This document shows positions 1 to 64,000 of a DNA stretch of 64,000 bases, one piece after another; position 1 is the first letter of the stretch, and every line of letters starts with the position of its first letter. Location of the stretch: NCBI RefSeq assembly GCF_001610835.1, contig NZ_CP011270.1, positions 1,736,001 to 1,800,000 on the forward strand, given 5' to 3'. The notes under the pieces are model-generated. The model was not told the origin of the DNA. It made no database searches and worked only from the letters and a program-made list of their open reading frames with translations. The translations under genes were made by a program, and so were the position numbers. This DNA is from Planctomyces sp. SH-PL14 (GTDB lineage Bacteria; Planctomycetota; Planctomycetia; Planctomycetales; Planctomycetaceae).

Positions 1-2
1 AC

Positions 3-347
3 ATCCTCGTGAAGGGGAACAAGGTCGAGGCCCTGGCGATGATCGTCCACCGTTCGACGGCCGACCGTCGCGGGCGGGCGGTCTGCAAGAAGCTCAAAGA
101 GGAGATCAGCCGGCACCAGTTCGAGATCGCGATCCAGGCGGCGATTGGGGGGAAGATCATCGCTCGCGAGACGATCAGCGCGGTCCGCAAGAACGTGACC
201 GCCAAGTGCTACGGCGGGGACATCAGCCGTAAGAAGAAGCTGCTGAACAAGCAGAAAGAGGGCAAGAAGCGGATGAAGCAGTTTGGGGAAGTCGAGATTC
301 CTCAGAAGGCATTCCTGTCGGTGCTGGAAGCCCGCGGCGACGAGTAG
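3..347 (+). CDS. lepA: Elongation factor 4 (LepA), C-terminal part
   Basis: This is the last 114 residues of the ribosome back-translocating GTPase EF4; the gene starts before the window. The frame is open from base 3. The visible part is the diagnostic LepA C-terminal domain, with conserved blocks [39 protein letters not shown] and [14 protein letters not shown]. These are found in EF4 but not in EF-G. Family knowledge says it binds ribosomes under ionic or cold stress and helps 30S assembly. The GTPase domains lie outside the window. It ends with TAG and is followed by about 100 bp and then the first large repeat, facing a convergent DUF1501 gene. Identification is very secure; only the length is unknown. 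Confidence 0.96.
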
Positions 348-454
348 CGGCTCAAGGTGGCACCAAGCCCACCAAGGGTCAGGAAGCCAACCGGCGCGTT
401 CGCTCATTGGTGGTCGACATCACCGTCTCGCTGGACCGGGCAGGCAATGGCTCA

Positions 455-788
455 CCGGGTCCAGGGGCACCCTGGTGGGGAGTGCAGAGGGGCCACGCCC
501 CTTTGCCCGCCGGAGGCCTGTCTCGTCTCGATCTTTCTGAAGGAGCGAGGGGCCAAACGCGGACAACGTGCCGGATGCCCCCTCACTTAATCCGCGGGGA
601 TTGCAAAGCGAGCAGTTTGGATTGAGGGAGTCCTCAACGCCGGTGCCACAAAGCGGTCGCCCGTTGTGTCCTACGGTTCCTCATGGAAGTGCCTCCGGCG
701 GCAAGGGGGCGAGGCCCGCTTGACCCCAGTGGCCGTCGCACGTTGGGTTTGAGCTATCAAAGCCGTGCCGGCAAGAACGCGGCTCGAG
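455..788 (+). repeat. Large structured repeat, copy 1 (plus)
   Basis: First copy of the ~330-bp dispersed element, running from CCGGGTCCAGGGGC to GGCAAGAACGCGGCTCGAG. It lies between the convergent lepA and DUF1501 genes. The 5' hairpin stem is AGGGGC/GCCCCT. The 3' stem is disturbed here (GGGGGCGAGGCCCGC), so this copy is slightly decayed. Bases 399-416 upstream resemble bases 29809-29826 upstream of copy 6. Confidence 0.93.
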
Positions 789-819
789 CCAGCGCCTCCT
801 ACCCTCGCCCGCACGCCAC

Positions 820-2316
820 TCAGGCGATCAGCTCCGGAATAATCTCGGCCGTCTCCGGAACAAGCGGAACTTCCTGACCATCCCGGTTCTTGAGGTGCGT
901 CAGGAACGGGTCGATGCCGAGCAGGTGATACATCGTCGCCAGCATCGACTTGGGAGAGATCGGACGGTCGGTCACCTGGCCAGCGATCGAATCGGTCGCC
1001 CCGATCACCTTCCCGCGAGGCGTCCCCCCGCCGGCAAACACGGTCGAATAGGCCTGCGACCAGTGATCACGGCCCCCGCCGCGAACACCCGCGATCTTGG
1101 GAGTCCGACCATGCTCGCTCATCAGGACGACGAGCGTGTCATCCAAGAGGCCCCGTTCTTCCAAGTCGAGGATCAGTCCCGCGAACGCCTTGTCGAGCCC
1201 CGGACAAAGCTGGTCGTGCATCCGCGGGAAGTGCTGATCGTGCGTGTCCCAGGCGTCCCCCGCCAGGCCGTATTCATCCCAGAAGACCGAAACGAGCCGT
1301 GAGCCCGCTTCCACCATCCGGCGGGCGGCGAGACAGGACTGGCCGAAGAGCGTCATCCCGTAGCGATCGCGGATCGCATCGGACTCGTGCCGGACATCCA
1401 GGGCCTCGCGGACCTTGGGCGAGGCGACGATCGAGTACGCCATCTGCTGGAACGTCGAGAGCGACTGGCCGGGGAGGCTGCGGTCGAGATCGCGGCGGCC
1501 GTCATCGAACTGCGACAGGAGGCTCTTGCGGCGGTTCAGGCGGTCGAGCGTGACGTCCGGATTGGAATCGACCGCGGCCAGGCGGAAGTGCGAGTCGCGG
1601 CTGCAGCCGACGTATGGCTCCGGTCCATCGTAGGCGAAGCCCGTCCGGTCCTTATGGACGTTCACCGTCCCCTGGCCGAAGAACTCAGTCCAGACCGGCT
1701 GGAACGAGCCTTCGAGGAACGCGCCGTACGGCCCCGCGCGGAACGGCTGGTCGGTCCGCTTGCTGCTGAAGGGAAAGGGAAGGGCCACGTTCTGGACGAA
1801 CTCGTGCGGCTGCCCGCCCCGTCGCTGCCGGTCGACGTATTCGACGCAGGAGCCGAAGTAGGGGTGGTGCCGCTCGTCGCGAGGGTTGAGCTCCATCCCG
1901 ACATCGACGAATCCCGTTCCGGTCATGGCGTAGGCGACGCCGTGGATCGGGTAGGGGTGGGTGCAGGAGCGGATGACCGAGCAGCGGTCCATCACGCGGG
2001 CCATGTTCGGCAGCAGCTCCGAGACGTCGAGGCCGGGGAGGGACGACGCGATCGGCTTGATCGTCCCTTTGACTTCGGCCGGGGCGTCCGGCTTCATGTC
2101 GAACGTTTCGAGCTGGCTCGGCGACCCGTAGAGAAACAGGACAATGCAGTTCTTGGCCTTACCGAAGCCCGGCCGGAGTTCGGAATGGGCGTGGGCGTTC
2201 TGCGAGAGCAACTGCGGCAGCGAGAGTCCGGCGAGCGACGCCCCGCCGATCTGGAGGAGATCGCGGCGCGTAACGCCATCACAGAGCTTTTTGGGGGATC
2301 CGAGAACGCGAAACAT
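820..2316 (-). CDS. DUF1501 family protein with Tat-type leader
   Basis: A 498-residue member of DUF1501 (PF07394), a family greatly expanded in planctomycetes and structurally related to sulfatases and alkaline phosphatases; its reaction is not established. The leader TRRDLLQIGGASLAGLSLPQLL (residues 16-37) is a twin-arginine-like signal, so the protein is probably exported folded. Family blocks are visible: CIVLFLYGSPSQLETFDMKP, VSELLPNMARVMDRCSVIR, DTLVVLMSEHGRTP and GGRDHW near the C-terminus. The other two DUF1501 genes in this window sit directly downstream of a PSCyt1-DUF1549-DUF1553 gene. This one has no such partner, because gltX lies upstream on the opposite strand. The ATG at 2316 places the leader correctly. 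Confidence 0.9.
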   Translation of the reverse strand: MFRVLGSPKKLCDGVTRRDLLQIGGASLAGLSLPQLLSQNAHAHSELRPGFGKAKNCIVLFLYGSPSQLETFDMKPDAPAEVKGTIKPIASSLPGLDVSELLPNMARVMDRCSVIRSCTHPYPIHGVAYAMTGTGFVDVGMELNPRDERHHPYFGSCVEYVDRQRRGGQPHEFVQNVALPFPFSSKRTDQPFRAGPYGAFLEGSFQPVWTEFFGQGTVNVHKDRTGFAYDGPEPYVGCSRDSHFRLAAVDSNPDVTLDRLNRRKSLLSQFDDGRRDLDRSLPGQSLSTFQQMAYSIVASPKVREALDVRHESDAIRDRYGMTLFGQSCLAARRMVEAGSRLVSVFWDEYGLAGDAWDTHDQHFPRMHDQLCPGLDKAFAGLILDLEERGLLDDTLVVLMSEHGRTPKIAGVRGGGRDHWSQAYSTVFAGGGTPRGKVIGATDSIAGQVTDRPISPKSMLATMYHLLGIDPFLTHLKNRDGQEVPLVPETAEIIPELIA

Positions 2317-2637
2317 CTTTCACTCCGCAAGTTCTCGAGCGCGCAGGGAACTGATCCATAAGAGTTTATTCGTCCCGTGAGGATTGCTCAATGAGAAAGA
2401 ACCTGGGATTCGCCGCGGTTTTCGGTGTGGAATCCGCGGAACCGTCAGCCCGGCGGCGAAGCTGCATCGTGATTTGCCGTCAGGAGTTCGGCATTCGCGA
2501 GACGATCCGGATCCGCACGAGACGTGTCCTGTCGACGGAATGGCATCGGCCCGGTGGAAGTTCCGCGGCGGCGTGGCATTTCCGGAACCGGGTCGGGACA
2601 ATCGGCCCCTTTCGTCACCGTGACCTCGCCGCCTGCC

Positions 2638-4203
2638 ATGACTGTCCGCACCCGCTTCGCCCCGTCCCCCACCGGCTACATGCACATCGGCGGCATGCGG
2701 ACGGCCCTCTTCAACTGGCTGTGGGCCAAACGGAACGGCGGCAAGTTCATCCTCCGGATCGATGACACCGACCAGCTCCGCAACCGCGAAGAGGCCCTCG
2801 GTCCGATCCTGAACGCCTTCAAGTGGTTGGGGCTCCCCTGGGACGAAGGTCCGGAGATCGGCGGTCCGCACGCCCCGTACTATCAGTCCCAGCGCGGCGG
2901 GCGATATCGTGAGATGGCCGAGGCTCTTCTCCGGTCCGGCCACGCCTACAAGGACTTCGAGACGGCGGAGCAGACCAAGGCGGACCGGGAAGCGGCGGAG
3001 AAGGAAAAGCGGCCCTATCTCAGCAGCCGCAAGTCGCTCGAAATGTCGGACACCGAGCGGCAGGAGGCGGAAGCGAGCGGAAAGCCGTTCGTCGTCCGTC
3101 TGCTGGTTCCCCGCGGCGAAAAAGTCCGGCTTCGCGACCAGATCCGGGGCGATGTCGAGTGGGACGGCGGCCTGATGCCCGACCCGGTCATCCAGCGGGG
3201 GGACGGCTCGGCCCTCTACAACTTCGCAACGGTCATCGACGACATCGACTTCGAGATCACGCACGTGATCCGTTCGGAGGAGCACCTCACCAACACCGCC
3301 ATCCAGGTCCTCGTCTATCAGGCCCTCGGCAAGGCGGTGCCGGAGTTTGCCCACATTCCGTTCGTGGCCGCACCGTCCAGCACGCAGAAGCTCAGTAAGC
3401 GGAAGATCGGCGAGTACCGGAAGAACCCGCAGTTCAAGAAGCTGTTCGAGATGGGGGACGCCGTCCTCCCGAAACTCGGCCTCGCTTCGAACGACGCCCT
3501 CAGCCCGGTGATGGTTGAGTTCTACGAGAAGATGGGGTTCCTTCCCGAGGCGGTCCTCAACGCACTGGCCCGGCTCGGCTGGTCGCTCGACGACAAGACC
3601 GAGTTCATGGACCTCGACTTCATCGTCCAGAATTTTTCGCTCGACCGCGTCGTGAAGGGACCGGCCGGCCTCGATCCCGACAAGCTCCTCGCCTACCAGG
3701 AGCACTGGATGGGGAAGAAGACCCTCGACGAGAAGCTCGCGCTGTGTCTGCCGTTCCTCATCAAGGCGGGATCTGTTCCCGCCACGCCGGACGAGACGCA
3801 GACGGCGTTCGTCCGCCGCCTGATTCAGGCTCTCGAGTCCCGGATCAAGCTCGCCAGCGACATCCTGCTTTACGACGAGTTCTTCGTCGCCGACGAGGCG
3901 ATGACCTACGACGAGAAGGCCTTCGGCAAGCGGATCAAGGACGCTCCGGAGTCGATCGAACTGTTGCGGGCGTTCCGCGGCGAACTCGAACGGGCGCCGG
4001 ACTTCACCGCCGCGGCACTCGATCGCCTCCTGCACGAGTGGCTCGCAGCCCGCGGGGCTCAGGTCGGTCAGATCATCCACGCTCTACGGATTGCCGTGAG
4101 CGGCAAGCCGGCGGGGCCGGGGATGTTCGATACCCTGGAACTCGTCGGCCGCGAACGGTGCCTCGCGCGGATTGACCGGACGTTGGCGAAGGCTGGAGCA
4201 TAG
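2638..4203 (+). CDS. gltX: Glutamate--tRNA ligase
   Basis: A 521-residue class I aminoacyl-tRNA synthetase that charges tRNA(Glu), and possibly tRNA(Gln) as a non-discriminating enzyme. The N-terminus [18 protein letters not shown] is the GltX signature; the HIGH motif appears as HIGG (residues 16-19). The second ATP-binding motif is KLSKR near residue 251. A Rossmann catalytic core with DDTDQLRN comes first, followed by the helical anticodon-binding C-terminal half. It is about 50 residues longer than the E. coli enzyme. The frame stays open 38 codons upstream, but that stretch is not synthetase-like, so the ATG at 2638 is chosen. No Shine-Dalgarno sequence is visible. The exonuclease gene follows after 47 bp on the same strand. 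Confidence 0.96.
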
Positions 4204-4250
4204 CTTCAGCCGGATGAGTCTCTGATCGTTCACCACAGCCTGGGACGCCG

Positions 4251-5507
4251 ATGTCCGACACCCTTTATCTCGTCGACACCTTCTCGCTCCTGTTCCAGGT
4301 GTTCTACGCCATCCGGCAGCCGATGACCGGGACGCGGGGGCAGCCGACGAACGCCGTCTATGGCTTCACCGGGGATATCGAGCACCTCGTCAAGGAGAAG
4401 AAGCCGTCGCACCTGATCTTCGCAATGGAGTCCCCGGAGCCCGGCGAGCGGCTCAACATCTTCGCCGAGTACAAGGCCAATCGGGACGAAATGCCGAACG
4501 ACCTGCGGCCGCAGGTCGGGATGATTCTGGAGTTGCTCGAAGCGTACCGGATCCCGGTGGTCTCGTACCCGGGCTGGGAAGCGGACGACGTCATTGCCAC
4601 GCTCAGCCGCCGGGCGGTGCGGGACGGGCTGGAGGTCCGGATCGTTTCGAACGACAAGGATGCCCGGCAGCTCCTCTGCCCCAAGTGCAAGATCTACAGC
4701 ATCCGCAAGCGGCAGTTCTATCAGGAGCCGGAGCTCCTTGAAGACTGGGGGATTCGCCCCGAGCAGGTGATCGACTTCCAGTCGCTCGTGGGTGACGCGG
4801 TCGACAATGTTCCCGGGGTTCCGGGTGTTGGCCCCAAGACCGCCTCGACGCTCCTGCAGGAGTACGGAACGCTCGAAGGGGTTCTCGACAACGCGGACAG
4901 GGTGAAGGGGAAGAAGGTCTCGGAGAACCTCAAGGCGTTCCGGGACGTGGCCCTTCGCAGCCGGGAGCTGGTCACGCTGCGACAGGACCTGCCGATCGAG
5001 ATCGACTGGGAGCTGGCTCGGCTGCGGGAGCCGGACTATGAGTCGCTGGTTCGGCTGTTCACGGACTATGGGTTCCGCCGTTACGCGACCGATGCGCAGG
5101 TGAAGTACCAGGAGGCCCGGGTTCAGGCTCCGTCGACGGTCGAGCGGACTTGGACGACGATCCGGACGCCCGAGGCCTTCGAGGCGTTTCTGGTGGAGCT
5201 TCGTCAGCAGCCGAAGTTCTGTCTGGATCTGGAGACGTCGAACGTGAATCCGCTGGAGGCCGACATCGTGGGGTGGGCCATCAGTTGGACACCGAATCAC
5301 GGGTACTACATCGCCGTCGATGGTCCCGCGGGCGAGGAGTTCCTGGATCGAGACGGGGTGTTGGCGGCGATGAAGCCGATTCTGGAAGGGGCGGATCTGT
5401 CGGGGGCTGTCGCTCCCGTGTCTCCGGTTGTGAGGAAGGCTCCAGCGCCCGTTGCCAGGCCGGAAAACGGGGACAGTGCAAAGACCCAGGGGCGTCTCTT
5501 CGGCTGA
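4251..5507 (+). CDS. PolA-like 5'-3' exonuclease with a truncated 3'-5' exonuclease domain
   Basis: A 418-residue protein resembling only the N-terminal part of DNA polymerase I. Residues 1-170 form the PIN-like 5'-3' exonuclease/flap domain (YLVDTFSLLFQVFYAI, FAMESPEPGERL, WEADDVIATL, VSNDKDARQLL). Residues 180-260 include the H3TH DNA-binding helices (LVGDAVDNVPGVPGVGPKTA). From about residue 310 a DEDD 3'-5' exonuclease fold begins with motif I (CLDLETSNVNPLEADIVGW). It stops after roughly 70 residues, so motifs II and III and the whole polymerase domain are missing. The tail is Ala/Pro/Val-rich and ends in QGRLFG. The sequence after the stop is a repeat and then selO, with no polymerase coding in any frame, so a frameshift is not the explanation. 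A stand-alone primer-removal/flap nuclease is likely; a full polA would have to lie elsewhere. Confidence 0.85.
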   Translation: MSDTLYLVDTFSLLFQVFYAIRQPMTGTRGQPTNAVYGFTGDIEHLVKEKKPSHLIFAMESPEPGERLNIFAEYKANRDEMPNDLRPQVGMILELLEAYRIPVVSYPGWEADDVIATLSRRAVRDGLEVRIVSNDKDARQLLCPKCKIYSIRKRQFYQEPELLEDWGIRPEQVIDFQSLVGDAVDNVPGVPGVGPKTASTLLQEYGTLEGVLDNADRVKGKKVSENLKAFRDVALRSRELVTLRQDLPIEIDWELARLREPDYESLVRLFTDYGFRRYATDAQVKYQEARVQAPSTVERTWTTIRTPEAFEAFLVELRQQPKFCLDLETSNVNPLEADIVGWAISWTPNHGYYIAVDGPAGEEFLDRDGVLAAMKPILEGADLSGAVAPVSPVVRKAPAPVARPENGDSAKTQGRLFG

Positions 5508-5521
5508 AGCGGGCCAAAGAA

Positions 5522-5846
5522 CCGGGTCCAGGGGCTACCCTGGTGGGGAGTGCAGAGGGGCAACGCCCCTTTGCCCGCCGGAGGCCGTCTCGTCGAGAGA
5601 TGTCTGAAGGAGTGAGTGTCCAAGCGCGGACAAAGTGTCGTATGCCCCCTCACCAACCCGCGGGGATTGCAAAGCCAGCGGTGTGATGTGGGGGAGTCCT
5701 CAACGCTGGTACCACAAAAGGGACATCCGTTGTGTCCCACGGTTCCTCATGGAAGTGCCTCCGGCGGCAAGGGGGTTGCCCCCCCTTGACCCCCAGCGGC
5801 CGTGGCACGTTGGGTTTGAGCAATCGCGCTGTGCCGGCGAGAGCGA
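5522..5846 (+). repeat. Large structured repeat, copy 2 (plus)
   Basis: Nearly full-length copy beginning 14 bp after the exonuclease stop codon and ending 40 bp before selO, so it fills the gap between two co-directional genes. The 5' stem is AGGGGC-AAC-GCCCCT and the 3' stem is AAGGGGG...CCCCCTT with a different loop from most copies. Confidence 0.94.
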
Positions 5847-5885
5847 TCTTTGCGCATTCGCGTGAACTGCCCCTACAATGTCCGC

Positions 5886-7490
5886 ATGACTTCCGACAAC
5901 CTCGACTCACTCCACTTCGACAACCGCTTCACGCGCGACCTCCCCGCCGATCCCGTCACCACCAACCACACACGCCAAGTCCACCGCGCCTGCTTCTCCC
6001 GCGTCCAACCCACCCAGGTCGCCGCCCCCCAACTCGTCGCCTTCTCCCGCGAAATGGCCGAGCGAATCGGCCTCTCCGAACAAGCCGCCCGCTCCCCCGA
6101 ATTCGCCCAGGTCTTCGCCGGAAACCGCCTCCTCCCCGGCATGGACCCGTTCGCCATGTGCTACGGCGGACACCAGTTCGGAAACTGGGCCGGCCAGCTC
6201 GGCGACGGCCGCGCCATCAACCTCGGCGACGTCCTGACCAGCGGCGGAGAACACTGGACCCTCCAGCTCAAAGGAGCCGGAAAAACTCCCTACTCCCGCC
6301 ACGCCGACGGCCTCGCCGTCCTCCGTTCCTCCGTCCGCGAGTTCCTCTGCAGCGAGGCGATGCACCACCTCGGCGTCCCGACGACACGGGCCCTGAGCCT
6401 CGTCCTGACCGGCGAGAAGGTCATGCGGGACATGTTCTACGACGGCAACCCGCAGTGGGAGCCGGGGGCCATCGTCTGCCGCATGTCACCCTCCTTCACC
6501 CGCTTCGGAAACTTCCAGATCTTTGCCGCCCGCAAGGACGTCGAGACGCTGCGGCAACTCGTGGACTTCACGATCCGCACGGACTTTCCGCACCTCGGCG
6601 ATCCCTCGTCCCCCGCCGTCCTCGCCGCCTGGTTCGAGGAAATCTGCCGCACGACGGTCGACATGATCCTGCACTGGATGCGGGTCGGCTTCGTCCATGG
6701 CGTCATGAACACCGACAACATGTCGATCCTCGGCCTGACGATCGACTACGGCCCCTACGGCTGGCTGGAAGACTTCGACCCCGGCTGGACCCCCAACACG
6801 ACGGACGCTCAGGGCCGGCGGTACTGCTTTGGCAATCAGCCGCAGATCGCCCTGTGGAATCTCTCGCAGCTCGGCAACGCCCTCGTCCCGATCTTCGGCG
6901 ATCCCGAACCGCTGAACCGGGGCCTGGAGCTCTACAGCCGGCGGTTCAATGAAGGCTGGCGGACCCTCTCCGCGCAGAAGCTCGGACTCAGGGAGTACGT
7001 CCCCGAGACCGACCTCGACCTGACGAACGATCTCCACGAGCTCCTGCCGCTCGTCGAGACCGACATGACGATCTTCTACCGGCGACTTGCCGACCTGCCG
7101 ATGCTCAGCGACGCCTCCCAAACCGAAGACACGCTCTTCGCCGGCCTCGCGGACGCCTACTACGTCCCCGACCAGCTCACGCCGGAATACCGACAGCGCA
7201 TGACGGCATGGCTGGGCCAGTACCGCGCTCGGCTCCAACAGCAAGGCGAGTTGGACGCCGCCCGGCGCGAGCGGATGAACCGCGTGAACCCGAAGTACGT
7301 CCTCCGGAACTACCTCGCCCAGCTCGCGATCGACAAAGCGGAGCAGGGAGACTTTTCGCTTGTCGAAGAACTGCTGGAAGTCCTCCGCCGTCCCTACGAC
7401 GAGCAGCCGGAGAAGGAACGCTTTGCAGAGAAACGTCCAGACTGGGCTCGATCCCGCGCCGGCTGCTCGATGCTCTCCTGCAGCTCGTGA
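5886..7490 (+). CDS. selO: Protein adenylyltransferase SelO (YdiU/UPF0061)
   Basis: A 534-residue pseudokinase-fold AMPylator. In the family it transfers AMP from ATP to hydroxyl side chains of proteins and is linked to oxidative stress responses. Conserved blocks include CYGGHQFGNWAGQLGDGRA, LQLKGAGKTPYSRHADG, VLRSSVREFLCSEAM, GFVHGVMNTDNMS and DYGPYGWLEDFDP (metal- and nucleotide-binding region). The C-terminus SMLSCSS is the place where some eukaryotic homologues carry selenocysteine; here it is cysteine (TGC), and the terminal TGA is a normal stop. The ATG at 5886 gives the usual SelO N-terminus (LHFDNRFTRDLPAD); the frame is open 12 codons upstream with no better start. It stands alone between repeat copy 2 and small genes on the other strand. 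Confidence 0.95.
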   Translation: MTSDNLDSLHFDNRFTRDLPADPVTTNHTRQVHRACFSRVQPTQVAAPQLVAFSREMAERIGLSEQAARSPEFAQVFAGNRLLPGMDPFAMCYGGHQFGNWAGQLGDGRAINLGDVLTSGGEHWTLQLKGAGKTPYSRHADGLAVLRSSVREFLCSEAMHHLGVPTTRALSLVLTGEKVMRDMFYDGNPQWEPGAIVCRMSPSFTRFGNFQIFAARKDVETLRQLVDFTIRTDFPHLGDPSSPAVLAAWFEEICRTTVDMILHWMRVGFVHGVMNTDNMSILGLTIDYGPYGWLEDFDPGWTPNTTDAQGRRYCFGNQPQIALWNLSQLGNALVPIFGDPEPLNRGLELYSRRFNEGWRTLSAQKLGLREYVPETDLDLTNDLHELLPLVETDMTIFYRRLADLPMLSDASQTEDTLFAGLADAYYVPDQLTPEYRQRMTAWLGQYRARLQQQGELDAARRERMNRVNPKYVLRNYLAQLAIDKAEQGDFSLVEELLEVLRRPYDEQPEKERFAEKRPDWARSRAGCSMLSCSS

Positions 7491-7550
7491 GATCGTCTGC
7501 GTGGCCAGCGGCCGAAATGGTAACGAGTGAACAGGTACGCGCCCGCGCTG

Positions 7551-7832
7551 TCATTTAAGTCCCCCTATGGGGACTCTCGCTTCCAAATCTTTGCGGCGGA
7601 CGATTTCTCCAGTGGGGGCTTGCTCCACTATGAGAAACCAGGAGTCGATGGCCGTGACTCCAAACTGGACGATCCGTTCGACTTGCCGCCGTTCATCGAG
7701 ATTCATCAGCCCGATCGAGACTGTCGACTCATCGCCGTACTCCGCCAGGACGATTCCCAGGATTTCTCCGATATCGAGTCTTTGCAGCGCTCGCCCGCTA
7801 TGAACCCTGACGGCAATTCTGGTTGCAAACAT
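7551..7832 (-). CDS. Small hypothetical protein, 93 residues
   Basis: Not recognised. The ORF starts with ATG at 7832, and its translation looks protein-like: alternating hydrophobic stretches (IGEILGIVLAEYG, VSIGLMNLDERRQVERIVQFGV, SWFLIVEQAP), balanced charge and no low complexity. Its base composition is less GC-rich than its neighbours, which fits a recently acquired or weakly used gene. It lies antisense between selO and a Lys-rich gene, with no partner in an operon. It may be spurious; homologues in related genomes would settle it. Confidence 0.45.
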   Translation of the reverse strand: MFATRIAVRVHSGRALQRLDIGEILGIVLAEYGDESTVSIGLMNLDERRQVERIVQFGVTAIDSWFLIVEQAPTGEIVRRKDLEARVPIGGLK

Positions 7833-7977
7833 TCAATGGCTCTGTGCTCAGATATGTTGCGGCAGGGCGAGTGGCTGCCATAGTGGTGACTACCCGAAGT
7901 TGAGCCGCAACCGACCAGCCCGCTGGCAGCGGCTCCCGACCTAGATCGCCTCTCCATCGTGGTGCCACAAGTCGATC

Positions 7978-8205
7978 TTACTTTTTTGGCCAGCCTTTTT
8001 GCATCTCCTTATAGGCCTCGTCGGAGATCGTCGACTTGGCTTTGCTGCGGGACTTCCCCGCCTTCTTGCGGCGGTTGATGTTCCCCACGAGCGAGTTCTT
8101 CGCGCCGCTCTTCGTCTTGCCGCCGGTTCGCTTGGCCGCCTTCTTTCGGCTTGAATTGGCCGCCACTTTCTTCTTGGAAGTCCGACTGGCTGCTTTCTTA
8201 GCCAT
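7978..8205 (-). CDS. Lysine-rich small basic protein
   Basis: A 75-residue protein. The first ~60 residues are almost entirely Lys/Arg/Ala/Ser (starting MAKKAASRTSKKK), resembling the tails of histone H1-like or HU-extension proteins. The last ~17 residues form a short ordered-looking segment ending in YKEMQKGWPKK. Strong positive charge suggests binding to DNA or RNA, but no fold is identifiable. The ATG at 8205 is chosen; the frame extends upstream but overlaps the neighbouring gene out of frame. The start overlaps the end of the DUF6321 gene by 8 bp, so the two are probably co-transcribed and translationally coupled. Confidence 0.7.
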   Translation of the reverse strand: MAKKAASRTSKKKVAANSSRKKAAKRTGGKTKSGAKNSLVGNINRRKKAGKSRSKAKSTISDEAYKEMQKGWPKK

Positions 8206-8617
8206 GGGAGGATCCCTTCGAGCGGGACGACGATGCTTTCTCCTGCGTCCGCGCGTAGCGTTCGAGAAGCCGCTTTCCCTTCGCGGCGAGTTTCTTCGCA
8301 TCCTCCATCGTCTTCGGAACCGGTTCGTCCCAGGCGTGGGCCGACAGTGCGAGCTGCGTCGGTTCGCCGTTCTCGTCCTTCATCGGGCCGCGAGGATTCG
8401 CGAAGTGGCGACGGAGGAATGACCCCTTCCGGCGCATCTTCTCGGGCGTGTCCGCGGGACCTTTCACCCCGGGCCGCAGATGAGCCCCTTCCTTTCGACG
8501 AAACGCTTTCCGCCCCGCCGCGGTCAGCCCTCCCTTGGGATCCTTCTCCGGTTCCTTGCGTGTCAGGGAACGGGACGACCGAGGCTTGGTTCCCGTCGGT
8601 TTGCTTTTCGATGGCAT
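8198..8617 (-). CDS. DUF6321 domain protein
   Basis: A 139-residue basic protein. The central part matches what I recall of DUF6321, a small family of unknown function: DPKGGLTAAGRKAFRRKEGA, LRPGVKGPADTPEKMRRKGSFL, RRHFANPRGP and LSAHAWDEPVPKT, then a helical segment DAKKLAAKGKRLLERY. N- and C-terminal ends are Ser/Lys-rich and probably disordered. The ATG at 8617 (MPSKSKPTG) is preferred over an upstream in-frame start at 8650. It is first in a two-gene unit with the Lys-rich protein; both products are strongly basic, so a shared nucleic-acid or nucleoid role is a guess only. Confidence 0.8.
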   Translation of the reverse strand: MPSKSKPTGTKPRSSRSLTRKEPEKDPKGGLTAAGRKAFRRKEGAHLRPGVKGPADTPEKMRRKGSFLRRHFANPRGPMKDENGEPTQLALSAHAWDEPVPKTMEDAKKLAAKGKRLLERYARTQEKASSSRSKGSSHG

Positions 8618-8821
8618 GGCGTCGCTTCCGCTGAGGTCGAATGGTCTCACGAAGGGTCAGCAATCCCGGTGCCCGAGATGTGATTGGCGTCTTCGGCGAA
8701 CGTCCTCCTTGATTCCACCGGTTTCCAGCCCCCTCATCCCGTGTCCGCAGCCGGGTCCCTAGCCCCGGATTCCTCGTTGCCACTACAACATCGGATTCCC
8801 GCCCCGCCCGCCTCCGCACGG

Positions 8822-10633
8822 ATGTCCGAAGCCTCCCACCTCCAGCGATCGATCACCCGGCATATCGAACGGGAAGAGGACGCCCGTCAGCGGCCCCTCG
8901 ATTTCCGCCTCATTGCCCGGCTGCTCCAGTACACCCGCCCCTACCGCAAGCTGCGGTTCTGGCTGTTCGTCACGGTCCTCCTCCGCTCGATCCAGCTCCC
9001 CGCCCTCACCTGGGCGCTGGCGGCTGTCATCAACGGGCCGATCGACCGGGGGGACGTCACCGGCATCACCTGGGGGGCGATCGGTTTCGCGCTGCTCGCG
9101 CTGTCGACGCAGTTCGTCATGCACTACCGCCAGCGGCTGGCGCTGGAACTGGGGGAGGAGGTCGTCAACGACCTCCGCAACGCCCTCTTCACGCACATCC
9201 AGCGGATGCCGATGCGGTGGTTCCACAAGACCCGTGTGGGCCGCGTCATCAGCCGCATGACCTCCGACATCGAAGACGTCCGGATCGGCGTCCAGGAGGT
9301 CCTGTTCGTCAGCCTCGTCCAGCTCGGCCAGATGCTCATCGCCTCGGCCGCGATGCTCTGGTACGACTGGTCGCTGTTCCTGATCGTCCTGGGGCTCGCC
9401 CCGGTCATCATCCTCACGAACCACTACTTCCACAGCAAACTGAGCGTCGCCCTCCGCAACATGCGGGAATCCTTCAGCCGCGTCACCGCGACGCTGGCCG
9501 AATCGGTCCTCGGAATCCGCGTCACGCAGGGCTTCGTCCGGCAGGAAGAGAACGCCCGGATCTTCGCCGAACTGGCGGAAGACCACTCGCGGTTCAACAC
9601 CGTGGTCCTCAAGACCCACGGCCTCTTCATCCCGCTCCTCGAGCTCAACAGCCAGCTGTTCCTGGCGATCCTGCTTCTCGTGGGCGGCTGGCGGGTCCTG
9701 AGCTCCGAGCCAACGACCAGCGTGGGAGACCTCGTCGGGTTCTTCTTCATGGCGAACCTGTTCTTCTCTCCCGTCTCGGTCCTCGGCAACCAGTACAACC
9801 AGGCGATGACCGCCATGGCCGGGGCCGAACGGCTCTTCGGCCTCCTCGATACACCGCCCGAATGGGTCGATCCGCCCGACGCCATCGTCCCCGCCGACCT
9901 GCACGGCCATGTCGAGTTTCGCAACGTCGACTTCGCCTACGACCCCGGCCGGCTGGTCCTCAAGCAGGTCAACTTCACGGTGACGCCCGGCCAGACCGTG
10001 GCCCTCGTCGGGAAGACCGGCAGCGGCAAGTCCTCGATCATCAACCTCCTCTCCAAGTTCTACCTCCCGACCGCCGGCGAGGTCCTGATCGACGGCATCG
10101 AGATCCGACGTCTCCAGGGCGAAGCCCTCCATCACCGGATGGGGATGGTCCTCCAGCAGAACTTTTTGTTCTTCGGGACGGTGGCGGACAACATCCGCGT
10201 CGGCAAACCGGACGCGACCGAAGCCGAAATCCACGACGTCCTGAAGCGACTCGACTGCGAGGACCTCGTCGAGGACCTGCCGCAGGGGATCCACACGACG
10301 GTGGGCGAGCGGGGCGTGACGATTTCAGTCGGCCAGCGACAGCTCATCTGTTTCGCCCGGGCCCTGATCGCCGATCCGCGAATTCTGATTCTCGACGAAG
10401 CGACGAGCAGCATCGACAGCCATACCGAAATGCGGCTCCAGAAAGCCCTCGCGATCCTGCTCTCCGGCCGGACGAGCTTCGTCGTCGCCCACCGCCTCAG
10501 CACCATCCGCCACGCGGACCTCGTCCTCGTCCTCGACCACGGCGAAATCATCGAACGGGGCCGGCACCGGGAACTGGTCCAGGCAGGCGGCGTCTACGCC
10601 GGGCTCTACCGACGCTTCGTGCAGAGCCACTGA
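8822..10633 (+). CDS. ABC exporter, fused membrane and ATPase domains
   Basis: A 603-residue type IV (MsbA/multidrug-like) half-transporter. The N-terminal membrane domain has about six helices (from LRFWLFVTVLLRS near residue 50 to about residue 310). The C-terminal nucleotide-binding domain has Walker A GKTGSGKS (~397), signature SVGQRQL (~503; a variant of LSGGQ), Walker B ILILDEATSSID (~520) and the switch histidine in VVAHRLST. Such proteins homodimerise in the inner membrane and export lipids or drugs; the substrate cannot be told from sequence. The frame is open 46 codons upstream, but the ATG at 8822 (MSEASHLQ) starts where homology begins. It is a single gene, followed by a CACCAAG-type palindromic repeat. 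Confidence 0.92.
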   Translation: MSEASHLQRSITRHIEREEDARQRPLDFRLIARLLQYTRPYRKLRFWLFVTVLLRSIQLPALTWALAAVINGPIDRGDVTGITWGAIGFALLALSTQFVMHYRQRLALELGEEVVNDLRNALFTHIQRMPMRWFHKTRVGRVISRMTSDIEDVRIGVQEVLFVSLVQLGQMLIASAAMLWYDWSLFLIVLGLAPVIILTNHYFHSKLSVALRNMRESFSRVTATLAESVLGIRVTQGFVRQEENARIFAELAEDHSRFNTVVLKTHGLFIPLLELNSQLFLAILLLVGGWRVLSSEPTTSVGDLVGFFFMANLFFSPVSVLGNQYNQAMTAMAGAERLFGLLDTPPEWVDPPDAIVPADLHGHVEFRNVDFAYDPGRLVLKQVNFTVTPGQTVALVGKTGSGKSSIINLLSKFYLPTAGEVLIDGIEIRRLQGEALHHRMGMVLQQNFLFFGTVADNIRVGKPDATEAEIHDVLKRLDCEDLVEDLPQGIHTTVGERGVTISVGQRQLICFARALIADPRILILDEATSSIDSHTEMRLQKALAILLSGRTSFVVAHRLSTIRHADLVLVLDHGEIIERGRHRELVQAGGVYAGLYRRFVQSH

Positions 10634-10657
10634 GTACAGGGGACGCCGGGAAGAAGA

Positions 10658-10760
10658 TTAAACACCAAGACGCAAAGGAGGCACCAAGAACACCAAGGTG
10701 TGACGAAGTGTCTGCGACTCTTTGTGGCCTTTGTGGCTTCTTGGTGACTTGGTGTTTAAC
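10658..10760. repeat. CACCAAG-type palindromic repeat, copy 1
   Basis: A ~100-bp imperfect inverted repeat built from CACCAAG/CACAAAG heptamers: the left arm begins TTAAACACCAAGACGCAAAG and the right arm ends CTTGGTGACTTGGTGTTTAA. It lies between the convergent ABC exporter and GT39 genes. Similar CACCAAG arrays occur in many unrelated environmental bacteria. A second copy is at 15470. Confidence 0.85.
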
Positions 10761-10797
10761 CACACAGCTCACTTTTCTCTGACGAGGTTCTGTCGCC

Positions 10798-12555
10798 TCA
10801 AAAGCAATCGCTTTGCTCTCGCGCGCTGGCCATCCGACATGCGCCGACCCATTCGATCGTCATGTCGCGGCGGTAGCGGTGGAGGACTTCGGCGGTCTCG
10901 AGGCCGGGATCGTTCCGCGCCGCGGCGGCCCGGATCACGACTCCTTCGGGGTGCTGCGACTGCCATCGCGCGAGCTCGTCCCGGCTCCGGAGTTCCGTGA
11001 TCGGCGCGGTCAGCCGGCCGGCGAAGTGGAGTTCGCCGTGGTACTCCTGCTCGTGGGCCACGGGGACGCCCGCTTGCTGCAGCTCCGCGACGTGGCGGGC
11101 GATCGGATCGATGTGGAAGTCGGCGAGCAGGCCGGACCGAAGTCCGAAGAGCATCAGGACACTGTTGAGGACGGCGAAGCTCGCGATCTGCCGGGCCCGC
11201 CGGGCGGGCGGGAGCGGCGGTCCCCACAGGATCCACAGGCCGCCGAGCGCGATCGGCAGGCCGCACCACGGGCTGCAGAGTTCGGGGGCTGAGACTTTCG
11301 CAGGAAGAAAGCCGAGCAGTGGGCGAATGATGAGCAGCCCGCCCCAGACCGCGGTCGCCGTGCCGATGGCCGGGGCATTCAGCAGATGGGCGGCGGAGCG
11401 TTTGCGGCTGACGACGAACGCCAGCAGGAGGGCGAGCGCCGGGAGTTCGGGGACGAAGTAGTGAATCTGCTTTCCGCTGATGAGCGAGAAGACCACCAGC
11501 GGGACCAGCAGCCAGATGAGGCACAGGCGGACGCCGCGATCGGCTGTCTGCATCGGGATCGTTCGCCACGCCCGCCAGGCGAACGCCCACGGCAGGGCGA
11601 AGAACGGCAGAAGCGGCACATACCACCACACCGGTCGGGCGTGGGCGAAGGATCGTTCGAGGCGTCCCGCGGTCTGCCCCCACAGGATGGCATCGGCATA
11701 CTCCGGCCCGCCGGCCGCCGCCGCCGGGATGGCCCAGCCCAGAGCGAAGATGGTCCCTCCGGACACGACGAGAAGAATCGCTCCATACCAGCGGAGCCAT
11801 TGGTTCCCGGACCGAGGCGCGGCCCACAGCGGAGCCAGGAGGGCCGCCGGGAGCGTGTGGAGCAGGCAGACCGGTCCCTTGGCCAGGAGACCGCCGCCGA
11901 CCGCCACCGCCATCACGACGTATCCGATGCGGTCCCCCACGCTCGCCCGCAGGAGGCCGAGCAGGAACGAGAGTGTCGCCACCGTCAGCAGCGTGTCGAA
12001 CATCGTCATCGACACGAACAGCAGCCAGAGCGTTGACGTCGCCAGGACCAGCGGCGCGATGCCCGCGGCCACTGGGAACTCGGGCCAGAGTCGCCGGGCG
12101 ATCCGGGAGGTGAGGACGAGGGAAAGAATTCCCGCCAGGGGAGCGACGAGTCGGGCAGACCACTCGTGGACGCCGGTAACGGCCCAGATCGCGTTGATGA
12201 GCCAGAACAGGAGCGGCGGCTTGTGGCTGTAGGTCTCGCCGTTGAGATGCGGAACGAGATAGTCGCCGGAGGCGTGCATGTCCCAGGCGACCGCGAGATA
12301 CCGCGTCTCGTCAATCGGGAGGAGCGGACGGCAGATCAGATGCGCGGCCACGAGCGCGAGCGAGAGAGCGACGGCGGTCCAGAGCCCCGTCCGTCCCACG
12401 TCGCTCCAGGCCGGGAGGACGCGCGACACGGACCATTTAGAAGCCTGGGGGTTCCGCTCACCCCGGCGAGGGTTCGGGAGAGCCGACGGGGCAGGAAGCG
12501 TGGGAGCCGGATCGTTCGGCCTGCTCGGCGCGGATGAGCTGGAGATTTCGGGCAT
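10798..12555 (-). CDS. ArnT-like GT39 family glycosyltransferase
   Basis: A 585-residue polytopic membrane protein of the PMT/ArnT (GT-C) superfamily, which moves sugars from polyprenyl-phosphate carriers to lipid or protein acceptors in the periplasm. The signature follows the first membrane helix: LLPIDETRYLAVAWDMHASG (catalytic-type Asp-Glu) and SHKPPLLFWL, as in ArnT. About ten to twelve hydrophobic segments follow, then a soluble C-terminal domain. The ATG at 12555 overlaps the LAB_N gene by 98 bp. A GTG at 12429, just after the LAB_N stop, is a credible alternative start and leaves the first helix intact. It is the third gene of a GT2-LAB_N-GT39 operon, so it probably uses the lipid-linked sugar made by the GT2 enzyme. 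Confidence 0.87.
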   Translation of the reverse strand: MPEISSSSAPSRPNDPAPTLPAPSALPNPRRGERNPQASKWSVSRVLPAWSDVGRTGLWTAVALSLALVAAHLICRPLLPIDETRYLAVAWDMHASGDYLVPHLNGETYSHKPPLLFWLINAIWAVTGVHEWSARLVAPLAGILSLVLTSRIARRLWPEFPVAAGIAPLVLATSTLWLLFVSMTMFDTLLTVATLSFLLGLLRASVGDRIGYVVMAVAVGGGLLAKGPVCLLHTLPAALLAPLWAAPRSGNQWLRWYGAILLVVSGGTIFALGWAIPAAAAGGPEYADAILWGQTAGRLERSFAHARPVWWYVPLLPFFALPWAFAWRAWRTIPMQTADRGVRLCLIWLLVPLVVFSLISGKQIHYFVPELPALALLLAFVVSRKRSAAHLLNAPAIGTATAVWGGLLIIRPLLGFLPAKVSAPELCSPWCGLPIALGGLWILWGPPLPPARRARQIASFAVLNSVLMLFGLRSGLLADFHIDPIARHVAELQQAGVPVAHEQEYHGELHFAGRLTAPITELRSRDELARWQSQHPEGVVIRAAAARNDPGLETAEVLHRYRRDMTIEWVGACRMASAREQSDCF

Positions 12556-12778
12556 AGATCAAGAGTCCGGATGCCTGACCGGCGATGAAGACGGGATCGC
12601 GACGATGAACGGCATACGCCAGGAGGCTGACCCCGCCCCCGATGCTGAGATACCAGAACGCGATCGGAAAGACGCTTTTCTTTGCGGATTCGCTCGACAG
12701 CCACTGGACCAGGAACCGGGCGCTGAATACGAACTGTCCGCCGAACCCGATCGCCATCCAGATCTGGTCGTTCGTCAT
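12458..12778 (-). CDS. LAB_N domain membrane protein
   Basis: A 106-residue protein of the LAB_N family (lipid A biosynthesis N-terminal domain, PF07578), with the hallmarks FGGQFVFSARFLVQWLSSESAKKSVFP, FWYLSIGGG and GQASGLLIYARNLQL. It has three predicted membrane helices. LAB_N proteins occur as stand-alone small membrane proteins next to GT2/ArnT genes and may act like ArnE/F flippases of lipid-linked sugars; that role is inference. Its ATG (12778) overlaps the TGA of the GT2 gene in an ATGA arrangement, so it is translationally coupled. The C-terminal ~20 residues, which overlap the next gene, are polar and probably dispensable. Confidence 0.88.
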   Translation of the reverse strand: MTNDQIWMAIGFGGQFVFSARFLVQWLSSESAKKSVFPIAFWYLSIGGGVSLLAYAVHRRDPVFIAGQASGLLIYARNLQLIRAEQAERSGSHASCPVGSPEPSPG

Positions 12779-13734
12779 GGCCGCTCCCCTCCGACGGCGG
12801 CGGGTTCCGACCGCGAGAACGACCGAGCCATCGCGCGAGGAGACATCGCTCCGCGGCCCAGTTCCGGCATCGGCCGGGAGTCGACCGGGGAGGGACCGGG
12901 CCGATGGCAACGTTCCGTGACGCGCGGCACGCGCGACCGACGGATCAGCCACAGCATTCCTGCCAGATCGATGACGCCGGCCGTCAACCGGCTGAAAGTG
13001 CCGTAGTGGCTCCGTCCCTGGAGTCGCGGCCGATGCCGGACTTCGACCGAGAGCACTCCCGAACCGGCCCGCCGGAAGAGCGCGGGGAGGAACCGGTGCA
13101 TGTGATGAAAGGCCGGGAGCTCCAGAAACGCGTCACGGAAGAAGACCTTGATTCCGCATCCGCTGTCGGGCGTGTTGTCGCCGAGGATGCGGCCGCGAAT
13201 GGAGTTGGCGACGCGGCTGCAGACCTTCCGCCAGAGACTGTCCTGTCGCCGCCGCCGATGCCCGATCACCAGATGAACGTTCGCGTCCCGCGCGGCGGTC
13301 TCCAGGATCGACCACAGCCGCGGGAGGTCTCGCGGGTCATTCTGTCCGTCGCCGTCGAGCGTGGCGACCACGTCGGCCCGGGCCGCTTTGACGCCCGACC
13401 GGACCGCCAGACTCTGGCCGCAGGGGTGGGCATGGGTCAGCACCCGCAGCATCGGATGAGTGTTTTGAAGCGTCTCCAGAGCGGCCGCGGTTCCGTCCGT
13501 GCTCCCATCGTCCACGACGACGATCTCGAACTCGCACCATCCGTCGAGGACGCCAACGACCTCAGCGACGAGCGATTCGATATTCCCCGCCTCGTTCTGA
13601 GCGGGAATGACGACGGAAACGTCCACGCGGCCTCCTGCCACCGGTCCCGCCTCGACGGGGCCCATTGGCGGGCCTCGACTCAGATCGGGCGAGGCGGGAG
13701 TTTCCTTTCCGCCCGCAGAACCGGTCAACAGCAT
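12775..13734 (-). CDS. GT2 family glycosyltransferase (DPM1/ArnC-like)
   Basis: A 319-residue cytosolic or membrane-associated GT-A enzyme. Landmarks are VDVSVVIPAQNEAGNIE (residues ~37-53), FEIVVVDDGSTDGT and VVATLDGDGQNDPRDLPRL (the DxD-like metal site). SRVANSIRGRILGDNTPDSGCGIKVFFRD is the DPM1/ArnC acceptor region. It likely makes a polyprenyl-phosphate sugar. It has only weak C-terminal hydrophobic segments (LTAGVIDLAGMLWLI) and a polar tail. The ATG at 13734 is given; the ATG at 13665 (MGPVEAG) lies closer to the domain and is equally possible. It is first in the operon with LAB_N (4-bp overlap) and GT39. The set resembles arnC, arnE/F and arnT in function. Confidence 0.88.
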   Translation of the reverse strand: MLLTGSAGGKETPASPDLSRGPPMGPVEAGPVAGGRVDVSVVIPAQNEAGNIESLVAEVVGVLDGWCEFEIVVVDDGSTDGTAAALETLQNTHPMLRVLTHAHPCGQSLAVRSGVKAARADVVATLDGDGQNDPRDLPRLWSILETAARDANVHLVIGHRRRRQDSLWRKVCSRVANSIRGRILGDNTPDSGCGIKVFFRDAFLELPAFHHMHRFLPALFRRAGSGVLSVEVRHRPRLQGRSHYGTFSRLTAGVIDLAGMLWLIRRSRVPRVTERCHRPGPSPVDSRPMPELGRGAMSPRAMARSFSRSEPAAVGGERP

Positions 13735-13876
13735 TCCGGCCCGCAGCCCTGGCAGGTGAACAAAATCTCATCTGGGGTGGTTCTGTTTGCCTGTTCGCGA
13801 TTGACCGCGCGGATCGGTTGGGCTTTTTTTGCGTTTTGCGCGACCGAATCGAGGCACAGAGCGCAGTGTCGTCCCA

Positions 13877-14191
13877 CCGGGTCCAGGGGCACCCTGGTCA
13901 GGGGGTGCAGGGGGCAGAATGCCTCTTGCCCGCCGGAGGCTGTCTCGTCGAGAGATGTCTGAAGGAGTGAGTGTCCAAGCGCGGACACGGTGCCGTATGC
14001 CCCCTCACCAACCCGCGGGGACTGCAGAGCGAGCGTGGAGTCCTCAACGCCAGTACCACAAAGGGGACATCCGTTGCTGACCACGGTTCCTCGTGGAAGC
14101 GCCTCCGGCGGCAAGGGGTCGCCCCCTTGACCCCGGCTGCCGTCGCACGTTGGGCTTGAGCTAAGAGAGCTCAGCCGGCGAGCACGCGGTT
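13877..14191 (+). repeat. Large structured repeat, copy 3 (plus)
   Basis: A 315-bp copy with a ~12-bp internal deletion around 14030. The 5' stem is GGGGGCA-GAA-TGCCTCT and the 3' stem AAGGGG...CCCCTT. It lies antisense to the flanking genes, between the start of the GT2 gene and the stop of rsgA, and ends 7 bp short of the rsgA stop codon. Confidence 0.93.
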
Positions 14192-14197
14192 TGAAGC

Positions 14198-15322
14198 TCA
14201 CTCTTCCTGGAGCGCCGCCAGGTCGATCGCATCGCTCTCGAACATCCGGACGTAGCTCTCGTACCGCAGCGGCGAGAGCAGCCCTTCGTCAACCGCCGAC
14301 TTCACCCGGCAGCCGCTCTCGTGCGTGTGCGTGCAGTCCGGAAAATGACAGTGCGCCACGAAGGGAGGGAACTCGCGGAAGTACCCTTCGACCTCCTGCG
14401 GAGCGACATTCCAGAGCTGGAGCTGCCGGATCCCCGGCGTGTCGACCACCCAGCCCCCGCAGTCGAGCTCAAGCAGCTGCGACACGCGGGTCGTGTGCCG
14501 CCCCTTCCCGGAGTCGTCGCTCACCGCCCCGGTCTTGAGGCCGAGCCCCGGCTGGACCATGTTGAGCAGGGTCGATTTCCCGACACCGCTCTGGCCCGTG
14601 AAGACGGTCGTCTTGCCACTGAGAAGCCGCCGGAGGGCCTTCACTCCCTGGCCGGTCTGGGCGCTGAGAAGGATGCAGGGGTATCCGATCCGGCTGTACT
14701 GGCCGAGGATCGGTTGCAGCGGGACGGGATCGATCAGGTCCGCCTTGTTGACGCAGACGATCCCCTGAACCCCTCCGGCCTCGCAGCTCACGAGGAAGCG
14801 GTCGATCAGCGTCGGCTTGAGCGGCGGATCGGTGGCGGAGGCGACGATGACCGCCTGATCGACATTGGCGACGATCAGGTGTGCGTGCCGTCCCTGGCCG
14901 CGGGAAAGAGTCGAGCGGCGCGGTTCGATCCGCTCGATGATCCCGGCGGTCTCGTTCTCCGGCCGGACCAGAACCAGATCCCCGGTCGCGACGGCATTCC
15001 GGGTATCGCGAGCCAGATCACGGACCCGGCGACGGAGTCGGCAGTCGAGGATGCCGCGTTCGGTCCGGACGGAGCAGTGGTTCGCCCCGACCGCCCACAG
15101 GACGCGGCCGCGGATGCAGACGGATTCGTCGACGACAAGAGCCCCCTCGTCATCGGTGATGATCGTCCGCTGCCGAGTCAGGGCTCCCTTGCCGGACACC
15201 CGCTCATCGGACGTGAGATCCGCGAGGTCTTCGACGTCGTGCCGGGTCAGGTCGGTCCGGCGCGGACGGTGGTCGTGGTTCTTCTTGAAGGCGACGCGGG
15301 ACTTCTTGCGGGGACCAGTCAC
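14198..15322 (-). CDS. rsgA: Small ribosomal subunit biogenesis GTPase RsgA
   Basis: A 374-residue circularly permuted GTPase (YjeQ/EngC) that binds the 30S subunit late in maturation. The order is an OB-fold (VCIRGRVLWAVG...), then G4 (VNKADL), G1 (GQSGVGKST), G3 (DTPG), and a C-terminal zinc site (HCHFPDCTHTHESGC). This G4-G1-G3 order is diagnostic. The N-terminus carries a ~40-residue basic extension (PRKKSRVAFKKNHDHRPRR). The start codon is GTG at 15322; no in-frame ATG is present before the OB-fold. It is monocistronic, with repeat copy 3 immediately downstream and the CACCAAG repeat upstream. Confidence 0.95.
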   Translation of the reverse strand: MTGPRKKSRVAFKKNHDHRPRRTDLTRHDVEDLADLTSDERVSGKGALTRQRTIITDDEGALVVDESVCIRGRVLWAVGANHCSVRTERGILDCRLRRRVRDLARDTRNAVATGDLVLVRPENETAGIIERIEPRRSTLSRGQGRHAHLIVANVDQAVIVASATDPPLKPTLIDRFLVSCEAGGVQGIVCVNKADLIDPVPLQPILGQYSRIGYPCILLSAQTGQGVKALRRLLSGKTTVFTGQSGVGKSTLLNMVQPGLGLKTGAVSDDSGKGRHTTRVSQLLELDCGGWVVDTPGIRQLQLWNVAPQEVEGYFREFPPFVAHCHFPDCTHTHESGCRVKSAVDEGLLSPLRYESYVRMFESDAIDLAALQEE

Positions 15323-15469
15323 GAGGGAGAGGCGGCGAGAGCGAGGAAAGGGACGCGGTTCTCAGCCCGCATTCTGCCGGTTTCCTTCCGAATTGTGCAT
15401 GTCCAGACGGGCTGAATTACGCCGGATGCCATCGGAGAACAGCGTGGCCTGCGGCGGAGTTTCCGGAGG

Positions 15470-15620
15470 TGAAGCACCAAGACACAAAGATGACACCAAG
15501 GGCACCAAGCATTCCGAACGCTGGTGCCGAAGCCAGGTTGTCCCGACTTCCCAGTGTCCGCGTCGGCCCTGTTCCTAACCTTGGTGAACTTGGTGCCACC
15601 TTGGTGCCTTGGTGTTTAAC
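15470..15620. repeat. CACCAAG-type palindromic repeat, copy 2
   Basis: A ~150-bp imperfect inverted repeat: the left arm AAGCACCAAGACACAAAG is followed by CACCAAGGGCACCAAG, and the right arm contains CTTGGTGAACTTGGTGCC and ends CTTGGTGTTTAAC. It fills most of the 300-bp gap between the FHA gene stop and the rsgA start. It belongs to the same family as the copy at 10658; the centre is unrelated. Confidence 0.85.
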
Positions 15621-15631
15621 TCGACCCGGCG

Positions 15632-16135
15632 TCAGTCGTCCCCCATCAGCCACTTCATCGCCTCGTTCTCATCCTTCGAGAAGCTCTGCTTCGGCGGCGG
15701 GGCCTTTTCCGACCGCGGCGGGAGCTGGCGCTGCGGTCGCGTTCCCTTGCGGCGCTCGAGGCCGGCCTTTTCCATCAGGCTCATGGCGAACGGATTTTCG
15801 TTCAGCTCTTCCTGAACCCGCGGCGGAGGCTCGTTCGACGCCTCGTATTCGATCTTGTACCGGCACTTGGCGATTGTCAGCTCGTCCCCGGGATGGAGGA
15901 ACTGGCAGTCGACGCGCTGGTCATTGATCTTCACGCCGTTGGCACTGTTGAGATCCCGGACCTGCCAATAGCCGTTCAGCAGTTCCAGTTCGCAGTGCTG
16001 CGAGGAGACGTTGGGGTATTCCAGAACGATGTCGCATGAAGCCCGTCGTCCCACCAGCAGCTTCGGCTTCCGCAGCGGGATCGGGTCGCCACCGCCGCAT
16101 GGCACCAGTTGTCCAAGCATCGTCGCAGCATCCAT
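15632..16135 (-). CDS. FHA domain protein
   Basis: A 167-residue protein. Residues ~5-95 form a forkhead-associated domain that binds phosphothreonine peptides: LLVGRRASCDIVLEYPNVSSQHCELE (the GR...SxxH core) and WQVRDLNSANGVKINDQRV (the N-x-NG motif). The C-terminal ~70 residues are Pro/Arg/Lys-rich and probably disordered, ending in EAMKWLMGDD. It suggests a link to Ser/Thr kinase signalling, which is abundant in planctomycetes; no kinase gene is nearby. The ATG at 16135 is chosen over an upstream GTG at 16171, because FHA homology begins shortly after it. Confidence 0.9.
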   Translation of the reverse strand: MDAATMLGQLVPCGGGDPIPLRKPKLLVGRRASCDIVLEYPNVSSQHCELELLNGYWQVRDLNSANGVKINDQRVDCQFLHPGDELTIAKCRYKIEYEASNEPPPRVQEELNENPFAMSLMEKAGLERRKGTRPQRQLPPRSEKAPPPKQSFSKDENEAMKWLMGDD

Positions 16136-16582
16136 GGGGTCTTCCGATTCAGACGAGAACGCTCTCTCCACAGCCGTGAATCAGCGGACGGGATGTCCGA
16201 CAACACAACCGGGTGGACCTCGGACCGCGATCGCGGACGCAGGATGAGGTCGATGTCTGCACGGAAAAGGATTGGCCTGTCAGCGACTCTATCCACGCCC
16301 CTGCGGCAAGTCAAACTTTGGTTTGTGCGTGGCCGTCGAAATTCCGGAGCGCGGGCATGGTGGGTCTTACGGTCGCGACAGTCCTGTTCGGAGGCACCGC
16401 CGGGAGTCTGGAAACCGCGTCGAATTGCGGCACTTGGAGCTCGCCTCACGACCGGCGGATCGACCGTGGCCCACGGTCGGGGCAATCGCTGCGAATCGCT
16501 CCATGCGTCGCTTGCAATCGGGCGAAGTTCGGGCAACATCCTCGCTCATTCGGCATCCGTTCGTTCTCGCTGGGTTGGCATC
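16136..16582. other. Intergenic region between divergent FHA and SET genes
   Basis: About 450 bp without a convincing gene. Several short frames are open in both directions, but none resembles a protein. It must hold the promoters of the FHA gene (minus) and the SET gene (plus). No repeat of the three families and no clear hairpin was seen. Confidence 0.5.
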
Positions 16583-16957
16583 ATGGGGCTGCGTCAGTCG
16601 GAGTACATTGAAGTCCGGCAGATTCCGGGGAAGGGGCGGGGCGTGATCGCCCGGACGCTCATTCCCAAGGGGACCATTTTTGAGAAGGCCCCGGTCCTGC
16701 TGGTGAAGTGGGACACCATCTCGTCCTCGGTGCTGGCGGATTACGCTTACGCCTGGGAGGGTGAGACGGCCTGCGTGGCGCTCGGTTATGGGTCGCTGTA
16801 CAACCACAGCTACAGCCCGAATGCGCGTTACGACGACATTGGGAAGGCGACGAAGCACTTCACGGCTCTGCGGGACATTCAGCCGGGTGAAGAGGTGACG
16901 ATTAATTACAATGGTGAGCCGCACCTGAAGAAGTCGGTCGGTTTCGACGTCAAGTAG
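16583..16957 (+). CDS. SET domain protein
   Basis: A 124-residue minimal SET domain, the fold of lysine methyltransferases. Visible motifs are GKGRGVIARTLIPKGTIFEKAP at the start (GxG SAM-binding strand), LYNHSYSPNARY (residues 72-83, the NHS/SAM- and substrate-binding motif) and LRDIQPGEEVTINYN (catalytic Tyr region). There is no post-SET zinc segment. Bacterial members of this size are common in planctomycetes, and their substrates are unknown. The ATG at 16583 is the natural start; the long open frame upstream is not conserved-looking. It is followed after 18 bp by repeat copy 4. Confidence 0.9.
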   Translation: MGLRQSEYIEVRQIPGKGRGVIARTLIPKGTIFEKAPVLLVKWDTISSSVLADYAYAWEGETACVALGYGSLYNHSYSPNARYDDIGKATKHFTALRDIQPGEEVTINYNGEPHLKKSVGFDVK

Positions 16958-16975
16958 GTGGGAGGGCTGATTGAA

Positions 16976-17304
16976 CCGGGTCCAGGGGGACCCTGGTCAG
17001 GGGGTGCAGGGGGCAGAATGCCCCTTGCCCGCCGGAGGCTGTCTCGTCGAGAGATGTCTGAAGGAGTGAGTGTCCAAGCGCGGACACCGTGCCGTATGCC
17101 TCCTCACCGACCCGCGGGGATTGCAAAGCCAGCGGTGTGGATTGAGGGAGTCCTTATAGCGGGTACCACAAAGGGGACATCCGTTGCTTACCACGGTTCC
17201 TCATGGAAGTGCCTCCGGCGGCAAGGGGTCGCCCCCTTGACCCCAGCGGCCGTGGCACGTTGGGTTTGAGCTATGGACGCCGGGCCGGCAGGAACGCGGT
17301 TCGA
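16976..17304 (+). repeat. Large structured repeat, copy 4 (plus)
   Basis: Full copy between the SET gene and thiC (same direction). The 5' stem is GGGGCA-GAA-TGCCCC and the 3' stem AAGGGG-TCG-CCCCCTT. The terminal block GGAACGCGGTTCGA is intact. Confidence 0.94.
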
Positions 17305-17513
17305 CCGAACCGGAGGATGCGGCCCGCTCCCCGCGTTGCAATCACCCCCCCGACAGATACGATTACGGTTGCTCGTCCCGAGTCGCGATCTGCGGTGACG
17401 AGACCGTGTTTCTGGATTGAGAGGGATCGCCGGAACTTCCAGTCGCGACAGAGGATGTCGCCGGGAGAACCGCTCCGACGGACTGCGGCTTTCCACCGCC
17501 AGGACCACCCAAG

Positions 17514-19367
17514 ATGCCAAAGAACGGTCAGCCCGGCTACACCCTCCCCCCCCTCGGCCAGAACCCCTCTTCCACCGCCGCCGGCACCACCCCCGGCAGC
17601 TTCGCCAACCGCGGACACATCGCCCCCGGAGCCGAAGGCCGCTGGACCTTCTCCTCGCCCGATACGCCGGGGATGCCCGAACCCTCCGCCAAGACCGCCT
17701 GGGACTTCCTCCCCGAAGGCTGGAAGTCGGAAGTCATCACCTACGCCGCCGTCCCCGCGGAATACCGCCCGGGCGCGACTTCGGTCATCCTCCAGCAGTC
17801 CGACCAGACCCTCCGCAAGGTCGACTTCCCGGTCGAATTCCGGCCCATCACCCAGCTCGAACAGGCCCGCGTCGGCATCGTCTCCCCGGAGATGACCCGC
17901 GTCGCCGCCCGCGAACCGCACCTCACCCCGGTCCAGGTCCGCGACGAAGTCGCCGCGGGCCGGATGGTCATCCCGGCCAACAAAGTCCACCTCGGCTATC
18001 AGCTCGATCCGATGGCGATCGGCCGAGCCGCCAAGACCAAGATCAACGCCAACATGGGGGCCTCGCCGGTCTCCTCCAGCACCGACGAAGAGGTCGAAAA
18101 GCTCAAGTGGGCCGAGAAGTGGGGGGCCGACACCGTCATGGACCTCTCGACCGGCGGCAACCTCGATGAATGCCGCGCGGCGATCGTCCGCAACAGCAAC
18201 GTCCCCATCGGCACCGTTCCGATCTACTCGATGATCATCGGGCGGAAGCTCTATGACCTCGACCACGCCACGATCCTCGAATCGCTGAAGCACCAGGCCC
18301 AGCAGGGTGTGGACTACTTCACGATCCACGCCGGCGTCCTCCGCGAGCACCTCTCCTACGTCAAGGACCGCCTCATCGGCATCGTCAGCCGCGGCGGCTC
18401 GCTGCTCGCCAAGTGGATGATCGACCACGGCGAACAGAACCCGATGTACGTCCTCTGGGAAGACATCTGCGACATCATGCGGGAGTACGACGTCACGTTC
18501 TCGATCGGCGACGGCCTCCGTCCCGGCGGACTGGCGGACGCCACCGACCGCGCCCAGCTCGCGGAACTCTCGACGCTCGGCGAACTGACGGAACGAGCCT
18601 GGCGGAAGGGCGTGCAGGTCATGATCGAAGGACCGGGACACGTCCCGTTCGATCAGATTGAATACAACATGAAGCTCCAGCGGACCCTCTGCCACGGGGC
18701 GCCGTTCTACGTGCTGGGGCCGCTCGTCACCGACATCTTCCCCGGCTACGACCACATCACGAGCTGCATCGGAGCGACCGCCGCCGGCTTCCACGGAGCG
18801 AGCATGCTCTGCTACGTGACGCCGAAAGAGCACCTCGGCCTGCCGAAGAAGGACGACGTCAAGCAGGGCTGCATCGCCTACAAGATCGCCGCCCACGCCG
18901 CCGACGTCGCTCTCGGCATCCCCGGCACCCGCGACCGGGACGACGAGCTGACGAAGGCCCGCGCCGCCCTGAACTGGGAAAAACATTTCGAATTGAGTTT
19001 CGATCCGGACACCGCCCGGGCGTATCACGATGAGGACCTGGACGTCGACACCGACTTCTGTGCCATGTGCGGCCACGACTGGTGCAGCGTCCGGATCAGC
19101 AAGGAGATCGTTCAGTTCGCCAGCGGCAAGGAGGACGGCTACCAGTGGGACAAGGCCAAGGTGAGCGAGGCCCTGACCGCGGAGCAAAAGGAAATCCTCG
19201 AAAAGCGGGGCGTCCTGGCTCCGCAGGAAATTCACCGCCTCGCCGCCAAGACCAAGAAGGGCGTCAAGGCGGACGAGGGGAAGGCCTCGTGCCACAGCGA
19301 CTTCGTCGATGACGACACGGCGAAGAAGATCCAGTCGTCGGTGGAACTTGTGGAATTGGAGCTCTGA
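17514..19367 (+). CDS. thiC: Phosphomethylpyrimidine synthase ThiC
   Basis: A 617-residue radical-SAM enzyme that rearranges aminoimidazole ribotide to HMP-phosphate for thiamine synthesis. Landmarks are [56 protein letters not shown], the SRGGS segment, [19 protein letters not shown] and [26 protein letters not shown]. The [4Fe-4S]-binding C-x2-C-x4-C motif is CAMCGHDWC near the C-terminus. Length and order match the bacterial enzyme. In many bacteria thiC is controlled by a TPP riboswitch; the 200 bp upstream lack the expected CUGAGA box, so none is called. The next gene starts 1 bp after the stop, which implies co-transcription. Confidence 0.97.
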
Positions 19368-19368
19368 A

Positions 19369-20034
19369 ATGATGCCGATCGCGACCACACGCCATCTGAA
19401 AGACGCGTGGTCGCGAGTTTGGCGTCTCATTTCCTTGTCTATTCAGATCGTTCGCCTTTCTCTGGCGATCGGTCTGGCGTACTTCGTAGTCGAAAGCTGC
19501 TTTGCTCTGACGTTCTTTCACCTGGTCCGAGATCGTCAGGCGTGGACGTTTCACCTTGAGAGAGGGATGCTGGCGATCCAACGCCTGGAGGGATGGAGGA
19601 ACCCGCAGCCGCGGCATTACGGCGAACTCATCACGATCCGCAAACCGCTGGAGAAGCTCGCCCCGTGGAACTGGGCCTGGTCCGCATCCGCCCCTTCATG
19701 GTGGGGTGACGTCGGGTATGACGTCAGACGCCGCGGGCGTCTCCTGGGCTTCGAATTCGCATCAGGCATTTTCTGGCCCCCCTTCGTCACGCAGCATCCC
19801 AAAGTTCCGTTCACGATCTTCTCGTTCCCGTTGTGGCTGGCGGTTCCGCTCCTTGGCTACCGCCCGACGCGGTCGCTGATCCGCGGTGTTTCCCGGTATC
19901 GCGACGATCGCCGGTCGGGCCTCACGATCTTCCAGAGCCTGGACCAAACCTTCGAAACGCCAGCCGGATCAGTCCCGCTGTCGGCCCCGCTCTTGGTCGC
20001 ATCGGAGGGAGGCGTCCATGACGGAAAGCTTTGA
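19369..20034 (+). CDS. Unknown membrane protein, 221 residues
   Basis: Not recognised. It has two clear hydrophobic segments: ISLSIQIVRLSLAIGLAYFVV near the N-terminus and FTIFSFPLWLAVPLLGY around residue 150. The loop between them is rich in Trp and aromatic residues (WNWAWSASAPSWWGDVGYDVRRRGR). A polar C-terminal tail follows. The layout suggests two membrane helices with a ~100-residue domain on one side. The start ATG lies 1 bp after the thiC stop, and the end overlaps the next small gene by 17 bp, so it is embedded in the thiC transcript. A thiamine-related role cannot be inferred from this alone. Confidence 0.78.
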   Translation: MMPIATTRHLKDAWSRVWRLISLSIQIVRLSLAIGLAYFVVESCFALTFFHLVRDRQAWTFHLERGMLAIQRLEGWRNPQPRHYGELITIRKPLEKLAPWNWAWSASAPSWWGDVGYDVRRRGRLLGFEFASGIFWPPFVTQHPKVPFTIFSFPLWLAVPLLGYRPTRSLIRGVSRYRDDRRSGLTIFQSLDQTFETPAGSVPLSAPLLVASEGGVHDGKL

Positions 20035-20221
20035 AAAGCGATACGAGGGCTACGGCTGGATCAAGGTCGGACGCCACCGGGACGATCCTGCCCTGAGCTG
20101 GGAGGAGCGGTTTCGGATCCTCGATAAGCACCACGTCGTCGAGACACAGTTCCTCATCGACGAAGTCCGGCGTCTCGCAAAGGAGTGCGATCGTCGGGCC
20201 GAGCCGGCGCCGGAGAGCTGA
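20018..20221 (+). CDS. Small conserved-looking protein, 67 residues
   Basis: A soluble, highly charged protein (starting [20 protein letters not shown]), with a core [40 protein letters not shown] that should form one or two amphipathic helices. A good ribosome-binding site (GGAGGGA, 20004-20010) lies 7 bp before the ATG, inside the end of the preceding gene; the 17-bp overlap implies coupling. No named family is recognised. The dense aromatic and charged composition and the good ribosome-binding site argue that it is real. Confidence 0.72.
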
Positions 20222-20230
20222 GCGGCGAAC

Positions 20231-20310
20231 GGGGGAGGCCTCAACGCCGGGTTCACAAGGGGGGACACCCCTGCTTTCCCGCGGTTCGAGCCGTAGAGCC
20301 TGTTGCCACA
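20231..20310 (+). repeat. Decayed fragment of the large structured repeat
   Basis: Bases GGGAGGCCTCAACGCCGG, then TTCACAAGG and the GGGGACA...TTTCCCGCGGTTC block, match the central part of the large repeat (GGGAGTCCTCAACGCCGG...CACAAAGGGGACATCCG...CCACGGTTCC) with many substitutions. Both ends are missing. It looks like a fossil copy between the small gene and aroC. Confidence 0.65.
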
Positions 20311-20364
20311 CAGAACCCGCGGCGTTCGAGCCCTATTCGCCCCGGCTTGGTGTATCATCCCTCC

Positions 20365-21510
20365 ATGCCAGGAAATTCTTTCGGACAGTCCTTTCGAATC
20401 ACCACCGCCGGGGAGAGCCACGGACCGGGAAATGTCGTCATCATCGACGGAGTCCCCCCCGGACTCGCCCTCACCGAAGAGGACCTACGTGTCGACCTCC
20501 GCCGCCGCCGCCCCGGCCAGAGTCACATCGTCACCCAGCGGGACGAAGCGGACGAGCCCGAGATCCTCTCCGGCGTCTTTGAAGGCAAGACCACCGGCAC
20601 CAGCCTCGCCATCCTGATCCGCAACACGGACCAGCGGAGCAAGGACTACGGCAACATCAAGGAGCTCTACCGGCCCGGCCACGCCGACTACAGCTTCGAC
20701 GCCAAGTACGGCTTCCGCGACTACCGCGGCGGGGGCCGCTCCAGCGCCCGCGAAACGACCGCCCGCGTCGCCGCCGGCGCTGTCGCCAAGAAACTGATCG
20801 CCGAGGAATTCGGCGGAAAGGTCCTCGCCTGGGTCACCCAGGTGGGCGGGATCAAGGCCGACATCGCCGATCCCGCCGCCGTCACGCTCGAGCAGGTCGA
20901 AAAGACCCCCGCCGGCGAACCGAACATCGTCCGCTGCCCCGACCCGGCCGCTGCCGCAAAGATGATCACCCTCATCGAAGAGTGCCGAAAGCAGGGGGAC
21001 AGCATCGGCGGCGCGGCCGAGATCGTCGCCACCGGCGTCCCGGCGGGACTCGGTGAACCGGTCTTCGACAAGCTCAAAGCGGACCTCGCCAAGGCCCTGT
21101 TTTCGCTGCCGGCGGTGCTGGGGGTCGAGTACGGCATCGGCTTCGGCTGCGCCACAATGCGGGGCAGCGAGAACAACGACACCTTCCTCTCGACGGGCCG
21201 GAAGCCGAGCGGCGATCCCCGCATCGAGACGAACCCGAATCGCCATGGCGGAATGCTCGGCGGGATCTCGACCGGCATGCCGATTGTCCTGCGGGCGGCG
21301 GTGAAGCCGACCAGCAGCCTGCCGATCGAGCAGCAGACCGTCGACCGCCAGGGAAACCCGGCCACCGTCCAGACCAAGGGCCGGCACGACCCCTGCCTCC
21401 TGCCAAGGTTTATCCCCATGGCGGAAGCCATGGTGGCCCTCGTGATCGCTGACCACTGGCTGCGGTGGAAGGGACAATGCCGGACACTCGCGGAACGCGG
21501 AGCGACCTGA
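20365..21510 (+). CDS. aroC: Chorismate synthase
   Basis: A 381-residue FMN-dependent lyase that converts EPSP to chorismate, the last common step of aromatic amino acid synthesis. Signatures are [13 protein letters not shown] (residues ~10-22), [39 protein letters not shown] (FMN- and substrate-binding Arg cluster), the [14 protein letters not shown] segment and [18 protein letters not shown]. The C-terminal [16 protein letters not shown] block is also present. The ATG at 20365 gives the canonical start. The stop codon overlaps the ATG of the next gene (TGATG), so the membrane protein is translationally coupled. Confidence 0.97.
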
Positions 21511-23969
21511 TGGCCCGCTCCCCGCGCTCCGGCTCCCCGTCGCGATCCCCCCGGCCGACGACTCCCGCTCCCGCCGCGTCCATGCCGCAGGTCCCGGTCT
21601 CACCGACGGCCGAGAGGCTGCGGACCGCGGGGCTGGTCCTGTTCGCCCTTTTGGCGGCGGGCTTCTTCTTCACGCAGCTGCCGAACAACTCCGAGTGGAC
21701 CCGGCTCGACATCTGGCTCAACCTGCCGGATCTCCTGCTCCTCAATCTCCCGGGCAAGGAAACGGCCAAAGAGTCCGGGTGGCAGTTCTTTCCGCAGCGG
21801 TTTGACCTGATCGGAGTCGCGACCGCGATCTGGCTCGCCGCCTGGGGAGCGGGCCGGCTCGCCCTCCGCGGCGTGAAGCTGTTTCCGGTACTCAACCCCT
21901 ACGAGCGAAACCTGTGGGGTTGCGGCGTCGGGATCGGCCTCTTGTCGCTCGCCACGCTCGCTCTCGGAGCCTTCGGAATTCTGAACCGGTGGCTGTTCAC
22001 CGCCGGCCTCCTGGCGGTCATCGCCGCGGAACTCGTCCTGACGTGGCGGGGCCGGACGCCGCGTTCCGGAGGAGGCTCGCTGCTCGAAGCCCGGTTCTTC
22101 GGCGACTCGAAGCTGCCGCTCTTCATCGGCCTCGCGGTCGCGCCGTTCCTGATGGCGATGCTCCTGGGGGCGATGCTCCCTTCCACCGACTTCGATGTCC
22201 GTGAATACCACCTGGAAGGCCCCAAGGAGTACTACCAGGGGGGCCGCATCCGGTTCCTGCCGCACAACGTCTACACCAGCTTCCCGTTCTTCACCGAGAT
22301 GCTGCACCTGCTGGGTATGATCCTGCGGGCGGACTGGTACCGCGGCGCGATCATCGGCCAGACGGTCCTGATGGGTTTCGCACCGCTGACGGCGGCCGGG
22401 CTGTTCTATGCGGGACGACGGTGGTTCTCCGAACGGGTCGCCTGGCTCGCCGTCCTCGCGTGGCTGACGACGCCGTGGACCTATCGGATCTCGACGATCG
22501 CCTACACCGAAGGGGCCCTCGCGACCTACGTGCTGCTCTCGGCAATCGCAGTCCTCCGCGCCGGCGAGGAGTGGCGCGTGTCGACCGCGACGGGCCGGCG
22601 GTGGTTCCTCGTGGCTGGTTTCCTCGCCGGATGCGGCCCGGCGTGCAAATACCCCGGGGCGATCAGCGTCGCGATCCCGATGTTCCTCATGGCCGCCTGG
22701 ACGGTGGTCGTCGCTCCAATTCTCTCAAGCCGTCGTGCCCCCGCGGAAGCCGAGCCGACGAACGACCAGTCCCGTGTCGACCTCCTGGCGCTGGTCCTGT
22801 TTCTCGGCGGCGGGGCGGTCGCCTTCGGGCCGTGGCTGGTCAAGAACCTGATCGAAACCGGGAACCCGTTCTATCCGCTCATGTACGGGCTGCTCGGGGG
22901 ACGCGACCTCGATCCCGCGCTCCATGCCAAATGGAAGGCCGGGCACCCACTGCCGCTCGGGCACCTGGGGGGGCCGGTCGGGTTTGTCAAAGATCAGGTG
23001 CTGCGGTTCGCGGACGTCTTCCTGTGGAACGACTGGCAGACGCCGCTGGCCCTCGCCTCCCTCCCGCTGGGAGCGGGTCTGCTGGCGCTCTGGCGGACCG
23101 GACTCGTTCGCCCCCTTGTTCTGTCGGAACCGCAGCCGGCGCATCGCGGCCAGTTCACGCCAAGGACGCTGCTGGCCCTGCTCGTGCTCTACGTTTTCTG
23201 GCTCTTCGAAGGGTGGTGTCTCCTGTCGCATCGGCTCGACCGGTTCTGGGTGCCGATGCTCCCGATCGCCTGCTGGATCGCGGGCATCGTGCTGGATGCC
23301 CTGATCGGCACATCCGCCACGGGAGCCAGCGCACGAGGTCTGCTGCTCCGCGGAGCGACGGTCACGGTCCTCCTGGGGGCGATCACGCTCTACCACCTGG
23401 GCTTCGTCACCTCGGTCCTGGCGGGGAACAATTCGTTCCTGCTCGATGAACGACTGGCCCAGAAGCGGTTCCGGACCCCCAGCATCGCGATCCTGGAGGA
23501 TCTCCCGCTTCCGCCGGAAGCCCGCGTCCTGTTCGTTGGCGAGGCCGAGGTCTTTGAGGCCCACTTCGACCACCTCTACAGCACCGTCTTCGACCGCTCC
23601 ATCTTCGAAGACTGGTTCGCGGCCGGGCCGCCGGATGGGCCTGCGGCCGATCGGCCCATGAAGCCTTCGGAGGAGGTGCGGGCCATCCTGAAGGAGAACG
23701 GAATCACCCACGTCGCCGTCAACTGGAGCGGAATCCTGCGCTATCGCCCCACGTACGGGTACACGGACTTTGTCCATCCCCGGCGGTTCCAGACGCTCGC
23801 CGAGCAGGGGGTCCTGCGGCGTCTGCCGCGGGTCGGTTCTCTCCGAGAGCTGGAGCGAATCCCGGCTGACCAGCGGCAGGAAGTCGAGCGCTGGGCGCCC
23901 GACCTCGTCCAGATGTACGACGGGAAGGCGACGATTCCCGGCGTGCAGGTGTATGAGGTCCTGCCGTAA
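21510..23969 (+). CDS. Large polytopic membrane protein, GT-C-like
   Basis: An 819-residue membrane protein. After a Ser/Pro-rich start (~40 residues) it has ten or more hydrophobic segments spread over residues ~35-650, then a soluble C-terminal domain (~160 residues). The loop after the fourth or fifth helix contains STDFDVREYHLEGPKEYY followed by NVYTSFPFFTEMLHLLGMI. An acidic pair in the first extracytoplasmic loop followed by a PLxxLL-like helix is the architecture of GT-C glycosyltransferases (the GT39/GT83 group), so a lipid-sugar-dependent transferase is my best guess. It starts in the aroC stop codon (TGATG). The coupling to aroC is probably positional only. It could instead be a different integral membrane enzyme. 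Confidence 0.8.
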   Translation: MARSPRSGSPSRSPRPTTPAPAASMPQVPVSPTAERLRTAGLVLFALLAAGFFFTQLPNNSEWTRLDIWLNLPDLLLLNLPGKETAKESGWQFFPQRFDLIGVATAIWLAAWGAGRLALRGVKLFPVLNPYERNLWGCGVGIGLLSLATLALGAFGILNRWLFTAGLLAVIAAELVLTWRGRTPRSGGGSLLEARFFGDSKLPLFIGLAVAPFLMAMLLGAMLPSTDFDVREYHLEGPKEYYQGGRIRFLPHNVYTSFPFFTEMLHLLGMILRADWYRGAIIGQTVLMGFAPLTAAGLFYAGRRWFSERVAWLAVLAWLTTPWTYRISTIAYTEGALATYVLLSAIAVLRAGEEWRVSTATGRRWFLVAGFLAGCGPACKYPGAISVAIPMFLMAAWTVVVAPILSSRRAPAEAEPTNDQSRVDLLALVLFLGGGAVAFGPWLVKNLIETGNPFYPLMYGLLGGRDLDPALHAKWKAGHPLPLGHLGGPVGFVKDQVLRFADVFLWNDWQTPLALASLPLGAGLLALWRTGLVRPLVLSEPQPAHRGQFTPRTLLALLVLYVFWLFEGWCLLSHRLDRFWVPMLPIACWIAGIVLDALIGTSATGASARGLLLRGATVTVLLGAITLYHLGFVTSVLAGNNSFLLDERLAQKRFRTPSIAILEDLPLPPEARVLFVGEAEVFEAHFDHLYSTVFDRSIFEDWFAAGPPDGPAADRPMKPSEEVRAILKENGITHVAVNWSGILRYRPTYGYTDFVHPRRFQTLAEQGVLRRLPRVGSLRELERIPADQRQEVERWAPDLVQMYDGKATIPGVQVYEVLP

Positions 23970-24049
23970 CGGGCTCGCTGTCTCGGGGCCGCCGCCGTGG
24001 TTTGCTAAACTCCGTTTTTGATTGATCTCCAACGCCGTTTTTTGCCCGC

Positions 24050-24691
24050 ATGCGCATCATCTCCGGACGTTTCCGTCGTCGAAAGCTCCTGTCGAATCCG
24101 GGGGACGTCACACGTCCGATCCTGGACCGGGTGAAAGAATCCGTCTTTCAGCGGCTCGAGGCGGACCTGGAGGGGAAGCGGGTCGCCGACGTCTTTGCGG
24201 GGACGGGGACGATCGGTCTTGAGGCGATGAGCCGGGGGGCGGCGACGTGTGTGTTTGTCGAGCAGGACAAGGTCGCGTCGTCGCTGCTGAAGCAGAATAT
24301 CGAGACGCTGGAGGTCCAGGGCGACACGATCTGCTGGTGGACGGACGCACTTTTGTGTTCGTACCGGCCGAAGGGGCCCGACGTGGCCCGGTTTACGCCG
24401 TTCGATGTGATCTTCTTTGATCCGCCTTACAAGATGGCGGCGGATATTCGTCCGGACACGAAGCTGTACCGGGCGGTGAAGCGGCTGACGCGGCCTGAGG
24501 TGTCGGTGGCGGATGCGTTGTTCATCTTGCGGATTCCGGAGCGGACGGAAGTGACGATGCCGCCGCAGTGGACGGTGCTGTGGGAGGTGGAGATGGCGAA
24601 CATGATTGTTCGCGTCCACCGGAAGACGGGCGAGGCGGAGGCTTCAGAGGAAGCCACGACGGAAGAGACGGAAAGTCCACCAGAAGTCTGA
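24050..24691 (+). CDS. rsmD: 16S rRNA (guanine966-N2)-methyltransferase RsmD
   Basis: A 213-residue Rossmann-fold SAM methyltransferase acting on assembled 30S particles. Signatures are MRIISGRFRRRKLL, TRPILDRVKESVFQRL, DVFAGTGTIGLEAMSRGA (SAM motif I), CVFVEQDK and the catalytic FFDPPYK (DPPY motif IV). The C-terminal ~25 residues are Glu/Thr-rich and beyond the fold. The ATG at 24050 gives the standard N-terminus. Repeat copy 5 begins 6 bp after the stop codon. Confidence 0.94.
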   Translation: MRIISGRFRRRKLLSNPGDVTRPILDRVKESVFQRLEADLEGKRVADVFAGTGTIGLEAMSRGAATCVFVEQDKVASSLLKQNIETLEVQGDTICWWTDALLCSYRPKGPDVARFTPFDVIFFDPPYKMAADIRPDTKLYRAVKRLTRPEVSVADALFILRIPERTEVTMPPQWTVLWEVEMANMIVRVHRKTGEAEASEEATTEETESPPEV

Positions 24692-24697
24692 ACCCAA

Positions 24698-25036
24698 CCG
24701 GGTCCAGGGGCACCCTGGTGGGGAGTGCAGAGGGGCAACGCCCCTTTGCCCGCCGGAGGCCTGGCCGTCGAGAGATGTCTGAAGGAGGGCGTGTCCAGGC
24801 GCGGACATCGTGCCGGATGCCCCCTCACCAAGCCGCGGGGACTGCAAAGCCAGCGGTGTGCTCTGAGGGAGTCCTCAACGCCGGTCCCGCATAAGGGGAC
24901 GTCCGTCGCTTACCGCGGTTCCTCATGGAAGTGCCTCCGGCGGCAAGGGGGCGTGTGTTGTTTTCTTGGCCCCCTTGACCCCGGCTGCCGTAGCACGTTG
25001 GGTTTGAGGTAGCAGAGCCGTGCCGGCAACGACGGT
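24698..25036 (+). repeat. Large structured repeat, copy 5 (plus), loop-extended
   Basis: Full copy between convergent rsmD and the BON-protein gene. The 3' hairpin loop is enlarged by about a dozen bases (TGTGTTGTTTTCTT between GGGGGCG and GGCCCCC), while both stem arms are kept. The 5' stem is AGGGGC-AAC-GCCCCT. Confidence 0.93.
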
Positions 25037-25039
25037 ACA

Positions 25040-25077
25040 TCAAAACACAAAAACCCCGGGGAACGGTTCCCCGGGGT
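25040..25077 (-). terminator. Intrinsic terminator of the BON-protein gene
   Basis: Read on the minus strand, 25077-25053 is a near-perfect hairpin (ACCCCGGGGAAC, one-base centre, GTTCCCCGGGGT) followed at once by TTTTTGTGTTTT. It lies 45 bp after the BON gene stop. It is a textbook rho-independent terminator and the strongest in the window. Confidence 0.93.
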
Positions 25078-25122
25078 CGCGTGTGTTCCATCTGTCCTTC
25101 CCGAAGGAGGACGCTCACCGGC

Positions 25123-26322
25123 TCAGTGCCAGTTGTGGGGGTTCATGAACCACCACCACTTGTCCGTCCGCGGGCTGAACCGCAGGCTCCACGAGCCGTC
25201 ATCCCACTCGAGGGTCGCCTGACGCCAGTTCAGGGGGACCTGCGGGTAAGGATAGAACGGTCCCATGTACGGCCAGGCACTGGCATCATACTGGCTCGGA
25301 TAGGTCACCGCCGCGTAGTTGTCGTACTGGGCGTAGGCCGGCCAAGCGTAGTTCGGAACGTTCGGCTGATTGTAGATCATGTGATGGCCGACCGGCTGGA
25401 CGCCGCCCGGACCCATCTGCGGCTGCGGCGGAATCGGTCCGCCCGGAGCCATGGCCTGAGCCTGCATCATGCCGTTCTGCGGAGCCATCCCCTGGGGAGC
25501 ACCGTAAGGAGCCCCGCCACCCTGCGGGCCGTAGCCAGCCTGGGGAGCATAGCCGCCCTGCGGGGCATACCCGGCCTGAGGACCGTAACCCGCCGGGGCG
25601 ATCGGTCCGCGAGGACCGGCACCAGCCGGAGGTCCGGGAGGCAGGGCAAGCTGACCACGGACGGTCAGGCGGTTGATGACGTTCTGCACGCCTGGGACGC
25701 TGCTCGCGGCCCGGTGAGCGGCCATCGCCTGCTCGCGGGCTTCGACGTCGCCCACCAGGCTGCAGCTGCCGTTCTTGTAGCGGATTTCGATGTCGTAGCC
25801 GCTCAGGCCGCAGCTCGCGAGAGCGTCGGCAACGTTCTGGGCGACTTCCTGGTTGCTGGTCGGAGCCGCTCCCTGCGGAGCGGCGGGGGCGGCCGGAGCC
25901 GGGCCAGCGATCGGGGCGAACTCTTCGTTCGACACCTGCTGGATCCGTCCCCGCTTCTCACCCTGGAAACCGGCCTGCTCGATGCCGCTGGCCTTGGGGG
26001 CCGAGGCAGCCATGACTTCGAGGCGGTTATCGACCGAGCTGACGCCCGGAACCCGCTGGACGACCTGCGTCACGCGAGCCCGTTCGGCGGCGTCCGAGAT
26101 CTGGCCGCTGACCGAAGCCACGCCATTGCGGACTTCGATCTGGATGCCCTTCCCCTTCGGGCGGGCCGCCTGGAGAGCCGCCTTGACTCCATCGGCGACC
26201 TCCTGATTCGACGGGGCGGAAGCGGACTCGGCCGACTTTCCGCCAAACGGCGCCGCCACAGTCATGGTCGGAACCGCCGCCAGCAGGCCCATGGTCAGGA
26301 CCCATTTCCGTGGCAGACGCAT
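25123..26322 (-). CDS. Secreted BON-domain protein with Gly/Gln/Tyr-rich repeats
   Basis: A 399-residue protein. Residues 1-23 are a signal peptide (MRLPRKWVLTMGLLAAVPTM...). Two BON domains follow, ~35-100 (VADGVKAALQAARPKGKGIQIEVRNGVASVSGQI) and ~150-220 (VAQNVADALASCGLSGYDIEIRYKNGSCSLVGDV). BON domains bind phospholipids or envelope structures. Then comes a ~110-residue low-complexity region of GYAPQ/GYGPQ repeats and a Trp-rich C-terminal block (PLNWRQATLEWDDGSW...WWWFMNPHNWH). I have seen similar endings on planctomycete BON proteins. The ATG at 26322 has a good AGGAG ribosome-binding site. It is monocistronic with its own terminator; an outer-envelope role is inferred. Confidence 0.9.
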   Translation of the reverse strand: MRLPRKWVLTMGLLAAVPTMTVAAPFGGKSAESASAPSNQEVADGVKAALQAARPKGKGIQIEVRNGVASVSGQISDAAERARVTQVVQRVPGVSSVDNRLEVMAASAPKASGIEQAGFQGEKRGRIQQVSNEEFAPIAGPAPAAPAAPQGAAPTSNQEVAQNVADALASCGLSGYDIEIRYKNGSCSLVGDVEAREQAMAAHRAASSVPGVQNVINRLTVRGQLALPPGPPAGAGPRGPIAPAGYGPQAGYAPQGGYAPQAGYGPQGGGAPYGAPQGMAPQNGMMQAQAMAPGGPIPPQPQMGPGGVQPVGHHMIYNQPNVPNYAWPAYAQYDNYAAVTYPSQYDASAWPYMGPFYPYPQVPLNWRQATLEWDDGSWSLRFSPRTDKWWWFMNPHNWH

Positions 26323-26624
26323 GAATACTCTCCTTCGTATTCGCAGACATCGGCAGGTCCTCCGGTTCGGAAGGATCTGCCGGCCGAATCCGGAACGGAC
26401 TCGATTGGAAGACACGCTGTCGGAGAGTTCATCGGCGGGGTTAGTCCGCCTGCATCAACTTTTCCGACGGATTTGGCTGTGACGGTTGGTCCGAACACAG
26501 CGAAATTGCGGGTCGTCCTGATGGCTGACGAAGACAAAGGATCGGCCCGCCGGATAGACGGGCTGAATGGCAACTGCTGAAATCACAACAAGATCGGCCG
26601 ATCGCCCTCGAGCGGGCGTCCGGA
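26323..26624. other. Upstream region of the BON gene
   Basis: About 300 bp between the BON gene start and the Dabb gene stop, both on the minus strand. No coding sequence is supported. It should hold the BON promoter; no hairpin or repeat was recognised apart from the ribosome-binding site next to 26322. Confidence 0.5.
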
Positions 26625-27020
26625 CTACGGCGTCCAGTAGTCGACGACGAAGGCGTCTTCCAGGATCGGCTTGAGCTGATCGACGAACGCCTTGTGGGCC
26701 GGGTGCGGCAGGTACGCCGCGCGGGCCGCCTCGTCCTTAAACGTCACGACAAAGACGTGGGTGAAACCTTTGTTCAGGTTCTCGGGGCTGTTGTTGGTCC
26801 CCGCCTCGTAAGCGGCGATCCCGTCGACCTTCTTGGGGAGTTCGGCAAACGCCTTCACGATCCCCTCGACCTGCTCCGGCTTGGCGTCCGGCTTGAACTT
26901 GAAGCAGACGACATGGCGCAGAGCCTTGTCCTTCTCCGAGGCGGCCCAATGAACGTTGGCCATGAGCGTGACTCCGAGCAGAGCGGCAAGAGAAACGGAA
27001 AGCAGCGACCGGACAGTCAT
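26625..27020 (-). CDS. Secreted Dabb-family (stress-responsive A/B barrel) protein
   Basis: A 131-residue protein. An N-terminal signal peptide (VRSLLSVSLAALLGVTLMANVHWA) is followed by one Dabb domain (PF07876), a ferredoxin-like dimeric barrel: LRHVVCFKFKPDAKPEQVEGIVKAFAELP, then TNNSPENLNKGFTHVFVVTFKDEAARAAYLPHPAHKAFV. Dabb proteins are mostly cytosolic or plant cyclases; the export signal is a planctomycete habit (inference). No catalytic residues can be assigned. It is a single gene, divergent from the beta-propeller-like gene at 27209. Confidence 0.9.
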   Translation of the reverse strand: MTVRSLLSVSLAALLGVTLMANVHWAASEKDKALRHVVCFKFKPDAKPEQVEGIVKAFAELPKKVDGIAAYEAGTNNSPENLNKGFTHVFVVTFKDEAARAAYLPHPAHKAFVDQLKPILEDAFVVDYWTP

Positions 27021-27208
27021 GAGGATCTCCGAGAAATCTGGGATCGCTTCAGCCTACCGACGGCGGATTCGGCCGTCGATTCCGGCACGTAGGGCACCTG
27101 CCCGCCCGATCCGATTCGAATTCGCGGGCTGGGCCGATCGGCTTCCCGCTTTCACGGCGGTTTTCCGTACGGTTTCCGGGGACAGCCGAACAGCAGTCGT
27201 GGTCGACC

Positions 27209-28714
27209 ATGGAAACGAGCACAACATCGAGGTCCGGGCGAAATCGCTTTCGATGGGGAATGGGGTCCCTGGCCTGGATGGCCACCGTGACCGTTCCATT
27301 CCTCGCTTCGCGCCCCGCACCGGAGTACGTTCGATCCACGATTGAGAATCCGCTTCCGCTGCAGTTCGTCGGGCCCAGGGCTCTTTTGCTGAGTGAATAT
27401 ACGCAGGCCGACTACGGGCATCCGATGCCGAACGGGCCCCTTTACTTACTGGACGTTCCGACCGGACGCATGGTCGAGTTAGGCAACGGGGATCAGCAGA
27501 CCGGTCAGGAGGCGCCCGCAAAAGGGCAGTTCGGAGGCTTTCTCCAGGATCTTGCGGTCGCGGGCGACTTCATCGTCGCCAACATGTCGCACGGCGAGCA
27601 CGAGCGCCGCCTGCGCATCTGGAACTGGAAGACCGGGCAACTCCGTGTGGATCGAGACAGCACTAGCTGCAAGTGCGGTGTGATCGGCGACCTCGCCTGG
27701 CTTCAGTTGGGGCCGACATTCGAACTGCTCCGCATGTCGGATGGTGCATCCGTTCCCTGGAACGGCCCGGCAGATCGAATCGACTTCTCAACCGCCATTC
27801 CAAGTCGGGACGGGCGATTCGTTATCAAAACGGATGCGATCGGAGTTCACGTCTGGAGACTGGACTCCGCGGCGGAACACCTCAAGATCGAAGGTGCTCA
27901 GTTGGCTGCATGTTCATCGGATTCGAGGTGGCTCGCCACCTTGTCCAGGATCCCCGCCAAGGACGGTCAGTCAGGCCGGTCACACGTCTGGCAGGTTTAC
28001 GATCTCCAGTCTGGCCAACGAGACTCCGAGAGGAAGACTTCGGACGACGAGTTTTCGTTCGACGCCCTGGCATTTCATGACGAAGACCGATGTCTCGTTG
28101 CCTATTCAGTGGTCGCAGACACGTCCGGCGGCACCTATTCCATCAGCCAGTTCCACGAGATCGACGTCTGGAAATGGCGCGAAAACACGCTGGAACGACG
28201 CCGGGCCTCCCCGCGCCACTTTCAGGATCTTCGCGAGACCGCATGGGAGCGGAAGTTGACGACACCTCGGACCGTAATCGACCGCGATCACGTACTGGAT
28301 GTCGTCACTGGAAAGCAGGTTGCGACACTGGATGAGTCTGGAGAGCCAACGCTGCTTGCAACCGCAGAACGTTGGGCTCTCGTATCCGGTCCCGCAGGGG
28401 AAGGTCACTATTCGCCCATCAGTACACGATTCGAAGCTCCCGAGTTGCTCGACGTGGCCACCGGTCGGCGGAACTCCGGAGTCACGGACTTTTGGGCCGG
28501 CAAGTTCTCCGAAGACGGAAACTGGCTGGTCGTCAGCGACAAAAAGGCATTGAGCGCGTGGAGTCTTCCGCTTCGCCGTCGAGGGCGTCTGAGCCTCGGC
28601 TGGGCTCTTCTCGCCTTCGGACCATTGCTGGCCGCCTTCGGTTTCCAGGCTGTCTTCAAGGGACGAACGTCGGCCCCGGTCCCAGTCGGTCCAAAGCGGA
28701 TCTCCGAAGAGTGA
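27209..28714 (+). CDS. Membrane-anchored beta-propeller-like hypothetical protein
   Basis: A 501-residue protein not assignable to a named family. An N-terminal hydrophobic segment (GSLAWMATVTVPFLAS, ~18-33) and a C-terminal helix (LGWALLAFGPLLAAFGFQAVF, ~465-485) frame a ~420-residue domain. That domain has recurrent blade-like strands typical of WD40/YVTN propellers: LRIWNWKTGQLRV, GVHVWRLDSAAEHLKIE, SHVWQVYDLQSGQR and LSAWSLPLR. Base composition is less extreme than in neighbouring housekeeping genes. The gene is alone, facing purU. The most likely role is a protein-protein scaffold at the membrane; there is no sign of an enzyme. Confidence 0.8.
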   Translation: METSTTSRSGRNRFRWGMGSLAWMATVTVPFLASRPAPEYVRSTIENPLPLQFVGPRALLLSEYTQADYGHPMPNGPLYLLDVPTGRMVELGNGDQQTGQEAPAKGQFGGFLQDLAVAGDFIVANMSHGEHERRLRIWNWKTGQLRVDRDSTSCKCGVIGDLAWLQLGPTFELLRMSDGASVPWNGPADRIDFSTAIPSRDGRFVIKTDAIGVHVWRLDSAAEHLKIEGAQLAACSSDSRWLATLSRIPAKDGQSGRSHVWQVYDLQSGQRDSERKTSDDEFSFDALAFHDEDRCLVAYSVVADTSGGTYSISQFHEIDVWKWRENTLERRRASPRHFQDLRETAWERKLTTPRTVIDRDHVLDVVTGKQVATLDESGEPTLLATAERWALVSGPAGEGHYSPISTRFEAPELLDVATGRRNSGVTDFWAGKFSEDGNWLVVSDKKALSAWSLPLRRRGRLSLGWALLAFGPLLAAFGFQAVFKGRTSAPVPVGPKRISEE

Positions 28715-28795
28715 ACTTCCGCATCCGCCCGCTCCGAGACAGCAATCGTCTGAAGCTGCTCCGTCGTGCAGTGCTCGATCGACGCGGAACGACGC

Positions 28796-29659
28796 CTACT
28801 TCCGCGAGTTCTTGATGATCCGGTGGAAATGCAGCTCCACCTCCCGGTCGATGACCCGCCGCAGTCCTTCGCTCAGGACGTTCGGCTCGTTGTCGGTCTC
28901 GCCGATCCGCGTGATCTCCTCCAGCGGCGTCCCCGGGAAGACGTTGAACGTCCCCTGGTGAATGATCTGATCCCCGGCATCGAGCTCGGGGATGATGAAG
29001 TGGACCGTCGCCCCGTACGTCAGCATGTGCCGGACATAAGCGTCCTGGTAAGGCCGGAAGCCTGGGAAAGACGGGAGCAATCCGTGGTGCAGGTTGATGA
29101 TTCGCCCGCCCGCGAATTCCCAGCAGATCCGCGGGGGCAGAACCCGCATGTACCGGGCGAGGACCATGTAATCGACCTGGTACTCGTCGAAAAGCCGCGT
29201 CATCTCGCCGTAGTCGGGATCGCCACCCTTTCCGATGTTGTGGAACGGGACGCCAAAGTCTTCCGCCAGCCCCCGGCAGGCGTTCCGGTTTCCGATCATC
29301 ACCGCGCACTGCGCCTTCAGCCGGCCGTCGCGGATGTCTCGCAGGACGGCCCGGGCCGGCTCCGGCCGGTACGTCGTGCAGAGCGCAATCCGCGGCAGGT
29401 CCTTCCGCTCATCGCGGGCCCAGGTCCGGATCGACAGGCCCTTCCGCTCGCCGATATCCCGCATCGCCTCCCGCAGGGTGCTCACGGCCCCCGCTGACTC
29501 CGGCCACTCGACCCGCAGCAGCATCGCAAAGAGCTGCTCCGCATCGTGGTCGTACATCTGGATTTCGTGGATGTTGGCCCCGGCATCCGTCACATAGTGA
29601 ACGATCGGATCGGCCAGGCCCCGGTTGTCAGGTCCGACAGCGGTGATGGTGACGTGCAT
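28796..29659 (-). CDS. purU: Formyltetrahydrofolate deformylase PurU
   Basis: A 287-residue hydrolase that splits 10-formyl-THF into formate and THF and balances one-carbon pools. Residues 1-80 are an ACT domain (HVTITAVGPDNRGLADPIVHYV...ANIHEIQMYD). The formyltransferase domain follows, with PRIALCTTYRPEPARAVLRD, the VMIGNRNACRGLAEDFGVPF segment and MVLARYMRVLPP. NLHHGLLPSFPG carries the catalytic His region and ELDAGDQIIHQG the catalytic Asp. The ACT domain and the YMRVLPP block separate it from PurN. The ATG at 29659 is clear. Repeat copy 6 lies upstream between this gene and the divergent CBS gene. Confidence 0.94.
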   Translation of the reverse strand: MHVTITAVGPDNRGLADPIVHYVTDAGANIHEIQMYDHDAEQLFAMLLRVEWPESAGAVSTLREAMRDIGERKGLSIRTWARDERKDLPRIALCTTYRPEPARAVLRDIRDGRLKAQCAVMIGNRNACRGLAEDFGVPFHNIGKGGDPDYGEMTRLFDEYQVDYMVLARYMRVLPPRICWEFAGGRIINLHHGLLPSFPGFRPYQDAYVRHMLTYGATVHFIIPELDAGDQIIHQGTFNVFPGTPLEEITRIGETDNEPNVLSEGLRRVIDREVELHFHRIIKNSRK

Positions 29660-29833
29660 TGGCTTGATGGCTCGCTACGGTGATCTCAGGAGTATAGGAC
29701 GAAGGGGCCGCCGCGCGGAAAGCGTGGCCGGTTGGACACCAAATTCTTGCGGATCACGTCCTGCGTGGTTTGGATAGGCGCTCAAAGGTGTCTCCGGCAG
29801 CGGCTGCATTCGCCGATTGGTGGTCGCCAAATG

Positions 29834-30168
29834 CGGGTCCAGGGGCACCCTGGTCAGGGGATGCAAGGGGGAGAATCCCCCTTGCCCGCCGGAGGCCTGG
29901 CCGTCGAGAGATGTCTGAAGGAGTGAGTGTCCAAGCGCGGACGCCGTGTCGTATGCCCCCCTCACCAACCCGCGGGGATTGCAAAGTGAGCGGTGTGATG
30001 TGAGGGAGTCCTCAACGTTGGGACCACAGAGGGGACATCCGTTGTGTCCCACGGTTCCGCGACGAAAATGCCTCCGGCGGCAAGGGGGCGTGGCCCCCTT
30101 GACCCCAGGCTGCCGTGGCACGTTGGGTTTGAGGTGGCAGAGTCCTACCGGCAAGAACACGGTTCGGG
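29834..30168 (+). repeat. Large structured repeat, copy 6 (plus)
   Basis: Full copy between divergent purU and the CBS gene, so it lies in a promoter-containing gap. The 5' stem is AAGGGGGA-GAA-TCCCCCTT, changed at both pairing positions relative to copies with C-AAC-G. The 3' stem is AAGGGGGC-GT-GGCCCCCTT. Confidence 0.94.
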
Positions 30169-30372
30169 CTGCACCCCGGATGCGGCGTCGGTTCACCCAC
30201 CCTGCTTTCTCGACAACCACCAGTTCGTGCCGCCATCGCCCGATTCATCCCCCAAACGGCTTCTTCCACAACGAAATCCTGCGTCGGAACATCAGTTGCC
30301 GCGCTCTCTGGAACGCCTCAGCCGCGGGGTTCGCCTACGGCAACCTCCCACACCCCAAAAGGAGTTCAAACG

Positions 30373-30798
30373 ATGCTCGTTTCAGAAATTATGACCTCAC
30401 ACGTGGAGTGTATTTCGCCCGACGAATCGCTCCGTTCCGCCGCAGAGATGATGCGCCGCCTTGATGTCGGGGCCCTCCCGGTCTGCCACGACGACCGGAT
30501 TGAAGGGATCCTGACCGACCGCGACATCGTCATCCGCGCCATCGCCCAGGGCCGCGACTGCAACGAAACCCACGTCTCGGAGATCCTCACGGCCGGAATC
30601 CGCTTCTGCTTCGAAGACCAGGACTCCAGCGAAGCGGGGCAGATCATGGAAGAACACCAGATCCGCCGCCTCGTCGTCCTCAACCGCGACAAGCGGATGG
30701 TCGGCATCGTCTCGCTCGGCGACCTCGCGGTCCGCGAGCCCGATGAAGCGGTGTGCGCAGCCGCCCTCGAACACATCTCCGAGCCGGGCAACATGTAG
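30373..30798 (+). CDS. CBS-pair protein
   Basis: A 141-residue protein consisting of two CBS motifs forming one Bateman module, which binds adenosyl nucleotides (AMP, ATP, SAM) as a sensor. CBS1 covers residues ~8-60 (CISPDESLRSAAEMMRRLDVGALPVC, GILTDRDIVIRAIAQG) and CBS2 ~70-130 (FEDQDSSEAGQIMEEHQIRRLVVLN, GIVSLGDLAV). No effector domain is fused. A good ribosome-binding site (AAAAGGAG) lies upstream of the ATG. It stands alone, so its partner is unknown. Confidence 0.92.
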   Translation: MLVSEIMTSHVECISPDESLRSAAEMMRRLDVGALPVCHDDRIEGILTDRDIVIRAIAQGRDCNETHVSEILTAGIRFCFEDQDSSEAGQIMEEHQIRRLVVLNRDKRMVGIVSLGDLAVREPDEAVCAAALEHISEPGNM

Positions 30799-30884
30799 CC
30801 GCCCCACAGCGGTACCGGCCCAGCCGGTCACGCCCCTGAGAGACAGACCGTCTCCTCATCCGAACCTCGCCGCCGCCGGCTACC

Positions 30885-32771
30885 TCAAGGGAGGACGCCG
30901 ACAGTGAGCGAGGTCGGGTGATTTGTGTCCCGGTACAGGCGATGAGTCGCCTTCTGAAAATCCTCCGGCTTCGCAAAGTGGATATTCGGAACCCAGCTCT
31001 GCGGGTTCCGATCCACCAGCGGGAACCAGGTGCTCTGAATGTGGACCATCAGCCGGTGGTCCTTCTTGAAGCGGTGTAGCACGTCTAGCAGGTCGATCCG
31101 TACCCGCGTCGGAACGCCGGGCTCAAACGGCTCGGGCTTCTCGAAACTGTTCCGGAACCGCCCGCGGAAGACTTCGCTCCGGACCATCATCTGATACCCC
31201 GGCTGCTTCTCTTTCTCCGGGGCCGCGGGATTGACGTCGATCAGCTTCACGATGAAGTCGGCATCCCGCCCGGTCGTCGAGACCCACAGGTCGACCGTCA
31301 TTGGCCCCGCCAGCACGAGGTCTTCCGTCAGCGGCGGCGTCTGGTAGACAAGGACATCCGGCCGCCGCGCCGCAAACCGCTGGTCGTCGACCATGTACTC
31401 AATCGGCATCCCTGGCGCGATCGTCTCGGTCGAGGGGACGGGCTTCGCGGGATCGCTGACGTATTCGTCGTACGCCAATGACGCTCCGCCCTTCTCGCCC
31501 CCTCCAGCCGACGGCTTCTGGCCGGCGTCACCAACCGCCAGCAGCCCTCCTTCGCGGAACAGATAGGTCCGCGGCTGAACGGACTTCGGCGGCCATGCAT
31601 CGAACGTCCGCCAGGTGTTCGCTCCCGTCTCGAACAAAGTCGCCTCGGCCAAGCCCGGCGTATCGGCGTCCTTGAGGTACTTCTCGAAGAACTTCAGTTC
31701 GATCTCCGCCCGATAGAAGGCAGCCGTCTTTGAGCCGAACGTCGCCGGCCCCAGCTTCTCGCCGTCCGTCGAATACCACCCGCCGTGGTGCCACGGGCCG
31801 ACCACCAGAACGTTGTTGACCTTCGGGTTCAGCGCCTCGACCGACCGATACGTCTTGAACGAGCCATACAGGTCTTCGGCATCGAACCATCCCGTCACAG
31901 TCATGACCTGCGGGGCCACGTTCTTGAGGTGCGGCAGGATGTCCCGCTTCTGCCAGAACTCGTCCCGGTTGGGATGGGCCATCATCTCGGCCCAGAACGG
32001 GACGTTCTCCTTGAGGTGCTGCTTGTAGACCGTGTCGGTCGTCGCGGCGTCGAGGAAGAACTGGTAACCGTCATAGGTCGCGTACTTGGCCGCCTCGGGA
32101 CGTTCGGTGATGAGCTGCGGCCGCGGCTGAGCGTTGGCCCCCAGCCAGCGGTAGGCGTGGGCCAGGAAGAACGCCCCGTTGTGCAGGAAGTCGTCGAAGT
32201 ACCAGTCCCCCACCGGAGCCTGCGGCGAGACCGCCTTGAGTGCCGGATGGGCGTCGATCATTCCCGCCGAGCAGTAAAAGCCGGGGTACGAAACCCCGAA
32301 CATCCCGACCCGGCCGTTGTGCCCAGAGACATTCTTGAGGAGCCACTCGATCGTGTCATAGGTGTCGCTGCTCTCATCGACATCCTTCGGCCCCTTCTTG
32401 TCGACGACATGCGGCGTCACCTGCTGGAACTCCCCGTCGGACTGAAACCGCCCGCGGACGTCCTGGATGACAAAGATGTACCCCGCCTTCACCGCCTCCT
32501 CGCTCGGGCCGATCTTCTCGGCCATCTTGTCCACGCCGTACGGCCCGCTGCCGTAGGGGGTCCGCTTCATCAGGATGGGCCACGTCTTCGTCGTATCGCG
32601 AGGGCTGTAGACCGCCGTGAAGAGCTTCACTCCGTCCCGCATGGCCACCCGGTGTTCCTGCTTCGTGTAGTGAAGCTGGATGTAGCTCGCTAGCGGATTC
32701 GCCTCCTGAGCGAACGATGCCGGGGCGAGGACGTGAACGAAGAGGGCCAGCAGGAAAAGCATTGGGCGCAT
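30885..32771 (-). CDS. Secreted CocE/NonD (peptidase S15) family hydrolase
   Basis: A 628-residue protein. The signal peptide is RPMLFLLALFVHVLAPASFA. The alpha/beta-hydrolase core carries the S15/CocE features: RVAMRDGVKLFTAVYSP at the start, PILMKRTPYG, the nucleophile elbow GVSYPGFY (catalytic Ser) and a cap domain. The acid/His region GWFDAEDLYGSFKTYR...GPWHHGGW follows. The C-terminal jelly-roll X-Pro dipeptidyl-peptidase domain includes LVLAGPMTVDLWVSTTGRDADFIVKLIDV. Family members are acyl peptidases, cocaine-esterase-like or glutaryl-acylase-like; the substrate is unknown. The ATG at 32771 places the signal peptide. The longer in-frame start at 32849 would run into the CACAGATG repeat and is rejected. 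Confidence 0.92.
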   Translation of the reverse strand: MRPMLFLLALFVHVLAPASFAQEANPLASYIQLHYTKQEHRVAMRDGVKLFTAVYSPRDTTKTWPILMKRTPYGSGPYGVDKMAEKIGPSEEAVKAGYIFVIQDVRGRFQSDGEFQQVTPHVVDKKGPKDVDESSDTYDTIEWLLKNVSGHNGRVGMFGVSYPGFYCSAGMIDAHPALKAVSPQAPVGDWYFDDFLHNGAFFLAHAYRWLGANAQPRPQLITERPEAAKYATYDGYQFFLDAATTDTVYKQHLKENVPFWAEMMAHPNRDEFWQKRDILPHLKNVAPQVMTVTGWFDAEDLYGSFKTYRSVEALNPKVNNVLVVGPWHHGGWYSTDGEKLGPATFGSKTAAFYRAEIELKFFEKYLKDADTPGLAEATLFETGANTWRTFDAWPPKSVQPRTYLFREGGLLAVGDAGQKPSAGGGEKGGASLAYDEYVSDPAKPVPSTETIAPGMPIEYMVDDQRFAARRPDVLVYQTPPLTEDLVLAGPMTVDLWVSTTGRDADFIVKLIDVNPAAPEKEKQPGYQMMVRSEVFRGRFRNSFEKPEPFEPGVPTRVRIDLLDVLHRFKKDHRLMVHIQSTWFPLVDRNPQSWVPNIHFAKPEDFQKATHRLYRDTNHPTSLTVGVLP

Positions 32772-32837
32772 GGTCTCTCGAATCGTGGAGCCAGGGAGTT
32801 CGGAGATCCGACCGGCACGGGAAGCGTCGCCACTCCG

Positions 32838-32909
32838 ATCTGTGTGCATCTGCGTTCATCTGTGGCTAGAACGAATTGAGCCACAGATGGACACAGATCA
32901 ACACAGATG
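32838..32909. repeat. CACAGATG-type inverted repeat, copy 1
   Basis: A 72-bp imperfect palindrome: ATCTGTGTGCATCTG...TTCATCTGTGGC on the left, then GCCACAGATGGACACAG and ATCAACACAGAT on the right. It lies just upstream of the hydrolase start. It belongs to the same family as the repeat at 56017, and such repeats are scattered in many bacterial genomes. Confidence 0.85.
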
Positions 32910-33035
32910 AGCAGCCATCGGCGCTGGTACCATTCCGCGAGCTTGGTCAGACGTCTGCAGGGTAAAGCGGATCGCCGGCCGTGGCGACAGATGGGCCGAT
33001 TCTGATGGATGCAGAGTGTTGACGGGGTGAAATCG

Positions 33036-33360
33036 CCTCCTTGCCGGGACGACGCCCATAGCTCAAACCCAACGTGCCACGGCCGCCTGGGGTCAAGGGG
33101 GCCACGCCCCCTTGCCGCCGGAGGCATTTTCGATGGGGAACCGTGGTCAGCAACGGATGTCCCCTTTGTGGTACGAGCTATGAGGACTCCCTCAATCCAC
33201 ACCGCCGGCGATGCAATCCCCGCGGGTTGGTGAGGGGGCATACGGCACCGTGTCCGCGTTTGGACACGAGCTCCTTCAGACATCTTCCGACGAGAGGGCC
33301 TCCGGCGGGCAAGAGGGCGTTGCCCCCTTGCATCCCCCACCAGGGTGCCCCTGGACCCGG
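33036..33360 (-). repeat. Large structured repeat, copy 7 (minus)
   Basis: Full copy in reverse orientation between the divergent hydrolase and dnaE genes. Read on the minus strand, the 5' stem is AAGGGGGC-AAC-GCCCTCTT and the 3' stem AAGGGGGC-GT-GGCCCCCTT. It ends about 230 bp before the dnaE start. Confidence 0.94.
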
Positions 33361-33590
33361 TTTATGAGCCCGAAGCTACGCCACGTCGCCCGGCCACCAT
33401 CCAGCGAACGCACCCATGTCGACGCCGTCCATCTACCCTAACCCGCGACATCCACGGCCATTGCGCCGCTCCCCGTCAAAACCGCTCGGAGCCGGGCCGC
33501 AGCGCCGATCAGATCTGGTACAATCCCGGTTTCACTCCGGCGCGAATCAGTCGCGCTGTTCCCCGCCATCCCCTCCGCTCGCACGGATTC

Positions 33591-36500
33591 ATGAGCGATC
33601 TCGCGACCCCCGCAGCCGAGGCTGCCCCGGTGCGGCCCTTCGCCCACCTTCACTGCCACACCCACTACTCCCTCCTCGACGGGGCCAGCAAAATCCCCGA
33701 CCTCGTCAAGAAGGTCAAAGAGCTGGGGATGGACTCGTGCGCCATCACGGACCACGGGAACCTGTACGGCGCACTCGAGTTCTACACCAAGTGCAAGGAC
33801 GGCGGCGTCAACCCGATCCTGGGGTACGAGGCCTACATCGCCCCCGGCCACCGCACGGACCGCAGCGCGTCGCGGATGAAGGACGCCACGTTCCACCTCA
33901 CGCTCCTCGCCATGAACGCGACGGGCTTCAAGAACCTCTCGCGGATGGCCTCCAAGGCCTACCTCGAAGGGTTCTACTACAAGCCCCGCATCGACAAGGA
34001 ACTGCTCCAGCAATACCACGAAGGGGTCATCTGCCTCTCGGGCTGCGCCTCGAGCGAACTCTCGCGACTCCTCCTGGGTGGCGAGAAGGAAAAGGCCGAA
34101 TCGCTCGTGAAGTGGTACGTCGACCTCTTCGGCGACCGCTTCTACATGGAGATCCAGGACGGCGGCGTCGAGATCCAGCAGTCCTGTGCTGAAGCGACGA
34201 TCGAACTCGCCGATCGCATGGGGCTGCCGCTCGTCGCCACGAACGACGCGCACTACCTCTGCCAGACCGACGCGTCGATGCACGACGTGCTCTTGTGTGT
34301 GAACACAAAAGCCCGCGTCACCGACGAAAACCGGATGAAGATCAACACCGATCAGCTCTTCATCCGTTCTCCCGAGCAGATGTACGCCGCCTTCCCGAAC
34401 CGGGCCGAGGCGGTCGCCCGCTCGCAGGAGATCGCGAACCGCTGCAACATCGAGCTCGACCTCAAGACCCGGCACTACCCGGTCTTCACCCCGCCGCCGC
34501 CGCTGACCGACAAGGACTATCTCCGGCAGGTCGCCTACGACGGCATGAAGTGGCGGTACGGAGAGAACCCCGAGCAGAAGTTCGTGGACCGGCTCGAGTT
34601 CGAGCTCGGCGTCATCAACAAGATGGGGTACGCCAGCTACTTCCTCATCGTGTGGGACTTCGCCCGGTTCGCCCGCTCGCAGGGGATCCCCTGCACGGCC
34701 CGCGGAAGCGCCTGCGGGGCGATCGTCGCCTACCTGCTGGGGATCAGCGACGTCTGCCCCATCGAGTACGACCTGCTGTTCGAACGGTTCCTCGATCCGA
34801 GCCGGACCGAGGCGCCCGATATCGATATGGACTTCTGCCGGGACCGGCGGGAAATGGTCCTGAACTACGTCAAGGAGAAGTACGGCGTCGACAACGTGGC
34901 CCAGATCGGGACGTTCGGCACGCTGAAGGCGAAGGCGGCGATTCGCGACGTCGCCCGCGCGCTCGGGGTCGACCTCAAGCGGGCGGACGAAGTCGCCAAG
35001 ATGATCCCCGAAACCCTCAACATCAAGATCACGGAGGCGATCGAGGAGAATCCGGAACTCAAGCAGCAGTACCAGGCCGATCCGCAGACGAAGGAGCTCG
35101 TCGACTTCGCGATCGCCATGGAAGGTCTCGCCAAGAGCGCCGGCACCCACGCGGCCGGCGTGGTCATCGCCGACCAGCCGCTCATCGAGTATGTCCCGCT
35201 CCAGAAACTCTCGGGCAAAGAGGACATCCTCACGCAGTGGACGGAAGTCGAGAAGGCGGGCCTTCTCAAGATGGATTTTCTTGGGCTGCGAAACCTCTCG
35301 ATCCTCGACAAAGCCGTCCAGAACGTAAAGAAGCACCGCGGCGTCGACATCGTCCCGAAGGACCTGCCGCTCGACGACAAGCCGACCTTCGCCCTCCTCC
35401 AGCGCGGGGAAACGAAGGGGATCTTCCAGCTCGAGTCCGGCGGGATGCGGGACCTGCTGACGAAGATGAAGCCCGACAAGTTCGCGGACATCATCGCCAC
35501 GTCGGCCCTCTATCGCCCCGGCCCCCTGGAAGGGGGGATGGTCATGACCTACGTGAACGTCAAGCACGGCCGCGAGCCGGTGCCGACCGTTCACCCGATC
35601 GTCGACGGCGTCCTGGACGAGACCTACGGGGTCATGGTCTACCAGGAACAGGTCATGCGGATCCTGAACCGCCTGGGAGGGGTCGAGCTCGCCAAGTCGT
35701 ACCAGTGCATTAAGGCGATCTCGAAGAAGAAGTACGACATCATCGCCAAGTACAAGGAGCAGTTCCTGGAAGGCGCCGAGAAGAACGGCATGCCCCGCCA
35801 GCAGGCGGACGACATCTTCTCGCTGATCGAGAAGTTCGCCGGCTACGGCTTCAACAAGTCGCACTCCACGGCTTATGGGGCGATCGCTTACCAGACCGCC
35901 TATCTCAAGGCGCACTACCCGCAGGAGTTCATGGCCGCGCTCCTCTCGTGCGGCATGGAGTCGAGCGAGCGGATCGCGGAACACACCGACGACTGCCGCC
36001 GGATGCAGATCGAGATCGTCCCCCCGGACGTCAACCTCAGCGGCGTCGAGTTCACGGTCGTCGTCGAGGAAGTCCCAATCGCACCCGAAGGGGACGGGAA
36101 GGCTAAGAAGAAGAAAGCCGCCGATCCGAACGAGCCGGTCCCGACGAAGACGGTCCGCCGGGTCGCCTTCGGCATGGGCGCCATCCGCGGCGTTGGCGAA
36201 GGGGCCGTCAGGGCGATCATGGAGGAACGGGAGCGGAGCGGGGTGTTCAAAGACATCTTCGATCTCTGCGAACGAATCGACGGCAAGGTCCTGAACAAGG
36301 GGGCGCTGGAACTGCTCGTGAAGGCCGGGGCCCTCGATTCGTTCGGCCCCAACCGCGCCCAGCACATCATGGCGGTCGACCGCGCCATGCAGGCCGCATC
36401 GTCGAAGCAGCGGGACAAAGCCCGCGGCCAGAAGAACCTGTTCGAATTCGGCGGTGGCGGCGGCGGATCCAAGACTGCCGAAGCGGCCCCGCCCGACCTC

Positions 36501-37334
36501 TCGCTCCCGCCTGCGGACGACTGGAACTACAGCCAGAAGCTCGCCTTCGAGAAGGAAGTCATCGGCTTCTACCTGACCTCGCATCCGCTCAACGAGTTCT
36601 CGGAGCAGCTCCAGGCGTTCACGCAGAACCAGGTCAAGGATCTGCGGGACATCGGGGACGGCAAGGACGTCCTGATCGGCGGCATGGTCTCCTCGATCAA
36701 GAAGGCGGCCACCAAGAAGCCGAGCCGCAACGGCCACAGCAAGTACATCAACTTCGACCTGGAAGACCCCACGGGGGTCGTCCGCTGCATCCAGTGGCCG
36801 GACGATTTTGCGAGGGAAGGGGACAAGGTCGTCCCGGAGGCGATCCTCCTCGTCCGGGGCCGGGTCGACCTCCGCAGCCGCGAGCCGAACATCATCGTCA
36901 ACAAGGTGATGACGCTCGAGCAGGCGGAGCGGGAGTTCACGAAGCAGATCCTGATCAAGCTCCGCCGCGGCTACCACACCGAAGACGACATGCGCCGCAT
37001 CCGCGATACGCTCGCCGGCCACCCGGGCAAAACGCCGGTGGTCCTCGTCATCGAGACCTGGGAAGACAAGCCAGTCAAACCGCTCTCCGTCCAGAACGGA
37101 AATGGCAACGGCAACGGCTCGCACACCGCGGAAGCGAACGGGACGAACGGCCAGACCGCCCACACCGACGTGATCCGCAGCTACCTCCGCTGCTATCTGA
37201 CCACCTCGGCCACGGTCGCCGCCAGCCAGCCGCTCAAAGACAGCCTGATCAACCTCCTCGGCCCGAAGGGTTTTCTCTTTCAGGCCAGCCAGCAGAACGG
37301 CAAAAGCTCGGAGTCGAGCGGCAACGGCCATTGA
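33591..37334 (+). CDS. dnaE: DNA polymerase III subunit alpha
   Basis: The 1247-residue replicative polymerase catalytic subunit. The PHP domain opens with [14 protein letters not shown] (residues 20-33). The polymerase active site contains [12 protein letters not shown] (~409-420, two catalytic Asp). Then come [18 protein letters not shown], the helix-hairpin-helix region ([24 protein letters not shown]) and the OB fold ([31 protein letters not shown]). A likely internal sliding-clamp motif, QKNLFEF, is at ~947-953. The C-terminus carries an Asn/Gly-rich linker near residues 1166-1190 and an acidic, Ser-rich end. An 82-codon upstream extension of the frame runs out of repeat copy 7 and is not polymerase-like, so the ATG at 33591 is used. 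It is monocistronic. Confidence 0.96.
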
Positions 37335-37349
37335 GGTCGCAATTCGTAG

Positions 37350-37367
37350 GCTGGGTCAAGACCCAGC
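37350..37367. repeat. REP-like hairpin upstream of the RAYT remnant
   Basis: An 18-bp perfect palindrome, GCTGGGTC-AA-GACCCAGC, between the dnaE stop and the broken RAYT gene. RAYT transposases are typically flanked by such REP palindromes, which supports that identification. No other copy was noticed in the window. Confidence 0.7.
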
Positions 37368-37399
37368 AAAACCCGCCCTCGCTATCGAGAGACGCCGCC

Positions 37400-37606
37400 C
37401 ATGAGGACGTACCGTCGAAGCTGCGAGGGCCGGCTCGACTTTTTACCGTTGTCACGCATGAGCGGCGTCCAATCCTGACGACGGATCTTGGCCGCGAGTC
37501 ATTACGTCTCGCCATACGCCACGTTCGAGAGAGACATCCCTTCCGAATTGAGGCCATCGTCCTCCTGCCGGATCACAGGGGCGACGCAGCGCAGTCGGCG
37601 AAATAG
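37400..37606 (+). pseudogene. Broken REP-associated tyrosine transposase (RAYT)
   Basis: The remnant begins with ATG AGG ACG TAC CGT CGA (MRTYRR), the usual RAYT start. After ~12 codons homology continues in another frame: [18 protein letters not shown], then [25 protein letters not shown]. This is the N-terminal half of a Y1/IS200-like transposase domain. A frameshift near 37435 therefore separates the two parts. The match stops right after LPDH, before the catalytic tyrosine region, and the frame ends at 37606. The gene cannot make a working enzyme. It marks the left edge of an accessory stretch after dnaE. Confidence 0.8.
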
Positions 37607-37714
37607 ATCGCATTGTCATTCCACCGACGGACGCACCGCTCTGGCGAACACGCGGCCCCATGTTCGCTCAGACGGCGGCCGCTACGAACCTTAAAGCTCC
37701 CCACGCCCGCGAGA

Positions 37715-37978
37715 TCAGGACAGCATCCGCACCCCCGCACGGACAGAACCACGGAGTCCCTGCATGTCGACCGCTACGTGCCAGTGCCCCGATTGGGGAA
37801 TCTGCAGGCGAACCGGAGTCCTACGGGCGAGACCGCCGATGAAATGGCAATTGCGACCATTCCGATAGCTCGAAAAGTTCGAGCTATCCAAGAGCCGGAC
37901 GTGGGCCCCGGCGCTTAGCGTGATTTCAACGACTGCGCCGCTCTGGCACTGGCCGAGATCAAAGTGGATAAAGTTCAT
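37715..37978 (-). CDS. DUF1883 family small protein
   Basis: An 87-residue protein consisting of a single DUF1883 domain: MNFIHFDLGQCQSGAVVEIT, then GAHVRLLDSSNFSSYRNGR, CHFIGGLARRTPVRLQIPQSG and HWHVAVDMQGLRG. DUF1883 is a small beta-rich domain of unknown function, found alone or fused to TIR domains. No TIR part is present here. The residues GGLARRTPVRL and HWHVAVD are the best-conserved positions I recall. It is a single gene in the accessory stretch between the RAYT remnant and a small plus-strand gene. Confidence 0.82.
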   Translation of the reverse strand: MNFIHFDLGQCQSGAVVEITLSAGAHVRLLDSSNFSSYRNGRNCHFIGGLARRTPVRLQIPQSGHWHVAVDMQGLRGSVRAGVRMLS

Positions 37979-38155
37979 GGAAATGTCCTAAGAGATTGGC
38001 AGGCTTGACACTCGATGGTCGCACTGCCTGAAATGGTTCAGGGATAGGCGGTCGGGCGCCGTCCTCGGAACACCAGTTGCCGAATTCCTCGGAATTCCAA
38101 TAGGCTCCCGCGCATCGCGGGACACCAAGAGCTACCCTTGTCCGAGAGGTGCCAT

Positions 38156-38386
38156 ATGTGGCAGGTCAAAGATCAAATTGTCTCGGACCCCGCCACGGGA
38201 CTTACGATTCAGCTTGAGACCATGCCGGGTACCGATGCCCCGTATCGATTGCGACTTTTTGGGGATCTTCCGTTTGGGAATCGGGAGATCCTTTTCGACG
38301 CCGCCGGGAACGAGGCCGGTTCGGGAACGCTCCTTACCGGCCTGTGCAAACCGACTTGGTCAATCCCAGTCAGCGACCAGGCATAA
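38156..38386 (+). CDS. Unknown 76-residue protein
   Basis: Not recognised as a named family. A compact, probably beta-rich protein: WQVKDQIVSDPATGLTIQLE, TDAPYRLRLFGDLPFGNREILFD, then LLTGLCKPTWSIPV. The ATG at 38156 follows a GAGAGG ribosome-binding site at good spacing; a TTG at 38138 is the only longer start. Its end overlaps the end of the convergent GIY-YIG gene by 17 bp. The regular strand pattern and the ribosome-binding site support a real gene in the accessory stretch. Confidence 0.65.
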   Translation: MWQVKDQIVSDPATGLTIQLETMPGTDAPYRLRLFGDLPFGNREILFDAAGNEAGSGTLLTGLCKPTWSIPVSDQA

Positions 38387-38684
38387 CCGAGTTGCAGGGG
38401 GGGAGCCGCCCGTAGTTCGCTAGGCATTCCGCAAGCAATTCCCGCTCACGGTTTGCAGCATCGATCGTCAACTCATACGCGTAGTACGAGGCTCGCTGGG
38501 TGCAAGGCCCCTCAGCTCCACTGAGATGATTCTGCAGACGGGACCGGATGGTGACCGTCGCTCCGGCAGCCCGACCGATATAGGTCAGACCACCTTGGGA
38601 GTCGTACAGGAGGTACACACCTTGGAGAGCTGGCGCGGCCGCGATCACGGCTGCACTGAAGGGAAACAAAGGCGTTCGGGGCAT
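38370..38684 (-). CDS. Small GIY-YIG superfamily protein
   Basis: A 104-residue protein. The GIY-YIG nuclease core is visible: GVYLLYDSQGGLTYIGRA (residues 22-39), then IRSRLQNHLSG with the Arg, and a later helix with acidic residues (AANRERELLAECL) that could supply the catalytic Glu. Cys and Tyr residues (EGPCTQRASYYAYEL) lie between. Length is close to a minimal domain with no DNA-binding extension. An upstream extension of the frame to 39092 is not protein-like, and a GGGAG ribosome-binding site precedes the ATG at 38684. Substrate unknown; it could be a homing- or repair-type nuclease or a domesticated fragment. Confidence 0.8.
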   Translation of the reverse strand: MPRTPLFPFSAAVIAAAPALQGVYLLYDSQGGLTYIGRAAGATVTIRSRLQNHLSGAEGPCTQRASYYAYELTIDAANRERELLAECLANYGRLPPCNSVMPGR

Positions 38685-38760
38685 TGATAATGCTCCCAGC
38701 GGAAGTAGGATCGGCCGTTCGCCCCTAAGCTGGTAACTGGGGAGGCGCGCGTGCGGTACG

Positions 38761-38797
38761 ACAGCCGGTTCTCCGCGAGGAAGCCGGCTGTTCTTTT
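38761..38797 (+). terminator. Intrinsic terminator (plus) without an obvious upstream gene
   Basis: ACAGCCGGTT...AAGCCGGCTGT forms a stem of about ten pairs with one bulged G, followed by TTCTTTT. The only plus-strand gene upstream ends at 38386, and a minus-strand gene lies between, so the transcript it would end is not identified. Confidence 0.6.
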
Positions 38798-38985
38798 GCG
38801 CGCACACATGCACACGCAGGTTTCCGAATCGAGGGGAGGGGAAGGGTCGCCAGCAGGGCGTTGGAAGAGAGTCTTGCCTGAAACTCGACCGCGCCGTCTT
38901 CTCGACTATTCCCAATGAACGGAAGAACATATCGCCAAGCGCATAATCGCGCCTAGCCGAGTTCCCCATTTTTTTGGATGCGGAG

Positions 38986-39022
38986 AAAAAGACGAGACGA
39001 GCCCGAAAAGGGCTCGCCTCGT
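38986..39022 (-). terminator. Intrinsic terminator (minus) without an obvious upstream gene
   Basis: On the minus strand, ACGAGGCGAGCCC-TTTT-CGGGCTCGTCTCGT (one mismatch) is followed by CTTTTTC. It is a strong hairpin plus U-tract. No minus-strand protein gene ends just before it; the ~300 bp to its right are the candidate RNA locus discussed in the findings. Confidence 0.68.
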
Positions 39023-39669
39023 ACGCAGGAGTTTCAGGCAGGGGAAAAGTGTATCGGGCAAATACAGTTTCCGCAAGATCAGCTGTCCACAAGATGTAGT
39101 GTGTCGGTCATGCCCGGCCCGGGAAAGGGACTCCCAACATGTTGTGGTGAGGGGTAACCCACAAGCCCTTCAACCGCGTTGTCTGGACACTTAGATGTTC
39201 GTCTCATTTCCGCCGGATTGGGGAAATTTAGGAGCTCAACGTCTGGTATCACATCCTCTTGGGATCTGACATCAGAGCAGCCCAGCGTTCCTCACCACAT
39301 CGCACGCTCGAGGCAGATGACTCCTAGTCAAACACCGCCTTCGCCGGGTCGGGTGGCTCTCGTCCCTGGAGGCTTTGCGGAAGGGCGTGGTTTGCGTTGG
39401 GCGACGTCTGAGTCCTCTTCGGCTGAATGACACGGCGGGTCGCTTCGGGGCAGCCGTGTCTGGGCGGCGCACCGGGAGCGGTCGGATGCATGGGCACGAA
39501 GTGCCCGGGGGGCCGCTTCCTGGACCATCCTTCCTCACGCCCGGGCGTCGTGGTGTTCGCTCGAACCCCGGCCTGTTCCCGGCGCGCCGATAGATCGGGG
39601 GCGGCTGGCCGTCCGACCGCGCCCCCGGGTTGGTGAACCTGACAATCGAGCCGATTTTTCGGCGCGTTT

Positions 39670-39692
39670 GCACGGGCAAAGGAAGCCCGTGC
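39670..39692. repeat. Short palindrome before the terminase-like gene
   Basis: Perfect 8-bp arms, GCACGGGC-AAAGGAA-GCCCGTGC. It has no T-tract and lies 35 bp upstream of the ATG at 39727. It may be an operator or a REP-like hairpin. Confidence 0.5.
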
Positions 39693-39726
39693 CGATAGAC
39701 CGGCGTCCCCTCCTCGGAACGACGCC

Positions 39727-40902
39727 ATGCCCAAACCTCTCACGACAAAACAGCAAGCCTTCCTCGAAGCCTACCGGACCTATGGCATCGTCCGGATCGC
39801 CGCCGCCAAGTCCGGCGTCTCCCGCGAACTCCACTACAACGCCCTCCGGGTCTCCGAAACCTACCGCCAGGCCCTCGCCGCCATCGCGAAGGAGCACGCG
39901 CTCCAGCTCGAAGAACAGGCCCGGACGATCGCCCGGAACCAGGGAGTCCCGGAACCGGTCTTCTACGGCCGGAAGCTCGTCGGCTTCAAACGCCGGTTCT
40001 CCGACAAGCTCCTGATCCTCCTCCTCGAAGCGAACCACCCCGAGAAGTTCCGCCGCCCCAAAGCCCCCCGAAAACGCCGCCCACCTGACAATGGGACGAA
40101 ATTCCGGCCGCCCCGAACAGCCCGAACCCGTCCCGGGCCGATAGAGCGAAAACCCTCCCTCGAAGCGCTCCTCCTCGAAGAAGAAGCCCGGACCATTGCG
40201 ATCCAGGGCCTCCCCGAACCGGTCTACTACGGCCGCCAGATCGTCGGCGTCCGGCGCCGATACTCCGACCGCCTCCTGATCTGTCTCCTCGAAGCCAACC
40301 ATCCCCAGAAGTTCCGCTGGCGTCGCCGCGCCGCCCGGAGGAAGAGGAAACCTGACACTGGGGAGATTTTTGGGACGCCACACTTTCGGCTCGTCCCGCA
40401 ACAGCGCTCCCAATCCGACTTCGTCTGCCAACGCCGCCGACGGACCCTCTGCTCACGGTTCGGAACCGCAGGCTGCGCCCAGGTGAGGGGGGCATCCGGC
40501 ACCGAGCCGCGCCTGGACACACCCACCTTCAGACAACTCTCGACGGTCGGCCTCCGGCGGGCAAGGGGGGCCGCCCCCCTTGCATCCCCCGCCAGGGTTC
40601 CCCCTGGACCCGGGAAGGTAGCCCTCTCGCTCCGCGAGAGGAGCGCGCGACCGGCGCTCTCCCTCCCAATCCGAGCATCACCTCCCCCGAATTCGCGCAC
40701 GAATCGCCCCGCAATTGCCCCAAACCTGTCCGTCGATTACAGCTCACCCATCCGGGACACCCACCGTCCCCCACCACCGCACGGCCTGCGCCGGCCCCAA
40801 TCTGCGGAGTTCTCAAAGTGGCATCCCCCGCAACGGGCGAGTTCCTCGGAACACTCATCCTCATCCTCCTCGGAGACGGCGTCGTCGCCGATGTCCTCCT
40901 GA
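39727..40902 (+). CDS. Terminase-small-subunit-like HTH protein with internal duplication and repeat-derived tail
   Basis: An open frame of 391 residues. Residues 1-60 (LTTKQQAFLEAYRTYGIVRIAAAKSGVSRELHYNAL) are a helix-turn-helix resembling phage terminase small subunits. A block of ~50 residues then occurs twice: GVPEPVFYGRKLVGFKRRFSDKLLILLLEANHPEKFRR (~73-110) and GLPEPVYYGRQIVGVRRRYSDRLLICLLEANHPQKFRW (~160-197). Each is followed by PDNGTKF or PDTGEIF. From about residue 225 the frame enters low-complexity sequence, then translates repeat copy 8 (40480-40614) backwards. It finally overlaps the aquaporin start by 85 bp. The tail is therefore probably not original; the functional part likely ends near 40380. 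It is probably a domesticated phage-type DNA-binding protein. Confidence 0.6.
   Translation: MPKPLTTKQQAFLEAYRTYGIVRIAAAKSGVSRELHYNALRVSETYRQALAAIAKEHALQLEEQARTIARNQGVPEPVFYGRKLVGFKRRFSDKLLILLLEANHPEKFRRPKAPRKRRPPDNGTKFRPPRTARTRPGPIERKPSLEALLLEEEARTIAIQGLPEPVYYGRQIVGVRRRYSDRLLICLLEANHPQKFRWRRRAARRKRKPDTGEIFGTPHFRLVPQQRSQSDFVCQRRRRTLCSRFGTAGCAQVRGASGTEPRLDTPTFRQLSTVGLRRARGAAPLASPARVPPGPGKVALSLRERSARPALSLPIRASPPPNSRTNRPAIAPNLSVDYSSPIRDTHRPPPPHGLRRPQSAEFSKWHPPQRASSSEHSSSSSSETASSPMSS
40480..40614 (-). repeat. Large structured repeat, copy 8 (minus), half element
   Basis: Only the 5' half of the element is recognisable (CCGGGTCCAGGGGG through GGTGAGGGGG, read on the minus strand). It keeps the 5' stem with a distinct sequence, AAGGGGGGC-GGCCCCCCTT. 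The other half is lost or decayed beyond recognition. It is the only copy that lies inside an open frame. Confidence 0.85.
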
Positions 40903-41537
40903 ACCGGTCCAAGGCCCACAATTCCGGCTGGATCGTCATCACCGCCGGATGGGCCTTTGCCGTCGCCTGCGGCATCTTCACGTCGAAGGCGTTCGGCGGA
41001 CCGGGGGCGCTGAATCCGGTCGGCCCCCTGACCGACATGGTCATCGGCGGCAAAGCGGTCGCGGACAGTCTTGTGCTCATCGCGGCCCAGTTCGCCGGCG
41101 CGTTCGCGGGGGCCGTTCTGGTCTGGCTCCACTTCCTTCCCCACTGGAAGGAGACGCCGGACGCCGCCGCCAAGCTCGGCGTCTTCTGCACCGCCCCCGC
41201 CATACGCAACGCTCCGGCGAACCTCCTCAGCGAAGCGATCGGAACCTTCGTTCTGGTCCTCGTGGCGTCGAGCGTCTCCCGGGCCGCCGTCGGCGGACTC
41301 GAACCCGCCGCTGTGGGCCTCGTCGTCTGGGCCATCGGCCTGAGCCTGGGTGGAACGACGGGATACGCCATCAATCCCGCCCGCGACCTCGCCCCCCGGC
41401 TCGCCCACGCCCTCCTGCCGATCGCCGGCAAGGGATCGTCAGACTGGGGCTACGCGTGGATCCCGGTGGTCGGGCCGTGCATCGGTGCCCTCCTCGGAGC
41501 GGCCCTGTTCGCCTGGGGCGCCGCGCCGGCCCCCTGA
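40818..41537 (+). CDS. Aquaporin/glycerol-facilitator family channel
   Basis: A 239-residue MIP-family channel with six membrane helices in two inverted halves. The first half begins TGEFLGTLILILLGDGVVADVLLN and the second ANLLSEAIGTFVLVLVASS. The second pore loop has the standard INPARDLAPRLAHALLP. In the first loop the usual NPA is ALNPVGP, so the alanine is replaced by valine. The Arg after the second NPA (selectivity filter) is present. The GTG start at 40818 follows a GGAG. The long second half of the pore region suggests a glycerol-type facilitator, but this is not certain. Confidence 0.9.
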   Translation: MASPATGEFLGTLILILLGDGVVADVLLNRSKAHNSGWIVITAGWAFAVACGIFTSKAFGGPGALNPVGPLTDMVIGGKAVADSLVLIAAQFAGAFAGAVLVWLHFLPHWKETPDAAAKLGVFCTAPAIRNAPANLLSEAIGTFVLVLVASSVSRAAVGGLEPAAVGLVVWAIGLSLGGTTGYAINPARDLAPRLAHALLPIAGKGSSDWGYAWIPVVGPCIGALLGAALFAWGAAPAP

Positions 41538-41851
41538 TCGCCAGACGTCGCCTGACGCCGGACAAGCGGGGACGAGTTCGAACGATCACTCGTCCCTGAA
41601 TTCTTGCGCCCCCCCGCGAAGTCTGGAATCCCATGCTCTGATCCGTATGCACCCGTGTTCCTCCATGGCGAAACCCAAGGGAGGTCCCGGATGACGGCAG
41701 ATCGACATCGATAGAAAAAGCGGGAGCCGATCCGTCCTGTCTCGCGAAGTCGCGGATTTTCAGCGTCTCCCGGATTTCGAGTTTCGTGCGCCCGGCTTAC
41801 TCTTCGCGGCAGCGGTTTCGCCGGAACCGCACTGTCCCGAATGAGCCCGCC
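41538..41851. other. Intergenic gap before the methyltransferase
   Basis: About 310 bp with no supported gene. The frame of the methyltransferase is open back to a GTG at 41786, but that stretch is Arg-rich and unlike the family. No repeats or terminators were recognised. Confidence 0.45.
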
Positions 41852-43054
41852 GTGCCCCTCCTGCTGAATTCCGATCGCGAGCCCGTCGTCCTCCGTCTGG
41901 GGCGGGATCTCGTGCGGATGATCAAGCGCGGCCATCCGTGGGTCTACGCCGAAGCCCTCCGCGAGCTCCCCCGGGCCCCCGCGGGAGCCAGCGCCGTCCT
42001 GCTCGACAACAAGAAGGGCCGCGAGATCGCCCGGGGCTACTACGATCCCGGCTGCCCGCTCGCCTTTCGCGCCTGCACGGCCGAAGACCGGGTTCGCCTC
42101 GACGACCGCTGGGCCGAGCGGCAGTTCACGCGGGCCCTCGACCTCCGGCGACGGAGCTTCGGACCGTCAACGACCGGCTATCGACTTCTCAACGGCGAAG
42201 GGGACGAGGTCCCGGGACTCATCGTCGATCGCTACGGCGATGTCGGAGTCCTGCAGGTCGACGGTGCCGGACCGGCGGGCTTCTGGGATATCGACGGCAT
42301 CGCCGAGTGGCTCCTCCACGAGGGTGGCCTCAAGGGGATCGACTTCAAACCCCGCGACCGCCAGTCGGAAAGCCGCCGGCTTGCCGGAGAGCTTCCGCCG
42401 GACGGCGTCGCGGAGTTCCTCGAGAACGGGCTCCGCTTCACGGCCGACTTCCGCCGCGGACAGAAGACCGGCTTCTTCCTCGACCAGCGGGACAACCGCG
42501 ACCTGATCCGCCGCCAGGCCGAGGGGCGGAGCGTCGTCAACATCTTCGGCTACACCGGCGGTTTCTCGGTCGCGGCCGGCGTCGGCGGAGCCTCGCACGT
42601 CACCACCGTCGACCTCGCCGCCCCCGCGATCGCCGCCGCGGCAACACACTGGACGCTCAACGACTTGCCCGCCGAGCGCCACGAGGGGGTCGCGGCCGAT
42701 GCCTTCGCGTTCCTCGAAGGGGCCGCGAGCCAGCGGCACACGTGGGACATCGTGATCGTCGATCCCCCCTCGTTCGCCCCTTCGGAAGCGGCTGTCCCCC
42801 GCGCCCTCGCCTCCTACGGAAAGCTCCTGACCGACGCCGCCCGGTGCACGGCCGACGGAGGCCTCCTGGCCGCCTCCTCCTGCTCCAGCCACGTCGGAGA
42901 ATCCGCCTTCCTCGAAGTCTGCGAGGAGTCCGTCTCCGCCGCCCGCCGCCGGGCGACCATCGTCTCGATCACCAGCCAGCCGATCGACCACCCCTACCCG
43001 CTCGTCTTCAGCGAGTTCCGCTATCTCAAGTTCATCCTGCTGCGGCTGGACTGA
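41852..43054 (+). CDS. RlmI-like class I rRNA methyltransferase with PUA domain
   Basis: A 400-residue SAM-dependent methyltransferase of the RlmI/RlmK C-terminal family, which modifies 23S rRNA cytosine C5. Residues 1-80 form a PUA-like domain (LRLGRDLVRMIKRGHPWVYAEAL, GYYDPGCPLAFRAC). Then come YRLLNGEGDEVPGLIVDRYGD, QKTGFFLDQRDNRDL, NIFGYTGGFSVAA (SAM motif I), TTVDLA, DIVIVDPPSFAPS (motif IV) and LLAASSCSSHV with a Cys in the catalytic Cys position of RlmI. The start is uncertain: GTG at 41852 fits the domain best, and GTG at 41786 adds 22 basic residues. It ends just before the convergent toxin gene. Confidence 0.9.
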   Translation: MPLLLNSDREPVVLRLGRDLVRMIKRGHPWVYAEALRELPRAPAGASAVLLDNKKGREIARGYYDPGCPLAFRACTAEDRVRLDDRWAERQFTRALDLRRRSFGPSTTGYRLLNGEGDEVPGLIVDRYGDVGVLQVDGAGPAGFWDIDGIAEWLLHEGGLKGIDFKPRDRQSESRRLAGELPPDGVAEFLENGLRFTADFRRGQKTGFFLDQRDNRDLIRRQAEGRSVVNIFGYTGGFSVAAGVGGASHVTTVDLAAPAIAAAATHWTLNDLPAERHEGVAADAFAFLEGAASQRHTWDIVIVDPPSFAPSEAAVPRALASYGKLLTDAARCTADGGLLAASSCSSHVGESAFLEVCEESVSAARRRATIVSITSQPIDHPYPLVFSEFRYLKFILLRLD

Positions 43055-43084
43055 CCGGCGACAAGCCTGTCCGCTGCAGGCCGA

Positions 43085-43426
43085 TCAAGACTCAAGCTCG
43101 GGATCTTCCAGCTCCCCTTCCCCAACGAAGTCCCGCCCGGGGGCGCGGACATGCATGACGAACACCGTTCCCTCGCGGATCGTGAACAGCATCCTGTAGA
43201 CCCGTCCCCGTCGCGTCTTGAACAGGATCTCCCGAACCGAAATCGCCACGAACTCATCTTCAGCGGCCAGCGAACACGACTCAGCGTGGTCGGATAGCCT
43301 CTTCAAAGCTCGGTCGAGCGCCCGGATCCAGGAAGCCGCTCCCGCGACAGATCGCCCAGCGAGATGCCGGACAATTTCGTCGATGTCCCGCCTGGCCCGG
43401 GAAAGAATGCGAACAGCGTGGCTCAT
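43085..43426 (-). CDS. RelE/ParE family toxin
   Basis: A 113-residue protein of the ParE/RelE toxin fold: VRILSRARRDIDEIVRHLAGRSVAGAASWIRALDRALKRLSDHAESC, then FVAISVREILFKTRRGRVYRMLFTI and VFVMHVRAPGRDF. The two N-terminal helices and the final strand set with Arg/Tyr match the plasmid-stabilisation type. Family toxins inhibit gyrase (ParE) or cut mRNA at the ribosome (RelE); which applies cannot be told. The ATG overlaps the TGA of the upstream small gene (ATGA), the usual antitoxin-then-toxin order. Confidence 0.88.
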   Translation of the reverse strand: MSHAVRILSRARRDIDEIVRHLAGRSVAGAASWIRALDRALKRLSDHAESCSLAAEDEFVAISVREILFKTRRGRVYRMLFTIREGTVFVMHVRAPGRDFVGEGELEDPELES

Positions 43427-43680
43427 CCGTCCACGACCAGCCCGAGGCGTCCGTAAAGATCGGCGATGACCTCCTCCGCGGAGGTTCCCGTCTCCCCTCG
43501 ATCCAGCTCAGCGGATGCCTCTCCCAGCGCGCCGAGGCTCTCCCGCAGTTCTTCCGCCTGGGGATGGCGGCTCCTCCAGGCGGCGTAGATCTCATCGATC
43601 GAGATCCCGCCGGACTCCAACCCCGCGTGCTCCGAGGCGAACCGATAGAAGCTTTCGAGTTGTTGCCGCGTCGACATCAT
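43423..43680 (-). CDS. Probable antitoxin of the ParE/RelE pair
   Basis: An 85-residue acidic protein (MMSTRQQLESFYRFASEHAG then SGGISIDEIYAAWRSRHPQAEELRESLGALGEASAELDRGE). It begins with two consecutive ATG codons (43680 or 43677). No named antitoxin family is certain. Its identity rests on size, acidity, position directly upstream and the 4-bp overlap with the toxin start. A DNA-binding domain is not obvious; the N-terminal helices might serve. The C-terminal part is probably the toxin-neutralising arm. Confidence 0.75.
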   Translation of the reverse strand: MMSTRQQLESFYRFASEHAGLESGGISIDEIYAAWRSRHPQAEELRESLGALGEASAELDRGETGTSAEEVIADLYGRLGLVVDG

Positions 43681-43781
43681 TCGCGTGTTTTCCAATCCGC
43701 AGTCCGGCGGGAGTCGCCACTGGCGATTATCCGCGAGACGGGCGCGATCCTCCAGACGAAAGCGGCCGAAACCCGCGGCCA

Positions 43782-44813
43782 TCACTTCGCCGCGGTCTTC
43801 CGCACCGGCGCATTGACGAGCGCAATCCCGAGGGCCACGCAGATCCCCGAGAGGAACAGCCACGGCGAAAGGACGTCGCCGCGGATCAGGACGCCGAGGG
43901 CGACGCCGAAGATCGGCGTCGCGAAACTGAAGACCGAAACCTGCGACGCGCTGAACCGCCGCAGGAGCCAGACCTGCAGCGAGAAGCAGATCCCCGACAC
44001 GACGAGTCCCGCGTACAGGACCGCCGAGACGGTCCGCGTGTCCCAGCGGATCGGCCCGTAGTCCTCGGTCGCAAAGCTCACGGCCCCCATCGCGATTGCG
44101 GCGAAGAAGTTCCGCCACAGGATCAGGGGGCCCGCTTCGATCGCCCGCAGGGCGGGCCGCGTGGCGATCGTCATCAGGCCGAACAGGAGGCCGCTGACCG
44201 CGAGCACGACATCCCCCAGGACGGTCGGCTCGTCGAGCGACGTCGCCCCGGCCCGGCGGTCGGTCGCCATCAGGAGGACGACCCCCGCGGCCGCCACGAA
44301 GAGCCCGATCGTCTGCCGGACGCTCAGGCGGAAGGTCTTCAGGACCCAGGTCTCGATGGCCGCGACCCAGAAGACGTAGGTGTTGACGAGGAGCGTCGAG
44401 TGCGACGTCGTGGACCAGGCAGTCCCGAGCTGGAACGTGCCGATCTGAAAGAACATGTAGAGCGACATCACGACGACCGGCCGCCACTGGCCGGGGCGGA
44501 TGCGGATCGAGGTCCCTTCCCAGCGGCACCAGCCATACATGAAGACGGCCGCCAGCAGGAAGCGGAACGTCGCCAGGAGCATCGGCGGAATGCTGTCCGT
44601 CGCGATCTGGCTGGCGACCGACACGCCCCCCCACAGCACCGTGCAGAGAACCGAGAGCACGACCCCCGTCGTCGTCAGGGGCGCCGGCCCCGCCAGAGCC
44701 TGCGCCGAGGAAGGGGCGACGGCGGCGGGCGGAGGGAGGGCGGTGGTGCTGGGAACAATGGGGGCGGAAACAGCAGGCGCGACAACCGGCTCCCGGGCGG
44801 GATCCTCGGACAC
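43782..44813 (-). CDS. EamA/DMT-family transporter
   Basis: A 343-residue ten-helix inner-membrane transporter made of two EamA repeats. Repeat 1 runs from GVVLSVLCTVLWGGVSVASQIATDSIPPMLLATFRFLLAA to FVAAAGVVLLMA. Repeat 2 runs from VLGDVVLAVSGLLFGLMTIATRPAL to FSFATPIFGVALGVLIRGD. The FRF and ATPIFGV positions are typical. Members export amino acids or other metabolites; the substrate is unknown. The GTG start at 44813 with a nearby GAGG is chosen; the frame is open to 44927, but that extension is Arg-rich. The N-terminus before the first helix is Ala/Pro-rich. It is a single gene. Confidence 0.88.
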   Translation of the reverse strand: MSEDPAREPVVAPAVSAPIVPSTTALPPPAAVAPSSAQALAGPAPLTTTGVVLSVLCTVLWGGVSVASQIATDSIPPMLLATFRFLLAAVFMYGWCRWEGTSIRIRPGQWRPVVVMSLYMFFQIGTFQLGTAWSTTSHSTLLVNTYVFWVAAIETWVLKTFRLSVRQTIGLFVAAAGVVLLMATDRRAGATSLDEPTVLGDVVLAVSGLLFGLMTIATRPALRAIEAGPLILWRNFFAAIAMGAVSFATEDYGPIRWDTRTVSAVLYAGLVVSGICFSLQVWLLRRFSASQVSVFSFATPIFGVALGVLIRGDVLSPWLFLSGICVALGIALVNAPVRKTAAK

Positions 44814-44955
44814 TCTGACCTCAACACCTCGGGACACGACGGCGAGCCGCGGGAAACCGGGGATTGTAGGAGCGCGCGGGCGCCGAGTGCAGTCGAAGGT
44901 CCAAAATCGAGCCCGGGACGCAGCCAACGGCCCCTCGATTTCGAGCGGCCGTTTC

Positions 44956-46341
44956 TCACGCCAGGATGTCGTGGACCACGTTCCCGGCGACGTCCGTCAG
45001 CCGGAAATCGCGGCCGGCGTAGCGGTAGGTGAGCCGCTCGTGGTTGAGGCCGAGCTGATGCAGGATCGTCGCATGCAGGTCGTGGACGTGAACCCGGTTG
45101 CGGGCCGCGTGGTAGCCGACCTCGTCCGTCTCGCCGTACGAAATCCCCGGCTTGACCCCGCCGCCGGCGAGCCAGGCGCAGAAGCCCTGCGGGTTGTGGT
45201 CCCGCCCGTTCCCCCCCTGCATCGTCGGCGTCCGGCCGAATTCTCCGGCCCAGACGACGAGCGTGTCGTCGAGGAGCCCGCGGGCCTTGAGGTCGGCCAG
45301 GAGAGCAGCGATCGGCTGGTCGGTCGCCAGCGAATTCTTCTCATGCCCTTCGCGGAGGCCGCCGTGCTGGTCCCAGACGTTCCCCGTGGAGAGCTCAACG
45401 TAGCGGACCCCCGCCTCGACGAGCCGCCGGGCCAGGAGGCACTGCCGGGCAAAGTTGTCGGTCGCCTTCTGGCCGACGCCGTACTGGTCCTGCGTCCCCT
45501 TCGACTCCTTCGACAGGTCGAGGGCACCGGGAGCACACCGCTGCATCCGGCTGGCGAGGTCGTAAGCTTCGATCGTGCCGGTGATCTCGTTGTCGGGCCC
45601 GACGCGGTCGAGGTGGGCCCGGTTGAGCGACTGGATCAGGTCGAGCCGCTCCTGCTGCCGGTCGGCCTTCTCAGTCGACGCGAGGTGCTCGATCGTCGCC
45701 TCGCCAAGTTTTCCCTGCCGGCCGATCGTCGTTGCCTGGTGCTCGGTCGGGAGGAAGGCGGCCCCGTAGTTCCGCGGGCCGCCGTGGCCGCTCGAGGGGC
45801 CGATCGAAACGAACGTCGGCAGGTCCTGGTTCTCCTTGGCGAGGCCGTACGAGACCCAGGCGCCGACGGAGGGACGGACGAGGTTGTCGCTCCCGGTGTG
45901 CATCATCGAGACCGCCTGGCCGTGAGACTGGCCGCGGCTGTGCATCGAGCGGATCACGCACAGGTCGTCCGCCTGCCCGGCGATGTGCGGGAGGAGCTCC
46001 GAGACCCACAGCCCCGACTCGCCGTGCTGCCGGAACTTCCACGGCGACTTCATCAGGACCGGCTTGGCGTCGAGGTTGGCCGGGGCTTCGAACGGCAGGG
46101 GCTGGCCGTCCCGCTTCTGGAGCTCGGGCTTGTAGTCGAAGGTGTCGACGTGGCTCGGCCCGCCGTGCATGAACAGGAAGATGACCCGCTTGGCCCCCGC
46201 CGGATGATGCGGCGCGAGCTCCGCCGGTGCCGAAGCGGCTTCCAGCGTCCGGCCGGTCATTCCGGCGAGAGAGAGGGCCGCGGCGGCGCTGCCGAAACGC
46301 TGGAGGCAGGTGCGTCGGGTCGTGCTGGAACGAGTCTTCAT
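44956..46341 (-). CDS. DUF1501 family protein (PSCyt1-linked)
   Basis: A 461-residue DUF1501 protein. A Tat-like leader is present ([21 protein letters not shown]). The family blocks are [82 protein letters not shown] and [30 protein letters not shown]. It lies 122 bp downstream of a PSCyt1-DUF1549-DUF1553 gene on the same strand, the standard planctomycete pair. The ATG at 46341 places the leader; the longer frame upstream overlaps the gap and is not leader-like. Function is unknown beyond export. Confidence 0.92.
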
Positions 46342-46463
46342 CAGAGCGACTTCCGAAAACGTGTGGTCTGTTGCAGAGGCAGGATTCGCCGGCGGTCGTT
46401 GACGTTCGCGGCTCGGCAGGAGCCTCGCCCTCCCGGGCGGGAGCCTTGCCCCACAGGGGCCGG

Positions 46464-49337
46464 TCAGTCGAGCATCCGGAAGGAGGAGGAGGCGAAGATT
46501 GCGTGGACGAGCTCTCTCCACGCCTCACGGGCCTTCGCATCGGTCAGCGAATCGAGGCCGGCCCGGTCGACGAACTTCTGGGCGATCGTTGCCTCCTCGA
46601 TCGTCGGGGGACGGCCGAGGGTGAACCGGTAAAGCTGGTCGATCCGCTCGCTGACGGTCGAGAGGTCATCCTTCAGGGCCCGGTCGACGACCCGCTGGGA
46701 CTGAGCCGCCACGAACTCGCCGTTCAGCATCCACAGCGCCTGGGCCGGGACGTTCGTCTCCGACCGCTGGCCGGTCACGAAATCGGGATCGGCAAAATCG
46801 AAGACCCGCAGCAGCGAGGGGAGCTCCGTCCGGATCACGGGGGTGTAGACCGTCCGGACGTTCCCCTCGGACTGCGAATAGCCGCCGTCGTCCGCCCGGT
46901 TGACGGTCACGAGCGTTCCCAGGCCGCTGACGGCGGAATCCGACTGGCGGCTGTCGAGCTGCTGCCCGGCGGACAGCATGGCGTCCCGGATCGCCTCGGC
47001 CGGGACTCGCTTGCGGTGGGCCCTCCAGAGGAGCTTGTTCTCAGGGTCCGCCGACCAGCTTCGCTCTTCATAGGCGCTCGAGAGCTGATAGACGTGGCTG
47101 AGGACGATCTTGCGGACGAGCCACTTCGTCGACCAGTCGTGCGCGACGAACTCCACCGCGAGCTGATCGAGCAGTTCCGGGTGCGTCGGCCGGTCTCCCA
47201 GCATGCCGAAGTTGTCGACGCTCCGGACGAGTCCCGCCCCCAGGAGGGCGTGCCAGACGCGGTTCACGTAGACGCGGGCGGTCAGCGGATTGCGGGAGTC
47301 CGCCACCCAGCGCGCGAGAGCCAGCCGGCCGCTCTCGTCGGCCGCGATCGCGGGGGGCTCATCGAACATGGCGACCTGCAGGAACCCGCGGGCCACCTTG
47401 GGGCCGAGCATGTTCGTCTCGCCCCGGATGCAGATATTGCAGTCCCCCTTCTGGGGAGCGTCGTTCACCGCCAGGGCGACCGGCGCGGGGGGCGGAGCGG
47501 ATTCGGTGAGCGCCTTGAGCTCCTGCTTGAGCTGCTCGAGGTCCTTCTGAGCCTCTTTGGCCATCGCGCCTGAGGCGGGCTTCTCGCCATCCTTGGACGC
47601 CACCGCCATCTGCAGCTCCTTCTTCGGGACGAACTGGACCGCGTCGACGATGACGTATCCGTCGGTTCCGGCGTTGGAGATCGTGACTTCGGCCGGCTTG
47701 TCGGCGTTGAACTCGAAGATCCCGATCGGCCGCAGGAGTTTTTCGAGCGGGGCGACCTGGGACTGGTCGACGGTGACCACCGATTCGCCCGCGGAATGGA
47801 CCACCGTCACGGGGACGTTCGTCGCCCGGCCGTTGCTCCCCGGATAGGAGATGCGGACTTCGTATTCACCGTCGGCCGGAAGGTTCGTGCGGAAGGTGAC
47901 CCGCTTCTGCCCCTTGTCGAGCTTGTCGTCGTGGATGTACCCCTTGCCGACGAACTCCTTCGAATGGACGGAGGCTTTCCACTGCCCGACGACCTCGGCC
48001 TGCGTGTCGTCGACCGTGATGCCCTGCTCCAGGTAGCTCGTCAGCGACGCGGAGGACTTCTGCTTCTTGAGGGTCTCCTCCGCCGCCTTGATCCGGTTCT
48101 TGAGCTCCTTCGACTTCTCCTCATAGACCTTGAGGGCGGCGGCGTGCTCGGGTTCGATCGGGAGGGGCTGGCGGACCCAGTTCGAGACATACTTCTGAAT
48201 CTCTCCGTCGAGCACCTGCGTGCTGCGGAAGATTCCGGCGAGGGCGTAATAGTCCTTCGTCGGGATCGGGTCGAACTTGTGGTCGTGGCAGCGGGCGCAG
48301 CCGAGGGTCATCCCCAGGAAAGCGCTGCCGACCGCCGAGACCTGCTCGTCCACGACGTCCATCCGCAGCTTTTCCTTGTCCCGCTCGCTCAGCATCTTGG
48401 TCCCGAGCATCAGGAACCCGGTCGCCACGGTCTGCCGCTCGCGGGCCGCCTTGTCAGCCGCCGGCAGAAGGTCGCCCGCGATCTGCTCGACGATCAGTTC
48501 GCTGAACGGGCGGTCGGCGTTGTAGGCGTTGATGATGTAGTTGCGGTAACGCCAGGCCTCGTGGAACGTGGCGTTGAAGTCGCCGCCGTTGGAGTCGGCG
48601 TAGCGAGCGACGTCGAGCCAGTGCCGGCCCCAGTGCTCGCCGAACTGCGGCGACCGGAGGAGATGGTCGACGTACCGCTCGACCGCCTGGGGGTCCTCGC
48701 TGTCGAGGAAGGTCTTGAGGTCCTGGTCGGTCGGCGGCAGGCCGACGAGGTCGAACGAGATCCGCCGCAGCAACGTCGCGCGGTCGGCATCGGGCTGCGG
48801 CGCGACTCCCTTCGCTTCCTGCTGGTTGAGGACGAACCGGTCGATCCAGGTCTTCGGCCAGTCGGCGTTCTTCACCTCGGGGAGGACATGCGACTCGGCG
48901 GGCTGGAAGGCCCAGAACGAGCGGCCGGCTTCAATGTCGAGCCCTGCCTTGGCCGTCGGCCGGGTGACCGATTCCGTCCGCGGGTCGGGGGCCCCCATCG
49001 AGATCCAGCGCTCGAAGTCCTTGAGGACATCCTCAGGCAGCTTGCCGGAGGGGGGCATCTCATAGTTTTCGTACCGCAGCGCCTGCAGCAGCACGCTGTC
49101 TTCCGGCTTCCCCGGGAACAGCGAGGGACCGCTGTCCCCCCCCGTCTTGAGCCCTTCCGCGGTGTCGACGAGCAGCCCCCCCTTGAGGGACTTCGATTCC
49201 GCGGAGTGACACTCGTAGCAGTGCTTGATCAGGATCGGGCGGATCTTCGCTTCAAAGAACTGAACGCCCGCGGGATCCGCGGCCCAGGCGGGTGCGGAGA
49301 GCAGGGCGATGATGGCGATCAGTCGTATCGTGCGCAA
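46464..49337 (-). CDS. Giant secreted PSCyt1-DUF1549-DUF1553 protein with inserted carbohydrate-type domain
   Basis: A 957-residue exported protein. The signal peptide covers residues 1-20. PSCyt1 (PF07635) has a heme c site CYECH (C40-C43-H44) and the axial-ligand region [13 protein letters not shown]1549 (PSCyt2) has the block [17 protein letters not shown] and a second heme-type site CARCHDH near residue 348. DUF1553 (PSD1) has [25 protein letters not shown] and [15 protein letters not shown]. Between DUF1549 and DUF1553 is an inserted domain of about 130 residues: [33 protein letters not shown] and [13 protein letters not shown]. It resembles the C-terminal domain of golvesin and xanthan lyases. 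A coiled-coil stretch (~400-430) precedes it. The role is probably periplasmic redox on polymeric substrates, inferred; the pair partner is the DUF1501 gene downstream. Confidence 0.93.
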
Positions 49338-49550
49338 ACGACATCCTCCCGACCCGGAGACCCACGAATCAACGCCCCAGCATACGACAGCCCGTATCGG
49401 CCCCGAAATGGAAAGTGGGAGAATTTTTCCGCGTCGCCGGGAGTGACCGCCGGAATCGCGCCGGCTCCTCCTTCCGGCAGAACCGAACGGGTCCGGGTCA
49501 GGCGTTCGAGCGAGCGGGCCGACTGAGACCTCCGACCGCTTCCATCCTCG

Positions 49551-50942
49551 TCAGGGCTCACATTGAACGCCCTCCTCGATCGTCCCCCCGTAGGCAGTCC
49601 GCCGCTTCCAGATATGCAGCAGGGCGTCGGCGATGGCGAGCAGCACCGGTCCGAGGATGATCCCCGAGGCCCCGAACTGCGCCAGGCCGCCGAGAATGGC
49701 GAAGAACACGAGCAGGGTGTGGAACCGAAGGCGTTTCCCGACGAGAAACGGGTTCAGGAAATTGTCGATCAGGCCGATCGCCAGCAGCCCCCACGCCGTC
49801 AGGATCGCGGCCCGGCCGAGGTCGCCTTGAATGGCGAGGTAGGCCGCCGTCGGGGCCCAGATGACGAACGTTCCGAGCATCGGAACAACTGCCAGCAGTC
49901 CCATGACCGACCCCCACACGAGCGGTGAGGGGAGCCCCAGCCACCAGAACATCAGTCCTCCCATGGCCCCCTGCACGGCTGCGACGACGACTGCGCCGAA
50001 GATCGTGGCGTGGATCGTGTCGTCGACCCGCTGAAAGACCTCTTCGGTCTCGGGGCGGGAGAGCGGCATGAGCGAGCGGACCACCTCCAGGGCATGGTGC
50101 CGGTCCCGCAGGAAGAAGAAGAGGCAGAGCGTCGTGATCAGGATCTGCATCCCCAGCCAGACCGCCCCGGCGACTGCGACGCCGACCCCCTGGCCGAGCA
50201 TCTCCAGCCCTCGGGCCCACGGAACGGTCGTCTCGTTCGCCTCCGGCGCGACGAGTCGGGGATCGATCGCCACGGCCCCGTTGTCTGGTGTCGTTTCGTC
50301 CACGGAGGCCGGTGCCGCGTCGCCCGCCGCTCCCGCATTGGGTGTTGCGGTGCCGGGGGCCATGGCGTCGGGGGGCGTATTGTCGGGTGCAGGCAGGTCC
50401 CCCTGTTCCGCGGCCTCCCGCGCGAGACCTTCTGGCTCCGCGGGCTTCGTCGACGGGAATCGGGCGTCGAACCAGTCCAGGACCGGCCGGAGGCGAGGGT
50501 TCTTTTCGAGCCGTTCGCGCCATTCCTGAGTCCGGATCTGCTCCTGGACAATCCGTGCCGCGGATCCCGCTTCGCGGACGAGGTGCGCGGTGACGAACAG
50601 GATCGGCACCACGACGAGCACGACGACGCTGGCGACGGCGAGCCCGGCGGCCAGGTTGGCGTTGGTGACGTAGCACCGAATGCGGGCATGAATGGGATAG
50701 GCGACTACCGCCAGCGCCAGGGCCCAGGCGAGTGCCGGAAGGAACGGCAGCGCGAGGCGGTAGCAGAGGTAGAACACGATCACCGAGACGGCCACGAGCA
50801 CCCCGGCGAGGGCGCGTTCCCGGGTCAGCCACCCGTCGTTGTCCTCGGGGGACTTTTCGTTCGGGGCCCCTCCGCTGGTCATCGGCGGGACCGGTGGGAT
50901 CAGGGTCACCGGCGGGGCGTTGTTAGGCGGGCCGGCGGTCAT
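49551..50942 (-). CDS. AI-2E family transporter-like permease
   Basis: A 463-residue polytopic protein of the AI-2E family (PF01594, PerM/TqsA). Paired N-terminal helices (LAGVLVAVSVIVFYLCYRLALPFLPALAWALALAVVAYPIH) are followed by a long hydrophilic section. The C-terminal helix bundle carries the family core: GAVVVAAVQGAMGGLMFWWLGLP, PMLGTFVIWAPTAAYL, NFLNPFLVGKRLRFHTLLVFFAILGGLAQFGASGIILGPVLLA. The hydrophilic section contains an unusual ~90-residue Ala/Pro/Asp/Thr-rich insertion (~residues 175-265). Transport of AI-2 is proven for few members, so substrate is unknown. Starts at GTG 51011, ATG 50942 and ATG 50882 are all possible; 50942 is given. Confidence 0.88.
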   Translation of the reverse strand: MTAGPPNNAPPVTLIPPVPPMTSGGAPNEKSPEDNDGWLTRERALAGVLVAVSVIVFYLCYRLALPFLPALAWALALAVVAYPIHARIRCYVTNANLAAGLAVASVVVLVVVPILFVTAHLVREAGSAARIVQEQIRTQEWRERLEKNPRLRPVLDWFDARFPSTKPAEPEGLAREAAEQGDLPAPDNTPPDAMAPGTATPNAGAAGDAAPASVDETTPDNGAVAIDPRLVAPEANETTVPWARGLEMLGQGVGVAVAGAVWLGMQILITTLCLFFFLRDRHHALEVVRSLMPLSRPETEEVFQRVDDTIHATIFGAVVVAAVQGAMGGLMFWWLGLPSPLVWGSVMGLLAVVPMLGTFVIWAPTAAYLAIQGDLGRAAILTAWGLLAIGLIDNFLNPFLVGKRLRFHTLLVFFAILGGLAQFGASGIILGPVLLAIADALLHIWKRRTAYGGTIEEGVQCEP

Positions 50943-51076
50943 GAACGGGCTCGTGAGGCTTGGACCGGCGACCCCGCGCAAGGTCCGTCCCTGCACCGGG
51001 TTGCCGGTCACCCGAACGAGTCAGCAGCTTCCGCGCCATCTGTCAAACGCCAGCCCGATTTCCGCCCTCCACCAAA

Positions 51077-51408
51077 CCGGGTCCAGGGGCACCCTGGTGG
51101 GGGATGCAAGGGGGCAACGCCCCCTTGCCCGCCGGAGGCCGTCTCGTCGAGAGATATCGGAAGGAGATCGTGTCCAAGCGCGGACACCGTGCCGTATGCC
51201 CCCTCACCAACACGTGGGGATTGCAAGGCGAGCGGTGCGATATGAGGAGTCCTCAACGCTGGTACCCCAAAGGGACATCCGTTGTGTCCCATAGTTCCTC
51301 ATGGAAGAGGCCTCCGGCGGCAAGGGGGCGAGACCCCCTTGACCCCGGCTGCCGTAGCACGTTGGGTTTGCGGGAGCAGAGCCGTGCCGGCAAGGACGCG
51401 GTTCGAGC
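51077..51408 (+). repeat. Large structured repeat, copy 9 (plus)
   Basis: Full copy between the divergent AI-2E permease and MarR genes. The 5' stem is AAGGGGGC-AAC-GCCCCCTT and the 3' stem AAGGGGGC-GAG-ACCCCCTT. It carries an intact terminal block ACGCGGTTCGAG. Confidence 0.94.
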
Positions 51409-51504
51409 CCAGCACCTCCAAAACTTTACGCTCATGAACAATTCAGGTTCGTGAAGTATGTTGGCCAGTCCTCGAACTTTCCCTGCGCCGCGGTCCCGCC
51501 CGAC

Positions 51505-51978
51505 ATGATCGCCCCCGAGCCTGCCACCCCCACCTGCCGCACCGCCTCCGACGCGGAACGGCTCCTGCGCAGCCTCCACCATGTCGTCCGCGAACTCATG
51601 ATCGTCGACGACGGAGCGGCCGACCTGCCCCTCCGCCAGTACCGCGTCTGCGTCCTCCTCTTCGAGCGGCCTTGGTCCATGACCGAGATCAGCCGCGAAA
51701 TGGGGATGTCCTCCAGCGCCATGTCGCAGATCGCAGACCGCCTCGAACAGGCCGGCTTCGTAACCCGGCATGTCGAAGACGGCGACCGCCGCGTCCGCCG
51801 CCTGCGGCTGACGGAACGGGGAGAAACCCTGATGCGGTCGCGCGAAGCGATCCGCCTCGATCGGACCCACCGCGTCCTTTCGCACCTGACAACGGCCCAG
51901 CGGCAACAGACCCTCGACGCCCTCGACCTCCTGGTCCGCTCCGGAGTCCGCGCCGCCGAAGCCCCTCCCGATTCCTGA
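51505..51978 (+). CDS. MarR family transcriptional regulator
   Basis: A 157-residue winged-helix regulator: dimerisation helices at both ends, and a central DNA-binding wing LPLRQYRVCVLLFERPWSMTEISREMGMSSSAMSQIADRLEQAGFVTRHVEDGDRRVRRLRLTERG, where DRRVRRLRLT is the MarR wing. Family members repress efflux systems and are released by small phenolic or toxic ligands. It is directly upstream of macA- and macB-like genes on the same strand, so it is probably their regulator. The ATG at 51505 is used; a GTG at 51451 is an alternative. Repeat copy 9 lies in the control region upstream. Confidence 0.92.
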   Translation: MIAPEPATPTCRTASDAERLLRSLHHVVRELMIVDDGAADLPLRQYRVCVLLFERPWSMTEISREMGMSSSAMSQIADRLEQAGFVTRHVEDGDRRVRRLRLTERGETLMRSREAIRLDRTHRVLSHLTTAQRQQTLDALDLLVRSGVRAAEAPPDS

Positions 51979-52103
51979 CCTCAGTCCGCGTTTCCTCTCC
52001 GTCTGCCGGACGGAGAGGAAACCGGCATCAACTCGTTCCGTCACCGCCAACCGCGTCCAGCCCTTCCCGTTCCACCACGCCATCCGCACCCGCGCCGCCC
52101 GCC

Positions 52104-53579
52104 ATGCGAATCTTCATTGCCTTCATCCTGCTCGCCGGCGTAGTCGCCGGCGGCGCCGCGCTCTACGAGAAGTACGGCCATCCCGATACGACCTCTCCCT
52201 TCCGCACGACGCAGGTCGAGCGGGGTGAAGTCCAGGTCACGGTCGGAGCAACCGGGACCGTCCAGGCCGAGGAAGTGGTCGACATCGGTGCCCAGGTCGT
52301 CGGCCGGATCAGCGAACTCGGCCCGGATCCACGCGGCGAGACCGATCCCGCCTTCAAGGGAAAGACGGTCGACTACGGAACGCAGGTCGAGGAAGGCTCG
52401 ATCCTGGCGCTGATCGACAAGTCGGTCTACCAGGCCCAGCGGAACCAGGCCCAGGCGGCGGTCGACCGGGCCAAGTCCGACCTGCTGCAGCTGCAGGCCA
52501 GGGCCCGGCAGACGGAAGCGGAGTGGAACCGGGCGGAAAAGCTCAGGCACCTCAACCTGGGAGGCGAATCCCCCACGGGCTCCCGGTCCAGCGTCCTCTC
52601 GGCATCGAAGATCGTCGGCATCACCGACGCGGACTACATCCTCGCGAAGGCCAACTTCGACGTCGCGACGGCGAACGTCGAGGTCGGCAAGTCGACGATC
52701 GCCCAGCAGGCGTCGACCCTCGAACTGGCGGACACCAACCTGGGATACACCGTGATCCGGTCCCCCGTGCGAGGGACCATCATCGACCGCCGCGTGAACA
52801 TCGGCCAGACGGTCGTCGCCAGCTTCAACGCGCCCAGCCTGTTCCTGATCGCCAAGGACCTGACCCGCATGCAGGTCTGGGCCTCGGTCAACGAGGCGGA
52901 CATCGGCAAGCTCAAGGTCGGCCTCCCGGTCCGGTTCCGGGTCGATGCCTTCCCGGACGACACCTTCCGCGGTGTCGTGGCCCAGATACGCCTCAACGCC
53001 ACGATGAGCCAGAGCGTCGTGACCTATACCGTCGTCGTCAGCGCCAACAACCCGGACCTCAAGCTCCTCCCCTACCTGACCGCCGACCTCAAGTTCGAGA
53101 TCGACTCGCGGCCGGACGTCCTCAAGGTCGCCAACGCCGCCCTGCGGTACGAGCCCCCCACCGCCCTGATCGACCCGGCGTTCCGCACCGACTCTCCTTC
53201 GTCCGAAGAGGCCGGCCAAGGTCCGCGAGGCGAATCGCGGGGCGGCCCCCCCCGCCAGGGTCCGCCATCCAACGGCCCTGCGCCAAACGGTCCCGCCCGC
53301 GGCGCCGGTGAGGCGTCCCACAAGGGAGGGGATGCGGCGCATGGGCCCAAGTCCAACGAGCGGGTCCTGTGGGTCGAGAACGGTCAGTTCGTAACGCCGA
53401 TCTTCGTCAAGGTCGGCCTGACCGACGGCGTCTCGACCGAGATCATCAGCGACGAGATCAAGGAGGGGATGGCGGTCGTCATCGGCGAGCGCCGCGCCAA
53501 CGAGGCGCCGCAGGAGAAGGTCAACAACCCCTTCGCCCCGCCGCCATTCCGCCGCGGCGGCAGCGGCGGCCGCCGTTAG
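52104..53579 (+). CDS. MacA-like periplasmic adaptor protein
   Basis: A 491-residue HlyD/RND-type membrane fusion protein. It has an N-terminal membrane anchor (FIAFILLAGVVAGGAALYEKYG), a first biotinyl-lipoyl half (VTVGATGTVQAEEVVDIGAQVVGRI), a coiled-coil hairpin (~residues 110-195), and a second lipoyl half (YTVIRSPVRGTIIDRRVNIGQTVVASFNAPSLFLIAKDLTRM). Beta-barrel parts follow. A Gly/Pro/Asn-rich insertion (~370-425, GPRGESRGGPPRQGPPSNGP) splits the C-terminal domain before VLWVENGQFVTPIFVKVGLTDG. The adaptor links MacB to an outer-membrane TolC-type duct; no TolC gene is in the window. Upstream frame extension overlaps marR and is rejected. macB follows after 103 bp. Confidence 0.92.
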   Translation: MRIFIAFILLAGVVAGGAALYEKYGHPDTTSPFRTTQVERGEVQVTVGATGTVQAEEVVDIGAQVVGRISELGPDPRGETDPAFKGKTVDYGTQVEEGSILALIDKSVYQAQRNQAQAAVDRAKSDLLQLQARARQTEAEWNRAEKLRHLNLGGESPTGSRSSVLSASKIVGITDADYILAKANFDVATANVEVGKSTIAQQASTLELADTNLGYTVIRSPVRGTIIDRRVNIGQTVVASFNAPSLFLIAKDLTRMQVWASVNEADIGKLKVGLPVRFRVDAFPDDTFRGVVAQIRLNATMSQSVVTYTVVVSANNPDLKLLPYLTADLKFEIDSRPDVLKVANAALRYEPPTALIDPAFRTDSPSSEEAGQGPRGESRGGPPRQGPPSNGPAPNGPARGAGEASHKGGDAAHGPKSNERVLWVENGQFVTPIFVKVGLTDGVSTEIISDEIKEGMAVVIGERRANEAPQEKVNNPFAPPPFRRGGSGGRR

Positions 53580-53682
53580 TCCGGTCCTCCGGCACGAACC
53601 TGTTCGCGCCGGCCCCCCCCCAGCCCGAGCCAGTCCCCCTGGCTCTTGCCCCATCCGACTTCCCATCGACGACGGAAACGTC

Positions 53683-55989
53683 ATGCCCCCCACCGACGAG
53701 CTGATCCGCGTCGAGAACATCACCAAGACTTACCATCTCGGTGAGGTCGATGTCCCCGTCCTGAAAGGGGTCTCGTTCACGATCCGCCGCGGCGAGATGG
53801 TGGCCCTGATGGGGGCCTCGGGCTCGGGGAAGAGCACGCTGATGAACATCCTGGGCTGCCTCGACCGGCCCACCTCCGGACGGTACAGCCTCGACGGCCA
53901 GGAGATCAGCAACCTCTCCTCCGACCAGCGGGCCCTCGTCCGGACGGCGAAGCTCGGCTTCGTGTTCCAGAGTTTCAACCTCCTCCCGCGGACGACCGCG
54001 GTCAACAACGTCGTCATGCCGCTCGACTACTCCTCGACCGCTCCCTCGCCTGGCGAAGCGGACCATCGGGCGGTCGAGATCCTGACGCGGGTCGGCCTGG
54101 GGGAGCGGCTGGATCACGTCCCGTCACAGATGTCCGGGGGGCAACAGCAGCGGGTCGCCATCGCCCGCTCGCTGATCAACCGTCCTGCTCTCCTCCTGGG
54201 AGACGAACCGACCGGGAACCTCGACTCGAAGACGAGCGTCGAGATCCTGCAGATGTTCCAGCAGCTCAACGAGACCGGACTGACGGTCATCCTCGTCACC
54301 CACGACCCCAAGGTTGCCAGCTACGTCCACCGCGTCATCCGGGTCGTCGACGGACTGATCGAAGAAGACACGGCCGGCGGCCGGGCTCACGTTTCGCCCT
54401 ACGCCGGAATCGCCGCAACGTCGCCCTCACAGAACGGCACCTCCGCGGCGCCCGACTCCGATCCGGAGCTTCCCGCCACGGAGTCCGACGGCGGCGGCGT
54501 GGCGGTAGCCGCTCCTCCCAAGGTTCGCGTCTCAACGACGGCTGTGGCCGCCACTCCGACGGTGAAGACCGCCGCGGCCCCGGCACCAGCTCCGAGTCAT
54601 AAGTGGAGCCTGGCGGCGGCCCTGATCCCGTCTCCGCTGCGGACGGCGGTCAACGCCCTCCGCCGGAACAAGATGCGGTCCGCGCTGACGACGCTGGGGA
54701 TCATCATCGGCGTCGGCGCGGTGATCGCGATGGTCGAGATCAGCCAGGGCTCCCGCAACGCCCTGATGAAGACCATGACCTCCATGGGGGCCAACAACCT
54801 CTCCGTCCGCTCGAGCGACGCCCGCAGCGGCGGGATCAGCATGGGCTCGGGGAGCAGCAAGACCCTCACGCCGGACGACGCGGTCGAGATCGGCCGGCAG
54901 TGCCCCTCCGTCTCCGCCGTGGCCCCCACGGTCCGGACGCGGGCGCAGGTCATCCGCGGCGGAAAGAACTGGGTCCCCGACCAGCTCATCGGAACGGCGC
55001 CGGGGTATCTCGTGGTCCGGGACTGGAGCCAGCTCGACGACGGGACGATGTTCACCGAACGGGATGTCGCCGGATCGGCCCGCGTCTGCGTCATCGGCCA
55101 GACCGTCGCCCGCGAGCTGTTCGGTCGCGAGTCGCCGGTCGGCCAGGACCTCCGCGTCAAGAATGTCACGCTCAAGGTCGTGGGGGTCCTGAGCGCTAAG
55201 GGGGCCAACATGATCGGCATGGACCAGGACGACGTCCTGATGGCCCCGTGGACGACGGTGAAGTACCGGATCTCCGGGGACACCGGCAACGCGACGACGG
55301 TCGCCGCCCCCGCGGCTTCGGGAACGACGACCACCAACAGCCTGAGCAACCTCTACCCGACGGCCAAGCCGCTCTACCCGGAGCAGTCTGCCGCGCAGCA
55401 GATGAACACCCCCAAGCCGGTCAAGTTCGTCAACATCGACCAGATCGACGTCAAGGCGGCCTCAGCTGAATCGATCCCCAAAGCGATCTCGGAGATCGAG
55501 GCCCTGTTGCGGGAACGGCACAACATCCGCGAGGAAGACGAGTCCGACTTCTACATCCGCGATATGAGCGAGTTCCAGAAGGCCCTCGGCTCGACGTCGG
55601 AGCTGATGGGAGGACTCCTCATGATTGTGGCCATGATCTCGCTCGCCGTCGGCGGCGTGGGGATCATGAACATCATGCTCGTCTCGGTGACCGAGCGGAC
55701 CCGCGAGATCGGGCTGCGGATGGCGGTGGGCGCCCGGGGCTTCCACATCCTGCGGCAGTTCCTGATCGAGTCGATCGTCCTCTGTCTCTTTGGCGGAATC
55801 GTCGGGATCATGCTGGGGCGGATCGCGTCGACGATCGTGTGGTACTTCCTCCGCTGGCCGATCGAACCATCGCTGTTCGCAATCATCGGGGCCTGCGCAG
55901 TGTCGGCCGCGGTCGGGATCGGCTTCGGCTTCTACCCCGCCTGGAAAGCCTCGCGCCTCGACCCGATCGAAGCGCTCCGGTACGAGTAG
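53683..55989 (+). CDS. MacB-like ABC exporter, ATPase fused to permease
   Basis: A 768-residue MacB-family transporter. The N-terminal ATPase (residues 1-235) has Walker A GASGSGKST (~44-52), signature MSGGQQQR (~150) and Walker B LLLGDEPTGNLD. A ~70-residue Ala/Pro/Thr-rich linker (~240-310) follows, longer than in E. coli MacB. The permease part has TM1 (LTTLGIIIGVGAVIAMVEISQG, ~335), a large periplasmic domain (~360-640), and three C-terminal helices starting LLMIVAMISLAVGGVGIMNIMLVSVTERTREIGLRMAVGAR, the family signature. With MacA and a TolC it would form a mechanotransmission pump for peptides, antibiotics or lipids. It likely forms a marR-macA-macB unit. Confidence 0.95.
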   Translation: MPPTDELIRVENITKTYHLGEVDVPVLKGVSFTIRRGEMVALMGASGSGKSTLMNILGCLDRPTSGRYSLDGQEISNLSSDQRALVRTAKLGFVFQSFNLLPRTTAVNNVVMPLDYSSTAPSPGEADHRAVEILTRVGLGERLDHVPSQMSGGQQQRVAIARSLINRPALLLGDEPTGNLDSKTSVEILQMFQQLNETGLTVILVTHDPKVASYVHRVIRVVDGLIEEDTAGGRAHVSPYAGIAATSPSQNGTSAAPDSDPELPATESDGGGVAVAAPPKVRVSTTAVAATPTVKTAAAPAPAPSHKWSLAAALIPSPLRTAVNALRRNKMRSALTTLGIIIGVGAVIAMVEISQGSRNALMKTMTSMGANNLSVRSSDARSGGISMGSGSSKTLTPDDAVEIGRQCPSVSAVAPTVRTRAQVIRGGKNWVPDQLIGTAPGYLVVRDWSQLDDGTMFTERDVAGSARVCVIGQTVARELFGRESPVGQDLRVKNVTLKVVGVLSAKGANMIGMDQDDVLMAPWTTVKYRISGDTGNATTVAAPAASGTTTTNSLSNLYPTAKPLYPEQSAAQQMNTPKPVKFVNIDQIDVKAASAESIPKAISEIEALLRERHNIREEDESDFYIRDMSEFQKALGSTSELMGGLLMIVAMISLAVGGVGIMNIMLVSVTERTREIGLRMAVGARGFHILRQFLIESIVLCLFGGIVGIMLGRIASTIVWYFLRWPIEPSLFAIIGACAVSAAVGIGFGFYPAWKASRLDPIEALRYE

Positions 55990-56016
55990 GGCCCTGACCG
56001 GAATTGCTCCTATCTG

Positions 56017-56074
56017 TATGCATCTGTGGCTGAGTTTTTTGCCACAGATGCACACAGATCAACACAGATAGGAG
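56017..56074. repeat. CACAGATG-type inverted repeat, copy 2
   Basis: A 58-bp palindrome: CTCCTATCTGTATGCATCTG, TGGCTGAG-TTTTTT, then GCCACAGATGCACACAGAT and CAACACAGATAGGAG. It lies between convergent macB and the aldo/keto reductase; with its T-run it might act as a terminator. Same family as 32838-32909. Confidence 0.85.
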
Positions 56075-56101
56075 AAGGGCCTGTGACGGAGTCGTGGAAC
56101 G

Positions 56102-57133
56102 TCACACCGGAAACGGATTTCGTTCCTTGAATCCCGCCTGATGCCAGTACGGATAAGCGAGGGGGGCGGCGCTCGCCTCGTCCAGGGTCTTGACCTGTTC
56201 CGGCGTGAGCGTCCAGCCGACCGCGCCGAGGTTCTGCCGGAGCTGCTCCTCGTTACGGGCGCCGATCACGAGCGTCGAGACGCTCGGCCGCGTCAGGAGC
56301 CAGTTGAGGGCGATCTGCGGAACCGTCTTCCCCGTCTCCTTGGCCACGGCGTCGAGCGCGTCGACGACGCGGTACAGATAGTCGTCCGCGATCTGCGGAC
56401 CGACATCGACCGCCAGCTTGCTCTGCAGCCGGCTGTCCTTCGGCAATGGCTGGCCGCGGCGGATCTTCCCGGTGAGGCGGCCCCAGCCGAGCGGGCTCCA
56501 GACGACCGCCCCGACCTTCTGGTCGAGGGCCAGCGGCATCAGCTCCGACTCGTAGTCGCGGCCGACGAGCGAGTAGTACGCCTGGTGGGCCACGTACCGC
56601 GTCAGGCCGTAGCGGTCGGCGACGGCGAGCGACTTCATCAGATGCCAGCCGGAGAAGTTCGAGCAGCCGATGTAGCGGATCTTTCCGGCCTTCACGAGAC
56701 CGTCGAGGGTCGCGAGCGCCTCCTCGACGGGAGTCGTCGCGTCGAACCCGTGGAGCTGGAACAGGTCGATGTAGTCGGTCCCGAGCCGCTTAAGAGCCGC
56801 GTCGACGCTCTTGAGAAGGTGATGCCGCGATGAACCGACGTCGTTAGGGCCGTCTCCCAGGCGGAAGGTCGCCTTCGTCGAGATCAGGACCTTGTCGCGG
56901 CGGCCCTTGATTGCCTGGCCAAGGATCTCCTCCGCGACCCCTTTCGAGTAGACGTCGGCCGAGTCGAACATGTTGAGGCCGGCGTCGAGGCAGATGTCGA
57001 TGAGCCGCGACGCTTCGGCGACGTCACTCGTCCCCCACGCCTTGAACAGCTCCGTCGTCCCGCCGAAGGTTCCGGTGCCGAGACTCAACACGGGGACCTT
57101 GAACCCCGATCCTCCAAGCTGTCGGTACTCCAT
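56102..57133 (-). CDS. Aldo/keto reductase
   Basis: A 343-residue NADPH-dependent TIM-barrel reductase. Catalytic residues are in the usual places: NMFDSADVYSKGVAEEILGQAI (Asp and Tyr), VLISTKATF (Lys), and DYIDLFQLHGFD (His). The cofactor region near the C-terminus is VIGARNEEQLRQNLGAVGWTLTPEQ. It matches the AKR group close to YajO/Kv-beta-like proteins. The ATG at 57133 has a GGGAG ribosome-binding site; the frame opens 7 codons upstream. Repeat copy 10 lies between it and the divergent porin gene. The substrate is not known. Confidence 0.94.
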   Translation of the reverse strand: MEYRQLGGSGFKVPVLSLGTGTFGGTTELFKAWGTSDVAEASRLIDICLDAGLNMFDSADVYSKGVAEEILGQAIKGRRDKVLISTKATFRLGDGPNDVGSSRHHLLKSVDAALKRLGTDYIDLFQLHGFDATTPVEEALATLDGLVKAGKIRYIGCSNFSGWHLMKSLAVADRYGLTRYVAHQAYYSLVGRDYESELMPLALDQKVGAVVWSPLGWGRLTGKIRRGQPLPKDSRLQSKLAVDVGPQIADDYLYRVVDALDAVAKETGKTVPQIALNWLLTRPSVSTLVIGARNEEQLRQNLGAVGWTLTPEQVKTLDEASAAPLAYPYWHQAGFKERNPFPV

Positions 57134-57220
57134 CGCAACACTCCCGTAAAACATCGAAGAACAAACGGACCGATCATTGGAACAGACCCCGGCGGGTCCC
57201 GAAAGTCACTGTCCCGCTGG

Positions 57221-57552
57221 TTCGAACTGCGTCCTTGCCGGCACAGTTATGCCACGTCAAACCCATCGTGCGACGGCAGCCGGGGGTCAAGGGGGGCAAC
57301 CCCCTTGCCGCCGGAGGCCCTTCAATGAGGAACCGTTGTAAACAACGGACGTCCCCTTTGTGGGAACAGCGTTGAGCACTCCCTCTACCCACACCGCTTG
57401 CTTTCCAATCCCTGCGGGTTGGTGAGGGGGCATACGACACGTTGCCCGCGTTTGAGCACGTACTCCTTCAGATATCTCTCGACGACCAGGCCTCCGGCGG
57501 GCAAAGGGGCGTTGCCCCTCTGCACTCCCCACCAGGGTGCCCCTGGACCCGG
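57221..57552 (-). repeat. Large structured repeat, copy 10 (minus)
   Basis: Full copy in reverse orientation between the divergent aldo/keto reductase and porin genes. Read on its own strand, the 5' stem is AGGGGC-AAC-GCCCCT and the 3' stem AAGGGGG-TTGC-CCCCCTT. Confidence 0.94.
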
Positions 57553-57772
57553 TGGGACAGTGACGTCGGGTTACGCGTCGGCCCGTCCCCGATTACCGTC
57601 AAACTTTGCGGATTATGACGGTGGCGGAACCCGCCCTACCGAACAATGCCCGCCTCCCACTCCCTTCGAAACCGTCTCCTCTCCTCCATGTTCCGATGAA
57701 GAGTTTGTCACGCGCCCACACGGACGAACTGTTCAATCACGCTCCCCACCCGGGGGATCACGGAGGATCGAC

Positions 57773-59434
57773 GTGTCTCGGTCATCGTTTTCGCTGCTGG
57801 TTCTTGCCGGAGCCCTCGGCCTCGGAGTCGAAAGCTTCGCCGATGAGCTGATCGCGCCTCCCCCCTCCGAGTTCGCCACGGACGAATTCACGCCGGCCGC
57901 CTCCCCGATCACCGGGGAATCGCTCTCCGCGGACGAGATCTTCACCGCCGACCCCGCGGCCGCTCCGGCAGACGCCGCCGTTCCTCCCGTCTCGGCCGAC
58001 ATCCCCGCCCCGGTGCCCCCCAAGCCCAAGCCTCCGGCTCCGAAGAAGAAGACGCCTCCCGTCTTCCCCGGCCCCAAGACCCTGCCCCCCACTGGCCCCT
58101 ACAAGGTGCTCTTCTTCGAGAACGACTTCTCGTACAAGAAGGACCCCAACCACGAGCACGTCTTCGGCGAAGAAGCGAAGCTCATGCCCTTCGAGCTCTT
58201 CGACGTCGACATGGTCCTCTCGACCGGGGGCGAACTCCGGCATCGGTTCATCGACCAGTCGAACCGGCTCCAGCCGGGGGGCCCGGACCACACCGACTAC
58301 AACCAGTGGCGGTGGCGTCACTACATCGACCTGAAGGCCGGCGACCGCCTGCGGTTCTACGTGGAAGGGCTCCACGCCGACACTTTCGGCGAGGACCTCC
58401 CCGAGCAGCCGATCGACGTCAACCGCTGGGACATCCAGAACGCCTTCGTCGACTACCTGCTGTTCAAGACGGATACCGGAACGCACACTCTCCGGTACGG
58501 CCGCCAGGAGCTTCTCTTCGGCCGGCAGCGGCTCGTCTCGCCTCTCGACTGGGCCAACGTCCGCCGCAACTTCGAAGGCTTCCGGTACCTGGTCAAGGAG
58601 CAGGACTGGAAGATGGACCTGTTCTGCGTGAACCCGGTCAACAGCGCGACCGGTTACCAGTCGATTGCCCTCCAGGATGACCGGTTCGACCACGCCAACC
58701 ACAACGTCTTCTTCAGCGGGGCGTACTTCACCTACACGGCGATCGAGAACGCCAACCTCGACCTTTACTACCTGTGGCTGCAGGACAAGATCCCCTCCGC
58801 GACGCGGGCGGACGGCGAGCGGCACACGGTCGGGTCGCGGTACTCGTGGCTCGTGCCGGTCGAGCAGCAGCGGGTGTGGGACTTCGATGTCGAAGCGGCG
58901 TACCAGTTCGGCAACGACAACGCCCAGAGTGTCCAGGCGGGCTTCGCGACGATGATCGCCGGCCACACCTGGAAGGCGGCTCCGTGGTCGCCGCGGCTGA
59001 GCGGTCTGTTCTATTACGGCTCGGGGGACGTGCAGCCGGGCGATGGAACGACGAACACGTTCAGTGTTCTCTTCCCGCTGAACCACGCCTACTGGGCGCT
59101 GAGCGACAACCTGTCGGGACAGAACCTCTACGATTACTGCCTGCAGGTCGACGTGAAGCCGACGAAGAAGACGGCGATCACGGTCGCGCACCACTTCTTC
59201 GAGCTCGCCTCGAACGGGGACCGGGCTTACAACGTGGCCGGGAACGCGGTCGGCACGCCGGGAAATGGAACGTCGATGGGGAATGCGCTGGACCTGTACG
59301 GGTACTACGCGTTCAACCCGAACTTCGACATTCAGGCTGGATACTCGTGGTTCTGGTTCGGCAACTTCATCGATCGCACGACCCCGCGAGGCGACTGCCG
59401 TCAGTTCTATGTGCAGACGAGCATTCGTTACTAA
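57773..59434 (+). CDS. Alginate-export-type outer-membrane porin
   Basis: A 553-residue outer-membrane beta-barrel of the alginate_export type (PF13372). The signal peptide (VSRSSFSLLVLAGALGLGVESFA) is followed by an Ala/Pro-rich periplasmic section of ~90 residues. Alternating amphipathic strands rich in Tyr/Trp follow: YNQWRWRHYIDLKAGDRLRFYVEG, HTLRYGRQELLFGRQRLVSPLDWANVRRNFEGFRY, NLDLYYLWLQDK and FDIQAGYSWFWFGNFI. The last residues QFYVQTSIRY end in an aromatic residue, as barrels do. The GTG at 57773 is preceded by a strong GGAGG ribosome-binding site. Family knowledge suggests passage of anionic polysaccharide or sugar. It faces the DUF1501 gene of the FCD operon, with repeat copy 11 between. 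Confidence 0.92.
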   Translation: MSRSSFSLLVLAGALGLGVESFADELIAPPPSEFATDEFTPAASPITGESLSADEIFTADPAAAPADAAVPPVSADIPAPVPPKPKPPAPKKKTPPVFPGPKTLPPTGPYKVLFFENDFSYKKDPNHEHVFGEEAKLMPFELFDVDMVLSTGGELRHRFIDQSNRLQPGGPDHTDYNQWRWRHYIDLKAGDRLRFYVEGLHADTFGEDLPEQPIDVNRWDIQNAFVDYLLFKTDTGTHTLRYGRQELLFGRQRLVSPLDWANVRRNFEGFRYLVKEQDWKMDLFCVNPVNSATGYQSIALQDDRFDHANHNVFFSGAYFTYTAIENANLDLYYLWLQDKIPSATRADGERHTVGSRYSWLVPVEQQRVWDFDVEAAYQFGNDNAQSVQAGFATMIAGHTWKAAPWSPRLSGLFYYGSGDVQPGDGTTNTFSVLFPLNHAYWALSDNLSGQNLYDYCLQVDVKPTKKTAITVAHHFFELASNGDRAYNVAGNAVGTPGNGTSMGNALDLYGYYAFNPNFDIQAGYSWFWFGNFIDRTTPRGDCRQFYVQTSIRY

Positions 59435-59440
59435 GCCTTA

Positions 59441-59726
59441 CCGGGTCCAGGGGCACCCTGGTCAGGGGATGCAAGGGGGAGAATCCCCCTTGCCCGCCGG
59501 AGGCCCTCTCGTCGGGAGATGTCTGAAGGAGTGAGTGTCCAAGCGCGGTCACCGTGCCGTATGCCCCGTCACCAACCCGCGGGGATTCCAAAGCGGACGT
59601 CCGTTGTTTACCAAGGTTCCTCACAGGAGTGCCTCCGGCGGCAAGGGGGCGTGGCCCCCTTGACCCCAGCGGCCGTCGCACGATGGGTTTGACGTGGCAT
59701 CGCCGTGCCGGCGAGGACACGGTTTT
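59441..59726 (+). repeat. Large structured repeat, copy 11 (plus), with central deletion
   Basis: A 286-bp copy. It lacks about 45-50 bp of the centre (between AAAGCG and GACGTCCG near 59590). Both hairpins and both ends are kept: the 5' stem is AAGGGGGA-GAA-TCCCCCTT and the 3' stem AAGGGGGC-GT-GGCCCCCTT. It begins 6 bp after the porin stop and its far end reaches the DUF1501 stop codon. Confidence 0.93.
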
Positions 59727-61128
59727 ACGCCAGGATTTCCTTCACGACTGAGCCGTGAACGTCGGTCAGCCGGAAGTCCCGCCCCAAATGACTCCACGTC
59801 AGCCGCGTGTGGTCGAGACCAAGCTGGTGCAACATCGTCGCATGCAGGTCATGGATATGGACCTTGCCCGCAACGACCCGATACCCCATCTCGTCCGTCT
59901 CGCCATACGTCAGCCCCCCCTTCACCCCCCCGCCCGCCATCCAGGCACAAAAGCTCTCCGGCTGATGCTCCCGGCCATGCTTTTCGATCGGCGCCGTGCC
60001 GCTCAGGTCCTGGCTCCACGGAGTCCGCCCGAACTCCCCGGACCACACCACAAGCGTCTCATCCAGGAGCCCGCGCTGCTTCAGGTCCGTGAGCAGCGCC
60101 GCCACCGGCTGATCGGTCTGGCGACACAGGTTCGGCAGAGCCCCGCGGATGTCGCCGTGATGGTCCCAGCCCCCCATCGTGACCTGAACAAAGCGGACCC
60201 CCGCTTCGCTCAGCTTCCGGGCCAGCAGGCAAGCCCGGCCGTGACGCTCCGTCTCCTTAGTCCCGATGCCGTAAAGGGACAGCGTGGCAGCCGACTCCCG
60301 TGAGAGATCGACAAGCGCCGGCGTCGTGGTCTGCATCCGGAACGCGAGTTCCATCGACTCGATCATCCCCTCCATCGCGGCGTCCTGCTCCAACCGGCCG
60401 ACAAGACGGCGGTTCATCTTCTGCATCAGAGCGATCCGCTCCCGCTGAACGTCGGCATTCGGCGAAAGGTCCCTCAGGTTCTCGATCGGGGAAGTCTTGT
60501 CGTCCAGCGGAGCGACCAGGCGTGTTCCCTGGTGCGCCGCCGGCAGCCAAGCCGAACCGTAGTAGCGGACGTCGGCGTGCGGATTGATGGTGATGAAGCT
60601 CGGCAGGTTCCGGTTCTCGGTCCCCAGGCCGTAGCTGATCCAGGAGCCCATCGAGGGCCGCACATCGTTGAGGGCCCCGGTGTGGAGCTGAAGCTCCGCC
60701 GGCATGTGCTGCGGATTGTCCGCGTTCATCCCCCGCAGCAGACAGATGTCGTCCGCCACACTCGCCAGGTGCGGCATGAGGTCCGAGATCAGCATCCCCG
60801 ACTCGCCGCGGGGCCGGATCGGGACGGAGGTCCCGAGCGCCAGGAACTTGTCGGTCCCGACCTGCAGCACGTTCTTGGCCAGCGGCGACTCGATCGTCTG
60901 CCCGTGCTTCCGCTGGATGAACTCCTTGGAGTCAAAGAGATCCATCTGCGACGGCCCCCCCTGAATGAACAGGAAGATGACCCGCTTGGCCCGGACGATC
61001 TGGTGGGCCGCCCGCGTGGCGAGCGGACTTTCGGCGGCCTGGGCCAAGTCGCGAAGCGCGAGAGCCCCGAACCCACATGCGGAACCGGCGAGCCATTGGC
61101 GACGGGAGAGAGTCAGCGGAGAGCGCAT
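59725..61128 (-). CDS. DUF1501 family protein (FCD operon)
   Basis: A 467-residue DUF1501 protein. A Tat-like leader (LSRRQWLAGSACGFGALALRDL) precedes the family blocks VIFLFIQGGPSQMDLFDSKE, SDLMPHLASVADDICLLRGM, QPESFCAWMAGGGVKGGLTYGETDEMGY, TLVVWSGEFGRTPWSQ and [30 protein letters not shown]. It closely resembles the 44956-46341 gene. It lies 40 bp downstream of a PSCyt1 gene, third in an operon behind an FCD regulator. The ATG at 61128 places the leader. The terminal TAA lies at the edge of repeat copy 11. Confidence 0.92.
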   Translation of the reverse strand: MRSPLTLSRRQWLAGSACGFGALALRDLAQAAESPLATRAAHQIVRAKRVIFLFIQGGPSQMDLFDSKEFIQRKHGQTIESPLAKNVLQVGTDKFLALGTSVPIRPRGESGMLISDLMPHLASVADDICLLRGMNADNPQHMPAELQLHTGALNDVRPSMGSWISYGLGTENRNLPSFITINPHADVRYYGSAWLPAAHQGTRLVAPLDDKTSPIENLRDLSPNADVQRERIALMQKMNRRLVGRLEQDAAMEGMIESMELAFRMQTTTPALVDLSRESAATLSLYGIGTKETERHGRACLLARKLSEAGVRFVQVTMGGWDHHGDIRGALPNLCRQTDQPVAALLTDLKQRGLLDETLVVWSGEFGRTPWSQDLSGTAPIEKHGREHQPESFCAWMAGGGVKGGLTYGETDEMGYRVVAGKVHIHDLHATMLHQLGLDHTRLTWSHLGRDFRLTDVHGSVVKEILA

Positions 61129-61168
61129 CGGAAGAATCCTTCGCCGGGGACCGGCGCGTCGAGAGCAA

Positions 61169-63697
61169 TCAGAGCCGGTGGAGGAACTCGTTCGAGGAGA
61201 GGACGGCATGGCAAAGCTCAGTCCAGGCAGCGAGCTCGGCGTCCGGTCGGTCCTTCAGCAGCGGAGTCAGCGTGGTCAGGAACGCCGCGGCGTCCTCCGC
61301 CTCGGCGGGCGTGATCGGACGGTTGAGAACCCGCAGCCAGAGCTCGCGAAGACGCAGCTCGGTGCCCGTGGCCTCCGAAGTCAGCCGCTTCGCCAGGGCC
61401 GCCGCCCGTTTGCGGACGAGGTCGCTGTTGAGGAGGAACAGAGCCTGCGTCGCCACCACGGTCTGGGACCGCTGCCCCGCCATCTGGGCGGGCTGCGTGA
61501 AGTCGAACACATCGCGGAACTTGCCCGGTCCCTCCTGCGCTACACGGATCACCGGCAGGTAAACGGTCCGTTCGAATTCCTGCGACGGCCGGAACTTTCG
61601 CAGCGCGAAGGCGGGCGGATTCACCGCCTGCGGCTCCAGCGAATTGCTGTTCTCCGGATATTCGAGCGGCAACCCTGGCCCTCCGGCACTGGCGAGGAGC
61701 TCGCCGCTCACCGCCAGGAGCGAATCCCGCAGCGCCTCGGCGTCGAGCCGCTGCCGGTTCATCCGCCAGTAGAGCCGGTTCTCGGGATCGACCTCCGCCG
61801 CGCGATGATCGGGACCGCTCCCCATGCGGTAGGCGCGGCTCAGCGTCAGCTCGCGGAGGAGCTGCTTCTGCGACCAGCCGCCGCGCATGAAACGCGTCGC
61901 CAGATGATCGAGCAGTTCCGGATGCGAGGGACGCTCGCCCCGCGTTCCGAAGTAGTCGACGGACCGCACGATTCCCACCCCGAACAGCTTCTGCCAGGTG
62001 CGATTGACCGTGACCCGTGCCGTCAGCGGATGCCGCTCGTCGGCGAGCCAGTCCGCCAGCTCTCGCCGGCCGCTCTGCCCCGCAGGGATCGAAGGAGATT
62101 CACTCCAGGCCGCCACGCGCATCACGCCGCGGGGAACCGTCGCCCCCGGCGCGTACGGATTGCCGCGGATGTAAATGGGCATGTCCCCGACCTGCGCCGC
62201 ATCCTGCACGCCGAACGCCTTGGGAACCGTGGGAGCAAAGAACGTGGCATGCGTGATCCGCCCCGGGTACCCCCGCAGCCGGCCGGCAATCTCGTCCCGC
62301 TTGCGGGTCAGGCCATCCTTGTCCGCTTCGGGCTGCTTGAGCTGCTCCTCGATCGCCGCCTGCTCCTTCTCCAGCTCCGCCCGTTCGGCCTGCAGGCGGT
62401 CCATTGCCGCCTGGTGCTCGGCGGTCCGCCGCTCGCGGTCCGCCGTCTGCTCCGGCGTCTCGGGCAGCTCGACGACCTGGATCCCGCTCCAGATGCCGTT
62501 CGGAATCCGGCAGGTCGAGACCGTACTTCGCAACATCCCGGCGATGCCGTAGTAGTCCTGAACGCCGATCGGATCGAACTTGTGATCATGGCAGCGGACG
62601 CAACCGAGCGTCATCCCCATGAAGGTTTGCCCGATTTTGTTGACCTGCTGGTCAATGTGATCGGTTTCCATCTTGAGCTTGTCGGGATTCACGATCTCGA
62701 CGTCGCCGAGGACGAGGAAACCGGTCGCCACAAGGTTGGCCGCCCGCTCGGCGGGGGAGTCGTAGGGAAGCAGGTCCCCGGCGATCTGTTCCCGAAGGAA
62801 GCGATCGAACGGCTTGTCGGCGTTGAAGGCGTCGATGAGGTAGTCGCGATACCGCCATGCATGCTCCGCGAAGACGCTGTTCGACGTTCCAACCTGATCG
62901 GCGTACCCCGTCAGGTCGAGCCAGTGCCGGGCCCACCGCTCCCCGAAGGCACGCGAGCCGAGCAGGCGATCCACGACGACTTCATATGCCCGCGGGGATT
63001 CGTCACCCAGGAACCGCTCGATCTCCTCCGGAGACGGCGGCAGCCCCGTCAGGTCCAGGCTGACGCGTCGCAGCCACGTGGCGCGGTCGGCGTCCTCAAC
63101 TGGCTTCAGGTCCGCGGCATCGAGCTTCGCCAGCAGGAACCGGTCCAGCGGATCGAGCGGCCACGTTGCGTCACGCACCTCGGGGGGAGCGGGATCGGCG
63201 ACCGGCTGGAACGCCCAGTGCCGGCGTCCCTCTTCAATGTCGATCGTCCGCTCCGGCTTCGCCCCGCTCCCTTCACGGGGATCGAAGGCGCCGGCGGCGA
63301 TCCAGGCTTCAAAGTCCCGAATGATCGCCTCGGAGAGTTTTCCCTTCGGAGGCATCTCGACGTCGTCATATCGGAGGGCTTTGACCAGCAGGCTCTCCGC
63401 CGCGTTTCCGGGGATCACCGCCGCCCCGCTGTCGCCCCCTTTCCGCAGCCCTTCCCGGTGGTCGACCCGCAGGCCCCCCTGAACGATCTTGGAGTCCGCG
63501 GCGTGGCACTCGTAGCAGTGCTCCACGAGAACCGGGCGGATCTTGGTCTCAAAGAACGCCTGTTGCGCGGCCGGGTCCGCCGGCGGGGCAGTCGTTGCCG
63601 AAGCGTCTGTTGGCGGGGTCTCGGCACGAATCACGGTTCCGAACAGGCCGAGGGCGGTTATCGCCACGCCGAAGAGTTTGACTTGCCATCGTCTCAT
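61169..63697 (-). CDS. Secreted PSCyt1-DUF1549-DUF1553 protein
   Basis: An 842-residue exported protein. It has a signal peptide (VKLFGVAITALGLFGTVIRA), PSCyt1 with CYECH (C61-C64-H65) and the DDVEMPPKGKL ligand region. DUF1549 shows LRRVSLDLTGLPPSPEE and a second heme-type CVRCHDH. A coiled-coil Glu/Gln-rich stretch (~430-480: HQAAMDRLQAERAELEKEQAAIEEQ) precedes DUF1553 (ARVTVNRTWQKLFGVGIVRSVDYFG and LFLLNSDLVRKRAAAL). Unlike the 957-residue homologue, it has no inserted carbohydrate-type domain. Its ATG overlaps the stop codon of the FCD regulator gene (ATGA), so the two are translationally coupled; DUF1501 follows 40 bp later. Electron-transfer function is inferred from the heme sites. Confidence 0.93.
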   Translation of the reverse strand: MRRWQVKLFGVAITALGLFGTVIRAETPPTDASATTAPPADPAAQQAFFETKIRPVLVEHCYECHAADSKIVQGGLRVDHREGLRKGGDSGAAVIPGNAAESLLVKALRYDDVEMPPKGKLSEAIIRDFEAWIAAGAFDPREGSGAKPERTIDIEEGRRHWAFQPVADPAPPEVRDATWPLDPLDRFLLAKLDAADLKPVEDADRATWLRRVSLDLTGLPPSPEEIERFLGDESPRAYEVVVDRLLGSRAFGERWARHWLDLTGYADQVGTSNSVFAEHAWRYRDYLIDAFNADKPFDRFLREQIAGDLLPYDSPAERAANLVATGFLVLGDVEIVNPDKLKMETDHIDQQVNKIGQTFMGMTLGCVRCHDHKFDPIGVQDYYGIAGMLRSTVSTCRIPNGIWSGIQVVELPETPEQTADRERRTAEHQAAMDRLQAERAELEKEQAAIEEQLKQPEADKDGLTRKRDEIAGRLRGYPGRITHATFFAPTVPKAFGVQDAAQVGDMPIYIRGNPYAPGATVPRGVMRVAAWSESPSIPAGQSGRRELADWLADERHPLTARVTVNRTWQKLFGVGIVRSVDYFGTRGERPSHPELLDHLATRFMRGGWSQKQLLRELTLSRAYRMGSGPDHRAAEVDPENRLYWRMNRQRLDAEALRDSLLAVSGELLASAGGPGLPLEYPENSNSLEPQAVNPPAFALRKFRPSQEFERTVYLPVIRVAQEGPGKFRDVFDFTQPAQMAGQRSQTVVATQALFLLNSDLVRKRAAALAKRLTSEATGTELRLRELWLRVLNRPITPAEAEDAAAFLTTLTPLLKDRPDAELAAWTELCHAVLSSNEFLHRL

Positions 63698-64000
63698 GAC
63701 GCCGCCCCCTCGCTGGCGAGGCGTTCCAGAACCGCCTGCATGTGCTGCCGCATCGCCCGCTCGGCGGCGTCCGGATCGTGCTCGCGGACTCCCTTCAGGA
63801 TCGCCCGGTGCAGCCGGCGGCCGAGCTGGTTGTCGGCGGGCGAGGGAGTGGTGCGGGCCATCTGCGTCAGCATGAACTCGTAGGTGACTTCCATCAGATT
63901 CCGCATCAGCGGATTGCCGGCGATCTCGATGAGCCGGCGATGGAACCGGAAGTCAATTTCCAGTGCCTCGGCGTAGGAGAGGGTGTCGTCGTCCAGCCGT
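63694..64000 (-). CDS. FCD-domain (FadR/GntR-type) regulator, C-terminal part
   Basis: About 102 residues before the stop; the gene begins beyond the window. The visible sequence is the end of an FCD ligand-binding domain: DTLSYAEALEIDFRFHRRLIEIAGNPLMRNLM, then MARTTPSPADNQLGRRLHRAILKGVREHDPDAAERAMRQHMQAVLERL. The D-x3-H (DFRFHR) and the later HRAIL...GVREHDPDAAERAMRQHM positions are the metal- and ligand-binding histidines of the family. FCD regulators commonly respond to organic or sugar acids. The stop codon overlaps the start of the PSCyt1 gene by 4 bp, so it probably controls that operon. The DNA-binding half is outside the window. Confidence 0.88.
   Translation of the reverse strand, partial: RLDDDTLSYAEALEIDFRFHRRLIEIAGNPLMRNLMEVTYEFMLTQMARTTPSPADNQLGRRLHRAILKGVREHDPDAAERAMRQHMQAVLERLASEGAAS

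What the first reader, a model, noticed from the sequence alone, without database searches (positions are those of the whole stretch)
5522..5846. Inverted outer architecture of the repeat
In each copy the left part contains TTGCCCGCCGGAGGC and the right part GCCTCCGGCGGCAA, its reverse complement with one bulged G, about 190 bp apart. Each lies beside one of the two G-rich hairpins. The left tip also holds CCAGGG-GCA-CCCTGG. The element can therefore fold into one long closing stem with small hairpins at its base, a layout like a transposition or cruciform substrate or a large non-coding RNA.
Basis: seen in the sequence. Interest (0 to 1): 0.68.

Follow-up and report, generated by a model that had tools for sequence, protein, structure and literature searches.

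The report
Repeats that skew their flanking DNA
A bacterial chromosome carries about a thousand copies of a 330-base intergenic repeat whose two ends each leave a one-sided, kilobase-long mutation footprint on the neighbouring DNA, most simply read as the trace of DNA copying that stops at a folded strand and leaves a gap.

Summary
The repeat and its inverted arms are real: 10 full copies and one partial in the window, 468 hits (351 full) in 2.86 Mb sampled of an 8.44 Mb chromosome. The proposed long closing stem is not supported: the arms are almost invariant, with no compensatory change in 14 pairs x 339 copies, and each half acts without the other. Beside each arm sits a directional unit with a G-rich hairpin. 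The left one shows base-pair covariation and a mirror-type covariation expected of an intrastrand purine triplex. The surprise is a strand-asymmetric footprint: third codon positions outside each unit turn G/T-rich on the unit's strand, whatever the gene direction, fading to zero at about 1.04 kb. Element-free intergenic regions lack it. Copies without the right half keep the left footprint and lose half or more of the right one. Best reading, inferred: DNA polymerase copying the unit's strand stops there and leaves a single-stranded gap on its far side. Closest known: intrastrand triplex motifs and REP/BIME repeats. No target duplication or Rfam family was found, and no transposase bracketed by units was seen.

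The parts
5521..5854 (+). the repeat copy named in the finding (full length)
   Evidence: nhmmer hit model 2-323, 329.8 bits
5528..5543 (+). left-tip hairpin CCAGGGGCTACCCTGG
   Evidence: sequence; tip hairpin in 328 of 339 copies
5545..5571 (+). left unit: GGGGAG (proposed third strand) - TGCA - GAGGGG - loop - CCCCTT; fold-back hairpin with mirror-symmetric G runs
   Evidence: covariation in 339 copies
5571..5585 (+). left arm TTGCCCGCCGGAGGC, almost invariant
   Evidence: exact in 321 of 339 copies
5586..5756 (+). interior, moderately conserved; its right part is dispensable for the left footprint
   Evidence: left-only copies ending at model 134-211 keep the left footprint
5757..5770 (-). 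right arm GCCTCCGGCGGCAA (reverse complement of the left arm, one base shorter)
   Evidence: exact in 324 of 339 copies
5769..5794 (-). right unit: G-rich hairpin with CCCCC (a G run on the - strand), mirror of the left unit
   Evidence: copies ending at model 244-278 keep the right footprint
5795..5854 (+). right tail, dispensable for the right footprint
   Evidence: 17 no-tail copies: right skew -0.123
4520..5520 (+). left flank with the 5'-3' exonuclease gene: GC skew +0.198 in the first 300 bp; third-position skew 0.22, 0.45, 0.15, 0.00 per 240 nt going away
5855..6900 (-). right flank with the SelO gene: GC skew -0.427 in the first 300 bp; third-position skew -0.82, -0.68, -0.23, -0.35, -0.18 per 240 nt from its start
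454..789 (+). full copy
13876..14195 (+). full copy
16975..17305 (+). full copy
24697..25038 (+). full copy, long-loop right hairpin
29834..30167 (+). full copy
33028..33361 (-). full copy
40482..40613 (-). left-only copy (right half missing)
51076..51408 (+). full copy
57220..57553 (-). full copy
59440..59727 (+). copy with both ends, shorter (288 bases)

Best explanation
The element is an inverted pair of directional units. Shown: each unit goes with a G/T-rich strand bias in the DNA 5' of it (on the unit's own strand), mainly one-sided, in both orientations, regardless of gene direction, fading to nothing at about 1 kb. Inferred: when the unit's strand is a single-stranded template it folds back (hairpin plus purine-motif triplex, perhaps held by a protein that reads the invariant CCGCCGGAGGC beside it) and stops DNA polymerase. 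On the leading template synthesis restarts further on; on the lagging template the previous Okazaki fragment marks the far edge. Either way a single-stranded gap of 0 to about 1 kb remains on the unit's strand, 5' of the unit. Repeated C deamination or error-prone filling in such gaps gives G>C and T>A on that strand. A uniform gap length predicts the linear decay seen.
For: Skew +0.175/-0.152 in the 300-bp flanks, left above right in 98% of 121 copies. Same in all four gene contexts, near 0 in 205 element-free intergenic controls. Left-minus-right third-position skew 0.573 for 199 gaps with full copies, -0.026 for 647 without. Mutational type: third positions shift strongly, first and second little beyond 200 bp; G and T up, C and A down. 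One-sidedness, isolated copies, 500 bp: left-only (n=33) L +0.160, R -0.024; no-tail (n=17) L +0.162, R -0.123; full (n=340) L +0.159, R -0.129. Both flanks are skewed in all sampled regions and orientations. Decay linear to 1042 bp, better than exponential (wrss 0.111 vs 0.687), about equal to a Gaussian (0.120). Fold-back covariation: 34-48 paired 0.982 vs 0.784 expected, 39-43 0.964 vs 0.643, 38-44 0.907 vs 0.726; mirror identity 27=34 0.979 vs 0.498, 28=33 0.973 vs 0.511; slid controls 0.13-0.53, 1000 shuffles at most 0.60. The exact 5-triad class I motif occurs 213 times in elements, 3 times outside. The long-loop cassette occurs in both orientations in the right unit (33 and 8), as if the hairpin extrudes and flips. 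SelO orthologues in 9 relatives (34-65% identity) lack the skew.
Against: No dose response: left skew does not depend on stem breaks (rho 0.03, p 0.54), mirror breaks (p 0.74) or G-run class (p 0.80); right skew, a control, does correlate weakly with left mirror breaks (rho 0.13, p 0.016, uncorrected). 68 other intergenic hairpins with stems of 10 or more have no skew, so a hairpin alone is not enough. The near-invariant arms point to a sequence-reading protein. Left-only copies retain some right skew at third positions (-0.119, n=26, against -0.261 in full copies; p=0.003). Right-only copies are few: third-position left skew 0.126 from 4 copies, not significantly below full copies (p=0.077). 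Column pair 33-49 is mostly G-T, so one triad is not canonical. In regions B,H,C the lagging-template flank is stronger (0.380 vs 0.276), in the other five not (0.275 vs 0.289), unexplained. No triplex, stall or gap was observed; all is inferred from composition. GlnRS orthologues also start with negative skew (-0.21 to -0.58 against -0.76, 10 loci), so that control is weak.
Confidence: 0.5

Rival explanations
1. Recombination or nicking site. A protein reads the unit and starts one-sided processing: either a nick on the opposite strand followed by 5'-to-3' outward resection or nick translation, or a Chi-like signal that switches a helicase-nuclease so that the unit's strand survives as 3' single-stranded DNA.
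For: Gives the same strand and side as seen. Invariant arm sequence fits a protein site. One-sided effect per unit. A PDDEXK_1 nuclease domain is found in ORFs of 921 and 807 aa, and weak RecB-profile matches lie in three ORFs of 686-1114 aa.
Against: A linear decay with a 1-kb edge is not what exponential resection would give. RecB matches stay far below the family cut-off (89 vs 696 bits). CTGGTGG away from elements carries no left-right flank difference (L 0.013, R 0.015, n=313), nor does the arm sequence away from elements (n=12). Hairpin covariation is not needed for a duplex-reading nuclease.
Confidence: 0.25
2. Double-strand break hotspot with symmetric 5' resection (for example cruciform cleavage of the whole element).
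For: Right sign of skew on both sides of full copies; left-only copies keep part of the right skew at third positions (-0.119).
Against: Left-only copies should then show equal skew on both sides of the remaining unit; over 500 bp the right side is -0.024 +/- 0.019 against +0.160 on the left.
Confidence: 0.05
3. REP/REPIN-type non-autonomous mobile element spread by a Y1 (RAYT) transposase acting on single-stranded hairpins; the footprint would be a by-product of strand nicking.
For: Intergenic, high copy, paired inverted hairpins, no target duplication; the genome has two Y1_Tnp genes, one flanked by hairpins with the same GGGGCAACGCCCC core.
Against: Neither Y1 gene is bracketed by units. 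Hairpins of the type beside that Y1 gene show no skew (10 matches, about 5 places counted on both strands). A nick on the unit's strand would expose the opposite strand (reasoning). Copies are old and about equidistant (mean identity 0.829, best neighbour at most 0.927, n=196), with no sign of a recent burst.
Confidence: 0.1
4. Transcription effect: the units are terminators and inward transcription biases the flanks.
For: GC-rich hairpins; full copies sit more often in convergent gaps (100 of 271) than divergent (80 of 346) or tandem (169 of 987). Within 200 bp genes running toward the unit are more skewed than those running away (0.41-0.46 vs 0.19-0.29).
Against: Beyond 200 bp the skew is about equal for genes running toward and away (0.210 vs 0.212 at 500-600 bp), and it is present in divergent gaps.
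Confidence: 0.06
5. Elements inserted by preference into places that were already G-rich on one side and C-rich on the other.
For: Would give the same picture without any process at the element.
Against: 647 element-free gaps show no such tendency (mean -0.026, sd 0.215). Orthologues of SelO lack the skew (9 of 9 relatives with a match). It would need left-only copies to sit at left-only skews.
Confidence: 0.04

Closest known systems
Intrastrand triplex motifs (ITx; TM_ECO, formerly PIT, in E. coli), Holder et al. 2015, PMC4666352
   Same: Intergenic repeats on both strands, purine-motif fold-back on one strand, some in inverted pairs; linked by the authors to local instability and possible replication stalling with repriming (abstract, sections 15, 16, 18, part 1 of 2 of section 20, and found passages read)
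   Different: Different sequence and block order: TM_ECO is class II (Y-R-RH), this unit would be class I (RH-R-Y). 23 copies in MG1655 against about 1,400 hits extrapolated here. The word 'skew' does not occur in that paper's main text.
REP / BIME / REPIN palindromes and RAYT transposases (PMC3733652, found passages only; others only in the search listing)
   Same: Short GC-rich intergenic hairpins, high copy number, arranged as inverted pairs; insertion sequences that enter REPs are known (listing of PMC8450116)
   Different: No GTAG or CGTC tag at the hairpin foot of the consensus, no RAYT gene bracketed by units, a 330-base composite with near-invariant arms, and a flank footprint.
Replication gaps at DNA secondary structures (review PMC12708500, abstract and found passages, eukaryotic)
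   Same: Structures on either template are proposed to leave strand-specific single-stranded gaps, on the leading side through repriming, on the lagging side between fragments
   Different: That review concerns eukaryotic replication; here the evidence is an evolutionary footprint at natural copies in a bacterium.

Membership tests
Intrastrand triplex motif, class I | RH-R-Y order on one strand with short loops | tested here: met
   213 exact 5-triad class I motifs inside elements against 3 outside; loops of 1-7 allowed
Intrastrand triplex motif, class I | stem of 6 or more, one mismatch only when 7 or longer (published search rule) | tested here: inconclusive
   6 triads inside elements: 30 exact, 93 with up to one mismatch, in a sample of 468 hits; the sixth triad is often G-G-T
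Intrastrand triplex motif, class I | forms a triplex in vitro | not testable with these tools
   only indirect: mirror covariation
REP/RAYT system | GTAG or CGTC tag at one end of the hairpin | tested here: not met
   consensus of 339 copies read by eye; tag definition from PMC3733652
REP/RAYT system | Y1 transposase gene flanked by the repeats | tested here: not met
   two Y1_Tnp genes in the genome; no bracketing units
REP/BIME | intergenic, high copy, units in alternating orientation | tested here: met
   0 of 351 full copies overlap a gene call by more than 60 bp; left and right arms inverted in the 339 aligned copies
MITE of a DDE transposon | target site duplication | tested here: not met
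   shared k-mers at both ends no more frequent than in shuffled pairs, k=4-10, 311 copies
MITE of a DDE transposon | autonomous copy with a transposase between the ends | tested here: inconclusive
   only split and partial copies in part of the sample were inspected: the three insertion-sequence types seen lie in the unit hairpin; 66% of the genome was not read
Structured non-coding RNA | covarying global fold or Rfam match | tested here: not met
   local hairpin covariation only
Chi-type recombination signal | short sequence with a cognate AddAB/RecBCD/AdnAB enzyme | tested here: inconclusive
   no RecB above cut-off; PDDEXK_1 ORFs unresolved; AddA and AdnAB models not searched; CTGGTGG and the arm sequence alone show no footprint

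The most novel reading that the evidence does not exclude
The chromosome carries genetically programmed gap sites: about a thousand paired one-way polymerase stops that expose up to a kilobase of single strand on each side. The cell keeps them, perhaps to load recombination proteins or to disentangle replication, while they drive strand-specific mutation over perhaps a quarter of the genome. The near-invariant arm would be the binding site of a dedicated protein.
Probability: 0.2. Interest if true: 0.92.

Novelty: new variant of a known kind. Interest (0 to 1): 0.78.

Why it matters
[quoted passage not shown] Here a bacterium seems to have run the experiment about a thousand times, with natural deletions as controls: the side, strand and length of the footprint can be read from sequence alone. 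If the reading is right, the 1-kb edge is an in vivo measure of gap length, and synonymous codon choice near these repeats is set largely by replication, not by expression.

Tried and rejected
Long closing stem or large RNA: consensus folding and pair counts gave no support, no Rfam family. Retroelement-style truncation: left-only copies are commoner than right-only, but at least 5 of 23 in the 1.664 Mb set carry an insertion or a displaced right part; no reverse transcriptase search was made. Transposase ends: insertion sequences next to units lie inside the hairpin. Gene conversion among copies: linkage between columns is at the shuffled level beyond about 40 bp, which fits conversion or independent drift of old copies alike; not resolved. 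Fork stalling at the element: would put the footprint on one side per replichore, not seen, though the origin is only guessed from a DnaA match at 4.865 Mb. Other sequences as cause: Y1-type hairpins, generic hairpins, CTGGTGG and the arm alone have no flank bias. Dose response with fold quality: none. Divergence from consensus against skew: weak on the right (rho -0.17, p 0.016), none on the left (p 0.30). A test of the same footprint at E. coli TM_ECO sites could not be run.

Relatives: no copy by blastn in 58 other relatives, and only 23- and 29-base matches in 2 of the 396 other class genomes (the two sets overlap, and at most 12 and 2 candidates per genome were scored). Profile searches of relatives were not made. 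The organism's name was not recovered: the one genome-contig scan returned other organisms.

Limits: gene calls are home-made. The three sample sets (864 kb, 1.664 Mb, 2.864 Mb) are nested, so their results are not independent. Class means use isolated copies only: of 351 full copies 343 are isolated (340 with whole flanks), of 42 left-only 34 (33), of 20 right-only 13, of 17 no-tail 17. Of the 13 right-only copies 8 start at model 238-246 beside an insertion sequence (6, 2 with identical flanking letters); 5 start at 126-181. Two copies ending at model 240-241, before the right hairpin is complete, have right skew -0.08 and -0.01. Calling the insertion sequences IS4-like is my reading of the proteins; no family search was run on them.

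Full report
1. What is there. The copy in the finding runs from 5521 to 5854. The window holds ten full copies and one left-only copy, in both orientations. The window is G000:C1:1736001-1800000 of an 8,442,773-base single-contig genome. In 2.864 Mb of that genome there are 468 hits, 351 of them full, 182 in + and 169 in - orientation, which extrapolates to roughly 1,400 hits and 1,000 full copies (inference). No full copy overlaps a gene call by more than 60 bases (0 of 351). Copies are old and about equally distant: mean pairwise identity 0.829, best neighbour at most 0.927, n=196. By blastn no copy was found in 58 other genomes, 36 of them of the same family, and only one 29-base and one 23-base match in 396 other class genomes.

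2. The arms, the two G-rich hairpins and the tip hairpin are there and conserved. The arms are the least variable part compared. Because they hardly vary they can scarcely show compensation, and none is seen: over 14 pairs and 339 copies there is no both-side change. Consensus folding of 119 copies pairs about 8 bases of the arms but finds no well-supported closed structure. The arms look like a conserved sequence that occurs twice in inverted orientation, not like a stem kept for pairing.

3. The hairpins do covary. In the left unit, alignment columns 34-48, 38-44 and 39-43 keep pairing through changes (0.982, 0.907, 0.964 paired against 0.784, 0.726, 0.643 expected). A second, mirror-type dependence links 27 with 34 and 28 with 33: identical bases in 0.979 and 0.973 of copies against 0.498 and 0.511 expected. 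Partner shuffles never exceed 0.602 and slid pairs give 0.13-0.53. In words, the two G runs on either side of TGCA are mostly 4+4, 5+5 or 6+6 long (155, 137 and 40 of 339 copies by columns 27-28), and the C/T side of the hairpin follows. Mirror symmetry between two purine runs, one of them paired to a pyrimidine run, is what an intrastrand purine-motif triplex would demand. Shared ancestry of three short haplotypes is an alternative, weakened by the rarity of intermediates and by the lower linkage of column 27 to column 23 and columns 38-43, 4-16 bases away. The exact 5-triad motif occurs 213 times inside elements and 3 times elsewhere in the sample.

4. The footprint. In element orientation the 300-base flanks have GC skew +0.175 on the left and -0.152 on the right; the left exceeds the right in 98% of 121 copies. 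The copy in the finding has +0.198 and -0.427. The shift sits mainly at third codon positions: in genes running toward the element, 100-200 bases to its left, C is 0.235 and G 0.562, against C 0.467 and G 0.403 at 1200-1600. T rises and A falls, and the right side is the mirror image. First and second positions move little beyond 200 bases, so this looks like a mutational bias under purifying selection. It is similar whichever way the flanking genes point, and absent from 205 intergenic controls more than 1.5 kb from any element. In an unbiased scan of 898 intergenic gaps the left-minus-right third-position skew is 0.573 for full copies (n=199), 0.426 for partial ones (n=45), 0.045 for weak hits (n=7) and -0.026 for the 647 without. 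SelO, next to the copy in the finding, has skew -0.82 and -0.68 in its first two 240-base blocks. The orthologue loci of the 9 relatives with a match among 39 searched show -0.14 to +0.41 and -0.30 to +0.31; eight of them are only 34-36% identical. GlnRS is a weaker control because its orthologues also begin C-rich (10 of the 80 loci examined).

5. Natural deletions map it. Isolated copies with only the left half (n=33) keep the left footprint (+0.160) and have -0.024 on the right; copies that lack only the tail (n=17) have both (+0.162, -0.123); full copies (n=340) +0.159 and -0.129; right-only copies (n=13, 8 of them beside an insertion sequence) +0.069 and -0.192. At third positions all left-only copies with data keep part of the right skew (-0.119, n=26, against -0.261; p=0.003), so 'reduced by half or more' is the safe statement. 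The right determinant lies roughly between model positions 238 and 262, the right hairpin; the edges are profile estimates. A break at the element with equal resection to both sides is therefore unlikely.

6. Shape. Pooled in the sense of the unit's strand, the background-corrected third-position skew falls from 0.437 at 20-60 bases to 0.211 at 500-600 and 0.014 at 1000-1200. A straight line reaching zero at 1042 bases fits better than an exponential (0.111 vs 0.687) and about as well as a Gaussian (0.120). Genes running toward and away agree at 500-600 bases (0.210 and 0.212); within 200 bases the toward genes are higher (0.41-0.46 vs 0.19-0.29).

7. Mechanism. A bias that is largely one-sided for each unit, tied to the unit's strand, nearly indifferent to transcription and present on both flanks in every sampled region, with an edge near 1 kb, is what gaps of uniform length would leave if DNA polymerase copying the unit's strand stops at the unit. 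On the leading template the gap runs to the next restart, on the lagging template to the previous Okazaki fragment. That the unit folds as a single strand is supported by covariation; that it stops polymerase, that gaps form and that cytosine deamination or error-prone filling causes the bias are inferences. Against a purely structural stop stand the lack of dose response, the silence of other hairpins and the almost invariant arms, which suggest a protein. A nick or Chi-like process is the main rival.

8. Known relatives. Intrastrand triplex motifs in E. coli (Holder et al. 2015, PMC4666352) are the nearest kind: intergenic, partly in inverted pairs, and suspected of stalling replication. The word 'skew' does not occur in that paper's main text. 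REP/BIME elements share the layout but not the tag or the transposase. Searches for local GC skew with repeats in bacteria, strand asymmetry with triplexes, GC skew with repetitive elements and planctomycete repeats listed no paper whose title or shown start of abstract describes such a footprint; beyond the listings only passages of PMC3733652 and PMC12708500 were seen. That the host is a planctomycete is my inference, not a tool result.

9. Verdict. A real and strong genome-wide pattern, not found described in the searches named, attached to a repeat of a known general kind; mechanism plausible but untested.

Noticed in passing
window 4251-5507 and L252 1093-2640 (G000:C1 about 724 kb): DNA polymerase I is split: the window gene holds the 5'-3' exonuclease and the start of the 3'-5' exonuclease region, the polymerase part is a separate ORF about 1 Mb away with no element within its 4.1-kb locus. 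Of 39 other relatives searched 38 have a match, 36 of them in frames of 893-1164 aa; G020 has a 412-aa frame and G051 frames of 369 and 729 aa on two contigs. A split Pol I might slow gap filling (speculation).
   Followed up: partly
region A 326572-328080, D 204040-205540, D 88990-90430 of the sample: Insertion sequences of three kinds (DDE, IS4-like by my reading) sit inside the unit's hairpin, two of them in a palindromic tail-hairpin-tail form of the repeat.
   Followed up: partly
left and right hairpins of many copies: The hairpin loop exists in a short and a long version (TGTGTTGTTTTTCT-like). In the right unit the long one occurs in both orientations (33 and 8), in the left only one (37), as if the hairpin had flipped. 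Some copies carry a roughly 70-base insert followed by a second left tip.
   Followed up: partly
sample A 380599, A 395033, B 43225, A 203214: A second repeat (GGAAGTCCCGCCAGGGACGGCCGAAAATAGCCCACC...-like) is found at the truncation point of several copies; one exact 24-base version of it was not found away from elements.
   Followed up: no
G000:C1:6246572-6246910: A Y1 transposase gene flanked by CCTGGGGC..GCCCCAGG hairpins that share the core GGGGCAACGCCCC with the left unit's hairpin; hairpins of that type show no flank skew.
   Followed up: partly
G000:C1:4865285 and 58: The best DnaA match is at 4.865 Mb, a weaker DnaA-like match at the record start; regional GC skew is weak.
   Followed up: no
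window 33345-37334: Two open frames of about 1,300 codons overlap on opposite strands (1329 aa on +, 1297 aa on -).
   Followed up: no
G000:C1:0-0.4 Mb: Repeat density is lower here (43 hits) than in the other six 400-kb samples (58-80).
   Followed up: no
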